The translations under genes were made by a program, and so were the position numbers. Source: Sulfurovum sp. (GTDB lineage Bacteria; Campylobacterota; Campylobacteria; Campylobacterales; Sulfurovaceae). From it: 52,503 bases of DNA. Below, in pieces: positions 1 to 52,503 of the stretch. Within the stretch, counting starts at the first letter, position 1, and each line of letters starts with the position of its first letter. The notes under the pieces were generated by a model, which was not told the DNA's origin, did not search any database, and worked only from the letters and a program-made list of their open reading frames with translations. The DNA lies in assembly GCA_026983515.1 (NCBI GenBank), contig JALWHT010000035.1, positions 13,837-66,339 on the forward strand. The letters run 5' to 3'.

Positions 1-425
1 TTTCACTGAACTGCTCATTCAACCTCTCCAGCTCCTGGTGTTCCTTGGTATATGCTTCCACTGCCTGTACTCTTTGGGCATCTACCTCATTCAGCTTTGT
101 CTGAAGCCCCTGAAGTGCTCGTGTCTGCTCCTCTATCTCTGCACTTTGGGCTTTATTCAGCTCCTCTGCATCTTTCAGTTTCTTCTTAAGCTCTTTTGAA
201 AGCTTCTCTTTTGACTCTTTAACCGCATCCAGATCTTCTACAATTTCACTGAACTGCTCATTCAACCTCTCCAGCTCCTGGTGTTCCTTGGTATATGCTT
301 CCACTGCCTGTACTCTTTGGGCATCTACCTCATTCAGCTTTGTCTGAAGCCCCTGAAGTGCTCGTGTCTGTTCCTCTATCTCTGCACTTTGAGCCTTATT
401 CAGCTCCTCTGCATCTTTCAGTTTT
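1..425 (-). repeat. Tandem 243-bp (81-codon) coiled-coil repeat, two copies visible (1-182 and 244-425)
   Basis: Bases 1-182 recur at 244-425 with 3 differences, all synonymous in the sulfotransferase frame. Confidence 0.95.
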
Positions 426-1489
426 GATTTTAATATATAGTTTTCTTCATCTTTTCCCACAATATTGTTGGTATTTATACCAAAAACAGCACAATACTCA
501 TTTGGGTTTCTTTTTTCATGTTTGCCTTGATTAAAATAATGATGGGCAAACTCTCCATCATACTGAGCGACATCTGGATATACTCTTAGATAATAATCTT
601 CATCTACCATTGCTACATCTTTAATCTGTTCTAACAATTGTAATTTTTGTCTTAACATTTTTAATTCTTCTTGCTGCTTTTGAACATCATATTGAAACAA
701 CTTACGGGAGTAATTAAAGTCATTTCGTATTACATCAAATGCATTAAAATCATCAAACCTTTTATTTTGCACTAATAGTAAAAGTTCATCCAGAAAACGT
801 GGTATCTCGTTTGTAAAATTTTCAATGGCAATATTATTATGCTTAATCTTATTATCCAAAAAGTTATCTATTTCTTGTCTTTTTTTTCGTTCTTTAAGAC
901 CGATAAACTTATAAAGTCTATTGATACTATTCCCCGTCTGTTTTAATAGATCATCAAAAGATAAAAATAGTCGCTCATATTCTCTACTAAAATATTCCGC
1001 AGACAAAAAATGATCAATCCAGAGCAAAAGACCTTTTTCAATAGAAAAATTGTTTCTCTTTTTCAAAGAAAAAGCAACTTCCATAGGACTTCTATAAGGA
1101 TGTATAATTTTAATTGTTATATTTAACTCTTGACATGCCTTCTCCCATATTGGAAAGAGTAAACAAATACGAGGGTCTTTAACTACAAAGTTTTGAGCAT
1201 ACTTAAATTCACTTTCTAGAATTTTTTTAGCCTCGTCAACATATGTTTTTATATCCTTTTTTGAAAGATTGTTAAAGTTAAAAAAATACCCACTCCAATC
1301 AGAATTATTTTGAGTTAAAATTTTTTCATTAAGTGCCACTACAAAACTATTTTCAAAAAAACCTTTAGGATTATCTTCCTTAGGACCAATCAGTTCTGAA
1401 CCAAGTTCAAGTCCTAAAATACTCAGTGCACCACTTAAGGCTGATGTTCCACTTCTATGCATACCTAATATAAAATAAGCTGTTTTCAT
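1..1489 (-). CDS. Sulfotransferase-family protein with C-terminal coiled-coil repeats (3' end cut off by window edge)
   Basis: Open minus frame from ATG at 1489 to the window edge: MKTAYFILGMHRSGTSALSGALSILGLELG (PAPS-binding-loop-like GMHRSGTS), then YLRVYPDVAQYDGEFAHHYFNQGKHEKRNPN, then KLKDAEELNKAQSAEIEEQTRALQGLQTKLNEVDAQRVQAVEAYTKEHQELERLNEQFSE repeats. Not in the ORF track because no stop lies inside the window. Confidence 0.8.
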   Translation of the reverse strand, partial: MKTAYFILGMHRSGTSALSGALSILGLELGSELIGPKEDNPKGFFENSFVVALNEKILTQNNSDWSGYFFNFNNLSKKDIKTYVDEAKKILESEFKYAQNFVVKDPRICLLFPIWEKACQELNITIKIIHPYRSPMEVAFSLKKRNNFSIEKGLLLWIDHFLSAEYFSREYERLFLSFDDLLKQTGNSINRLYKFIGLKERKKRQEIDNFLDNKIKHNNIAIENFTNEIPRFLDELLLLVQNKRFDDFNAFDVIRNDFNYSRKLFQYDVQKQQEELKMLRQKLQLLEQIKDVAMVDEDYYLRVYPDVAQYDGEFAHHYFNQGKHEKRNPNEYCAVFGINTNNIVGKDEENYILKSKLKDAEELNKAQSAEIEEQTRALQGLQTKLNEVDAQRVQAVEAYTKEHQELERLNEQFSEIVEDLDAVKESKEKLSKELKKKLKDAEELNKAQSAEIEEQTRALQGLQTKLNEVDAQRVQAVEAYTKEHQELERLNEQFSE

Positions 1490-1497
1490 TCTCTATA

Positions 1498-3804
1498 TCA
1501 CCTTTTTGCTCTTAATTTTACGGTTGAAGTAATATCTAACCCAAATGATTCTGACCTATGTGTTAAATTTAAATTATAATATGTATCTTTTTTCAAATAC
1601 TCTTTCCACTTATTTTTCATATAATTCACTTCTGAATTAAAACGATTAACTTTCTCTTCACTATCTTCAAGTCCTCTAGTTATTGACTCATGGTGATACA
1701 ATTCAACATATGGAGTCCAAATATTTCGATATCCAAAAACAAGCAACTTTAAACAAAAGTCAACATCATTAAAGGCTACTTTTAAATACGTTTCATCAAG
1801 CCCTCCAACCACTTCATACAATTCTTTTCGAACCACCAAACACGCCCCTGTGACAGCCGAAAAGTTTTGGACGATCTTGAGTCTTGAAAAATAACCGTGT
1901 TCCTCTCTTTTAAAATATTTATGAGCATGACCCGCTACCCCGCCAATACCTAAAATTACTCCTGCATGCTGTATGGTATCATTATCATAATAAAGTTTTG
2001 CACCAACAGCACCTATCTCCGGGCGCACGGCATGCTGTACCATCTCTGTCAACCAATGTTTTGAAATAACCTCTACATCATTGTTTATTAGTCCGATGAT
2101 CTCCCCTCTTGCTTCCTGTACAGCAAAGTTGTTAATGGCAGAGTAGTTGAATGCCTTATGATAGGGTATGATGCGGATATGTGAATATGCTTCTGTCAAC
2201 GTATCAAAATAGTGTAGGGTTTTAGGATCTGTTGTTTCATTATCCACAATGATGATCTCATAGTTTTTATAGTCCGTTTTTTCCAAAATACTGCTGATAC
2301 ATTTAGAGAGAATATCGTAACCGTCCCGGGTTGGGACGATCAGGCTTACCAGTGGTTCATTATCAATAGGGTAGGAAACTTTATAGGTATTGGGTAAAAG
2401 ACCGTGTACCACAGAAATGCGCGGATCTTTTTTGGTAAAGTGATTACTTAGTGCCTTCAGCCCAGCATTGGCAGTATGCAGTTTCTCCCCAGAGGCATGT
2501 GCTTTCGAACCGGCAAGTGCCCGCCAATGATAAAGGATTTTCTCTATGTGACAGATCTCATTGTCATTAATTTGCTCTATGACTCTCAAGAACAGGTCAT
2601 AGTCCTGTGCCCCTTCATACCCTTCACGTAAGCCTCCTACTGCTTCAAGCACCGTACTTTCTATCACGCTCAAATGTGAAATATAGTTATAGGAGTAGAA
2701 CATATCGGGGTTCCATCCTGACTTGAAATGAGGGTCGTACCTTCTGTCCTGTTCATCTATCTTGTCCTCATCAGAGTAAATAAGTTTTACTTCCGGATGA
2801 CGGTTGATACACTTCACCACTTCCAAAAGTGCATTGGGTGCCAGCATATCATCATGATCCATAAAGGCAATGTACTCTCCGGTAGTTAACGACAATGCCG
2901 TGTTGAATGCAGCTGAAATATGCCCATTCTTTTTTCTCAAACCAACTTTGATCCGCTGATCTTTTTTTTCATATGCTCTCAGGATTTGTCGTACCTTCTT
3001 ATCCGTGGAAGCGTCATCTGCAATACAGAGTTCCCAGTAAGGATAGGTTTGTGCCAGTACCGAATCCAGTGCTTTTTTAAGATATTTTTCCGGTGTGTTG
3101 TAAGTTGCCATGACAACAGAAATCAGCGGTTTGAGCAAAAACTGCTCTTCTAAAAAGGCGTTAAGTCTGTTTTGCTCATTTTGTTCGATCCAATGCATAT
3201 ATTCCAAATAATGGTGGGGGTTTCGATAAGCTTTGGAAGGGTGTAACCCGTTATACTCTTTTTCAAGCCGTTCCAGCATCCCTGCCCATCCGTGTTTTTT
3301 GTAGCGCACGTGTGACTTGCGTACAATGGCAAAAGGGTCTTTCAGTTCACGGTAATCCCTCATCATAAGTGTCACAAGCTGCTGATAGATATGGATCAAT
3401 TCTGAATGAACAGAGAGAAAAATATCGGCAATATAAAACCGGCAAGGCACTTCCGCAGGGTCAAATCGAATACCTTTCAAAGATTCGTTTAGCACCAATT
3501 GTGCCTGATATTCTCCTTTATTGTGGGTAGGCTGCATACAGACTGTCAGGCTTTCAGAGTAGCCTTCACCAAAGTCAAGATAGAGCTTGGGGCTCAACTT
3601 CTGATCAGAAACAACATGTACATGAATGCTCACCCACCCGGAGAGCAGCTTGGGAAATACACCTTTTAGTTTGAACTGAGGATCATGATCGGTTGCCTGC
3701 CAGTAGCTGTCTTGCGCCTGTTCTACTCCCCGTAAGGGTACTGCCTTCAATTTTTTCTTTTGCAAAAAGGGGTAGCTAAAAGCTGTGATCAACCGCATTG
3801 GCAA
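1498..3804 (-). CDS. Glycosyltransferase with two GT2 domains
   Basis: VVMATYNTPEKYLKKALDSVLAQTYPYWELCIADDASTD and LIVPTRDGYDILSKCISSILEKTDYKNYEIIIVDNETTD: two GT-A/GT2 N-terminal motifs. Confidence 0.9.
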   Translation of the reverse strand: MPMRLITAFSYPFLQKKKLKAVPLRGVEQAQDSYWQATDHDPQFKLKGVFPKLLSGWVSIHVHVVSDQKLSPKLYLDFGEGYSESLTVCMQPTHNKGEYQAQLVLNESLKGIRFDPAEVPCRFYIADIFLSVHSELIHIYQQLVTLMMRDYRELKDPFAIVRKSHVRYKKHGWAGMLERLEKEYNGLHPSKAYRNPHHYLEYMHWIEQNEQNRLNAFLEEQFLLKPLISVVMATYNTPEKYLKKALDSVLAQTYPYWELCIADDASTDKKVRQILRAYEKKDQRIKVGLRKKNGHISAAFNTALSLTTGEYIAFMDHDDMLAPNALLEVVKCINRHPEVKLIYSDEDKIDEQDRRYDPHFKSGWNPDMFYSYNYISHLSVIESTVLEAVGGLREGYEGAQDYDLFLRVIEQINDNEICHIEKILYHWRALAGSKAHASGEKLHTANAGLKALSNHFTKKDPRISVVHGLLPNTYKVSYPIDNEPLVSLIVPTRDGYDILSKCISSILEKTDYKNYEIIIVDNETTDPKTLHYFDTLTEAYSHIRIIPYHKAFNYSAINNFAVQEARGEIIGLINNDVEVISKHWLTEMVQHAVRPEIGAVGAKLYYDNDTIQHAGVILGIGGVAGHAHKYFKREEHGYFSRLKIVQNFSAVTGACLVVRKELYEVVGGLDETYLKVAFNDVDFCLKLLVFGYRNIWTPYVELYHHESITRGLEDSEEKVNRFNSEVNYMKNKWKEYLKKDTYYNLNLTHRSESFGLDITSTVKLRAKR

Positions 3805-3805
3805 C

Positions 3806-4894
3806 TTAATCCCTGTGACTTTCTATAAGTCCAATGATGGCAACAAGAATGCCGTAAAAGAGGAACAACACGAGGAGCACAGTAAAGATATCCCACAGTT
3901 TGTTCGGGTAGCTGTAGTCGTCTGCCAACGTCGGTTTTGAAACAACGATCAAGTGTTTGGACTGCTGTGCAACTTCAATTTTGACCTCTTCTTGGTTGAT
4001 CAGTGTCTGACGGTACACCTCTTTACTGAACTCCATATCGCTTTTGAGTACCTGGAACTCGAAAACATTCGTATTGAGTTTTTTGGTACCCGCCAGTGAC
4101 TCCCGAAGTTTGGCAATGGCTTTTTGAATGTTCTGCTCTGTTTTTTGCAGCATAACCATCTCTTTGCCATTTGGGTTCCAGCCTGCCGCACGTTTACTGT
4201 CATACTCAACTTTTGTTTTGATCAGTTCACTCTCAAGTGTTGCCAAAATGGTACTTTTGCGTTCGACCTCCAAAGAGGGGTCAATGGTATGGTGTTTGAC
4301 CTGATAAGCGATCAGCGCTTTGATCGCCTTCATAAACACGGCACGTTTTTCCTGGCTTTGCTGCTCCACAAACTTCAATGCAATTTCTGCATTCTCCTTT
4401 GCAAACGCATTGATCACCTCTTCGGATTTGGTGATGATGCTTTCGAGAATTTTCTGTGCCGTACGGGGATCGGTATGGATAAAGGTCAGTTTCAGTGTAC
4501 CTGACGGGTCATCATAGACAGCAATGAGGTTTTCATTGTACTTTTTCATCAGGTTTTGCTGATTCTCTTTCCAGTAGGGTAACGTTGCATCCGGGTAGAG
4601 CCTTTGCAGAGGATCAAGCACATCTGATGTATAGTGTTGAGTCAGCTTGTAGCCTTTGTCCAGATAGCTGTACATTTCGTGAGAACGTATGTACAGTTCA
4701 AGCACCTTGGAATCCTGCATGGTACTGCTGTTTTGTTTGAGTAGAATATCGTTCAGATTGACCTGCTGCTTGTTCTCAAGGTCCTTCAACAACACAATAC
4801 TGTTGGTCTCATAACGTTCTGTTTCAACAAATGCAATGTAATATGCAGCAATACAAAACATGACAATAAAAACTGTACGCAATATCCATTTCAT
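3806..4894 (-). CDS. kpsE: Capsule polysaccharide export inner-membrane protein, KpsE/CtrB (Wzz-like) type
   Basis: N- and C-terminal TM segments flanking a coiled-coil region; next to kpsT/kpsM-like genes. Confidence 0.75.
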   Translation of the reverse strand: MKWILRTVFIVMFCIAAYYIAFVETERYETNSIVLLKDLENKQQVNLNDILLKQNSSTMQDSKVLELYIRSHEMYSYLDKGYKLTQHYTSDVLDPLQRLYPDATLPYWKENQQNLMKKYNENLIAVYDDPSGTLKLTFIHTDPRTAQKILESIITKSEEVINAFAKENAEIALKFVEQQSQEKRAVFMKAIKALIAYQVKHHTIDPSLEVERKSTILATLESELIKTKVEYDSKRAAGWNPNGKEMVMLQKTEQNIQKAIAKLRESLAGTKKLNTNVFEFQVLKSDMEFSKEVYRQTLINQEEVKIEVAQQSKHLIVVSKPTLADDYSYPNKLWDIFTVLLVLFLFYGILVAIIGLIESHRD

Positions 4895-5563
4895 CTATCT
4901 ACCCTCTTGATTAATCTCATTATAGCGTTTTATCCCTTCTTCAATATCGTCAAAATAGTGTAATTCACCTTCATGTACCAGCAAACCCGCCTGGCACATA
5001 TCCCTAAGGGTTTTCATGTCATGGCTGACCAGGATCACATGACAGTTCTCAATCTTCTTTTTCAAGTGTGTTTTTGCTTTTGTTCTGAAGCGTGCATCCC
5101 CTACTGACAGGGTTTCATCAATCAACATATAGTCAAAATCAAAAGCGAGACTCAATCCAAATCCCAATCGTCCCCGCATACCAGAAGAGTAGGTTTTCAT
5201 TGGCATATCGAAGTACTCTTCCAGTTCACTGAACTCCTGTACATACGCAATGACTGCCCTAGTCTCTTCTCTGCTCTTGCCATAAAGATTGCAGACAAAC
5301 TTTACATTCTGTCTGCCTGTCATATTGCCCACAAAGCCTCCAGAGAGTCCAAGAGGCCAGGAAAAATTCTGTCTCGATGCAATTGTACCTTCATTGGGAA
5401 AGTCTATCTTCCCCAGCATCCGCATCAGGGTTGACTTTCCCATACCATTACGACCAAGTATTCCGATATTCACATCCGGCAAAACTATGGTTACATGTTT
5501 AAGGATATACTTCTTGCTATTGTTAGTACGAAAATACTTCGTAACATTTTTAAGTTCTATCAT
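4895..5563 (-). CDS. kpsT: Capsule polysaccharide ABC transporter ATP-binding protein
   Basis: GRNGMGKSTL Walker A; YSSGMRGRLGFGLSLAFDFDYMLIDE signature/Walker B. Likely start MIELKNVTKYF at 5563, overlapping the kpsM stop (ATGA). Confidence 0.88.
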   Translation of the reverse strand: MIELKNVTKYFRTNNSKKYILKHVTIVLPDVNIGILGRNGMGKSTLMRMLGKIDFPNEGTIASRQNFSWPLGLSGGFVGNMTGRQNVKFVCNLYGKSREETRAVIAYVQEFSELEEYFDMPMKTYSSGMRGRLGFGLSLAFDFDYMLIDETLSVGDARFRTKAKTHLKKKIENCHVILVSHDMKTLRDMCQAGLLVHEGELHYFDDIEEGIKRYNEINQEGR

Positions 5564-6360
5564 TCCGACACGATCCTCCGCTCCAGCATACGGTAGAACC
5601 ATAAGCCCATAAAAAGGGGGAGAATCGTCCACAGCAACATATAGTAGTAGTTGACGAACCTGTCATCAAGTGCTTCTAAATAAAATCCATGAATCATTTC
5701 CATAAAATGTGTTAAAGGATTATATAACAGCACATCCTGCACAGTTGGAGGCAAGCTGATTAAAGGATAAAAAACAGCAGAAAAAAGAAGTAGTCCAAAA
5801 GTAGAAATGGAAACTGTTTTCCCAACACTTATAAAAAATGTATTGCCTACCGCGATAAGAATAGCAAAAGCAACAGAAAATATCCAAAGCCATATATAGC
5901 CTAAAAATACCATTGGTATATTATTGGGTAAAACATCTCCAACATGAAAGAAAAGACCGATAGCAAGGAACATCATAACAATAATGACTGAAAGAAACAA
6001 CTCTACCAGTGCACGAGCGATAATGGTATCGATAGGTTTTACCTGTTTATAACTGAAAAGCCCTTTGTTTGCCTGAAATGCTCCTATAGACGAATTTAAA
6101 ATAGCACGAAACATGTTAAACGGGATAAAGCCGGAAGCCATGAATACAACGTAGTTAAAGCTTGATTGTCCTCCACCATATTCACGAATAGCTGCATGAA
6201 TAGATATTAAAACAAAAATTTGGAAAAAAGGTTCAAAAAAGGTCCAGAACAAGCCTGTACGCCCCGCACTTATGCGTGTATCCAGTTCTCGAAGAAAAAG
6301 AGCTTTGATCACCGATATAAAAATAAAAGTAGGTTTTCTTTGTTTCAATCTCAGCCTCAA
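5560..6360 (-). CDS. kpsM: Capsule polysaccharide ABC transporter permease
   Basis: About six TM segments, ABC-2 exporter type (GRTGLFWTFFEPFFQIFVLISIHAAIREYGG), directly upstream of kpsT. Confidence 0.85.
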   Translation of the reverse strand: MRLRLKQRKPTFIFISVIKALFLRELDTRISAGRTGLFWTFFEPFFQIFVLISIHAAIREYGGGQSSFNYVVFMASGFIPFNMFRAILNSSIGAFQANKGLFSYKQVKPIDTIIARALVELFLSVIIVMMFLAIGLFFHVGDVLPNNIPMVFLGYIWLWIFSVAFAILIAVGNTFFISVGKTVSISTFGLLLFSAVFYPLISLPPTVQDVLLYNPLTHFMEMIHGFYLEALDDRFVNYYYMLLWTILPLFMGLWFYRMLERRIVSE

Positions 6361-6436
6361 TCATGGCATTATTTTGCCAAAGTCGTTCTTCTATATGGGG
6401 ATAAATATATGCATCCCCTCTTTTCTCCTGTACCGC

Positions 6437-8464
6437 TTAGTTCAGCAGATACATAATGATGGCCGGTGACATTCCGTTCTCTGAAGGAATGTCAGCAACA
6501 TCGAGTACAGTCACACCGCTGTCTCTTTCTGTGTCTCCGGCAACAAGATCCATAATATCAATCGTTCCGTCACTGTTTTTGGTAATAATGTAGTTCGAGA
6601 AGGCATCATCGGAATAGACAACATCAATGACAATGGCACCTTCGACCACCTGCCATGTTCCGGTAATGGTTTTCGGATCCCCCTGATCGTCATATCCTTC
6701 TTCTTTAAAGGTCATATCATCATAGAAGTAAAGTTTTACCGGTGCCGCTGTATCGCCAATAGTTACCAGTTTACCAAGCAGATCATCTTCTGTAAACGGA
6801 TTGTCGACAGGTGCTTCAGTAAAGCCGGCAGGAAGTGTTTCTGAACCGTTTAAATCTGCAATACTGTTTATCGTAATATTGGCGTCTTTTTCTCCGCCGA
6901 TCATAATGTCGGCATGGGTTGCATCATTAAAGACCCATGATTCTGTATCACCTCTTGGTGTACCCGTAGCATCATCAAGCCAGTAGGAGTCGAGTACCAA
7001 TACACCGTTTTCGATCTTCCAGACTCCCACATCGTTTTCTGAAGCACCCATGGAATACGTCATATTGGGATACATATAGATATCAACAGTATCTGTTCCA
7101 TCACCACTTTGGTACGTCAGGTCGATCTTCTTGCCTTTAATATCACCATAAGTGACTGTATAAGAAATGTCTGTCTCAGGAAGATTACTATTACGCCATG
7201 CCTGCCCTTTTGTTTCCATAATCGTACCACGTCCGCTTTCAATATGCGTGAGAGCAGAGTTGCCATTGTTGATGAAAAGGTCAAAGAAATTCACTTTTTC
7301 TACATTCAATGTTTTATTAATGTCATTTTCCACCTCATCTCTGATCACTACACCGTTTTGTACAGACCACTCACCCGCTTCAATCAGGTTGTCATTATCA
7401 TCTGTCATGACATAATTCATATTGCCAAAGAATGAAACATAGCTCGATGCATTTACATTATCCATGTAATACTGAAATTTCTGGTCAACAAGATCACAGG
7501 TGATCAGTTTTGCAAATGCTGCTTTATACGCTTCTACAACAGCGAGCTTCTGATTGTATGCATCCTCATTGAGAATCCATTCATCCTCTATAGCGTTAAA
7601 CGCTGTTCCTTCCGGTGAATGATGTCCCAGCCACACTTCGTTATTGTAAACGGTAGCGAACATATAATCACCTTCATCATTTCCAAACCCATCTTCGGTG
7701 AACGTAAACTTGATAGAACTGTTTGCATCCTGCCCCGGAAGCGTTGTCATAATCCAGTCCCCGATTTTTCGACCCTCTTCCTGTGTACCATCCTGCCACG
7801 TCAGTACAACAAGGTCTCCGCTTCCGTCACTCAGATTTGCATCGAGCCTAAAGCCTGCATTTTCTCCGGTGTTATCATTGTACAAGAAGGAATTATGTGC
7901 ACTGACAAAGTCATCCAATGTAGAATATGACTCAGGTAGCTCCTGACTCCAGTCTTTAGGAATCCAGTCAAGTCTGTAAAGCTCTTTGGACTTCCATGAC
8001 AGCGCATACCGCTTTGCACCGCTTGTATAGGTTGCCTGAGGAAGCGAAAAACAGGCAGGGAAATGCATGGTCTCTCCCGCAATATCAATGAAATCGTCAA
8101 ATCTTACATACCCGTCAAAGACTTCCATCGTTTCATTGTTATCTCCGGTAATATTGAACGTATAGGTATTACCACGCTCTACCCAGTCACCCGATGATGT
8201 ATCCAAGTAGTACTCGCCATCATTATCAGGAACCCACTGTCCGGTCAGACGCTCCAGTTTTTCATCTATACTGGTTGCCGTGCCGGTCAGTGCCGTTACA
8301 TTATCTCGAATATCACTCCCTCTTTCAAAGGTATTTTCATATGTTTGATTAAAAAAGTAAATAGCTCCTGCATCGCCGCTTACCCAGCTCTCTACTGCGT
8401 ACAAACTACTCATGCTTCCCAGTATCATCATCCCCCACAGGGTACGTCTTACCATTGTTGTCAT
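6437..8464 (-). CDS. Secreted protein of unknown function with repeated beta-rich modules
   Basis: Signal peptide (MTTMVRRTLWGMMILGSMSSLYAVES); recurring Y/F-x-D/N-x-T...G-x-W-x-x-x-x-G-x-[IVL]-[IVL] segments. Confidence 0.8.
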   Translation of the reverse strand: MTTMVRRTLWGMMILGSMSSLYAVESWVSGDAGAIYFFNQTYENTFERGSDIRDNVTALTGTATSIDEKLERLTGQWVPDNDGEYYLDTSSGDWVERGNTYTFNITGDNNETMEVFDGYVRFDDFIDIAGETMHFPACFSLPQATYTSGAKRYALSWKSKELYRLDWIPKDWSQELPESYSTLDDFVSAHNSFLYNDNTGENAGFRLDANLSDGSGDLVVLTWQDGTQEEGRKIGDWIMTTLPGQDANSSIKFTFTEDGFGNDEGDYMFATVYNNEVWLGHHSPEGTAFNAIEDEWILNEDAYNQKLAVVEAYKAAFAKLITCDLVDQKFQYYMDNVNASSYVSFFGNMNYVMTDDNDNLIEAGEWSVQNGVVIRDEVENDINKTLNVEKVNFFDLFINNGNSALTHIESGRGTIMETKGQAWRNSNLPETDISYTVTYGDIKGKKIDLTYQSGDGTDTVDIYMYPNMTYSMGASENDVGVWKIENGVLVLDSYWLDDATGTPRGDTESWVFNDATHADIMIGGEKDANITINSIADLNGSETLPAGFTEAPVDNPFTEDDLLGKLVTIGDTAAPVKLYFYDDMTFKEEGYDDQGDPKTITGTWQVVEGAIVIDVVYSDDAFSNYIITKNSDGTIDIMDLVAGDTERDSGVTVLDVADIPSENGMSPAIIMYLLN

Positions 8465-8594
8465 AAATTTGCCTCCTCCACTGTGATAAGTTTATTATAT
8501 GATTATTTAACTTTGAAAACAAATTTTTGTGTTGTTAGGCATAAGCCTCCCGGTATCGATAGAAAAAGACCAAGTACATATAACATTCCCAACT

Positions 8595-9749
8595 TCAAAT
8601 ACGGCCATAGCGTTTCCCCATAAACAGCAGTGTCAGCGTTGCAGTACCGGCAAGTGAAAAGAGCAGTGCACTCTGCATACCGAAATGCGCCCATATAAGA
8701 CCGCTGACATAGGCTCCGAGGGCACCAAAGAGTGCCACACCTGCATAAAAAACACCATAAACCGACCCGCGGTTGTCCGCAGACCGGGAGATGAAAGCAC
8801 GGTTGGCATTGAGTGATGCGACGGTGAAAAGTCCGAAAAATGCAAATGCAGCCCAGGTGGCAAACGGATGCTGCCAGTAGAGCAACCCCTGGGCAATAGC
8901 GCCGCAGCCATAGGCGAACAACAGCATTCGTTCTGCCCCGTAACGGTCAATGAGCACACCAAACCAGTAACTTGTCGCCGTCTGTACCCCAGCCGAGAGT
9001 GCGAAAAGCAGCGGAATGAATGCAACAGCGATACCCATTTTCTCCGCCTGCATCGTAAAAAAGGCATCACTGAACATGAAAAAGAGAAAAAAGAAGTAAA
9101 ACAGCAGCGATGCAATACTCCTCCTGTCCTTTTGTGTCAACACAAACTTCTCTTTGAGATCGGGTTTTGCCCGGGGAATGTCCGACACAAAGAAAAACAC
9201 GATCACCACACCTATCATACCCGGCAGGAGGGTTGCAAAGAAAATGGCACGTATCACGGCTTCGCTTTGGCCGAAATACCACAGTACCCCAAAAAGAATG
9301 AGAATACCGCTCAGCTCTCCGGCAATATCCATCGTTTTGTGAAAGCCGAAAGTCCTGCCCGAAGCATTCTTTTGACTGTATGTTGAGAGCATCAGGTCTT
9401 TGGGGGCAGAGCGCAGCCCCTTTCCGAAACGCTCAAGCGCTTTGAGTGCGGCGATACTTTTGTAGCCATGGGTCACTCCAAGCAGCGGTTTGCTCAGTGC
9501 GGAGAGGGCATACCCTCCCACCACCAGCGGCTTGACAATACCATACCGGTCGGAAATGTAGCCCGACAGCAGTCGCAGAGCATAGGAGACAAAAGTAGCA
9601 ACGGCAACGATGATCCCCAGTTTATCCATACCCTCATGCAACACGACCACGACAAAAATGGGTAGAATCGGGGTAATCATAGCAGAAGCCATGTCAGTGA
9701 AAAAGCTCACCCACCCCAGCATCACTACATTTTTGTTTATGGAATTCAT
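8595..9749 (-). CDS. MFS transporter
   Basis: Polytopic membrane protein; LLSGYISDRYG MFS motif A and ERFGKGLRSAPKDLML. Confidence 0.85.
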   Translation of the reverse strand: MNSINKNVVMLGWVSFFTDMASAMITPILPIFVVVVLHEGMDKLGIIVAVATFVSYALRLLSGYISDRYGIVKPLVVGGYALSALSKPLLGVTHGYKSIAALKALERFGKGLRSAPKDLMLSTYSQKNASGRTFGFHKTMDIAGELSGILILFGVLWYFGQSEAVIRAIFFATLLPGMIGVVIVFFFVSDIPRAKPDLKEKFVLTQKDRRSIASLLFYFFFLFFMFSDAFFTMQAEKMGIAVAFIPLLFALSAGVQTATSYWFGVLIDRYGAERMLLFAYGCGAIAQGLLYWQHPFATWAAFAFFGLFTVASLNANRAFISRSADNRGSVYGVFYAGVALFGALGAYVSGLIWAHFGMQSALLFSLAGTATLTLLFMGKRYGRI

Positions 9750-12700
9750 TTATGCTTTGATCCTTCTTTCATACCACTTTCGTAGCCATCGGTCTATCGG
9801 ATTGATCATACGGTAGATCACCGGTACAACCACCAGTGTCAGCACCATGGAACTTAGCAGTCCACCAATGACTGCAATCGCCATCGGCGCTTTGGTTTCA
9901 CTCCCCAAAGAATCGCTCAATGCCAGAGGAAGCATGGCAAAGACCATTGCAATCGTGGTCATCAGAATCGGACGCAGACGTTTTTCCCCCGCTTCAAGCA
10001 GCGCCGCATCGGCATCTTTGCCGCGCGCGACCGCATTGTTGGCAAAATCTACCAGAAGCACGGCATTCTTGCCGACCATCCCCATTAAGAGCATAAAGCC
10101 GATCATAACAAAGAGGCTAAAGTGCTGACCGCTCAAAAAGAGCGCAACCATCACCCCGATGATACTCAGCGGCAGTGCCATCATGATGATGACAGGCTGA
10201 ATGAGCGACTCGTACAGAATCGCCAGAATGATGAACATCAAAATAACGGAAAGCCCCAGTGCCGCACCGAACGCCTTGTTGGTTTTAACCATCTCGTCGG
10301 CAAATCCAGTAAATTTGTAATTCACATCCGGCGGCAACAGCTTGTCGATGCCGGCTTTGGTATAGTTGACCGCACCACCGAGATCGAGCCCGAAAAGATC
10401 GGAGTAGATCGTCACCTGACGCTGGCGGTTGAAGTGATAGATCGCCGCCAGCGAAGTGGAAGGGGTAAACGTTACCAATCCGTCAAGGAAAACAAGCTTT
10501 CCGTCAGCTGCACGCAGCTGGATCTTTTTGATATCCTCCAGACTCATACGGTGCGCATCGTCAAAACGCAGTGTGATGTTATACTGCTTTCCTTTCTCCT
10601 CAAAATAGCTGATCTCAAGGTCACTTGAAAAGGCAATGGCAATCGCCTGCGCGATCTGCGAAGCGGAAATACCCAGCCGGTTGGCATTTTCACGCAGGAT
10701 GTTGATATCGATCTGCGGTTTCCCCTCATCCATATTGCTGTCAATATCGACAAACCCTTTCTTTTTGGCAAGATAGGCCATCAGCTTCTCTTTGGCAACT
10801 TCAAGCGACTTGAACGAATCGGAAGTCAGTACGATCTGGTAAGGCACAGAAACCCCTGCCCCCTTGATGCTCGGTATCGCAGCTGCGGTAATGAACATCT
10901 TTTTGCCATAGGGCTTGAGACGTTCCCGTGTCTGCTGAATGATCTCTTCCTGGCTAAGCACACGTTTGTCTTTGGGTACAAGTTTGACATAGATCAGCGC
11001 CTTGTTCTTTTCGCGTACGGCATTGTAGCCGACACTCAGCGTGGTAAAGCGCACATTTTTGTCTTCACGTATCTTCGCCTCCACCGCTTTGGCCTGACGG
11101 ATCATCTCTTCGAGAGAAATGCCGGGTTTGGCACGTAGTTTCACTTCAAACTCCGCCTTGTCCTCTTTGGGGATGAAGTCCATCCCTATCTTTGGGAAGA
11201 GTGCCAACGAGCCTACAAACACGGCAAGCACCAGCAGCAGCGTGGGAACTTTGAATCGAAGTGCCAGTTTCAAAATGGCATCGTAGCCACGCTCCATCGC
11301 TTTGAAAAACGGTTCGGTCATATTGTAAAAACGGCTTTCACCCCGGTGGAGTACCCTTGCACTGAGACTGGGCATGAAACTCATTGCCACAGTGTAGGAG
11401 ATGATGACCGCAAAACCTACTGTCATTGCGAAACTCTCGAAAAACTTTCCGACAATACCGCTCATGTGGGATACAGGAATGAAAACTGCCAGAAGCATTG
11501 CCGAAATAGCGAAGATGGCAAAGGCCATCTCCTTGACACCTTCCACTACTGCTTCAAACTTGCCCATGCCCGCTTCCATCTTCTTGTAAATATTCTCCAG
11601 TACGACAATGGCATCGTCGATGATGATCCCGATAGAGAGTGTCAGCCCTATCAATGTCATTTTGTTCAAGTCATAGCCCATAAAATCCATCAGGGCGATC
11701 GTACCCATAATGGAAATGGGAATAGAGAGTGCCGAAACAATTGTAATGGTGAAGTTGCGCAGGAAACCGAAAATAATGATGACCGCCAGGAACGCTCCGT
11801 AAATGAGGTCAAACTCTACATCTTTGAGCGAGTGGATGATAAACGGTGTGGTATCCTGCACAATTTGAATACCGTATTTGTCTTTGGCCAGTTTTTGCAG
11901 CTGCGGCAGGGTCTCTTTGACACGCTTGACCACTTCAAGTGTATTGGTACCGGAGATCTTCTGTACTTCAAGCATAACCCCCGGCGTACCATTGTAGGAA
12001 GCATAACTGTCGGGGTCACTGAGGGCATCGACCACTTTGGCAACATCCCGCAGGCGAATGTCATCTTTAAGGATGATGTTCTCCAACTGCTGAATGCTCA
12101 GCGCATCAGCGCGCGTTTTGAGAATGAACTCCCGTTTTTTGGTAATGAGCTTGCCGCCGCCGATTTTGACATTCTCCTGCTTAATCATCTCATTGAGTTC
12201 TCGTACCGTGATACCAAACTTGTTGAGTTTTTCAATATCGGGGAAGATCTTCAGCTCCCGGTCACGGTAACCGATGATGTTGATGGCACCCACACCGTTG
12301 ATCTTCTGCAGTGCCGGTTTGGCTTTCTCGTCGGCAAAGAGCATTAGATTTTGCAGCGTATCGTTTTTGGCGGTAAGGAAAACATTGACCACCGGCGCAC
12401 CGCCTATGTCAAGCTTGCTTACCAGCGGTGTCTTGGCATTTTTGGGAAGTTCTACCGCCGCTACCTTGTCACGCACATCATTGGTCGCCTCGTCAATATT
12501 GCGCTCGAGGAAAAACTTGACCATGACCACTGAAGCACCCTCGGAACTGGTAGAGGTAATGGAGTCAACCCCACCGATACGTGAAATGGCCTCTTCGATC
12601 TTTTCGGTTACCTGTGACTCTACCGTATCCGCATCGGCACCAGGGTAGATGGTCTTGATGGTGACCATCGGGAAGTCGACATTTGGAAAGAGCGATGAGG

Positions 12701-12791
12701 GCATGCTTTTGAAACTAAGCCATCCGAAAATGACCAATGTAAAGACATACATCAGTGTCGCAATGGGGCGGTTGATCGCTAATTTATACAT
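9750..12791 (-). CDS. RND-family efflux pump (AcrB/HAE1 type)
   Basis: 1013 aa; NRPIATLMYVFTLVIFGWLSFKSMPSSLFPNVDFP and GLTLSIGIIIDDAIVVLENIYK motifs. Confidence 0.95.
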   Translation of the reverse strand: MYKLAINRPIATLMYVFTLVIFGWLSFKSMPSSLFPNVDFPMVTIKTIYPGADADTVESQVTEKIEEAISRIGGVDSITSTSSEGASVVMVKFFLERNIDEATNDVRDKVAAVELPKNAKTPLVSKLDIGGAPVVNVFLTAKNDTLQNLMLFADEKAKPALQKINGVGAINIIGYRDRELKIFPDIEKLNKFGITVRELNEMIKQENVKIGGGKLITKKREFILKTRADALSIQQLENIILKDDIRLRDVAKVVDALSDPDSYASYNGTPGVMLEVQKISGTNTLEVVKRVKETLPQLQKLAKDKYGIQIVQDTTPFIIHSLKDVEFDLIYGAFLAVIIIFGFLRNFTITIVSALSIPISIMGTIALMDFMGYDLNKMTLIGLTLSIGIIIDDAIVVLENIYKKMEAGMGKFEAVVEGVKEMAFAIFAISAMLLAVFIPVSHMSGIVGKFFESFAMTVGFAVIISYTVAMSFMPSLSARVLHRGESRFYNMTEPFFKAMERGYDAILKLALRFKVPTLLLVLAVFVGSLALFPKIGMDFIPKEDKAEFEVKLRAKPGISLEEMIRQAKAVEAKIREDKNVRFTTLSVGYNAVREKNKALIYVKLVPKDKRVLSQEEIIQQTRERLKPYGKKMFITAAAIPSIKGAGVSVPYQIVLTSDSFKSLEVAKEKLMAYLAKKKGFVDIDSNMDEGKPQIDINILRENANRLGISASQIAQAIAIAFSSDLEISYFEEKGKQYNITLRFDDAHRMSLEDIKKIQLRAADGKLVFLDGLVTFTPSTSLAAIYHFNRQRQVTIYSDLFGLDLGGAVNYTKAGIDKLLPPDVNYKFTGFADEMVKTNKAFGAALGLSVILMFIILAILYESLIQPVIIMMALPLSIIGVMVALFLSGQHFSLFVMIGFMLLMGMVGKNAVLLVDFANNAVARGKDADAALLEAGEKRLRPILMTTIAMVFAMLPLALSDSLGSETKAPMAIAVIGGLLSSMVLTLVVVPVIYRMINPIDRWLRKWYERRIKA

Positions 12792-12800
12792 TGCAATACC

Positions 12801-13511
12801 CTACTTTGTATCAGGAATAATAATGTAGCCTGTACCAAAAAGCCCCGGAGTAAACCCCTTTACCTCTACCTCCGCATGCAGTTTACGGTTGTCACTGTCT
12901 GCATAGGGGTAGACTCTGACAATGATACCGGTGTACGTGTGTGCATCGCCGTCGACACGGTAACGGAAAAGCAGTCCCGGCTTCACCTTTTTCCAGTACT
13001 TCTGGTCAATATCGAGCACCAGTTTGCGTGCTTTGATACTCTGGATTTTAAAGATCGTACGTATCATCGCACCGCTAACCGCATCGCCCGCTTCAACCTT
13101 TTTTTCATAGATGACACCGTCAAAAGGGGCTTTGAGGATGGTTTTGTCATAGAGCGCCTGCTGCAGCGCTACCTGCGCCTTTGCGTGCTCATACTTGTAC
13201 ATATATTGATCGAACTTTGCCTCATCGACCAGTTTTTTCACTTTCAGCTGACGTTCATAGTCACGCTTGGCATACTTAAGCGCCGTTTTGGCAATCTCCA
13301 GTGACGCCTTGGCATCGCTGTTCTCCAAGGTTGCCAGCACCTCATCCTTTTTAACTTTCGATGCAGTATCGACATATACCTTGCCCACAATCCCCGTAGT
13401 GGTAAAGGCAAGGTCTGCATGCCGTTTGGCTTCAACATTGAAGGTTGCATAGATCTCTTCGGCTCTAAGAGCGATCATTGCCAGCATCAGGCTCAGTACA
13501 ATTCTTTTCAT
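12801..13511 (-). CDS. Membrane fusion protein (HlyD/AcrA family), short
   Basis: GIVGKVYVDTASKVKKDEVLATLENSDAKASLEIAKTAL plus ILKAPFDGVIYEKKVEAGDAV: split lipoyl/barrel-sandwich motifs. Confidence 0.88.
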   Translation of the reverse strand: MKRIVLSLMLAMIALRAEEIYATFNVEAKRHADLAFTTTGIVGKVYVDTASKVKKDEVLATLENSDAKASLEIAKTALKYAKRDYERQLKVKKLVDEAKFDQYMYKYEHAKAQVALQQALYDKTILKAPFDGVIYEKKVEAGDAVSGAMIRTIFKIQSIKARKLVLDIDQKYWKKVKPGLLFRYRVDGDAHTYTGIIVRVYPYADSDNRKLHAEVEVKGFTPGLFGTGYIIIPDTK

Positions 13512-14767
13512 CTTACAAACTCCCTTGGGTCTTTACCCGCATAATAATAGTAGAGCGACTTTTTGATCTCGTAGTCATACAACGTCTCTTTGTAACGTGC
13601 TTCCGCCAGCGTCTTCTGTGCCAATGCATCGAGATAGGCGATATCATCGACCAGTCCTGCTTCGAACTTTTTCCGGATGGTCTTGTAGGTACTCTCTGCC
13701 GCTCTGAGCGCACTTTTGGCACTTTTCATCTTTGCCCGTGTCGTCACCAGGGTTTTGGCTGCAATTTTAAAATGCATCAGCTGCTCTTTTTTTGCATGGG
13801 ACAGTTCACTCTCCAGTGAAAGCTTCTGCAGCCGTACCGCTTCACTCTCATGCTTTATACGCCCCTTGTCAAAAAGGCGCATATTTAAAGAGAGTTTTAC
13901 TTCGTTCTGATGATCAAAAACAAATGCATCATCTCCGCTAAGTCCAGGTATAGGTGGTAGTGTACCTGTCTTGTCGTAGTTTGAGCGATAATAGGTATCG
14001 CTCACCTCTACCTGAGGCAGATAGTTCGCATCGATCACTTTGGCATTTTCACCGACTGCTTTGGCCTGTGCACGCATGATCTTGATGGCATCGAACCACT
14101 CAAAATGGACACCGTGTGGTGTCACAAAACGGCTGTTACCAAGATGTGTCGCATCGATGCCGCTAAGCAGCCTGAGATTCTCCTGTGCAGTCTGGATATT
14201 GAGTTTAACATTTTCCATGGTGTAACGGTTGTTGTCATACACTGCCTGCAGTTTGTCCACCGCCTCCTGTGTGGCAAGGCCGGTAAGCTTGAAACGCTTG
14301 ACACGTACGATCTGCGCTTTAAGCTCTTTGGAACGCTCTCTTAGCGCATGCAGATTTGCCTGCAGCTGTTTGATGGCATAGTAGTGCTGCACGATCTGAA
14401 GCGTTACACTCTTGGAAAAAGCCTCTTTTTCAAAAAAAGATGCCTCTTTCGCATGCGATTTGGCTTTCAGTACGGCCGCCTTGCGCCCGCCGTCATAAAG
14501 TTCCAGATGGACACTGGCATACACCGTTGCCGTGCGTCCGGGCTCTACGATGGAGTAGGGGTTAACCACACTGTAACTGCCGCCGACATCAAGCGTAGGC
14601 CAGTAGGCACTTTTGGCTGACTCAATCTCTTGGGCTTTTGATTCAACGGTAATCTCTTTGGCTTTGATCTGTCCGTTCGATTTTTGGGCATGGTCGACAA
14701 ACATCCCCAATCCGCCTGCATACGTCAGTGTTATGAGCGGCATACACATTATGAGCAGTTTTTTCAT
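13508..14767 (-). CDS. TolC-like outer membrane efflux protein
   Basis: Signal peptide MKKLLIMCMPLITLTYA; long helical OEP repeats; start at 14767 overlaps the TetR stop. Confidence 0.85.
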   Translation of the reverse strand: MKKLLIMCMPLITLTYAGGLGMFVDHAQKSNGQIKAKEITVESKAQEIESAKSAYWPTLDVGGSYSVVNPYSIVEPGRTATVYASVHLELYDGGRKAAVLKAKSHAKEASFFEKEAFSKSVTLQIVQHYYAIKQLQANLHALRERSKELKAQIVRVKRFKLTGLATQEAVDKLQAVYDNNRYTMENVKLNIQTAQENLRLLSGIDATHLGNSRFVTPHGVHFEWFDAIKIMRAQAKAVGENAKVIDANYLPQVEVSDTYYRSNYDKTGTLPPIPGLSGDDAFVFDHQNEVKLSLNMRLFDKGRIKHESEAVRLQKLSLESELSHAKKEQLMHFKIAAKTLVTTRAKMKSAKSALRAAESTYKTIRKKFEAGLVDDIAYLDALAQKTLAEARYKETLYDYEIKKSLYYYYAGKDPREFVR

Positions 14768-15369
14768 ACGTCTTCTCCTTCGCATGCCAACAGCGCCATC
14801 AGCGTATCGACATAGGTATGAATTTCGTGTTTGAGATCGCAGTTTCGTTCGGTTGTCTCGGAAATAATGAACATCCCTTTGGCTGTCGCAAAAATGGCAC
14901 CGGTCATTTGGCGGGTCACCGGCTTGAGTTCTCCGCGTTCGATCCCCTCTTCGATGATCTTTTCAAACCAGGCATAGTAGTAGTCAAAACACTCTGTCTG
15001 GAACGCTTTCATCTCTTCCTGAGGAGAGAGCAGGGAAATACCGGTAAACATTTTGTAAAGTTCGCGCAGTTCACCGCTCTCTTCATCATAGAAAAAGTCT
15101 GCAAAGATCTTGATCTTCTCCGGTGTACGTTCCGCCTGTTCAAGCTGAGCTTCAATGCGCGCATTGTGCGCATGCATCAAAATCTCTACCAACTCAAAAA
15201 GCAGCTCTTCTTTGCTCTTGAAATATTCATAGAACGTACCCTTCCCAATGCCTGCTGCCCTGGCAATGGAAGCAATGGTCAGGTTCTGAATACCTTTGTC
15301 AAGAATGATCGATTTGGAAGCAAGTGCGATATCTCTGCGCTTCTGTGTTTTGTCTACAATAATTGCCAT
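14764..15369 (-). CDS. TetR/AcrR-family regulator
   Basis: N-terminal HTH: ILDKGIQNLTIASIARAAGIGKGTFYEYFKSKEELLFELV. Confidence 0.92.
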   Translation of the reverse strand: MAIIVDKTQKRRDIALASKSIILDKGIQNLTIASIARAAGIGKGTFYEYFKSKEELLFELVEILMHAHNARIEAQLEQAERTPEKIKIFADFFYDEESGELRELYKMFTGISLLSPQEEMKAFQTECFDYYYAWFEKIIEEGIERGELKPVTRQMTGAIFATAKGMFIISETTERNCDLKHEIHTYVDTLMALLACEGEDV

Positions 15370-15393
15370 AATGACCTCAAACTAAAAAATGAC

Positions 15394-15406
15394 TGACCGT
15401 CGGTCA
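15394..15406. promoter_or_regulatory. Probable TetR-family operator TGACCGTCGGTCA
   Basis: Perfect inverted repeat TGACCG-T-CGGTCA, 25 bp upstream of the TetR start codon. Confidence 0.7.
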
Positions 15407-15628
15407 ATTAAAAAATTATAGTCCTTTTTTCTTGAAATACGCCTTTTTGTTAACCTAAACACCGATTATTACGCTATACTGCGGCATAAATTTAGCGTAT
15501 ATCGGTTCAACGACTTCTTTTCTGCCTTACTTTACAAGGTGCAATACCAAACCACACTACTTAGCCCCGAACCGGCCATTTTCAATGCGGCGGCTTGGCA
15601 ATCAAAAACATACACCATTAGGATATTT

Positions 15629-16867
15629 ATGTCATTTACAACACTGGGGCTCAATGAAGCGCTCCTCAAAGCAATCAAAGAAACAGGCTACACTGCCCCA
15701 ACCCCCATTCAGGCAAAAGCGATTCCCACTGTCATCGAGAGCAAAGATGTTCTCGCAGCAGCACAGACAGGCACAGGCAAGACCGCCGGTTTTACCCTCC
15801 CTATTTTGCAGCGTCTCTCACAGACACAGCCACATATGAAACCAAAACAGATCCGAGTACTGGTACTCACCCCCACACGCGAACTTGCCGCGCAGGTCGA
15901 AGAGAGCATCAAGACCTACGGCAAATACCTTCCCCACTCCTCTACCGTCATCTTCGGCGGCGTGGGTATCAACCCGCAGCTTGCAGCACTCAGAAAAGGA
16001 GTGGAAATCGTCGTCGCCACACCAGGCAGGCTGCTTGACATTGCAGGACAGAAAGGCATTGACTTTTCAGCCCTGGAAACACTCGTGCTCGACGAAGCGG
16101 ACAGAATGCTCGATATGGGCTTTATTCACGATATCAAAAAACTGATGAAGATGATGCCAAAACAGAAACAGACCCTGCTCTTTTCAGCCACCTTCTCCAA
16201 AGAGATCAAACAGCTCGCTTCCAGTCTGCTGCATAACCCAGTACTCATAGAGGTTGCACGTGAAAATACGACTGCTACACAGATAAGCCAGGTGGTACAT
16301 CCGGTAGACAAGTCACGCAAAAGAGCCCTGCTGACACAACTTATCAAAGAGAAGCAATGGTCGCAGGTACTTGTCTTTACACGTACAAAACATGGTGCCA
16401 ACAGGCTGACAAAACAGTTGAGTGAAGCAGGTATCGGTGCAGCAGCCATTCACGGTGACAAATCACAGGGGGCACGCACCAAGGCGCTGGCAGCCTTTAA
16501 ATCCAACACCATTCAGGTACTGGTCGCTACCGACATTGCCGCCAGAGGTATCGACATCGACCAGCTGCCACACGTGGTCAACTACGAACTGCCCAACGTC
16601 CCCGAAGACTATGTGCACCGCATTGGACGTACCGGACGTGCCGGACAGAGCGGAGAGGCTGTTTCACTCGTGTGTATTGATGAGCACAAACTCCTTGCAG
16701 ACATCGAACGCTTTACAAAGTCAAAAATTGAAAAAGTGCAGATAGAAGGATATACGCCCGACCCCAGCATCAAAGCCGAACCCATTCAGAAAAAACAGCA
16801 GAACAGAAACCGTTCACGCGGCGCATCGCCACGCAACGGCAACAGAAACAGCCGTAGCAGAGCTTAA
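15629..16867 (+). CDS. rhlE: DEAD-box RNA helicase (RhlE-like)
   Basis: [46 protein letters not shown]; basic R/N/S-rich tail. Start set at ATG 15629 ([16 protein letters not shown]). Confidence 0.93.
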
Positions 16868-17943
16868 AGGCGCGTCTTAAGCTTCTGAATACGTGCGTAG
16901 GAAGTATCTATGCGTGCTTTGGATACCTTTCCTTCCCGGATCAGTCTCTCAACGGTCTCAACCAACATTTTGGTCGACACCACTTTTCGCGGATCGAGCT
17001 GGTTGCCAAAGAGCAGTATGTCATCTCCGGCATTGATGGCAAGTTCCAGTGTTTTTTTGAGTGCATATTTTTGACTGATCGCCCCCATCTGAAGATCATC
17101 GGTAATCACGACCCCCTGAAATCCGATCTTTTTTCGTAACAGCCCCTCTACTGTTCTTTGTGACAGTGTCGCGGGATAGTTCGCGTCAAGTTTTTTGTTA
17201 AATACATGCGCAACCATTACGGTATCGGCTTTGTTTTTGAGCAACCTGTAGGGCTCCAGCTCAACAGGCTTCCACAAATGGGTCACATCGACAAACCCTT
17301 TATGGGTATCGCCCACAGAAGAGCCGTGACCGGGGAAATGTTTGAGAGAGGTCAATACCCCGTAGCGGTGCATCGCATCAATAAAAATGGAGGCATACTT
17401 CTCTACCGTTCTGGGGTCTTTCCCAAATGAGCGTCCCAACCCGTGAATCACATGGTTTTTAGGGTTGATGTCAAGGTCTACCACCGGTGCAAGGTCGTAG
17501 TTGATACCGACACTTTTAAGCTCTTTTGCCATCTTTGTATACGTCTGCTTCATATTGCCGGATTTCACCACATCGGCCGCTTTGGGGAATTTGCCGTAGA
17601 AACCGTACCTGCGCTTTAGACGCTGTACCCTTCCCCCTTCCTGGTCGACGGCAATAAGCAGTTTCCTGTCACGGCTGCACGCCTGAAGCTCCTTTGTAAG
17701 TCTGGCTACCTGTGCTTTGGAAGCAATGTTTTTGGGTTTGCTTTTATCAACCGGATTATAATCGAACAAAATGACAGCACCGAGATTGTACTGTCTGATA
17801 TCGTTGCATATTTGCGAACCGGGCTTTGCAGAAGTACCGTGAAACCCCACCATGAGCATCTGCCCGATCTTTTGTTCCAGCGAGACGTGTGCAGAGAGCA
17901 CAGAAACTCCGACCGCCACGCAAAAGAGCATCTTTTTTATCAT
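16864..17943 (-). CDS. nagZ: Glycoside hydrolase family 3, beta-N-acetylhexosaminidase
   Basis: [43 protein letters not shown]; 4-bp convergent overlap with the helicase gene. Confidence 0.88.
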
Positions 17944-18057
17944 ATTGCCTTCCTTCTTGATTGCTATATATCATTACTGTGGGAGAACCCTTGTAAAGCA
18001 TTATATCACTTAAAAAAACAAATTTCGCATTTTTGGCTCACCTTGATGCAATATCCG

Positions 18058-19089
18058 TCAACGCAGTGCTTTTTCCGCTTCGATCAGGGCAACAACACCA
18101 TCATACATATCCTGCACAGCTTCCACCTCAGTAATACCGAGTCTTCTTCGGTTGCTGATATCATAAATACCGCCTTCACTTTCACTGTGTTCTCCATGAA
18201 TCCCGCGAATCTGCAAATGATATTGATCGGTAATCGCTTTGAATCTCTCCATGTCAGCACTGAGCTTTGGCAATTTGATATGCACACTCGCCCGCATTGC
18301 CGTACCAAGGTTTGTCGGACAGCTTGTGATATAACCGAGATGATCACTGTATGAGAAGGGTACCTTGGTTTCAATACTTTCAATAGCTTTCACAAGGCGC
18401 GCAAAAACTTCCTGTATGTCACCTCCCTGCTGCATGGAGATAATACGGAGCTGATCCTCTTCATTCACCCAAACCAAAAAGGTTTTATCAGTATTATGGT
18501 AGATACCGCGACCTGCCGGCCAATCACGGTTAAGTCCCGCCGCATCCAGGAAGCGGTCACCTTCTTTAAATAGAAAGTGGTCTTTAATAAGTGCTTCCTG
18601 CACCTCTTTTGTCATCCCAAGAAGCGGGTAGTACTCCCCTTTAAGTTCACCCTCCAGTGTCTTCAACCCAGCTACCACGCTCGCTTCCACATGGTCACGC
18701 TGTTCTTTTGATATGGCAGTACCCAGCGGCATATTATCCATATTTCTTCCGACACGGATACGGGTAGACAAGATAAATTCATTGTCCGGATCAGGGTTTG
18801 GGGCATTCAGATCATCAGGATTGAGGTTGCTTTTGTGCGAATCCGTTTTACCAAACCCGTGATACTCTTCAATAATAGGATCAAAAAGTTTGTCAAACAC
18901 ATCATAAGACTCTTTATCACCGGCATACACACCTATGCCACTGTCAATATTTTTCACACCGGAGTTGATCGCCTGTTCCAGCGTAAAGCCGTTCGGAGTT
19001 TTTTTGTCTTTGAGTGCGTCAAAAACTTCCGGTGTCAAGTACTTGCAGAGTAGTGATTTACAGTTTTCAGGGAATTGCGGGTAGTTCAT
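18058..19089 (-). CDS. ATP:guanido phosphotransferase, arginine kinase type
   Basis: STRIRVGRN, KEGDRFLDAAG, WPAGRGIYHN, FLVWVNEEDQLRIISMQQGGD, CPTNLGTAMRASVHIKLPKL, RGIHGEHSESEGGIYDISNRRRLG; N-terminal specificity loop SGIGVYAGDKESY. Confidence 0.95.
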   Translation of the reverse strand: MNYPQFPENCKSLLCKYLTPEVFDALKDKKTPNGFTLEQAINSGVKNIDSGIGVYAGDKESYDVFDKLFDPIIEEYHGFGKTDSHKSNLNPDDLNAPNPDPDNEFILSTRIRVGRNMDNMPLGTAISKEQRDHVEASVVAGLKTLEGELKGEYYPLLGMTKEVQEALIKDHFLFKEGDRFLDAAGLNRDWPAGRGIYHNTDKTFLVWVNEEDQLRIISMQQGGDIQEVFARLVKAIESIETKVPFSYSDHLGYITSCPTNLGTAMRASVHIKLPKLSADMERFKAITDQYHLQIRGIHGEHSESEGGIYDISNRRRLGITEVEAVQDMYDGVVALIEAEKALR

Positions 19090-19267
19090 TTTTCATCCTT
19101 GTTTAGAAAATTTTGGTAACAATCCATAGAGTCACTATACATCAATAAAAATTGCAGTTTACTTTACCCCATCTGCTTTACCTTGAAATTCCAGAATTTA
19201 CATCAAACATAGAATATTTTTCATGAACATTAGTGTTCGGTTAAACTTCCCGCTCTATACTTTCACC

Positions 19268-19394
19268 ATAAGAGCATCAGGGATCAACCAAAAATAAAAT
19301 CTCCTCCTCCCCTATAAAAGATTTCATTTTGGTCTCCTTTTTCATAGATTTTTCCTCCTCCTTTTAAAATCTTCCTTGATGCTCTTAGTTTTTT
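19268..19394 (+). ncRNA. Candidate structured small RNA with two anti-Shine-Dalgarno hairpin loops
   Basis: TATACT (19256-19261) 6 nt upstream of the 5' end; 19269-19283 pairs with 19373-19387 (14 WC + 1 G-U); hairpin 19288-19332 with loop CCTCCTCCCCTATAAA; hairpin 19346-19372 with loop TCCTCCTCCTTTT; T6 at 19389-19394. Confidence 0.65.
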
Positions 19395-19489
19395 CCAAAA
19401 CTTTTTCAAAACTTCACAATTGTTACATAATGGTTAATGTATACTATCTATAATGTCATCAAGACGAATACTACAACAAAGGTTTATAG

Positions 19490-20005
19490 ATGAAAAAACT
19501 ACTCACCATTGTGTTGCTGACGCTTGCACTCGTAAGCACTTCACAGGCACAAACAAAAAAGAAAAGCCTCCATATCAAAGATATTAACGGGAAAAGCTAC
19601 ACTGTCAGCGGTACACCTGAAGGACTTAAAATTTCCGGAATGGAAGGCAAAGTGGTCTTTTTGGAATTCTTCGGTCACAAATGCCCTCCCTGTCTCATGA
19701 CCATCCCGCATCTGATCGATATGCAAAAAAAGCACAAAGGTAAACTTGCAGTTGTGGCCGTAGAGGTACAGGGGTACAGCAACAGTCAGTTAAAACGTTT
19801 TGTCAAACAAAAGGGCATCAACTATACCGTTATTTCCGGTGAACAGGAACGTCTTTTTGTCAGCTACATTGCACAAAGAGCACAGTGGGAGGGAAGTATC
19901 CCTTTCCTGATCGCGCTTGATACAAAAGGTGACGTTCAATTCATTCAGGTAGGCTTACTGTCAGAGTCTTCGCTTGAAAAGCTCTTTCAGCAGCTTAGCA
20001 AATAA
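19490..20005 (+). CDS. Thioredoxin-like (TlpA/ResA type) periplasmic protein
   Basis: Signal peptide MKKLLTIVLLTLALVSTSQA; VVFLEFFGHKCPPCLMTIPHL CxxC motif. Confidence 0.88.
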   Translation: MKKLLTIVLLTLALVSTSQAQTKKKSLHIKDINGKSYTVSGTPEGLKISGMEGKVVFLEFFGHKCPPCLMTIPHLIDMQKKHKGKLAVVAVEVQGYSNSQLKRFVKQKGINYTVISGEQERLFVSYIAQRAQWEGSIPFLIALDTKGDVQFIQVGLLSESSLEKLFQQLSK

Positions 20006-20007
20006 AT

Positions 20008-20784
20008 TTACTGCAACCGCACGATACCGTTGCGTATCGTGACAACCCCTTCAAGTTCCGCTTCATACACCCGCTCTCCAAAAGCAGCCAGTGCTTCATC
20101 GAGTGTAGGCATTTTTTGGCAGAAATAAAAAAAGTCATCTTTGGGTACATCACTTTCTACAGCTTCGCCAAACTGTGAAGCAAACGCTTCTACATCCCAT
20201 ATCACCTCGGCATCCCCGCTTAGAATCAGGGCATGGGTGCCCCGACTCTCCCCTATGCGATGCGGCACTACATATACTTTTTTACCCGTTTTCAATGCAC
20301 ACTCCACCGAGTGCAGTGAACCGCTTTTCAGGTCTGCTTCCGTTACAACCAAAATCTTTCCAAGCGCTACAACCAGTTCATTTCGCACCACAAAACTCCA
20401 GTTGGTCGCCCTGAAACCGTCATTAAAAGGACTCAACAGCAGCCCTTCCCGCTCAATGGATGTAATGAGCTCACTGTTGAGCACAGGGTAGCGGATGTCC
20501 ACGCCGCAGCCAAGTACAGCGATGGTATTGTTAGTACCCGCAGCCCTGTGCGCGATCGCATCCACACCCATTGCCGCACCACTGACAATGCATACCCCTC
20601 TCTTGCGCAAAGCTTTTGCAATCTCTTCTGTTATCTGCTGCGTATAAAGTGATGGCGTACGCGTACCGACAATAGAAACTTTAGGGTGGTTCAGCAATTC
20701 CAGATCACCACGAAAAAAGAGTTCCGCCGGATACTTACGCATTGCTTCCAGTTCAACAATGGTATGAGGTACCATTTGGCTCAT
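20008..20784 (-). CDS. dprA: DNA processing protein DprA/Smf
   Basis: VSIVGTRTPSLYTQQITEEIAKALRKRGVCIVSGAAMGVDAIAHRAA Rossmann motif. Start probably 20784 (MSQMVPHT). Confidence 0.88.
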   Translation of the reverse strand: MSQMVPHTIVELEAMRKYPAELFFRGDLELLNHPKVSIVGTRTPSLYTQQITEEIAKALRKRGVCIVSGAAMGVDAIAHRAAGTNNTIAVLGCGVDIRYPVLNSELITSIEREGLLLSPFNDGFRATNWSFVVRNELVVALGKILVVTEADLKSGSLHSVECALKTGKKVYVVPHRIGESRGTHALILSGDAEVIWDVEAFASQFGEAVESDVPKDDFFYFCQKMPTLDEALAAFGERVYEAELEGVVTIRNGIVRLQ

Positions 20785-20909
20785 GCCTGTCTCCTTTTTT
20801 TCTTTACATGGTACTGATAAAATAAAGCAAAGGTTAAAAATATGTCGTTTTGTCATACTTTTTGTCTAAAACAAAAGTTGGGGTATAATCACGCCAAAAA
20901 GAGGTTACA

Positions 20910-21293
20910 ATGCCGGAAAATATTGGAAAATTGATCTTGAGGGTGATGATCGGAGGGTTGATGCTTTTTCACGGCATCTACAAATTACAGCACGGCATCG
21001 GTTTCATTGAAGGGCTTCTCCATGCACATCATGCCCCTGCATGGCTTGCCTATAGTGTCTATATTGGTGAAATCGTTGCACCTATACTGCTCATAATAGG
21101 CTTCTACAGCCGCATATGGGCAGGTGTCATTGCACTCAATATGCTGGTTGCCCTTTGGCTGACACACTTCAGAGGTATGACATCACTCGGCACCTACGGT
21201 GCCTGGGGTGCAGAAAGCGCGATGTTCTTTCTGCTTGGCGCACTTGCCATCGTCTTTATCGGCTCGGGAAGCTATGCAGTAAAACGAGACTGA
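20910..21293 (+). CDS. DoxX-family membrane protein
   Basis: Four TM segments; LILRVMIGGLMLFHGIYKLQHGIGFIEGLL. Confidence 0.82.
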   Translation: MPENIGKLILRVMIGGLMLFHGIYKLQHGIGFIEGLLHAHHAPAWLAYSVYIGEIVAPILLIIGFYSRIWAGVIALNMLVALWLTHFRGMTSLGTYGAWGAESAMFFLLGALAIVFIGSGSYAVKRD

Positions 21294-21296
21294 GTC

Positions 21297-22364
21297 TCAC
21301 TCTACCCTGAATATTTTATCCACATAAACCACATCGACATCTTTCAGCAGAGGTGCGGCACTTTTAAGTGCTGCAATCGTCACTTTATGCGGATGCCCGA
21401 TGGCAATGGCATACCCATGCTTCTTCGCAAGAGAAATCGCTTTTTTTAACTGTGCATGAATCGCCGGAACCGAGTGGACATTGTCGAGGAATATATCACG
21501 CGCCACATAGGCATCACCATGCGCATGCGCTATTTTCCCAACTTTTGATTTGGAAGAGGTGCGGCTGTCGATAAACATGAAATCCTCTTTACGCATCGCT
21601 TCATAAAGCCGGTTCATCGCCGCTTCATTCGCAGTAAAAACCGATCCGGTATGGTTGTTGATGAAGTGCGCCCGTGGGAAAAGTCGGCGAAGCTCCTTTA
21701 CCCGTGTCTCCATCTGCGACCTGCTGAAACCGGACATCAGTGTTTTACTCTGTGTATTGAACTTCGCACTGCCCGACTCCATCGGCAGGTGTATCATGTA
21801 GTGCACAACATTGCGCGCCAGCCTCGGTGTATGCGGTGAGAGCGTATAGGGAGGAAAGATAGAAGGCGTTACAGGGTAGCCTATATGCTGAATGTCGTGA
21901 AGCTGCTGCTGTGTATGCACATCGTCAATAATAATCACAAGCCTTGGCCGCTCTCCTCTGTAGGCAAGCTTGACATGTTTGGCAAAAGGCTGAACCGTTA
22001 TTGGCTCTGATACAGATGTTGCCTGAGGCTTCCTTTTAAGCGGGTGACTTTTCTCTTTTGGTTTCCCACTCTTTTTGACAGACTTCTTATAATGCGTTTT
22101 AACCGTTTTTGTATACTCTTTTTTTGGCCCGCTTTCCGTTTTCTGCCAGCATGTGCCAAGACAGTACCCTACCCCAACCAGTAGTAACATAGCCAGAAGC
22201 ACCAGAAATACTTTAACAAAGATGTTTGATTTTTGAGGTTTCTTCTTGCTGCTTCTCTTTTTGCGTGACGGTGTTCTCTTTTTGGTGTTAACGGTACTTT
22301 TCCTGTCTGAGCTTTTACTGGGTGTCGATTTTGTAGTTCTCTTTTTTCCGGAACCTGGTGCCAT
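21297..22364 (-). CDS. Divergent polysaccharide deacetylase (YibQ-like) with basic N-terminal tail and single TM
   Basis: RPRLVIIIDDVHTQQQLHDIQ, NNHTGSVFTANEAAMNRL, FIDSRTSSKSK, IAIGHPHKVTIAALK. Confidence 0.8.
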   Translation of the reverse strand: MAPGSGKKRTTKSTPSKSSDRKSTVNTKKRTPSRKKRSSKKKPQKSNIFVKVFLVLLAMLLLVGVGYCLGTCWQKTESGPKKEYTKTVKTHYKKSVKKSGKPKEKSHPLKRKPQATSVSEPITVQPFAKHVKLAYRGERPRLVIIIDDVHTQQQLHDIQHIGYPVTPSIFPPYTLSPHTPRLARNVVHYMIHLPMESGSAKFNTQSKTLMSGFSRSQMETRVKELRRLFPRAHFINNHTGSVFTANEAAMNRLYEAMRKEDFMFIDSRTSSKSKVGKIAHAHGDAYVARDIFLDNVHSVPAIHAQLKKAISLAKKHGYAIAIGHPHKVTIAALKSAAPLLKDVDVVYVDKIFRVE

Positions 22365-22400
22365 AGTGCTCCACCTGTTTGAAGTACGGCATTATAGCAA

Positions 22401-22537
22401 AAGAATGAAGAAAGGTAAAAAATTAAAAAGGAAAAGTTAAAAAGGAAAAAATAATGTAAACAAACTCAAGATTTTTTGTGAGTTTGCTGTAGATTTGGGT
22501 GCGTGAAAATTAAAAGTTAAAGAGGAAAAGGGAAACA
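22401..22537. repeat. Two degenerate heptanucleotide arrays (22401-22456 and 22503-22537)
   Basis: aagaatg aagaaag gtaaaaa attaaaa aggaaaa gttaaaa aggaaaa aataatg; gtgaaaa ttaaaag ttaaaga ggaaaag ggaaaca. Confidence 0.7.
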
Positions 22538-22560
22538 TAGTAATCTAAACTGATTCAAGA

Positions 22561-22662
22561 TTTTTGACAAGTTGTGCTTAGATTTGTAGGTTTGGGCAAA
22601 GGAGCTTACGAATAGTAAGTGACTGCGCCCATCCTGCAAAGATGAGCGCAAATTGTCAAAAA
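22561..22662. repeat. About 102-bp element bounded by 17-bp imperfect terminal inverted repeats
   Basis: TTTTTGACAAGTTGTGC (22561-22577) versus GCGCAAATTGTCAAAAA (22646-22662): 15 WC pairs, 1 G-T, 1 mismatch; internal hairpin CTTAC-GAATA-GTAAG. Confidence 0.6.
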
Positions 22663-22664
22663 GA

Positions 22665-23696
<1,032 letters not shown>

Positions 23697-23827
23697 TTAT
23701 CCTTGATGTGTAAAAATTTTCGCGATTATACCCAAATCTTGCTTACGCCCTGCGACAGTATACCTCTTTCAGTTTCCATTTATTTTATGCTATAATCTTT
23801 CTTAATATTCCAAACCAAGGAGTCTGC

Positions 23828-24304
23828 GTGATCGCACTGCTGAATGAAGTAACCTGGTGGCACTGGGTTATCTTTGGTGTTCTGCTCATTGTTATTGAAA
23901 TGAGTACCGGTACCTTTTTTATGCTGACGCTTGGTGTTTCCGCGATACTCGTAGGCATACTCGACATCATTTTCGAGCTCTCCATTCAGGTCGAAATTCT
24001 GCTGTGGCTGCTCTTTGCCATTGCCTCGGTACTGGTCTGGATAAAGTGGTTCAAAGACCATACCGTCTCCAACAGCGGACAGTCTGACTACCGGCTGGAA
24101 ACGCTGGGTACCGTCACAGGTGAGATTCACCCCCACGGCAGAGGCAAAGTCACTTTCGATACCCCGGTTTTGGGCAATACGCAGTGGCATGCGACCGCTA
24201 AAACAGACATACCAAAAGGTACCCGTGTCAAGATTGTCGAAATCAACGGGCAGCTGATCGAAGTTGCCCCTGTTACAGAAAACAAAACACAACAAGGAGC
24301 ATAA
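23828..24304 (+). CDS. NfeD-family membrane protein (GTG start)
   Basis: N-terminal TM segments plus OB-fold (LGTVTGEIHPHGRGKVTFDTPVLGNTQWHATAKTDIPKGTRVKIVEINGQLIEV); followed by slipin. Confidence 0.85.
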   Translation: MIALLNEVTWWHWVIFGVLLIVIEMSTGTFFMLTLGVSAILVGILDIIFELSIQVEILLWLLFAIASVLVWIKWFKDHTVSNSGQSDYRLETLGTVTGEIHPHGRGKVTFDTPVLGNTQWHATAKTDIPKGTRVKIVEINGQLIEVAPVTENKTQQGA

Positions 24305-24306
24305 CC

Positions 24307-25164
24307 ATGGAAGCATTAACCGTACTGATCATCATTGCCGCGGGTGTTGTCTACACCCTCTACAAAGGTATCAACATCGTCCCGCAGGGGGAAGAGTGGG
24401 TTGTCGAGCGTCTTGGAAAATTTGCACGCACCCTCAAACCGGGACTCAATATCATTGTCCCCTATATCGAATCAGTCAGAGAAAAAGTCTCTACCCGTGA
24501 CATCATTCTTGACATTCCCCAGCAGGAAGTCATCACCCGCGACAACGCTGTCATCACCACCAATGCCGTCACTTTCGCACGTGTGACCAATCCGCGTGAT
24601 GCCATCTACGGCATCGAGGATTTCCACCTTGCCATTCAGCAGCTGGTCATGACCACACTGCGTTCCATTCTCGGTGAAATGACACTCGATGAAGCGCTCA
24701 GCAACCGTGAGCACATCAAGACCAAACTCAAAGATGCCATCATCGACGATGTGGCCGACTGGGGTGTAACCATCAAGAGTGTCGAGATTCAGGACATCTC
24801 TCCAAGTGCATCCATGCAGGAGTCCATGGAGCGCCAGGCTGCGGCCGAACGTGAACGCCGCGCCATTGAAACGACCGCGGAAGGAAACAAGAACGCCGCC
24901 ATTTTGGAAGCGGACGGAAAACTCGAAGCGGCCAAAAGAGAAGCAGAAGCACAGGTTGCGCTTGCCAACGCTTCTGCCGAAGCGATCAGACTTATCTCCG
25001 ACAACATTCAAGACAAAGAGCTGCCTGCCATGTTCCTGCTCGGTGACCGCTATATCAACTCGCTTGAGCAGATCAGCAAAAGCCAGAACTCCAAGTTCGT
25101 CATCTATCCTGCCGATATTCAGGGTGCCATCAAAGGAATGCTCGGCGGCGCATTCAAAAACTAA
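24307..25164 (+). CDS. SPFH/stomatin-family protein (slipin/QmcA-like)
   Basis: NIVPQGEEWVVERLGKFARTLKPGLNIIVPYIESVREKVSTRD; coiled-coil MERQAAAERERRAIETTAEGNKNAAILEADGKLEAAKREAEAQ. Confidence 0.92.
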   Translation: MEALTVLIIIAAGVVYTLYKGINIVPQGEEWVVERLGKFARTLKPGLNIIVPYIESVREKVSTRDIILDIPQQEVITRDNAVITTNAVTFARVTNPRDAIYGIEDFHLAIQQLVMTTLRSILGEMTLDEALSNREHIKTKLKDAIIDDVADWGVTIKSVEIQDISPSASMQESMERQAAAERERRAIETTAEGNKNAAILEADGKLEAAKREAEAQVALANASAEAIRLISDNIQDKELPAMFLLGDRYINSLEQISKSQNSKFVIYPADIQGAIKGMLGGAFKN

Positions 25165-25169
25165 GGCGC

Positions 25170-26618
25170 CTACTCCTCCAGTGCGGCGAAATATTCCATT
25201 TCGTAACCGCTGATAACGCGTACCAAGTTGGTAGAACCCGGCACACCGGCCGGATCACCCGCAACCAAAATATAATTGCTCTCTTTTTGCAGCAATTTAC
25301 GCGCAAGTCCTTCAGCCATTACCTGTGCCATCATCTGTCTGAGTTTCCCCTCTTTGACAGAAAATGCCGGCACCACACCCCATACCAGCGTCAGAGTACG
25401 TGCCGTCTTCTCATCGTGCGTAACGGCGTAGATGGGTCTGCTTGGCCGGTAGCGTGCCGTCTTTTTGGCAGAGCCACCCGAAGAGGTCATAGCAATGATC
25501 CCTGCTGTTTCCAGACTCTCCGAAAGCCGTACGGCAGCATCATCGATCTTGTCTCCACGGTCATACATTGGGAACATATCGAACTTGTGGAAGGGGTAGA
25601 AAGTCTCTGCCGCCTGCACCGTCTTGAACATCGTCTCCACCGCAAGCACCGGATTGTGCCCTATGGCACTTTCTTCAGAAAGCATCACAGCATCTGTACC
25701 GTCAAGCACTGCGTTGGCAACATCACTGATCTCTGCACGCGAAGCAGTCTCCTTGGTAGTCATCGAAAGCAGCATCTGCGTAGCGACAATAACCGGCTTG
25801 CTACGTGCATTGGCCTTTTCTACCAGCATCTTCTGTGTTAGCGGCACTTCATAGTAGGGAATCTCTATGCCAAGATCACCCCTTGCTACCATAATACCGT
25901 CTGAAACTTCCAAAATTGCATCGATGTTCTCGACCGCATCGAATTTCTCGATTTTCGCCAGCAGCTGCACCTTGCCGCCAAGCGAGTCTACAACCTCGGC
26001 AGCACGCTGCATATCCTTAGCCGACTGCACAAAAGAGATGGCCATAAAATCAACACCGTTTGCCACACCCCACGCAATATCCTTTCTGTCTTTTGGCGTC
26101 AGAACATCGATACCCAGGCGTGTGTTGGGGAAATTGACTCCTTTGCGAGAAGAGAGCATCCCTTCGTTTTCTACTTTGACAATCACCCTCTCAGGACTCT
26201 TCTGCGTAACTACCGCCCGTATGATGCCGTCATAAAGGTAAATGTACTCTCCTACCTGCAGCTGATCGAGCACTTGCGGTTCATTGATACTCAGACGGTA
26301 TCTTCCCGGTGCAACCTGCTTTCCGACAATATCTTCCTTCACAAACTCAAGTACATCTCCGCTTTTCAGCTGAAAATCTGACTCCAACATACCTACCCGA
26401 ATTTTAGGGCCGCTGATATCCTGTAGTACCCCGGTAATGAGTCCTGTCTGGGCAACCGCTTTGCGAATACGCCCAAGAACTGTGCTGTGGTAGTCGTGTG
26501 TACCGTGTGAAAAGTTAAGCCTAAAGACATTAACCCCCGCACGAATGAGCGCAACAATCTTCTCATAACTGTCAGATGCCGGCCCGACCGTGGCGATGAT
26601 CTTGGTACGTTTTTTCAT
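25170..26618 (-). CDS. pyk: Pyruvate kinase
   Basis: TKIIATVGPASDSYEKIVALIRAGVNVFRLNFSHG; MVARGDLGIEIP; DAVMLSEESAIG. Confidence 0.97.
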   Translation of the reverse strand: MKKRTKIIATVGPASDSYEKIVALIRAGVNVFRLNFSHGTHDYHSTVLGRIRKAVAQTGLITGVLQDISGPKIRVGMLESDFQLKSGDVLEFVKEDIVGKQVAPGRYRLSINEPQVLDQLQVGEYIYLYDGIIRAVVTQKSPERVIVKVENEGMLSSRKGVNFPNTRLGIDVLTPKDRKDIAWGVANGVDFMAISFVQSAKDMQRAAEVVDSLGGKVQLLAKIEKFDAVENIDAILEVSDGIMVARGDLGIEIPYYEVPLTQKMLVEKANARSKPVIVATQMLLSMTTKETASRAEISDVANAVLDGTDAVMLSEESAIGHNPVLAVETMFKTVQAAETFYPFHKFDMFPMYDRGDKIDDAAVRLSESLETAGIIAMTSSGGSAKKTARYRPSRPIYAVTHDEKTARTLTLVWGVVPAFSVKEGKLRQMMAQVMAEGLARKLLQKESNYILVAGDPAGVPGSTNLVRVISGYEMEYFAALEE

Positions 26619-26630
26619 GCATTATCCTCT

Positions 26631-27287
26631 CTATTTTGAAAAGTGCTGGTAGTCTTTGACGCCATGCCAGTCACCACCCCACTGCCAGCCATACGCCTTG
26701 AATACCTTTACCGCTTCGTCATTTCTCAGCAAAATGGCTTTGTCCTCAGCACTGCTGTTTCGGTGTTGCCGTTTTCTGCACTGAAGCGATGCTTTATGTG
26801 CAATGTGTCCATTTCTGGAAATGTAAGGATTTTCAAGCGGATTGAGGTCGATTGCCCTGCCGTAACTGTGTTTGGACCACTTTTTGCTACCTGTAGCATT
26901 GCGACAGTTGAATGCCGACGTATTGTCTGCGTCAATACTTTTCCAGTCATTGCCGCCAAAATCGCTGACCAGACGCATTTGCCGGATGGGATACCCTGAC
27001 TTGTAAAGTTTTTTAAAGACTTCGGTTACCTCTTTGGCCACAGCTTTGTGTACAATCATCTCTCCGGTACGCTCTTTTCCTGTAAAGTCGATATAGGTCA
27101 TGGTCAGATAGCGTAAATTTTGGTAGTGCACCGGACATCCCTCATGCCAGGAGTGCCCCTTAATCATACGTGCCTTTACCGTTTTGTTGACAGGAGCAAT
27201 TGTAGCATGGTATTTTCCCCATGCATCCCCTGTCAAGAACAGGAAGAGTATGCCATGCAATACATACCTGTACGGCTTACCGACCAT
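26631..27287 (-). CDS. Peptidase M15-like (D-Ala-D-Ala carboxypeptidase-like) protein
   Basis: SAFNCRNATGSKKWSKHSYGRAIDLNPLENPY and WGGDWHGVKDYQHF: M15 metal-ligand motifs. Start taken at 27287. Confidence 0.75.
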   Translation of the reverse strand: MVGKPYRYVLHGILFLFLTGDAWGKYHATIAPVNKTVKARMIKGHSWHEGCPVHYQNLRYLTMTYIDFTGKERTGEMIVHKAVAKEVTEVFKKLYKSGYPIRQMRLVSDFGGNDWKSIDADNTSAFNCRNATGSKKWSKHSYGRAIDLNPLENPYISRNGHIAHKASLQCRKRQHRNSSAEDKAILLRNDEAVKVFKAYGWQWGGDWHGVKDYQHFSK

Positions 27288-27591
27288 GCAATACTGCCTG
27301 CAGCTTTTCAATTTGTTCATGCAATGATTCGTCTTCCCGCAGATCATTCATCTTGTCTCCGGCATCGATATTACCAAGGTTATAGAGCAGCCCTTTCAAA
27401 GCATGCAGGGACTTGTCAATGGCTTCTTTGTCAGGTTCGGGTTCAGATAAAAGCTGCATCAGCTTTTCCATTTCCGCTTCCAAATCACGTCTGCCTGAAA
27501 GAAGCAGTTTTTCCACCTGCTCTTCCTGAAATCCAAAATTTTCAAACTTTTTAGCTGCAATCTGCAAACTTTCTTCCACAAGTGTATTCAT
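27277..27591 (-). CDS. Histidine phosphotransfer (HPt) domain protein
   Basis: IDKSLHALKGLLYNLGN matches the HxxKG HPt phosphosite; about 104 aa helical. Start taken as MNTLVEES at 27591. Confidence 0.7.
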   Translation of the reverse strand: MNTLVEESLQIAAKKFENFGFQEEQVEKLLLSGRRDLEAEMEKLMQLLSEPEPDKEAIDKSLHALKGLLYNLGNIDAGDKMNDLREDESLHEQIEKLQAVLHGR

Positions 27592-27729
27592 CGTACTTTT
27601 CCCTTTTGTCTGTGCATATTGTATATTGTACACTATTTCCTATTTTGAAACCATACAAACCGCTTCAAGAATATATACCGTATAGTTTGCTATACTATCT
27701 GACAAAACAATCATACAGAGAGCGTAAAA

Positions 27730-28380
27730 ATGGTAAGCTTAGCAGTAGCAGACGATCATGAACTCATTCGTAACGGTCTTGAAATGATCATTCGTACACG
27801 CAGTGATATGCAGGTTACCGTGCAGGCGGCCAGTTATCATGAACTTCTTGAAGGTTTGGGTAAAGAGCATGTCGACCTTCTTTTGCTCGATCTCAACCTT
27901 GGCGACCTCAATGGTCTTGCCACCATTGAAGAGATCCGTACACGCTACCCTAATCTGCCTATTCTTGTACTTAGTGCCTATCCTGAAGAAGTATATGCCC
28001 TGCGTGCATTTAAAAGCGGTGCGCTGGGCTACCTGAACAAATCTGTTGTCTCTTCGGAACTGATTGATGCTATCACAACGGTATTGCGGGGAGAGAAATA
28101 TATCAGCAGAACATTCGAAGAGATTTTGCCCTTTGGAACAGACCTCAATCCAGAAAAAAAAGCCATTGGCGACCTCCTCTCAAAAAGAGAGTTTGAAGTA
28201 CTCAACCTCATTGCACAGGGAAAATCCCCAAAAGAGATTGCCGAGGAGATGGCGCTTAGTCCAAAAACCGTTTCAACCTACCGCACACGTATTCTGGACA
28301 AACTCTCCCTTGAAAATACGGCTCAGCTTCAGCGTTTTGCCTATGAAACATTTTCGGGCAATACTGAATCTACACAGTAG
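27730..28380 (+). CDS. Response regulator, NarL/FixJ family
   Basis: REC (LAVADDHELIRNGLEMII, DLLLLDLNLGDLNG) plus LuxR HTH (LSKREFEVLNLIAQGKSPKEIAEEMALSPKTVSTYRTRILDKL). Confidence 0.93.
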   Translation: MVSLAVADDHELIRNGLEMIIRTRSDMQVTVQAASYHELLEGLGKEHVDLLLLDLNLGDLNGLATIEEIRTRYPNLPILVLSAYPEEVYALRAFKSGALGYLNKSVVSSELIDAITTVLRGEKYISRTFEEILPFGTDLNPEKKAIGDLLSKREFEVLNLIAQGKSPKEIAEEMALSPKTVSTYRTRILDKLSLENTAQLQRFAYETFSGNTESTQ

Positions 28381-29725
28381 TCACAGGGAAAAGTATTTTA
28401 AAGATCGCACCCCGTTCTCCATTGCAGACAGAGAGTTCACCCATGCAGTGCTTTTCAATAATCAGTTTGGACATATAAAGCCCAAGCCCTGTACCTCCGC
28501 TCTCCTCTTTTGTTGTAAAATAGGGATCAAAAATTCTATCGATGATCTCTTCGGAAATACCGCCACCGTTGTCTTCAATTTCCAAACAGGACTTCCCTTC
28601 TTCATGATGCATACGGATAATGATCTCCTTCTGACTCTGTGACGTTTTTGAAAGGACATCCTTGGCATTGTTCAACAAGTTCAACACCACATGCAAAATT
28701 TCATTGGGGTAGGAGTGAATAACACAGTTGCACCTTCCTGCCATCGTAACCTGAATATCTTCCGCTTCAAGAATAGGAAAAACCAACTCCAAGGCATCAT
28801 CGACGATTTCGGATAGTACCAGATTGCACTTCTCCTGATCCTGGGCAAAAAAATTCCTGAAATCATCAATGGTTTTGGAAAGATGCTGCACATACTCTTC
28901 AATACGTTTTGTCTTTTCTACCACCTTCTCTGTATCACATTTCCCCTGCCTGCTCATCACCTGCAGTCCGGAGTTTGTCAGAGCAATAGCATTGAGCGGC
29001 TGTCGCCACTGGTGGGCGATCATACTTAACACTTCCCCCATCTGCGCATATCGTGCCTGTCTGAAGAGCATCTGTTCCTGTTCGCTGTTTTTTCGAACTT
29101 CTTCCTCTACACGTTCTTCCAGACTCTCATTCAGCATTTCCAGCTCTTTCGTACGTTTTTCAAGTTCCTGCGTCTTTTTTTGCACTTCCTCAGAAAGTCT
29201 GCTTTGAATATATTTGAGACGGCGAGTGGAATCTTCTTCAATGCTGGCATACCAATTGGAGATCATCAGAACGATCACCATATTGAGCAGCCAAATAAAA
29301 AAATCTACCACACTAAGAGAAAAGCTCTCCCTATCCACCGCAAAAAGTATCAGCAGCAGTACCGTCAAACTGCTTATCCAATAGAGTGCTTCATCCCGGT
29401 CAAACAGATAATAGATCATGTAGACAACAGTGGAGAACCATATAAAACGGATAGGAATGTCAGGATGGTTTCTCAAAAGGAATAAAGACGCAATAACCGC
29501 AGCAAAGAATACAATCCGTGTAACGATTTTATAGGCTTCTTTATTTTTTTGTATTTTGACAAAACCCCAAACAGAAATAAGGGTAAAGATAAAATCAGCA
29601 ATAGACTGTGCTGTATCACCTTCAATAAAACGGACAATGGTCATTAAGCCCATTGTGAGTATCAGTACCACAAGAATACGAAGGAGCAACTCTACTTTCT
29701 GAACGGTAAAATGCTTTCTATGCAC
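28370..29725 (-). CDS. Membrane sensor histidine kinase
   Basis: Multi-TM N-terminus; MIAHQWRQPLNAIALTNSGLQVM DHp box; HATPase DNGGGISEEIIDRIFDPYFTTKEESGGTGLGLYMSKLIIEKH. Confidence 0.92.
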   Translation of the reverse strand: MHRKHFTVQKVELLLRILVVLILTMGLMTIVRFIEGDTAQSIADFIFTLISVWGFVKIQKNKEAYKIVTRIVFFAAVIASLFLLRNHPDIPIRFIWFSTVVYMIYYLFDRDEALYWISSLTVLLLILFAVDRESFSLSVVDFFIWLLNMVIVLMISNWYASIEEDSTRRLKYIQSRLSEEVQKKTQELEKRTKELEMLNESLEERVEEEVRKNSEQEQMLFRQARYAQMGEVLSMIAHQWRQPLNAIALTNSGLQVMSRQGKCDTEKVVEKTKRIEEYVQHLSKTIDDFRNFFAQDQEKCNLVLSEIVDDALELVFPILEAEDIQVTMAGRCNCVIHSYPNEILHVVLNLLNNAKDVLSKTSQSQKEIIIRMHHEEGKSCLEIEDNGGGISEEIIDRIFDPYFTTKEESGGTGLGLYMSKLIIEKHCMGELSVCNGERGAIFKILFPVTTV

Positions 29726-29737
29726 CTCTGTTTCTCC

Positions 29738-31342
29738 CTATACACCTGGCTTGACGGGACATGCTTTGAGAAGACGGCTGATGAGAGCCAGCAGATTCTC
29801 CGGTTCTACCGGTTTACTGATATAGTCGTCAAACCCAGCCTTCAGGAAGCGTTCCCTGTCACCCTGTATAGCATTCGCTGTCAATGACACAATAGGGGTA
29901 TGCGGCCGCTTTTCAGCCTCTTCAAGTTTTACAATCTTTTTCATTGCCTCCATACCACCCATATTCGGCATATTCTCATCCATCAAAATAATGTCAAAGG
30001 TACCGTTTTTGAATTTTTCAATCGCTTCCAGACCATCTGTCGCCATTTCATAGGTCAGTCCCGCATTGTCCAGAATGATGCCAAGCAGCATACGATTTGC
30101 TTCATAATCTTCAACAATCAAGACATGCCCCTTTTCAATGGTCACTTCCTCACTGCTTTCTTTAACCTCACTGCCCTCTTCCAACGGGAGTGAGAGGGTA
30201 AAGGTACTTCCTTCCCCTTCTTTGCTTTTTAGGGTTAATGTTCCTCCCAGCATGCGAGTAAGTTCCATACTAATGGTCAAGCCCAATCCCGTACCGCCGT
30301 AATTTCTGACTGTCGAACCGTCTGCCTGTGTGAACGGCTCAAAAATGGCCTGCTGCTTCTCTTCACTGATACCAATGCCATAGTCTTTAACCTTAATATT
30401 AAGTGTGCCGTTCTTATACCAGATCACACACTTTACCTTGGAGCCCTCCGGCGTAAACTTCAATGCATTGGAAAGCAGATTGGTAAAGATCTGCTTGATT
30501 CTCAACGCGTCCCCATACAGTATTTTTGGCATATCATTATTGTATCGGATCTGAAACGCAATATTTTTTTCCGCCGCTTTGGCCTGAAACAGCTCTGCGA
30601 TCATAATCAGATCTTCATAAGGGTTGAAGTTATAGGGTTCAATGGTGAGTTTGCCGCTTTCTATTTTGGAAAGATCCAAAATATCATTGATGATTTGAAG
30701 CAGGGACTCAGAAGAATTTTTAATGATTTTCAGATACTTCTGTTTTGTTTCATCCTGTTCATCTTTTTCAAGCAGTTTGATAAACCCGGTAATGGCATTT
30801 AATGGGGTACGGATTTCATGGGACATATTGGCAAGAAAACGGCTCTTCTGCACGGTTGCTTCTTCTGCAACTTTTTTGGCAAGGGCAAGGCGCTCGGTCA
30901 TCGCTTTGTACTCTTTACGTTGTAGCAATATCTCTACTGCATGGCCGAGGACTTTTTCGAAACGCTCCATTTCAATCGGTTTGGGAATAAAGTGTGTCAC
31001 TTCCAGATCAAGGAGTTCAAGGAGATATTCTCTCTCATTGTGGGCTGAAAAGACAACGAACAACTGACGTTCATTCAGTTTCTGAATTTCACGGATCATC
31101 TCAATACCGTTGAGTTTGGGCATTCTTATATCAGTCAGGACTATGTCATAGTAACAAGATTGACGTGCATAAAAATCACGATATTTCTTCAGTCCCTCTT
31201 CACCGTTTTGAGCAACATCGATATTTGAAAAATACATTTGCAGCAAATCGATGGTACTCTCTCGCACGGACCGGTTGTCTTCTACATAGAGAATACGGAC
31301 ATTGTCAACATTTAAAAGCAGTTCATGTAGTGATTTTCTCAT
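29738..31342 (-). CDS. Hybrid sensor kinase REC-HisKA-HATPase-REC
   Basis: RILYVEDNRSVRESTIDLL; FLANMSHEIRTPLNAITGF; DYGIGISEEKQQAIFEPFTQADGSTVRNYGGTGLGL; VLIVEDYEANRMLLGIIL...DIILMDENMPNMGG. Confidence 0.93.
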   Translation of the reverse strand: MRKSLHELLLNVDNVRILYVEDNRSVRESTIDLLQMYFSNIDVAQNGEEGLKKYRDFYARQSCYYDIVLTDIRMPKLNGIEMIREIQKLNERQLFVVFSAHNEREYLLELLDLEVTHFIPKPIEMERFEKVLGHAVEILLQRKEYKAMTERLALAKKVAEEATVQKSRFLANMSHEIRTPLNAITGFIKLLEKDEQDETKQKYLKIIKNSSESLLQIINDILDLSKIESGKLTIEPYNFNPYEDLIMIAELFQAKAAEKNIAFQIRYNNDMPKILYGDALRIKQIFTNLLSNALKFTPEGSKVKCVIWYKNGTLNIKVKDYGIGISEEKQQAIFEPFTQADGSTVRNYGGTGLGLTISMELTRMLGGTLTLKSKEGEGSTFTLSLPLEEGSEVKESSEEVTIEKGHVLIVEDYEANRMLLGIILDNAGLTYEMATDGLEAIEKFKNGTFDIILMDENMPNMGGMEAMKKIVKLEEAEKRPHTPIVSLTANAIQGDRERFLKAGFDDYISKPVEPENLLALISRLLKACPVKPGV

Positions 31343-31366
31343 ACCCTATTTTACCCTATTATGCCA

Positions 31367-31927
31367 CTATTTTCCGAGTACAGCTCTGATCTGGTTGGGA
31401 ATATAGTATTGAAACTGCTTTGGAAAAATAAAAAAGTCCATTTTCCCTTTGATATGCTCAATCTCACTCCACTGGTCTATCTCAAAGTCTATGGCAACCA
31501 CACCCATACCGGGAATTTTGGAAATATGCTCATCCATCAGCATATTCGCCATATCGGTTACCTGGGGATTGTGCCCGACCACAAAAATACGTTCTACATC
31601 ACTCTCCTGCATCATAATGATCTGACGAAGTGTCTCCGTATCGGTAAAGTAGAGCTCCTGCATATAGTTGATAGGGCCATCAAACGACAGTTTTTTTGCC
31701 AGAATATCTGCTGTCTCTTCCGCACGACGGGCACAGCTGGCAAGTATGATATCCGGGCGGATACCTCTGAGCATCAGATAGGAACCGATCGTTTCGATGC
31801 TCTTTTTGCCTTTTTTGGTCAATCCCCGTTCAAAATCACTGGCATCGATATCTTTCCAGCTCGACTTGGCATGCCGGATCAAATATAATGTTTTAATAAT
31901 ACACCTCGTTTCTGAGTTTATGGACAC
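31367..31927 (-). CDS. sixA: SixA-like phosphohistidine phosphatase (histidine phosphatase superfamily)
   Basis: LYLIRHAKSSWKDIDASDFERGLTKKGKKS RHG motif; VFVVGHNPQVTDMANML. Confidence 0.85.
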   Translation of the reverse strand: MSINSETRCIIKTLYLIRHAKSSWKDIDASDFERGLTKKGKKSIETIGSYLMLRGIRPDIILASCARRAEETADILAKKLSFDGPINYMQELYFTDTETLRQIIMMQESDVERIFVVGHNPQVTDMANMLMDEHISKIPGMGVVAIDFEIDQWSEIEHIKGKMDFFIFPKQFQYYIPNQIRAVLGK

Positions 31928-31950
31928 CCTCTACAGAATATCCTCTCTTG

Positions 31951-32340
31951 TTACATCTGTCCCAGTTCTTCCGACATTTTTTTTGCCGCTTTGTCCATAA
32001 CCATTTTTGCCAATGCAACATTGCCGTCATCTCTGAAAATGGCAAATACGTTAAGTTTGGCAAAGTTGTCATCAGAAAGCTGCCCGGCACTGTTGATCAG
32101 GAATACATGTCCGTCAAGTGTCTTTGCTTCAATGGAAGATGCTTCCGAAAACCCGACGTCCAGTGAAGATTCAGATACCATTCTGTAAGCATCATTGAAA
32201 ATACTCGCAGAGTAGGCAATATCCGTTCCTGTATTTTCATTATCAATATAGAGTGTTTCTCCCGAGTAGTTCAGTACTGCTGACCCGAGGTATCCGTTGA
32301 CTGCACGCAGTCTTTTCATTGCATTGTTAAAATCAATCAT
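31951..32340 (-). CDS. Roadblock/LC7-like domain protein (tentative)
   Basis: 129 aa; RLRAVNGYLGSAVLNYSGETLYIDNEN...GHVFLINSAGQLSDDNFAKLNVFAIFRDDGNVALAKMVMDKAAKKM resembles a Roadblock alternating beta/alpha layout. Confidence 0.5.
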   Translation of the reverse strand: MIDFNNAMKRLRAVNGYLGSAVLNYSGETLYIDNENTGTDIAYSASIFNDAYRMVSESSLDVGFSEASSIEAKTLDGHVFLINSAGQLSDDNFAKLNVFAIFRDDGNVALAKMVMDKAAKKMSEELGQM

Positions 32341-32373
32341 AATATTGTTCTCCTTTTATGATTATAGTGGTTA

Positions 32374-32892
32374 TTATTTGTTCAATTCGTCCATACAGGC
32401 ATTGAATGTCTCAAGCGAATGGCCTCTCTCAGTGAGAAATGTATTAAGTACCTCAAGCGATGCATCAATGCCTCCCTCTTTTTCTGCTTCAAGCATTTTT
32501 GCATACAGTTCGGAAATCGTTGCTTTGGCACTGTCAGTGATACATTTTCTTGTTGAAACGTAGTTCCTGAAGGAACCGTCCGGGTTTTTCGCCATTCTTA
32601 CCTGGGCAAGTACCCAATAATAACTGCCGTCTTTGCAGAGGTTCTTGACATATGCATGCACCTCTTTGCCTTCGGAAATATTGTCCCAAAGATATTTAAA
32701 GATCGCCTTTGGCATATCCGGATGTCTCAAAATAGAATGGGGCTTGTCCAGAAGCTCTCCCTGACTGTATCCTGAAATTTTCATGAAAATAGGGTTAGTA
32801 TAGGTAATATTCCCTTCCGCATCCCCTTTGGATACGATCATGTCGATACTTTTGACTTCTCTTTCTACATCGGTAGGTGTCGGTCTTTCCAT
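32374..32892 (-). CDS. PAS-domain protein (Aer-like PAS)
   Basis: IVSKGDAEGNITYTNPIFMKISGYSQGELLDKPHSILRHPDMPKAIFKYLWDNISEGKEVHAYVKNLCKDGSYYWVLAQV. Confidence 0.88.
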   Translation of the reverse strand: MERPTPTDVEREVKSIDMIVSKGDAEGNITYTNPIFMKISGYSQGELLDKPHSILRHPDMPKAIFKYLWDNISEGKEVHAYVKNLCKDGSYYWVLAQVRMAKNPDGSFRNYVSTRKCITDSAKATISELYAKMLEAEKEGGIDASLEVLNTFLTERGHSLETFNACMDELNK

Positions 32893-32951
32893 CTGTCACA
32901 CTCCTTTATTTGCATGATTTTTGAAATAGTACCCAAAAAACATCTTTTTGT

Positions 32952-32971
32952 CTGTAAGAAATATCCTACAG
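32952..32971. promoter_or_regulatory. Candidate shared operator, copy 1
   Basis: CTGTAAGAAATATCCTACAG, 20 nt upstream of TATAAT (32992-32997) for the GAF-kinase gene; also upstream of the divergent PAS operon. Confidence 0.55.
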
Positions 32972-33037
32972 TCAATTTTTTCTTTTTTCACTATAATGGC
33001 ATCACGAGAAATAAGATGGAAAACGGAGAAAACGAAG

Positions 33038-35089
33038 ATGGGGCAAATCACACTACCTGAACTGAAAACACTGGTATCGGAAACGACACAGAAAATTCAG
33101 GCAGCCAAAGACAATATAGAAATCAACCGTATTGTTGAAAATCTTATCACGCATGTTATGGATACAGACTATGCATCCCTTTGGGTCTTTCATAAAGAAA
33201 CTGCTTCACTTGTGCGTGCACGTGACGATGAAAGTACCAACAACATTTCCATGCTTGGACAACACGGGGTGCTTGCCAAATGTTTCTTCACCCTGAGCGG
33301 AGGCATTTTCAACTATATCGCCAGTGAAAAAGAGTATCTTCCGGAAGTCGACAACCCTGACAATATCCGTATCAAATCAAAAATTATCGTCCCTATTATT
33401 GATAATGAACATTTTCTAGGGATGGTCACCGCATACAGTTCCATCAAGAAGATCAAAAACTTCACACCTGATGACCTTGCAATTCTTGAGGCACTGGTAC
33501 CTTTCCTTATCAATGTCATCTACCTTATGTATCCAGAGATGAAACATCAGAAAGAAAAAGTGTATATTAGCCAACACCTGCTGGAGAGTTCCGAAAATAT
33601 AGTAGAAAAAGTCGAAGAGGTACAGCAGCAGCAACAGCAAAAGGAAGAGAGCGAACAGACCCTCAATTTTCTTGCTAATACAGTCCACGACATTCGAACA
33701 CCGGCAAATTCTCTATTTGGTTTTCTGGAACTTATGGAAGATCAGGTGCATGACAAACGACTTCTGCAATATATTCACAATGCAAAAGAGAGTGCACAGT
33801 TTATCAATGATCTAACGACCTCCATCCTCGATCGTATTTCAAGCCAGCGCGAACGTATTAAAACAGAGAAGGAAACGGTTAACCCCACCAGATTCCTTGC
33901 TGATATTGCAAAGACATTCTCTGCAAATATGTATAACAAACATATCACCTACAATATCTTTATCGACCCGGTACTCCCTAAAGAGGTACACATAGATACA
34001 ATGATGCTGAAACGGGTGTTGATGAACCTTTTGAACAATGCCTACAAATTTACACCAACAGGCGGGGAGGTCACCCTGCTTGTCCAATACGTTCCGGAAA
34101 AGAAAAAAGTCAAAATCGCTGTCAATGATACCGGCATCGGTATTGCACAGGAAAAACAGACAGAAATTTTCAAAGCCTTTACCCAGGCGGAAGAGCATAC
34201 CAAAGAGCAGTATGGCGGTACCGGGCTTGGACTTTCCATCTGTGCAGAATATATCAGCAAGCTGGGAGGCAAACTGAAACTCAAAAGCCAGCTTGATAAA
34301 GGAAGCAGTTTTTACTTTTCCATTCCACTCGAAATCACCAACGCGGAAAGTCTATTTAATCCTATTTACAATACACTTTTAAAAACAGGCATCATGCTAT
34401 CAAAGAAAAATCTTGCAAGTGCAAGAAATATTGCCCGCTATCTTACATCATTTGGTATTTCCAAAGCACAGTTCCGGACACTTGGCAAAAAAGATATTAT
34501 TCCGGAAGGCTTTACCCATCTGATCTGTTATGAAAGCATGGTCACACAGACACTCAAAGAAGAAGCATTCCAACGCAATATTCCCCTGCTCATTGTTGAA
34601 GAGAACTTCCTCTCTTTGCCCCAACAGCAGGAAGACACTGTCTCAATCATTTCACAGTACGATTACTATGCGAATGAACTGTATGAACTTCTTGCAGAAC
34701 ACCAGCCCCTGAAAATTCTGGTTGCAGATGACGATAAGATCAACCTTGAACTGATCAAAGCCATACTCGCTGATGAGTTCTGCCATATCGATACGGTAAC
34801 GGACGGGAAAGATGCACTGGAAATGCTGAAGACGGCACATGAAAACGGCACTCCCTATCACATTGCCTACCTCGACAAACAGATGCCTACCCTATCCGGT
34901 TCAGAAGTGATCAGTCAATACAGAAAACTTGAAAACGGAAAAACATCCAATAGACTTTTTGCAGTTTCTATTTCAGGAGACGGCAGAAAAGACCAGCAGA
35001 GTGCAGCATTGTTTGACATGTTTGTCGGAAAACCGTTCAATAAAAAAGCAATTCAGGAAACCATTGAACTCGCCAAAAAATTACACTGA
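33038..35089 (+). CDS. Hybrid histidine kinase GAF-HisKA-HATPase-REC
   Basis: GAF-like N-terminus; TLNFLANTVHDIRTPANSLFGFLELM; NDTGIGIAQEKQTEIFKAFTQAEEHTKEQYGGTGLGL; KILVADDDKINLELIKAIL...IAYLDKQMP. Start at ATG 33038. Confidence 0.9.
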   Translation: MGQITLPELKTLVSETTQKIQAAKDNIEINRIVENLITHVMDTDYASLWVFHKETASLVRARDDESTNNISMLGQHGVLAKCFFTLSGGIFNYIASEKEYLPEVDNPDNIRIKSKIIVPIIDNEHFLGMVTAYSSIKKIKNFTPDDLAILEALVPFLINVIYLMYPEMKHQKEKVYISQHLLESSENIVEKVEEVQQQQQQKEESEQTLNFLANTVHDIRTPANSLFGFLELMEDQVHDKRLLQYIHNAKESAQFINDLTTSILDRISSQRERIKTEKETVNPTRFLADIAKTFSANMYNKHITYNIFIDPVLPKEVHIDTMMLKRVLMNLLNNAYKFTPTGGEVTLLVQYVPEKKKVKIAVNDTGIGIAQEKQTEIFKAFTQAEEHTKEQYGGTGLGLSICAEYISKLGGKLKLKSQLDKGSSFYFSIPLEITNAESLFNPIYNTLLKTGIMLSKKNLASARNIARYLTSFGISKAQFRTLGKKDIIPEGFTHLICYESMVTQTLKEEAFQRNIPLLIVEENFLSLPQQQEDTVSIISQYDYYANELYELLAEHQPLKILVADDDKINLELIKAILADEFCHIDTVTDGKDALEMLKTAHENGTPYHIAYLDKQMPTLSGSEVISQYRKLENGKTSNRLFAVSISGDGRKDQQSAALFDMFVGKPFNKKAIQETIELAKKLH

Positions 35090-35123
35090 AACACAATCAC
35101 AGTGTCATGATATTACACTTCTT

Positions 35124-36404
35124 TTACAGACGTTTCAAAAGTGCTTCTGCCCGAAGAGGCTTACAATAGAGGTAGCCTTGAACGGTAATGCCTTCAAACT
35201 GTTGCAAAATTGCATCATCTTCCCGGGTTTCAATTCCCTCGGCGATGACTTTCAACTCCAGAGCATCAGCCATATCGATGATCGATTTAAACAGTAAAAA
35301 ATTACGTCTGTTCTGATGAATATTGTGCACAAAAGAACGGTCTATTTTCAAATAGTCTATAGGAAAGTGCAACAAATATGTCAACGACGTATGCCCGGTT
35401 CCGTAGTCATCTACCGCAAGGGAAAAACCAAGTGCTTTTACCTCATCAAGACGTGCGGTAAAACTTTCGAGATGATCAGGAATAGTATCTTCCATAATTT
35501 CAAATGTCAGAGGTTTTCCCTTTAACCCATATGCATCGAGAAGAAATGTGACATTATCGAGAAAACTCTCTTCCATCAATACCTGAAAAGAGAGATTCAG
35601 GGCAATGGAAAAATCATCAAAGCCCTTTTCTTCAAGCTTTTTATACATTTTGGAAACTTCAATGAGGGTTTTATTCATCAAAGGCGTGATCATACCGCTT
35701 TTTTCCGCAAGAGGGATAAAAATATCAGGAGGGACATTCCCCAAAACAGGATGTTCCCAGCGTGCCAGCATTTCTGCACCGGTAAATGCTTTTTGAGCAT
35801 AGTTATACTGCCCCTGATAGACAAAGTAAATTTCACCGTTTTCAATGGCACGGGGGATATCTCTCAGCAGTTTCAATTCATGTTCAAAAGAAAAACCTCT
35901 GTTTTCCTGACAAAGGACAATTCGGTTTGTCCCTTCCCGTTTTGCTTTTTTCATGGCATGCTCAGCCTGGCGTACAAGTGTCGCAGCAGAATAAAAACCG
36001 TAAAATGAAGAGGCAATACCGATTGCCGCAGTCATGTAAAGAAGATTCCCGTCAAAGTTCATCGGCTCACGAAGCTGATTAATGATCTTGTCGGCAAGAA
36101 GCTTCAGTTCACCCGGTTTGGAAGGATTTTTTTTCGCAATGACAAAACTGTAGGTACCAATACGGACAAAAAGTTCATCATCAAGCAATGAGGAGATATT
36201 TTCACAAAAATAGAGTAGTATACGTTTATCTGTATCATACCCGAATGCATCATTAAAACGTGCCGGTTCATCTATTTCTATATAGAGTACTTCGGCAGGA
36301 ACACTGTCCTCAAGATACTCAATCAGCACATTGTAGGTTGCTAACCCCGTAAGGGCATCTACTTCATCTGTTTCCATTGCTGACTCCCCTGCACGTAAAC
36401 TCAC
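35124..36404 (-). CDS. GGDEF (degenerate) - EAL domain protein
   Basis: GGDEF position reads RIGTYSFVI; EAL part GAEMLARWEHPVLG, FEIMEDTIPD, AVDDYGTGHTSLTYLLHFPIDYLKIDRSFV, VIAEGIET. Confidence 0.9.
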   Translation of the reverse strand: MSLRAGESAMETDEVDALTGLATYNVLIEYLEDSVPAEVLYIEIDEPARFNDAFGYDTDKRILLYFCENISSLLDDELFVRIGTYSFVIAKKNPSKPGELKLLADKIINQLREPMNFDGNLLYMTAAIGIASSFYGFYSAATLVRQAEHAMKKAKREGTNRIVLCQENRGFSFEHELKLLRDIPRAIENGEIYFVYQGQYNYAQKAFTGAEMLARWEHPVLGNVPPDIFIPLAEKSGMITPLMNKTLIEVSKMYKKLEEKGFDDFSIALNLSFQVLMEESFLDNVTFLLDAYGLKGKPLTFEIMEDTIPDHLESFTARLDEVKALGFSLAVDDYGTGHTSLTYLLHFPIDYLKIDRSFVHNIHQNRRNFLLFKSIIDMADALELKVIAEGIETREDDAILQQFEGITVQGYLYCKPLRAEALLKRL

Positions 36405-36778
36405 CCGATTTGCAGTAAACGCAGAAAATTCTGTTTAAATGGACCTATCATAATCGGTTTTTTCATGAAAAGATCAAAATAACTGCGCTCTTGTTCATAT
36501 TCATTCGGGTAGATGGTTAATGCAGCCAGTCTTGTTTTTGCATCTTTTTGGCGGGCATACTTGGCAATCTCTACCCCAGAACCGTCAGGGAGATTCATAT
36601 CGATGATCATCGCATCGTACACATCATTGCTGTCAATCATTTTCGAGGCTTCTTCTACGGTATGCGCCTCATCCACTTTCATGGGAATACCGGTCTCTTT
36701 GATAATATTTTCAATCAGTTTCGTTTCAAATTCAATATTGAACCCGACATCATCTACAATCAGTATTGTTTTGGCCAT
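36401..36778 (-). CDS. Single-domain response regulator
   Basis: TILIVDDVGFNIEFETKLIENII; DAMIIDMNLPDGSGVEIAKYAR; KKP. Stop overlaps the GTG start of the GGDEF/EAL gene. Confidence 0.9.
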   Translation of the reverse strand: MAKTILIVDDVGFNIEFETKLIENIIKETGIPMKVDEAHTVEEASKMIDSNDVYDAMIIDMNLPDGSGVEIAKYARQKDAKTRLAALTIYPNEYEQERSYFDLFMKKPIMIGPFKQNFLRLLQIG

Positions 36779-36847
36779 GTTACTGTGCCCCTCCTCTTGG
36801 TTGATTTAATTATATCCGAAGATTATACACAATACAATGAAAAATAT

Positions 36848-36867
36848 CTGTAAGGAAATTCTTACAA
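36848..36867. promoter_or_regulatory. Candidate shared operator, copy 2
   Basis: CTGTAAGGAAATTCTTACAA; reverse strand TTGTAAGAATTTCCTTACAG is 20 nt upstream of minus-strand TATAAT (36827-36822). 15/20 identical to copy 1. Confidence 0.55.
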
Positions 36868-36981
36868 AGATGTTTGTGCATCATAGCACACCCAAATGCA
36901 ACTCCGGTAGCATACAATTGTTCTCCTTGTTTTGTACAATACAGCTTGAGTCAATATATTACATTACACAAGGAGTACAAC

Positions 36982-37431
36982 ATGGCTGTTGTAGGATTTA
37001 CAAAACTGGAAGCGCTTTTTAGAAAAGCATCATCACTGGACATTAAAAAAGGACATGCAAAAGACATTACGGATATTGTCGAGAAGAAACTTGTCGATCT
37101 GCTGATAGCGGCAGAACGTAATGCAAACATGAACGGAAGAGATATCATTATGGAGTCTGATATGCCTATTACCAAAGGGCTGCAGGAAACCATCATCGCA
37201 TTCAAAAAACTGGAAGAAGAGATTGAAGTCAAAGATGTTCTTGATTTCCTGACGACTGTACCGCCACTGAAGTATCCGCTTTCCGCAGACCTTGAAACCA
37301 AACTACCCGAAATTACCGGTGCGCTGCTGGTCGTCATGGCAAAAATCATGGAAAAAGTGGACAGCAACGACCGTGCGATCGATCATGCTACCATTTCCAA
37401 AACCAAAGCGATCATGGATCTTACCCTCTAA
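36982..37431 (+). CDS. DUF1931-like histone-fold protein
   Basis: MAVVGFTKLEALFRKASSLDIKKGHAKDITDIVEKKLVDLLIAAERNANMNGRDIIMESDMPITKGLQ; AAGGAG ribosome-binding site upstream of ATG 36982. Confidence 0.7.
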   Translation: MAVVGFTKLEALFRKASSLDIKKGHAKDITDIVEKKLVDLLIAAERNANMNGRDIIMESDMPITKGLQETIIAFKKLEEEIEVKDVLDFLTTVPPLKYPLSADLETKLPEITGALLVVMAKIMEKVDSNDRAIDHATISKTKAIMDLTL

Positions 37432-37440
37432 AACCATCAA

Positions 37441-37457
37441 GGCGGCACACTGCCGCC
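37441..37457 (+). terminator. Hairpin downstream of the DUF1931 gene
   Basis: GGCGGCA-CAC-TGCCGCC perfect 7-bp stem followed by a pyrimidine-rich tract. Confidence 0.55.
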
Positions 37458-37533
37458 ATACTTCACTTCCCACCTTTCATTTACTTTCAATACATACAAT
37501 GACGCTATAATTACTTAAAAAAAGGACACATTT

Positions 37534-38370
37534 ATGGAACAGTTAAAAACCTACGCACTGATGATCGGTCTGACACTGCTCTTCATCTGGTTTGGCGGCA
37601 TGATAGCAGGTCAAAGCGGTATGGTCATCGCCTTTCTCATCGCTGCGGGAATGAACTTCTACGCCTACTACTACAGTGACCAGGCGGTGCTTAGCCACTA
37701 CAATGCCATTCCCGTAGACAGGGCACATGCCAGTGGTCTTTACGAAATTGTCGAACGCCTGACACAACGTGCCGGTCTGCCAATGCCAAAGCTCTACATC
37801 ATTCCCGAGCAGCAACCCAATGCTTTTGCGACCGGACGTGACTACGAACATGCTGCCGTTGCGGTCACAGAAGGACTGCTGCAGCTGCTTGACGAGCATG
37901 AAATAGAAGGGGTTATTGCCCATGAACTCAGCCACATTAAACACTACGATATGCTCATAGGTACCGTCACCGCCACCATTGCCGGAGCCATTGCAATGCT
38001 TGCACAGTTCGGGATGTTCTTTGGCGGCGGGGACAGAGACCGTCCCAACCCCATCGTGATGATCGCATTGATGATCGTGATGCCCATCGTGGCCACACTC
38101 ATACAGATGACCGTCAGCCGAAGTCGCGAATTCAAAGCCGATGAGGGTGCCGCACGCATGACAGGACATCCCGAATGGCTGCAGTCGGCATTGGCCAAAC
38201 TCGACAACTATGCACGTCAGATGACCATGCCTGAAGCCGACCCCGAAACGGCACACATGTTCATCATCAACCCACTGACAGGCAAAGACTTCTCCATGCG
38301 AGAACTCTTCAGCACACACCCCAGCACCGAAGCACGCATCGCACGCCTTGAGGAGCTCAAACATGCCTGA
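37534..38370 (+). CDS. htpX: Zinc metalloprotease HtpX homolog
   Basis: [35 protein letters not shown]; four TM segments. Confidence 0.95.
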
Positions 38371-38492
38371 AGCAAAAGGTCAGGCACAACTGACAATTAC
38401 GCTTATGCTATAATTATTCTTATGAAAAAAAGGACTACTATAAAAAATAATACAATACAATGCTTCATGTCTCAAGCTAAAGGCTTTAGAGC

Positions 38493-40460
38493 ATGAGTGC
38501 TTTCGCTGTCCAGCTTACCAAAGGCTTTATTGACTCCGATATCGAACTTGAGGATCATCCCGCACTCGAAGAACTGCGCCGCATCGGTGCACTCGAGAAA
38601 GAAGGGAAACTATGGAAACTCTCTTCACTCTATCGTGCGGGCAGACTTTACATCGGAAAAGACGGCCGTGGCTACCTCGAGTCGGAGTTCAAGGAACAAA
38701 AAGACCTGCTCATCGAACCCGACTATCTCGGTGATGCACGAAGCGGGGATATTGTCGTCGCCAAACGCTTCATCGGAAGACGCGGACGCGCTTCGGGCAA
38801 GGTTGTTGCCGTCATAAAACGCGCACATCTCTTTACCGTTGCCTACACCCACCGCGACGAACAGGGCAACTTCATGACACTCGACATCCGTACCGCAGAA
38901 CCTACCCATATCAAAATGCCCGGTATGGACCTCAAGGCGTTCAAAATCGGTACTGTCTTCAAGGTCGATGTCGATACAGAAGAGGTACTGGAGGTTTTCG
39001 GACACCTCGGAGATGCAAGGGTAGATGAAAAGACATCACTTGCCCTCTTCAACCGCCCAGACGCCTTTCCACAAGAGTGTGTCACAGAAGCAGTACAGAT
39101 AGAGTCGGAGGTGAACAAGTCAGAACATGAAGACCGCATCGATCTGACACACCTTGACTTTTGTACTATCGACCCCATTACCGCCAAAGATTTCGATGAC
39201 GCCATCTATTTCGACCTGGAGAAGTATGTGCTCTACGTCGCCATTGCCGATGTCAGCCACTACGTCCCCTACTTCACCGAAATAGACAAAGAGGCAAAAA
39301 AACGCGGTTTCACCACCTACCTGCCGCATAAATCCTTCCCAATGCTGCCGCGCGAACTGAGTGAAAATATCTGTTCACTTAAACCCAAGGTAGACCGTTT
39401 GGCATTTGTTGCCAAGATCACACTGGACAAGCAGACACTGCTGCCCCTTAAAGAGGAGTTCTTCGAAGCGATCATCCACTCCAAGCACCGTTTCAACTAC
39501 GAAGCAGTTGACGGTATTCTTGCCAACGGATACAGTGGAGAGAACGAGACAATAAAGTGCATTCTGCACTGGCTGCTACCGCTGCAGAAAGTAACCGTCA
39601 GACTGCGAAAGGCGCGCCTCAGACACGGCTTTGACTTTAGAAGCGAAGAGATCAAACTGACGATAGACGACAATCATGAGCTGGTCAGCACCGACATCGA
39701 AACGGGCACACCTTCACACTCGCTCATCGAAGAGTGTATGCTACTGGCCAACCAGGCTGCCGCCAAACGCTTCAACGGTGACGGCGACAGCATCTTCCGT
39801 ATCCACGAGCCGCCGCAGCTGAGCAAAATAGAAGCGCTGCTGACCGAACTTGCCGCCATCGGGCTCTATGTCGAAGAGTATGAGGAGAGCCCGGATCTCA
39901 TCCGTGCCATTCAGGCGGAAGCCAAGAAGATGGGTCTGGAGGCAGAAGTCGATGCGATGATCATAAAATCACTCCGTCAGGCAAGCTACTCCTCCCACAA
40001 TGTCGGACACTTCGGACTGGGGTTTTCACACTACAGCCACTTCACCTCCCCCATCAGGCGTTATGCCGACCTCATTTTGCACCGTCTCATCAAGACGCAG
40101 CTGCGCAACGACCCCGAAGAGGCGGAGTACCTGCTGCGCAACATCGACCCGCTCTGTGTGCGTGTGAGCGAACTCGAACGCGAAGCCACCAAGGCCGAAT
40201 GGGACTTCAGGGACCGCAAGCTTGCGCGCTGGGCGAAAAAACAGATCGGTGCCTTCTTCGAAGCGGAGGTTATCGAAGCCGGCGAAAGTGCCAAAGCCAG
40301 ACTCCTTGGCAATGTCAAAGGGGTGGAGGTACACCTCAAAGGCGACAACCTGATGCTTTTCGATAGAATACGCCTCATGATCACCGAAGTGAACATCCCC
40401 CAAGCCGTCATTATGGCGGAACTGGTACAAAAGCTCGAAAAAGAGATCACCGACCTATGA
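38493..40460 (+). CDS. rnr: Ribonuclease R / RNB-family exoribonuclease
   Basis: CTIDPITAKDFDDAIYFDLEKYVLYVAIADVSHYV; YSHFTSPIRRYADLILHRLI. Confidence 0.93.
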   Translation: MSAFAVQLTKGFIDSDIELEDHPALEELRRIGALEKEGKLWKLSSLYRAGRLYIGKDGRGYLESEFKEQKDLLIEPDYLGDARSGDIVVAKRFIGRRGRASGKVVAVIKRAHLFTVAYTHRDEQGNFMTLDIRTAEPTHIKMPGMDLKAFKIGTVFKVDVDTEEVLEVFGHLGDARVDEKTSLALFNRPDAFPQECVTEAVQIESEVNKSEHEDRIDLTHLDFCTIDPITAKDFDDAIYFDLEKYVLYVAIADVSHYVPYFTEIDKEAKKRGFTTYLPHKSFPMLPRELSENICSLKPKVDRLAFVAKITLDKQTLLPLKEEFFEAIIHSKHRFNYEAVDGILANGYSGENETIKCILHWLLPLQKVTVRLRKARLRHGFDFRSEEIKLTIDDNHELVSTDIETGTPSHSLIEECMLLANQAAAKRFNGDGDSIFRIHEPPQLSKIEALLTELAAIGLYVEEYEESPDLIRAIQAEAKKMGLEAEVDAMIIKSLRQASYSSHNVGHFGLGFSHYSHFTSPIRRYADLILHRLIKTQLRNDPEEAEYLLRNIDPLCVRVSELEREATKAEWDFRDRKLARWAKKQIGAFFEAEVIEAGESAKARLLGNVKGVEVHLKGDNLMLFDRIRLMITEVNIPQAVIMAELVQKLEKEITDL

Positions 40461-40509
40461 ACAGAATGATAAAAAGCGCTGCCACGCAGCACATACCCCA
40501 ACTATTCAC

Positions 40510-40532
40510 GTCAAAAATCGGAGATTTTTGAC
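40510..40532 (+). promoter_or_regulatory. Perfect hairpin abutting the holA start codon
   Basis: GTCAAAAATC-GGA-GATTTTTGAC (10-bp stem) ends at the base before ATG 40533; GGA loop is the only SD-like sequence. Confidence 0.6.
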
Positions 40533-41510
40533 ATGTATCAACGCGAATTCGACCAGTGCCTTGCTTCCGGACTCCCAAAAGCAGTTCTCTTTTTCGGCGA
40601 CAACGACTTTATGATCGACCACTACATCGAGCGCTACAAAACGCAGCTGCATGCAAAAGAGGAGGCGCTGGCGCTTTACTTTGACGAGTGGAACTATGAA
40701 CAGGCAAAAGGGTACCTCTCCCAAAGCTCCCTCTTTGGCGGTACCAACCTGCTGATCGTAAAGCATGACAAGAAGATCCCCAAAAAGGAGCTTGAGACCC
40801 TCATCGCACTGGCCAACAGCAATGCCGACAACTACTTCCTCTACGCCTATGCGGGAGATGCCAAGAATGCCAAGAGCCTGCAGAGCAGCTACACCGATAA
40901 AAAAGGGGGTGTCTGGGTACGCTTTTTCGAACCCAACATCCGTGACGGCATCCCTCTGCTGCAGCACAAAGCGCAGCAGATAGGACTGGACATCGACCAC
41001 TACGCCCTGCAGCACCTGATGCAGCTTCTGAACAACAACCTGGGACTCTGTATGAATGAGCTGGACAAACTGGCCATTCTGCAAACCAAAGTAACCAGCA
41101 AAGACATCGACAATCTCGTCTACTCCACCGCACCGCTTGCCATCGAACAGCTGCTCATTGAGCTCTTCAACAAACGCCCTATCACCAACATCATTACCAA
41201 ACTGCTCGAACTGGGCTACGATGAATCGGAAATTTTACGTGCGACACAGTACTTCGTCAACGAAATCTTCCTCATCAACGCCTACATCAAAATCCACGGC
41301 ACGCCCGATTTCAAAGAGATCTTCGGTTTCCTGCCGCCACCACAGGTGCGCGAACGCAAACAGCATCTTGCCCTGCGTGTCAAATCCGCCGCCCTGCTGA
41401 AGATATTCGAACATCTTCTTGAGAGTGAGATAGAGATGAAGCAGGCACCGGCTACGCAAAAAGAGGTACTGCTTTACAGTATGCTCATCAAGATTCAGCA
41501 GTTCCTTTAA
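40533..41510 (+). CDS. holA: DNA polymerase III subunit delta
   Basis: VLFFGDNDFMIDHYIERYKTQL; LLIVKHDKKIPKKELETL; DELDKLAIL. Confidence 0.8.
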   Translation: MYQREFDQCLASGLPKAVLFFGDNDFMIDHYIERYKTQLHAKEEALALYFDEWNYEQAKGYLSQSSLFGGTNLLIVKHDKKIPKKELETLIALANSNADNYFLYAYAGDAKNAKSLQSSYTDKKGGVWVRFFEPNIRDGIPLLQHKAQQIGLDIDHYALQHLMQLLNNNLGLCMNELDKLAILQTKVTSKDIDNLVYSTAPLAIEQLLIELFNKRPITNIITKLLELGYDESEILRATQYFVNEIFLINAYIKIHGTPDFKEIFGFLPPPQVRERKQHLALRVKSAALLKIFEHLLESEIEMKQAPATQKEVLLYSMLIKIQQFL

Positions 41511-41620
41511 TATCCAAATAAGTTATATTACGATAAAATATTGCTTCCAAAAATTCCTGCTCGTTTTTTTGGACGGATTTTCCGCATTTTGAAACGGGCT
41601 ATTAAACCAAAAGGAAACAC

Positions 41621-42010
41621 ATGACTTCTTATGAAACACTGTTCGTAATTAAACCTACGCTGACAGAAGAAGAGATCAACGCACAGATCGAAAGAATGAA
41701 AGAAGTTCTTGCAAAAGTTGATGCAGAACTTCTCGCAACAGATGATATGGGTATGAGAAAACTCGCTTACCCTGTAGAGAAAAACGAGAGAGGTTACTAC
41801 ACTGTACTTTACTACAAAGCCAACGGTGATGCTATCGCTGAGATTGAAAGAAACCTCAGAATCAACGAAGAAGTGCTGAAGTTCCTGACTGTGAAGTACA
41901 CAAACGGAAAAGAGATTGCACAATTCGAGAAGCTTGTTGCAGCAGCGGGTAAAAGCGCTGAGTCTAAAGCAGAAGAAGCACCGGCAGAAGCTGAAGCTCA
42001 AGAAGCGTAA
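41621..42010 (+). CDS. rpsF: 30S ribosomal protein S6
   Basis: [27 protein letters not shown]; Ala/Glu-rich tail; followed by ssb and rpsR. Confidence 0.96.
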
Positions 42011-42036
42011 TTAGCAACAATTAGAGGAGCAACCCT

Positions 42037-42558
42037 ATGTACAACAAAGTGATTTTGGTAGGAAACCTGACCAGAGATGTGGAGGTGCGATACACCCCAG
42101 GCGGTACAGCCATCGGTAATACCGGGATAGCTGTCAACCGCAAGTTCAAAGCTGCGACAGGTGAACAGAAAGACGAAACGATGTTTATTGACATCACTTT
42201 CTTCGGAAGAACTGCCGAAATTGCCAACCAGTACCTCAGAAAGGGTAGCAAGGTTTTAGTGGACGGAAGACTCAAGCTTGACCAGTGGACGGCACAGGAC
42301 GGCAGCAAACGGAGCAAACACAGTGTCACTGTGGAAAACCTCCAGATGCTCGGCAGCAGAGACGAAAATGCCGCAATGGGCGCCAACAGCTACGGCGGCG
42401 GACAGCCTCAGCAGCAGGGAGCATCCAACTACGGTGCCCCCGCTCAGGAGAGCTACAGCCAGCCAAGCCAGTCTACACCTGCTGCACCGCAGTCCCAGCC
42501 CGATCCCACACCAAGCATTCCGGAAATAGACATCAGCGAAGATGAAATACCGTTTTAG
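42037..42558 (+). CDS. ssb: Single-stranded DNA-binding protein
   Basis: [37 protein letters not shown]; acidic C-terminal tip DISEDEIPF. Confidence 0.97.
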
Positions 42559-42569
42559 GAGAAACACCC

Positions 42570-42833
42570 ATGGCAGAAAGAAGAAAATTTAAAAAAAGAT
42601 ACTGTAAATACTGTGAGCAGAAAGTCGACTTCATCGACTACAAAGACCTCAATGCGCTGAAGTTCAGCCTCAGCGAAAGATTCAAAATTATGCCTCGTCG
42701 TCTGACAGGTAACTGTAAACGTCACCAGGAGATGGTCACTGTCGCAATCAAAAGAGCGAGACAGACTGCACTCATCCCTTACATCGTTGACAGAAAGAAC
42801 GTTGTAGAAAACCCGTTCGAGATCATCAAATAA
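42570..42833 (+). CDS. rpsR: 30S ribosomal protein S18
   Basis: [19 protein letters not shown]...[29 protein letters not shown]. Confidence 0.97.
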
Positions 42834-42837
42834 AATA

Positions 42838-42858
42838 CTGCCTGCACTATGCAGGCAG
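42838..42858 (+). terminator. Hairpin downstream of rpsF-ssb-rpsR
   Basis: CTGCCTGC-ACTAT-GCAGGCAG perfect 8-bp stem followed by a pyrimidine tract. Confidence 0.65.
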
Positions 42859-42894
42859 CTTCACTTTCCACTTTTCCCAATTATTTAAACTCTC

Positions 42895-43599
42895 TTATGC
42901 TTTTTGCAGCACAAAAAACATTTTGTCCGCTTCATCAAATCCATACAGCGACAGAGGTTTTCTTGCAAGCAGTTTCATCTGCGAAATCGATTCAAGTATT
43001 TTAGGTGTATGGTAAAACTGTTCGATAGTCTGGCTGCTTCGCCCATAACATTCACCTTCTCTCTCAAAAAGGTCAAATTTTGCTTCGTAACGTCCCTGCT
43101 CAAAGTCGCTGTCTATGGCAAGAAAGCGTGTCTCATCTTCAACAATGTACGCACCGACAGCAACATGCTCGAATCCGTAACGGGTATTGATATCAAACAA
43201 AAAGCAGCCGCCATCAGTGAGATGCTCACGTATACAGGCAAAAAAGCCCTCAAGTGCCTGGGGAGGGAGATAGTTGACCATATCAAACACAGCGGTAATG
43301 ACATCAAACTTCCCATTAAGCTCGCAAAGATCCACCGCTTCGGCATCGATCCCCTTCGTTCTGGCACGCTCTGCCATCACGGGGCTGAGGTCAATACCTT
43401 TTGCATTGACATCCGGGAAACGCTGTTGAAGTGCTGCAAGGTAAGCGCCGCTGCCGCATCCGACATCCAGCAGTGAATCGAAAGGGCATTGGGAGAGGGT
43501 TTCATAGTAGTAGTCGTAAAGTGATGTAATCGCCTCTTCGTTTTCAAGCAGATCCTCCACTTTCGCGTAGAGGTCGAGTGACGCGGTGCTGTTAGCCAT
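42895..43599 (-). CDS. SAM-dependent methyltransferase
   Basis: SLLDVGCGSGAYLAALQQRFPDVNAKGIDLSPVMAERARTKGI. Start taken at 43599. Confidence 0.88.
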   Translation of the reverse strand: MANSTASLDLYAKVEDLLENEEAITSLYDYYYETLSQCPFDSLLDVGCGSGAYLAALQQRFPDVNAKGIDLSPVMAERARTKGIDAEAVDLCELNGKFDVITAVFDMVNYLPPQALEGFFACIREHLTDGGCFLFDINTRYGFEHVAVGAYIVEDETRFLAIDSDFEQGRYEAKFDLFEREGECYGRSSQTIEQFYHTPKILESISQMKLLARKPLSLYGFDEADKMFFVLQKA

Positions 43600-44212
43600 G
43601 CTTTTCAACAACGGCTTTGATCTGCTCATACAGCGAGAGTATCTCGCCTTTTTTAGCATAGAAGCTGTTTTTATTGGCAATGAGGTGTGCTGAGGAGTCC
43701 ATAATGTCTTCTGCTACCTTCAGTCCGTTTTCACGCATAGTATTGCCCGTTTCGACAATGTCGACAATGGCATCGGCAAGCCCTACAAGCGGTGCCAGTT
43801 CGATGGAGCCGTAGAGTTTTACCACCTCGACACCTACCGCTTTTTTCGCAAAGTAGTTTTTGGTAATGTTGACCATTTTGGTTGCCACTTTAATGTTGGG
43901 ACGTGACCAGTCGAGTTCATCTTCATTTTTAATGCCGATCGCAACTTTACACTTTCCAAGCTGCATATCGAGCAGCTGGATGATGTCAAGCTCTTTTTCC
44001 GTAATGACATCGAGTCCCACTACACCGATATCGGCTGCACCGTGTTCGACATAGGTAGGAACATCCTGGTTACGTACGTTGAGGAAACGGAATCCCTCTT
44101 TTTCCATAATGAGCTCACGCCCTTCAAAACAGAATTCTCCGCCAAAAATCTCGCCAAAAATCTCCAGCGTCTGCTCAGCGATTCTTCCCTTGGGAAGTGC
44201 AACAGTCAGCAT
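43592..44212 (-). CDS. hisG: ATP phosphoribosyltransferase (short form)
   Basis: MLTVALPKGRIAEQTLEIF; AADIGVVGLDVITE; LVGLADAIVDIVETGNTMRENGL. Confidence 0.96.
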   Translation of the reverse strand: MLTVALPKGRIAEQTLEIFGEIFGGEFCFEGRELIMEKEGFRFLNVRNQDVPTYVEHGAADIGVVGLDVITEKELDIIQLLDMQLGKCKVAIGIKNEDELDWSRPNIKVATKMVNITKNYFAKKAVGVEVVKLYGSIELAPLVGLADAIVDIVETGNTMRENGLKVAEDIMDSSAHLIANKNSFYAKKGEILSLYEQIKAVVEKHG

Positions 44213-44276
44213 TGTCTACTCCTTTGGAGAAGAAGTGAGGACAACACTGTCTCTCATCTCTTTTACTCCATGTATA

Positions 44277-44306
44277 TTAAATATAAAAGCTTTTCTGCAG
44301 AAAAGC
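44277..44306 (-). terminator. Intrinsic terminator of the coaX transcript
   Basis: Minus strand GCTTTTC-TGCA-GAAAAGC (perfect 18-bp palindrome 44289-44306) followed by TTTTATATTTAA, 13 bp after the coaX stop. Confidence 0.65.
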
Positions 44307-44313
44307 ATACCAA

Positions 44314-44348
44314 AATTCCTAATTCCTAATTCCTAATTCCCCACTCCC
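44314..44348. repeat. Heptanucleotide tandem repeat overlapping the coaX stop
   Basis: AATTCCT AATTCCT AATTCCT AATTCCC CACTCCC. Confidence 0.9.
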
Positions 44349-45002
44349 CCGCAGGGCGTGCACCATTCCCTTAAACACCAGTGTTTCATCATACACGGCA
44401 TTGACAAAGAAACCGGCAAGGGTTCTGCCGTCACCGCCTGTAACATAGAGCGGTTTTCTCTGAGAGAATGTTTCAATGAGGGTTTTGATAGGCGCGATTA
44501 TACCATAGCTTATCTGCCCTTTGGTTGTGCGGGGAAGCTGTGTGAGTGAAATATCGGTATCAAGCGCTGTTTCAAGTACCGGAGAGATGCTGGTATAACT
44601 CTTCTGCAATGCCAAAAGCCCGGGGTAGATAAACCCGCCTTTGTAGATGCCCCGCTCCATCACATCCACTGTTATGGCAGAACCGGCATCGATAAAAACA
44701 CCATTGTGATGGCTCAGACACAGCGCCTTGCGGTCTATACCCATTGTGTCATATTCACCGGGAATATGTATCTTATTGAAGATGTTCTCCCACACAGTTT
44801 CCATCTTTAAGCGTGATTCCAGATAGTGATTGACCGAAATATAGTACACTTTTTTCGTACCATACTGCTCTATTGCTTCATCAGGCAACAAATGTACAAC
44901 CTCTTTACCATTGTAAAGATGAATGCGGCTATTGCCTATGTCAGCAAGAAGTGAACCATCCTCCATCTTCCATCCTCCATCTTCCATCGTTTCACGATAC
45001 AT
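44319..45002 (-). CDS. coaX: Type III pantothenate kinase
   Basis: LLADIGNSRIHLYNG; GIDRKALCLSHHNGVFIDAGSAITVDVMERGIYKGGFIYPGL; YVTGGDG. N-terminus ambiguous: 45002, 44987 and 44966 are all in-frame ATGs. Confidence 0.85.
   Translation of the reverse strand: MYRETMEDGGWKMEDGSLLADIGNSRIHLYNGKEVVHLLPDEAIEQYGTKKVYYISVNHYLESRLKMETVWENIFNKIHIPGEYDTMGIDRKALCLSHHNGVFIDAGSAITVDVMERGIYKGGFIYPGLLALQKSYTSISPVLETALDTDISLTQLPRTTKGQISYGIIAPIKTLIETFSQRKPLYVTGGDGRTLAGFFVNAVYDETLVFKGMVHALRGSGELGIRN
44956..44990. repeat. Heptanucleotide tandem repeat across the coaX start region
   Basis: CCATCCT CCATCTT CCATCCT CCATCTT CCATCGT. Confidence 0.95.
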
Positions 45003-45321
45003 GAAACACCCTCCATCCATGTTCTTCAAACAGTGCCTTGGCCTTGGAGCAGAGCGGTGCTTTGATAATGATATACTTCTTCTTGATCGCACTGCCGACA
45101 TACTTCTCCAGTTTATCATGCAGCGCCATCAGCTCCTGTGCTTCTTTACGCAGTACCCGGCTCTTCTTCTCAATCACCGTCACATTGGCATAGAAGCCTT
45201 TGAGATCTACCCCGACAAATATCTGTACTCTCTTACGGCTGCCAAGCTCTTTGGGAGAAACCTCTTTGAGGGATTTGAACACAAGGTTGTGCTGCTGTAA
45301 AAATTCGACAAGTTCTTTCAT
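44992..45321 (-). CDS. Conserved hypothetical protein (109 aa)
   Basis: Uninterrupted ORF in operon context; overlaps the coaX start. Confidence 0.7.
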   Translation of the reverse strand: MKELVEFLQQHNLVFKSLKEVSPKELGSRKRVQIFVGVDLKGFYANVTVIEKKSRVLRKEAQELMALHDKLEKYVGSAIKKKYIIIKAPLCSKAKALFEEHGWRVFHVS

Positions 45322-45346
45322 AAGACAATCTTACCCTATTTATGGT

Positions 45347-46189
45347 TTAGCCAAGCGGATGGAAAGCACGCATCGTCTCCTGAAGGTTCTGCTTCTGGAT
45401 ATGGGTATATATCTGCGTGGTTTCAAGCGAACTGTGCCCAAGCAGCTCCTGTACCACACGCAGGTCCGCTCCACCGATGATGAGTGAAGAAGCAAAGGAG
45501 TGGCGCAGTACATGGGGAGAAACTCCCAGATACTTCTTGACAATTTTGTAGGCACTGATACGGCTGAGCGGATTACCGCGGTAGTTGAGCCAGATGTAGC
45601 TGCTTGCCATTGTCTGCTTTTCCAGATAGGCATTGAGCGCCTCAAGCGCCACAGGTGCCAACGGCACCACCCGCTCCTTCTCTCCCTTGGCGAAACGTAT
45701 CTTCAGCCATCCTTCCAAAATATCGCTTCTTTGGGCGCTGAGCGCTTCGGAGATACGGCAACCACTGGCGTAGAGAAAGAGTATGAGCGCATAATCACGC
45801 AGTCCCTGAAGCGTACTTCGGTCTATCGCTGCCACGCCTGCCATAATCTCTTCGGGGCTGAGATACTTTGGCAGATTTTTGGGCACTTTCGCCATGGGTA
45901 TCTTTATCTTTTCGTGTATAAAGTTCTGACGGTGGCAGAAGGCAAAAAAGGTGTTGATAGAGGAGAGTTTACGGTTGAGCGTACGTTTGTTCTCAAAGTT
46001 TGAGAGAAAAGCAAGTACATCGGTCGTTTCTAATTTTGTAAGCGGCTTTTTGACCGTCTCTTCAAGCTGTCTAAGATCTCCAATGTAAGCAGAAACTGTC
46101 AGCTCATCCAGTGCTTTGGTGACACTGAGGTACTCTTCAAACGCAATAAGCAGATCGCTTATCGGCGCCTTAGTATCCAAGTTTGTCAA
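45347..46189 (-). CDS. xerH: Tyrosine recombinase (XerH/XerD-like)
   Basis: YASGCRISEALSAQRSDI; GVSPHVLRHSFASSLIIGGADLRVVQELLGHSSLETTQIYTHIQ. ORF opens to 46261 but a TTG at 46189 better fits the neighbouring gene. Confidence 0.9.
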   Translation of the reverse strand: MTNLDTKAPISDLLIAFEEYLSVTKALDELTVSAYIGDLRQLEETVKKPLTKLETTDVLAFLSNFENKRTLNRKLSSINTFFAFCHRQNFIHEKIKIPMAKVPKNLPKYLSPEEIMAGVAAIDRSTLQGLRDYALILFLYASGCRISEALSAQRSDILEGWLKIRFAKGEKERVVPLAPVALEALNAYLEKQTMASSYIWLNYRGNPLSRISAYKIVKKYLGVSPHVLRHSFASSLIIGGADLRVVQELLGHSSLETTQIYTHIQKQNLQETMRAFHPLG

Positions 46190-47180
46190 GATGGATGATT
46201 TCACCGTCTTTGTAGAGTTTGCCGTTGGCCACGAATACCGGAGATTCAACTTCACCCACATCGTAAATCTTGTACTTGCTCAAGTCCGGATTCAGTACAA
46301 TAAGCGAGCCCTGCTTGTCAAGTGCATAGACTCTGTTCTTATAGACTGTTGCCGCGACAAAGTGCGCGAATGTGAATTTTTTGGCAGCCAGCGGCTCAAG
46401 TGTGCTATCGAGTTTGATAATATCCCCCTCTTTGGTAAAGAGATAGATATAGTTTCCGCCAATGGCCACATCTGCAACATTTTTTTTGTACTCAAATTCT
46501 CCATCGGTACCAAGTGTCAGCAGTTTTTTCGGTGTGGCTGCAACCAGTGTGTCACCCATTCGCTCAAGGTAAATGACATTGTTGAATACCTTGTCACTGC
46601 TGAGGTAAACCACCTTCATCGCTTCGGGATCACGCGTATCGAAGATGACCAGTTTGCCGTCAAGCATCGGCATGACAACCAGAGTATCTATAAAGAGTGG
46701 GCTTGCTGCTCGCGCATCGATGGCGTAGGTACGCTCCGACCGATTTTCGACAATCTTTTTGCCCTCTTTGATACTGTAGAGTCCAAAGGCATTGTTCTCG
46801 AGGATGTAGGCAACCAGTCCGTTACGCACGCTTGCAGAGACCACAGGCGGCTGCATTTTCACTTCTTTGATGACCTTGCCGCTGTTCTTGTCGATCAGAC
46901 GGAACATCCCCTCGGCATTGCTTGCCAGAATGTATTTTCCGCTCTCACTGAGGAACCGGAATCCCTCTCCCAACGATGTGTTATGTATACCGTTTTTATC
47001 GATATATCCGCCATTTGCCAGCGTCGCCCCGTCACGGCTGACATCGACAATGGTACCGTTGAAACTGCTCTCGGCTCCCGAGGCAGAAAGGGTATTTTCC
47101 GGTTCAAAGTACTGTTTCGAGCTGCATCCGGAGAAGAGCAGTGCGCCGGCAGTCAAAGAGAGGAGAAGAAGCGTTTTCAT
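46170..47180 (-). CDS. Lipoprotein with beta-propeller-like repeats (BamB-like)
   Basis: Lipobox LLFSGCSSK; repeated G-x-V/Y-blade segments; downstream of a YfgM-like gene. Confidence 0.65.
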   Translation of the reverse strand: MKTLLLLSLTAGALLFSGCSSKQYFEPENTLSASGAESSFNGTIVDVSRDGATLANGGYIDKNGIHNTSLGEGFRFLSESGKYILASNAEGMFRLIDKNSGKVIKEVKMQPPVVSASVRNGLVAYILENNAFGLYSIKEGKKIVENRSERTYAIDARAASPLFIDTLVVMPMLDGKLVIFDTRDPEAMKVVYLSSDKVFNNVIYLERMGDTLVAATPKKLLTLGTDGEFEYKKNVADVAIGGNYIYLFTKEGDIIKLDSTLEPLAAKKFTFAHFVAATVYKNRVYALDKQGSLIVLNPDLSKYKIYDVGEVESPVFVANGKLYKDGEIIHLDKLGY

Positions 47181-47181
47181 C

Positions 47182-47760
47182 TTACTCTGCCTTCAGTGTG
47201 GAGTGTTCAAGCAGTTTGGCAAATGCCGCAAGCGGTGATCTTGCATCGATCAGGGAGAGTCTCTCTTTGGCTTTTTCTCCCTTTCCTGCTTTAATGTCAA
47301 GGTAGGCAGATTCAAGAATGGCAAGCTCTTTGTAAAGTGTTGAATCGACTGGCTTCTTTTCAATCGCTGCAACGGTATAACGGCTCATATCCGCCAAAAT
47401 GTCATCTTTGCTCTTTTCAATAGGTGCAAGTGCTTTGACATCCTGTGCTTTGGCTGCTTTGGAAAAAGTGTAAAGCTCATACAGAGCGGGGTTTTTCTCT
47501 TTGAGTACAGCAAGTGCAGCCTTGTCATCAGGCTTTTGCTGCAGTGTCAAAAAGGCCTGGTTGGCTGCTTCGAGTCTGGACTGGTGTACCGCATCCATAC
47601 CCATCGTAATAACGAAGTAGAAGAGGATAGCCGCTGCCAGCCCCCAGATTGAGAGTTTGTTCTTTTTGTAGAACGTTTCAAGCTTAAATACGCTCTCCAA
47701 CACCTTTTCATCGCCACTCAGTTCCGTTTTGACATAATTGACATCATCTTTAATGCTCAC
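47182..47760 (-). CDS. Single-TM TPR-like protein (YfgM-like)
   Basis: N-terminal cytosolic part, TM (LSIWGLAAAILFYFVITMGM), helical-repeat C-terminus; paired with the lipoprotein gene. Confidence 0.6.
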   Translation of the reverse strand: MSIKDDVNYVKTELSGDEKVLESVFKLETFYKKNKLSIWGLAAAILFYFVITMGMDAVHQSRLEAANQAFLTLQQKPDDKAALAVLKEKNPALYELYTFSKAAKAQDVKALAPIEKSKDDILADMSRYTVAAIEKKPVDSTLYKELAILESAYLDIKAGKGEKAKERLSLIDARSPLAAFAKLLEHSTLKAE

Positions 47761-47807
47761 GCCGTGCTCCCTTGCATTTTACTTGACACTATTATACCAA
47801 TTTGCGA

Positions 47808-50021
47808 TTAAAGCTCCACGACGGTAATACCGAGATTTCCCGGCATCCGGTAGAACTTCTGTATCTTGGGATGCTTTTTGAGGTACTCCGTCACCAGTTT
47901 CGCCAATACCCCACTGCCTGTCCCGTGGATGATCTGCACTTCGTTCAGACCGTTCACCAGAGCATCGGAGAGAAACTTGTCCACCGTGTCGATGGCTTCA
48001 TCAGCATACATCCCCAAAAGTTTTACCGATACCGTCGCACCACCCTTCTCTACGTGATGTGTCGCCTTTTTAGGCTGTGTGGGCTGCTTTATCTTGGGCG
48101 TCTCCTGCCGTCTTTTGAGCTCTTTGAGCGGTACACGCATCTTCAAGCCGTCTACGATGATGGTGGCGTTGTTGCCGCGAATGGAGAGGAGTTCGCCTTT
48201 GTGGGAACGGTACTTAACCTTGTCACCCTCTTTGAGCGGCTCTCTGGGTATAACCGCCGCCTCTTTGACCTCCACGCTTTTACGTTTATGTGCCTCATTC
48301 AGCAGCCGTCTGCCCTCACTTGATTCTTTTACTTTCAGGGCTTCCCGTGCCTTTTTGGTTGCGGCATTGTACCGGTTTTCCAGTGTGGCAATAGCCTTTC
48401 GGTGCTGTTCTTTGAGCTTCTCTTCCTCTTCAGCGAGTCTCTGCTTCTGCCGCTCAAGCGCTTGAAGCTCACTCTCTACCTGTCCGATCTTTTTGCGCAT
48501 CTCGCGCTCGAGCGAAATGGACTTTTCTATCAGTTCGTTGAGGTTCTCTTTATCCTCTCCATATACCTTTTTGGCTTCACAGACAATAGCAGGCGGCACA
48601 CCGTAGCGCTGCGCCGTTTCAAAGGCGTAACTCTTTCCGATACTTCCCTGCAAAAAGGTGTAGGTAGGCACTCTGCGCTCTTCATCGTAAAGGGCTGCAA
48701 CCAGTTCCACATCATCATCGCTTGCCATCAGGGAAGCCAGACGCTTGTGATGGGTAGTAACAATGAAGTGAATGCCCCTTTTTTTGAGTGCTTCGAGCAT
48801 GACACGAAAGAGCGAAGCAGCCTCATCACTGTCAGTACCCAACTCGATTTCATCCACCCCGACGATGGCGTCCTGCTTCTCAAAGAGTTTGGCAAACTCC
48901 TGCATCCGACCGGCAAAGGTGGAGATGTCGTTCTTGACCGACTGCGGATCGTCAATAACCGCTTCAATGCTCTTGTAGTGCCCTACTTTTGTACGCGCGG
49001 CATCACACTTGAACGGCAGCAGATACTTACTCATATAGACCGCACTCAACAGCGATTTCAGCAGCATCGTTTTACCCCCAGCATTCACCCCGGTAACAAG
49101 CAAAATCGGTTTGTGCATATCAAGCGTGACAGGTACTGGATTCTCTATGGCAGGGTGGGCGAAGTCGTGCAGTGTAATGCGCTTTTCTCTGCCCGGCAGA
49201 ATGAACTCGTACTCTTTGGCACGCGCGAAACTCACCCGTGCCTGATAGTGGTCGAAGCGGTCGTAGGCTTTGTTGACAAACGAGAGGAAGCGCTCCCACT
49301 TGAAAAAAAGTGCCGATATCTCTTTACAGTAGCGCCAGATGAGTTCGGACCGGCTGCTCAGCAGTGCCGCTTCCTTCTCTTTGAGATGGGTCACACTTTG
49401 GGGAATAATGTAGAAAAAACCGCCGGAACTTCGCCCGACCACTGTCGCTTTAATGGCATTGTTAAAACCACCACGCACCAAAAGTGTCTCTTCCCCACTG
49501 TGAAAATGCACCTGCGTATCGACCAGATAGTCACGCAGTTTGGCAGTATGGGTCAGCTTATAGAGGGTTTCTTTAATCTCTGAACGATTACGCTTAATAG
49601 CACGCTCTATGCTGTGCAGTTCAGGATCACGTTCAGGGTTGATCTCACCCTCTTCGGTAAAATACCCCACTACCTCTGCAATCTCGTCAGGTATCTCGAT
49701 CTCGCGTATCCAGCTGCCAAGCGGCTCAGGCAGAGAGAGTGCGTTAAGACGGTTGAAGTAGGAAACCATGGTAACAAAGGCGTAGATCTCCTCAAGCCCC
49801 AGGACACCCTGCTTTTTAATCAGATTCAATTCTCTGTCAAGGTTTGGCACAGGTTTTGGCGGAGGAAACTGTACTGAAGAGAGTGCTTTGATGTAACGGT
49901 GGTGCTGATTGATATCGCCGGGCATCGCCACCGGCTTTTGGCGCGCAAGGAACTGTTTAAATTCCGCGATATATCCGTCCAGATCGAGTTTCTGAACGAT
50001 CGATTTTTCTCTTCTTTCCAA
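47808..50021 (-). CDS. mutS2: MutS2-family ATPase/endonuclease with C-terminal Smr domain
   Basis: LVTGVNAGGKTMLLKSLL Walker A; DAIVGVDEIELGTDSDEAASLFRVML; Smr: LLGMYADEAIDTVDKFLSDALVNGLNEVQIIHGTGSGVLAKLVTEYL. Confidence 0.95.
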   Translation of the reverse strand: MERREKSIVQKLDLDGYIAEFKQFLARQKPVAMPGDINQHHRYIKALSSVQFPPPKPVPNLDRELNLIKKQGVLGLEEIYAFVTMVSYFNRLNALSLPEPLGSWIREIEIPDEIAEVVGYFTEEGEINPERDPELHSIERAIKRNRSEIKETLYKLTHTAKLRDYLVDTQVHFHSGEETLLVRGGFNNAIKATVVGRSSGGFFYIIPQSVTHLKEKEAALLSSRSELIWRYCKEISALFFKWERFLSFVNKAYDRFDHYQARVSFARAKEYEFILPGREKRITLHDFAHPAIENPVPVTLDMHKPILLVTGVNAGGKTMLLKSLLSAVYMSKYLLPFKCDAARTKVGHYKSIEAVIDDPQSVKNDISTFAGRMQEFAKLFEKQDAIVGVDEIELGTDSDEAASLFRVMLEALKKRGIHFIVTTHHKRLASLMASDDDVELVAALYDEERRVPTYTFLQGSIGKSYAFETAQRYGVPPAIVCEAKKVYGEDKENLNELIEKSISLEREMRKKIGQVESELQALERQKQRLAEEEEKLKEQHRKAIATLENRYNAATKKAREALKVKESSEGRRLLNEAHKRKSVEVKEAAVIPREPLKEGDKVKYRSHKGELLSIRGNNATIIVDGLKMRVPLKELKRRQETPKIKQPTQPKKATHHVEKGGATVSVKLLGMYADEAIDTVDKFLSDALVNGLNEVQIIHGTGSGVLAKLVTEYLKKHPKIQKFYRMPGNLGITVVEL

Positions 50022-50085
50022 AAAAGCGCTCTCCCTCTCATAGATTTTGCCGAATTATACTATAAAATTAGATATAATTGTCTAC

Positions 50086-51030
50086 ATGCAACAAGAAAAC
50101 CGATTCATTAGCCAAACATTCAACAAAACCGATCTGATGACAAAAAGTTCACCAAACTGGGTGTATGAGGCAACCTATAAACTGCTTCCCAATGCGTTTG
50201 AAGGCAGCAACAGTATTATTCTGCTGCCGCATATCCAACTTTCATACGCCACCCGAAACGGAGGCATTCTCTACGAAATAGCTTCTCCAAAGGGAACACT
50301 CTCTGTGGGTGTGGTAGAAGAGTTGGAAGACAAGGCCTGCTTCGGACACACCAAACTCAAAGAAGAAAGGGTCGTCGTTTTCGATGATAAAAAACCCTAC
50401 AGCCTGGTGACCAACGGCACTTTCAAAGCTGCTGTTGTCAGCTTTTCAAAAAAGGCATATAGGGAACTTGGCAAAGCACTCTCAAAGCACAACCTTGAAG
50501 CAGTCGAAGACAGTGACAAACGCCTACAAAACGTACTTGAGACCATTTTACAAAACGTTCAGAAAGATCCTTCCATACTTGATGACGAAACAAAAGTCTC
50601 TGCCATGGAAGAAGAGGTGATGCAAACGCTTGCTTCACTGTTTGAAGCACAGACACCGGCACTGCCAAAACTGACCAAGGGAGAAAAGATTGCTCTGCAG
50701 ATCCGTGACCGTATCTACAAGCGTTTGAGTAAAAAAGTCACCATTGCTTCACTTGCAGAAGAATACGACGTGAGCGAACAGACACTTCAAAATGCTTTCA
50801 AGTCACTTTTTGGATTTACACCCAACAAATTTCTGCGAAATCTCAAACTCAACCATGTGAGGAAGGCACTCATCGAAGCCGATCCTGAGGAGAATGCCAT
50901 TATCCACATCGCCAAACGATGGGGCTTTACCCATATGGGTCACTTCTCACGCTACTTTACCGACCTCTTTGGCGAAAACCCTTCGTTAACGCTCAAGAGA
51001 AAAGAGTACAGTAAAGAGGTGACAGAATAA
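50086..51030 (+). CDS. AraC-family transcriptional regulator
   Basis: C-terminal double HTH: TIASLAEEYDVSEQTLQNAFKSLFGFTPNKFLRNLKLNHVRKAL...IIHIAKRWGFTHMGHFSRYFTDLFGENPSLTLK. Confidence 0.92.
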   Translation: MQQENRFISQTFNKTDLMTKSSPNWVYEATYKLLPNAFEGSNSIILLPHIQLSYATRNGGILYEIASPKGTLSVGVVEELEDKACFGHTKLKEERVVVFDDKKPYSLVTNGTFKAAVVSFSKKAYRELGKALSKHNLEAVEDSDKRLQNVLETILQNVQKDPSILDDETKVSAMEEEVMQTLASLFEAQTPALPKLTKGEKIALQIRDRIYKRLSKKVTIASLAEEYDVSEQTLQNAFKSLFGFTPNKFLRNLKLNHVRKALIEADPEENAIIHIAKRWGFTHMGHFSRYFTDLFGENPSLTLKRKEYSKEVTE

Positions 51031-51054
51031 AGTATGAGGCTAAAGCCCATACTT
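51030..51054. terminator. Hairpin between convergent araC-type gene and murC
   Basis: AAGTATG-A-GGC-TAAA-GCC-CATACTT, 10-bp stem with one bulge. Confidence 0.45.
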
Positions 51055-51076
51055 ACAATAACAGGCTTAGACAGGC

Positions 51077-52390
51077 TTACGCCTCGCCGCGTATCTGGTA
51101 GGTAATATCTCCCGCCCCGAAGGCTGTCACAAGTCCCTCCGCATATTCACGGATAACATGACCGTCTTTGATCACTTTTACCACACTGTCCTCTTTGGTG
51201 ACCGTATCCGCCATCAGAAGTTTGTAACGGCTGAACGCCCCTTTGAGGTCGATATCTACTTCCAGCTCTCCCGCTGACCAGATGGGCAGAATGACAAGCT
51301 CGTCCACCCCGTCAAAACACTCTACAAAAGCAGACAGATTGTCAATGGTTCTCGAATATTTGTGCGGCTGCCAAATGACATTGAGCTTTGTAAAGTTACG
51401 CAGTCTTTTGTAATGTTGCAGTGACTGCATCGTCACACGGATTTCGGTAGGGTGATGACCGTAATCATCGATGACCACCATCCCCGGCTGATTCTGCACA
51501 ATGTCAAAACGCTTTTTAATGCCCTTGTAGTGCTTGAGGTTTTCACGAATATTCTCAATATTCTCTCCAAGTTCAAGTGCGGCAAGAATCGCCAGTGCAG
51601 CATCAAGCGCAATATGCTCCCCAAAACCAAATACATCGAATGAACCGTAATCACGCAGGGTAAAACGTGTATGCGGCTCACCGTCAAGCAGGACGAAGTC
51701 AATATCGTGTATCTCTTTTGAGGAGTAGAGTTTGATACTCTCCATATCGAGTGCGGCAAGAAATGGATCTTCCGCATTGATGACACGCACTTTCGCCAGG
51801 GAGAGAAACTTGCGGTACGCGTTGTAGAAACGCTCTTCATCATATTCGTAATACTCCATATGCTCAGGCTCGACGTTGGTTACAATGGCAAGTGCGGGGT
51901 TGGAATTGAGAAAGCTCTCATCGCTCTCATCTGCTTCAAATACCACTTTGTTGTTGGGGTAGTTTCGCACGTTTGAGCCAAACTCTTTGCTGATGGCACC
52001 AATGAGCGCATTGGTTTCGGGCAGCAGCGATGCCAGCATCGCCGAAGTGGTACTCTTGCCGTGCGCACCGCCGACAGCATACACCTCTTTTTCTCCCAAA
52101 ATGAACTTCAATGCTTCTTTGCGGGAAAGCAGTTCAATGCCAAGTTCCTTCGCTCGCTGATATTCGGGATTGTTAGGACGTACCGCAGCAGAGTAAATGA
52201 CCATATCGACACCTTCTACAGCATCGGGATGATGCGGAATAGTGATCTTGGCACCATAGTTTGTCGCCAGATCGTTGGTGATTTCCGTCTGTTTGATGTC
52301 CGACCCGGAGATGATATGTCCGTCATTGTAGAGAAATTTTGCCAGGGCAGACAGTCCTATACCGCCGATGCCGATAAAATGGATTTTCAT
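51077..52390 (-). CDS. murC: UDP-N-acetylmuramate--L-alanine ligase
   Basis: MKIHFIGIGGIGLSALAKFLYNDGHIISGSD; GAHGKSTTSAMLA; VIDDYGHHPTEI. Confidence 0.97.
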   Translation of the reverse strand: MKIHFIGIGGIGLSALAKFLYNDGHIISGSDIKQTEITNDLATNYGAKITIPHHPDAVEGVDMVIYSAAVRPNNPEYQRAKELGIELLSRKEALKFILGEKEVYAVGGAHGKSTTSAMLASLLPETNALIGAISKEFGSNVRNYPNNKVVFEADESDESFLNSNPALAIVTNVEPEHMEYYEYDEERFYNAYRKFLSLAKVRVINAEDPFLAALDMESIKLYSSKEIHDIDFVLLDGEPHTRFTLRDYGSFDVFGFGEHIALDAALAILAALELGENIENIRENLKHYKGIKKRFDIVQNQPGMVVIDDYGHHPTEIRVTMQSLQHYKRLRNFTKLNVIWQPHKYSRTIDNLSAFVECFDGVDELVILPIWSAGELEVDIDLKGAFSRYKLLMADTVTKEDSVVKVIKDGHVIREYAEGLVTAFGAGDITYQIRGEA

Positions 52391-52466
52391 GATGCCTCCA
52401 GATTTTTTTATGCGATTTTAATTAATTGGAATACAAACAACCATAATGAATATAGTTACACCGTAG

Positions 52467-52488
52467 GGTGTTGTCCCCCGACAACACC
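52467..52488. repeat. Palindrome, possible REP-like element or terminator
   Basis: GGTGTTGTC-CCCC-GACAACACC, perfect 9-bp arms. Confidence 0.5.
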
Positions 52489-52503
52489 ATGAATGAAAAA
52501 TGG

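Follow-up and report, generated by a model that had tools for sequence, protein, structure and literature searches.

Locus and Features

The stretch of Sulfurovum DNA analyzed here (the window; 52,503 nucleotides) contains, between a gene for a NagZ-like cell-wall hydrolase (nagZ) and a gene for a thioredoxin-like protein (trx), a small RNA (sRNA) gene that, judging from its sequence, appears not to have been described previously. Rfam gave no match at the gathering threshold in the whole window, and a local scan at E values of up to 5 returned chance matches only, in line with an earlier note on this DNA, which had recognized no described family. A search of open-license papers likewise found no sRNA of this kind described in Sulfurovum and no conserved sRNA family described for environmental Campylobacterota. 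An arginine kinase gene (ATP:guanido phosphotransferase; PF00217; 18058 to 19089) lies between nagZ and the RNA in the window and is absent there in most relatives. The features of the locus are as follows.

16864 to 17943, minus strand: NagZ-like glycosyl hydrolase family 3 protein (cell-wall hydrolase; PF00933, 6.4e-65), syntenic neighbor
19230 to 19246, plus strand: promoter box TTAGTG-TTCGG-TTAAAC, a direct repeat of the hexamer-N5-hexamer type that stands where a -35 element would be, presumed site of an OmpR/PhoB-type response regulator
19256 to 19261, plus strand: -10 element TATACT, 9 nt past the box; the Box-N9-TATAMT spacing is retained in relatives
19268 to 19388, plus strand: sRNA gene (fold z score of -6.46; covariance-model match spanning the whole model)
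19269 to 19283, plus strand: 5' arm of the closing helix, core AAGAGCAUC
19287 to 19332, plus strand: inner hairpin 1; stem changes are compensated and a C-rich run is retained in the apical loop
19301 to 19312, plus strand: C/U tract 1 (CUCCUCCUCCCC), the apical loop of hairpin 1, its core unpaired in the minimum free energy (MFE) fold
19334 to 19342, plus strand: C/U tract 2 (CUCCUUUUU), linker between the hairpins
19343 to 19365, plus strand: CAU (19343 to 19345), spacer, and C/U tract 3, the reverse complement of a Shine-Dalgarno (SD)-spacer-AUG arrangement
19346 to 19372, plus strand: hairpin 2, in the MFE fold; found only in the window's close relatives
19354 to 19365, plus strand: C/U tract 3 (CCUCCUCCUUUU)
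19373 to 19387, plus strand: 3' arm of the closing helix, core GAUGCUCUU, supported by the fold, by pairing and covariation among relatives, and by the sister genus
19412 to 19454, plus strand: separate trx promoter with a CTTCAC-N5-TTACAT box and a -10 region (TATACT, 19440 to 19445; TATAAT, 19449 to 19454)
19490 to 20005, plus strand: thioredoxin/AhpC-TSA-fold protein (PF00578, 2.2e-11), syntenic neighbor

The MFE fold of positions 19262 to 19394 on the plus strand has an energy of -31.8 kcal/mol, compared with -15.2 ± 2.6 kcal/mol for 200 dinucleotide shuffles, none of which was as good (z score, -6.46). Direct reading confirmed the coordinates that the earlier note had given for TATACT, the arms of the closing stem, the T6 run, and the loops: TAAGAGCATCAGGGA at 19269 to 19283 pairs with TCCTTGATGCTCTTA at 19373 to 19387, and T6 occupies 19389 to 19394. 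The closing stem, hairpin 1, and hairpin 2 all appear in this fold with the loops proposed for them, and only the interior of hairpin 1 differs, folding as 7 plus 6 pairs flanking a small internal loop rather than as 13 bp with one mismatch and one bulge. The 5' end of the sRNA is placed at about 19268, and its 3' end would be either the end of the closing stem or a point inside the U run, up to 19394. The U run that the earlier note had taken to frame the transcript is present in the window but is missing in most relatives, and a standard terminator scan found no terminator at the window locus. The sequence CCTCCTCC, present at 19303 to 19310 and at 19354 to 19361, occurs 3 times in the window versus 1.0 expected, and 8 of 100 shuffles reach 3; since these repeats alone are little above chance, the significance of the sRNA lies in its structure and conservation.

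Distribution, Synteny, and Copy Number

Searched at the DNA level, 100 related genomes gave clear homologs within the same genus. A covariance model built from 36 copies (A1) detected the RNA in 68 of the 78 genomes of the genus, to which a second model (R2) added G019 and G040, and two near-complete genomes (G020 and G029) yielded no credible match. Among 300 genomes drawn from the order, the sole match outside the genus was marginal and looks like chance. Marginal covariance-model matches outside the genus, in G139 (L090) and G407 (L211), were rejected as chance, no supporting sequence or neighbors being seen. Named records that carry both box and stem belong to Sulfurovum, including Sulfurovum sp. 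AR, or to Campylobacterota/Epsilonproteobacteria, and nearly all of them are metagenome assembled; the box-and-stem pattern was found in no viral contig.

The main-locus copies that were checked lie between nagZ, on the opposite strand, and the thioredoxin-like gene, on the strand of the RNA, always in one orientation. No trx was seen among the genes called downstream of the RNA in G002 (L010). A single full copy and no dispersed copies are present in the window's own genome, and some relatives have two or three copies per genome. A cis-acting 5' leader of trx, such as an attenuator or a thermosensor that makes no free sRNA, would agree with the position of the RNA at the main locus, where it lies near trx, upstream on the same strand, with no strong terminator in between. 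This explanation is nevertheless unlikely, as the main locus holds one copy or, often, two in tandem, the tandem copies each having their own box and -10 element; a group of genomes carries copies at a second locus, ahead of a polysaccharide deacetylase gene; and an element of similar design at bioC again has TATAAT between the RNA and the gene. In addition, a trx promoter of the form TTACAC-N5-TTACAT ... TATAATG is retained between the RNA and the start codon in most main-locus copies, and this conserved, separate promoter is evidence that the RNA is not simply the trx leader. The direct-repeat box of trx itself precedes the trx -10 element, and its geometry is again OmpR/PhoB-like.

Structural Conservation and Covariation

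In each of the 36 A1 copies, the two core arms of the closing helix, AAGAGCAUC and GAUGCUCUU, pair with each other, and in two divergent clades 94.3% and 92.5% of cells are paired. The covariation score was 0.229 for A4, versus 0.122 ± 0.014 for shuffled controls, and 0.221 for A3, versus 0.140 ± 0.011; in both cases, 0 of 500 shuffles scored as high, and slid controls reached at most 0.113. Cells changed on both sides numbered 27 and 25, compared with shuffled means of 8.9 and 8.6, in sequences that are related and hence non-independent. Since the A3 and A4 structures were written by hand from the sequences, which favors the percentage paired, these both-side changes are the stronger evidence. 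Helix 2, which belongs to hairpin 1, shows both-side changes in five of nine pairs of A4 and three of nine pairs of A3. RNAalifold applied to a genus-wide MAFFT alignment found the closing stem only, because hairpin 1 is misaligned there and clade alignments are needed, and a pairwise compensation test over all copies was positive, with noise from misalignment.

At the same nagZ/trx/dprA locus in the sister genus g83 (G391), the closing helix, AAGGATATCGG/CCGATATCCTT, is wholly different yet paired, and the locus also has an inner hairpin as well as the sequence CAUCAUUUCCUCCUCCUUUU and the same box half (CGGTTAAA). In G040 (L210), the RNA is reduced to a minimal version of about 70 nt: the inner hairpin is gone, but the closing stem and several C/U tracts remain, which points to the latter two as the essential parts. 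Over 92 distinct copies, the mean z score was -5.0 for the whole RNA and -1.4 for its interior. The conserved parts are a helix that closes the 5' and 3' ends, a single inner hairpin, and C/U tracts that are mostly unpaired and usually number two to four. Hairpin 2 was considered as a family feature and rejected: it is confined to close relatives, and the 3' tract is single stranded in most others, so that of the two anti-SD loops proposed in the earlier note, both of which form in the window, the second is local. The broader proposal of that note, an independent plus-strand RNA gene with a promoter, a closing stem, and C/U tracts, is borne out by the comparison, in which the gene is conserved and its helices covary; an absence of conservation or covariation of the loops and closing stem among relatives, which would have spoken against it, was not what the computations found.

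Promoter and Its Box

The 17-bp box at 19230 to 19246 is conserved and was overlooked in the earlier note. Its exact form, TTAGTNTNCGGTTAAMC, turns up 42 times when the 78 genomes of the genus are searched, in every case at a copy of the nagZ/trx RNA. With up to 3 mismatches, the box matches the window once only, and in 10 genomes searched for the box (up to 3 mismatches) together with a -10 element, only five matches fell away from the RNA loci, one of which is another RNA of similar design, upstream of bioC. The OmpR-type regulator HP1043 recognizes a hexamer-N5-hexamer site with 11-bp spacing, upstream of a -10 element and without a -35 element (PMC5253667), and the box of the nagZ/trx RNA has the same geometry. 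By this analogy, the box is probably bound by an OmpR/PhoB-family response regulator. A box-like promoter with 3 mismatches also lies upstream of a response-regulator gene in a relative (L326; G036:C34:44701-44732); this gene is possibly that of the regulator itself, or the match is due to chance.

C/U Tracts, Proposed Mechanism, and Candidate Target

The interior of the RNA is G poor (8% G) and carries a mean of 2.9 C/U tracts per copy, versus 2.3 in shuffles; across the family, these tracts are on average 82% unpaired, versus 56% for the whole interior. A CAU lies at most 13 nt 5' of a tract in the 3' half in 53 of 92 copies, versus 15 expected and a maximum of 23 among 40 shuffled sets, the 92 copies including related, non-independent sequences. 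With CAU placed before the 3' tract, the segment often resembles the reverse complement of an SD-spacer-AUG arrangement.

Taken together, the RNA is likely to be an Hfq-independent, response-regulator-controlled small regulatory RNA that represses translation by pairing of its C/U tracts with the SD sequences of particular mRNAs. We infer an RNA of about 100 to 125 nt whose transcription would begin immediately upstream of the closing helix, driven by a housekeeping-type -10 element (TATAMT) at which the -35 element is replaced by the direct-repeat box, probably for an OmpR/PhoB-family response regulator. Pairing of the 5' and 3' ends would shield the RNA from nucleases and keep usually two to four G-poor C/U tracts exposed, in a hairpin loop, in a linker, and in a long single-stranded segment. 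These tracts would base pair with the SDs of particular mRNAs and so block ribosome entry; many copies could continue the duplex through the spacer and over the AUG. Hfq (TIGR02383) was found in 0 of 41 genomes, with positive controls; as the genus appears to lack it, the RNA would not need Hfq.

A target-unspecific mimic of the 16S tail, which would bind SDs globally and titrate ribosomes, had been put forward in the earlier note next to a trans-acting repressor. Each molecule has several CCUCC tracts resembling the 16S tail, but the comparison produced no specific evidence for such a mimic, and we regard it as improbable. When the single-stranded segment was paired with 300 genes of G050, the energy was -11.0 for start regions, -9.5 for coding sequence, and -10.5 with composition-shuffled RNA, and for the hairpin 1 loop alone, shuffled RNA paired better than the real one; overall start-region pairing is thus barely above controls, and broad SD titration is not supported. 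The conserved segment, moreover, often has a spacer and CAU beyond the 16S-like core, and its sequence looks more like the antisense of a translation initiation region than like a 16S-tail mimic.

For the preferred reading, a repressor of particular mRNAs, the best target among the 300 genes of G050 was an efflux adaptor (membrane-fusion protein [MFP]) behind a TolC-like gene, both families being named from reading the sequences and not from a profile search. Twelve further genomes were scored, each with its own RNA; in 11 of them, the duplex with the MFP start region had an energy of -19.0 to -26.7 kcal/mol and placed within the top 17 when set against 300 background start regions. This ranking is to be read with the facts that the choice of MFP came from taking the top candidate of 300 in a single genome and that MFP has a strong SD of its own, also in relatives, strong SDs ranking high by construction. 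On these modeled energies, MFP is a weakly supported candidate target. The neighboring genes, this candidate, and the analogy with LhrC discussed below lead us to guess that envelope stress could be the inducing signal.

A function of the minus strand, either as a CsrA titrator with GGA loops or as a short open reading frame with a strong SD (MKKETKMKSFIGEEEILFLVDP in the window), is very improbable; the reverse complement contains AAGGAGGAGGAAAAATCTATGAAAAAGG, which is a perfect start region, and the structure comes close to symmetry, but the ATG is lost (ATA or ATT) in copies of L042, L051, L054, and L057 and absent from many divergent copies, and the conserved box and -10 element exist on the plus side only, reading into the RNA. 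Both minus-strand versions were rejected, as the start codon is unconserved. Within the genus, the closing helix hardly varies over its 9-bp core, a constraint that exceeds the need of pairing alone and counts against the sRNA reading; still, a DNA element, whether an inverted-repeat mobile element (MITE) or a protein-binding palindrome, to which such terminal repeats around a variable interior and the extra copies in some relatives would be suited, has hardly any probability, given the synteny fixed across the genus, the promoter box outside the repeats, the covariation of inner and outer helices, the wholesale replacement of the inverted repeat in the sister genus, and the single copy in the window's own genome, and a MITE or dispersed repeat was accordingly rejected.

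Further RNAs of Similar Design

Box matches also revealed an RNA-like element that lies ahead of bioC in the window's own genome (L325/L329; G000:C137:10711-10876), with homologs in seven further genomes (L330 to L336), eight in total. It has the box, a -10 element, a closing stem that changes with pairing kept, a hairpin with a C/U loop, and a CAU plus C/U segment. The window's group forms the closing stem from CCCUUCCC/GGGGAAGGG, G112 from CCUCUCCACCCG/CGGGCGGAGAGG, and G016 from CCCCUUCCUAA/UUAGGAAGGGG. With either CUUCC or CCUCCUCCC as its loop, an inner hairpin (AAUGUUU..AAACAU) can form. As the fold of the element's own copy alone is not significant (z score, 0), the bioC family rests on the comparison of these genomes. 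Tandem pairs of closing-stem RNAs with C/U-rich interiors were also seen in G024 (L328; about 1293 to 1552, minus strand), where the pair lies upstream of a NifU-like gene, and in G050 (L283; about 5480 to 5680); their stems differ between the two genomes but are paired. A generic scan for a closing stem with a C/U interior showed no excess over a reversed control, and the additional families are therefore based on box or sequence similarity. At least three unlinked genes for sRNAs against initiation regions (nagZ/trx, bioC, and the NifU-like tandem pair) might form an Hfq-free regulon under one response regulator, a reading that is conceivable, with somewhat less than even chances, and in which all of these genes would share an end-sealing helix, C/U tracts, and related OmpR-type boxes.

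The nagZ/trx RNA probably silences selected mRNAs at the level of translation with no help from Hfq, which matters for how sRNAs find their targets in Campylobacterota that lack Hfq, as the genomes tested here appear to. Because the RNA covaries, is syntenic, and offers clear candidate pairing tracts along with a promoter box that is almost exclusive to it, its regulator and targets can be looked for directly.

Comparison with Known Anti-Shine-Dalgarno sRNAs

RepG of Helicobacter pylori, which is encoded between hp1043 and hp1044, uses its terminator loop against a homopolymeric G repeat (PMC8295292). It comes from the same phylum and is likewise an sRNA that uses a C/U-rich loop (PMC8295292), but the Sulfurovum RNA has no terminator hairpin with a C/U loop, and its locus is nagZ/trx, not a site beside hp1043. 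The UCCC-motif sRNAs of Gram-positive bacteria (RsaE, RNAIII, SprD, and FsrA) block SD sequences with C-rich motifs (summarized in PMC4132741); they belong to another lineage and other loci. Hfq-dependent sRNAs differ in relying on a protein that none of the 41 genomes was found to encode.

The cuckoo RNAs, CcsR, and SmelA075 of alphaproteobacteria carry CCUCCUCC anti-SD motifs in loops, have variable stems and several modules, and are linked to stress (PMC3927594, PMC10253847). In SmelA075-type RNAs, hairpins follow one another in a string and every one has a CCUCCUCCC loop, and CcsR1 to CcsR4 share a transcript with a DUF1127 gene, are driven by an RpoH promoter, and undergo RNase E processing (PMC3927594, PMC10253847). 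Anti-SD motifs in loops with variable stems are common to these RNAs and the Sulfurovum RNA, whereas the latter has one inner hairpin and, in most copies, a single-stranded 3' tract, and it neighbors nagZ and trx with a promoter of its own and without DUF1127/CcaF1 cotranscription or any sign of an RpoH promoter or RNase E processing.

The closest functional parallel is the LhrC family of Listeria monocytogenes (LhrC1 to LhrC5, Rli22, and Rli33-1), a group of multicopy sibling sRNAs that pair with the SD region, control lapB without a need for Hfq, and are, for most members, activated by the response regulator LisR (PMC4132741, PMC5880928). The Sulfurovum RNA similarly has multiple single-stranded C/U sites and, in relatives, several copies with a box and a -10 element (one full copy in the window genome). 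Where LhrC has LisR-dependent promoters, it has a box of OmpR-type geometry, and its putative repression of target mRNAs by SD pairing was addressed by energy calculations. It differs in showing no sequence or covariance similarity (no Rfam match) and in belonging to another phylum, in having ends that form one closing helix around all tracts with no terminator loop, and in its frequent anti-AUG element. On the best reading of this analogy, the nagZ/trx RNA would act most like LhrC without being related to it in sequence, which suggests that response-regulator-controlled anti-SD sRNAs with C/U tracts evolved on more than one occasion, in both Firmicutes and Campylobacterota, beside the anti-SD RNAs of alphaproteobacteria.
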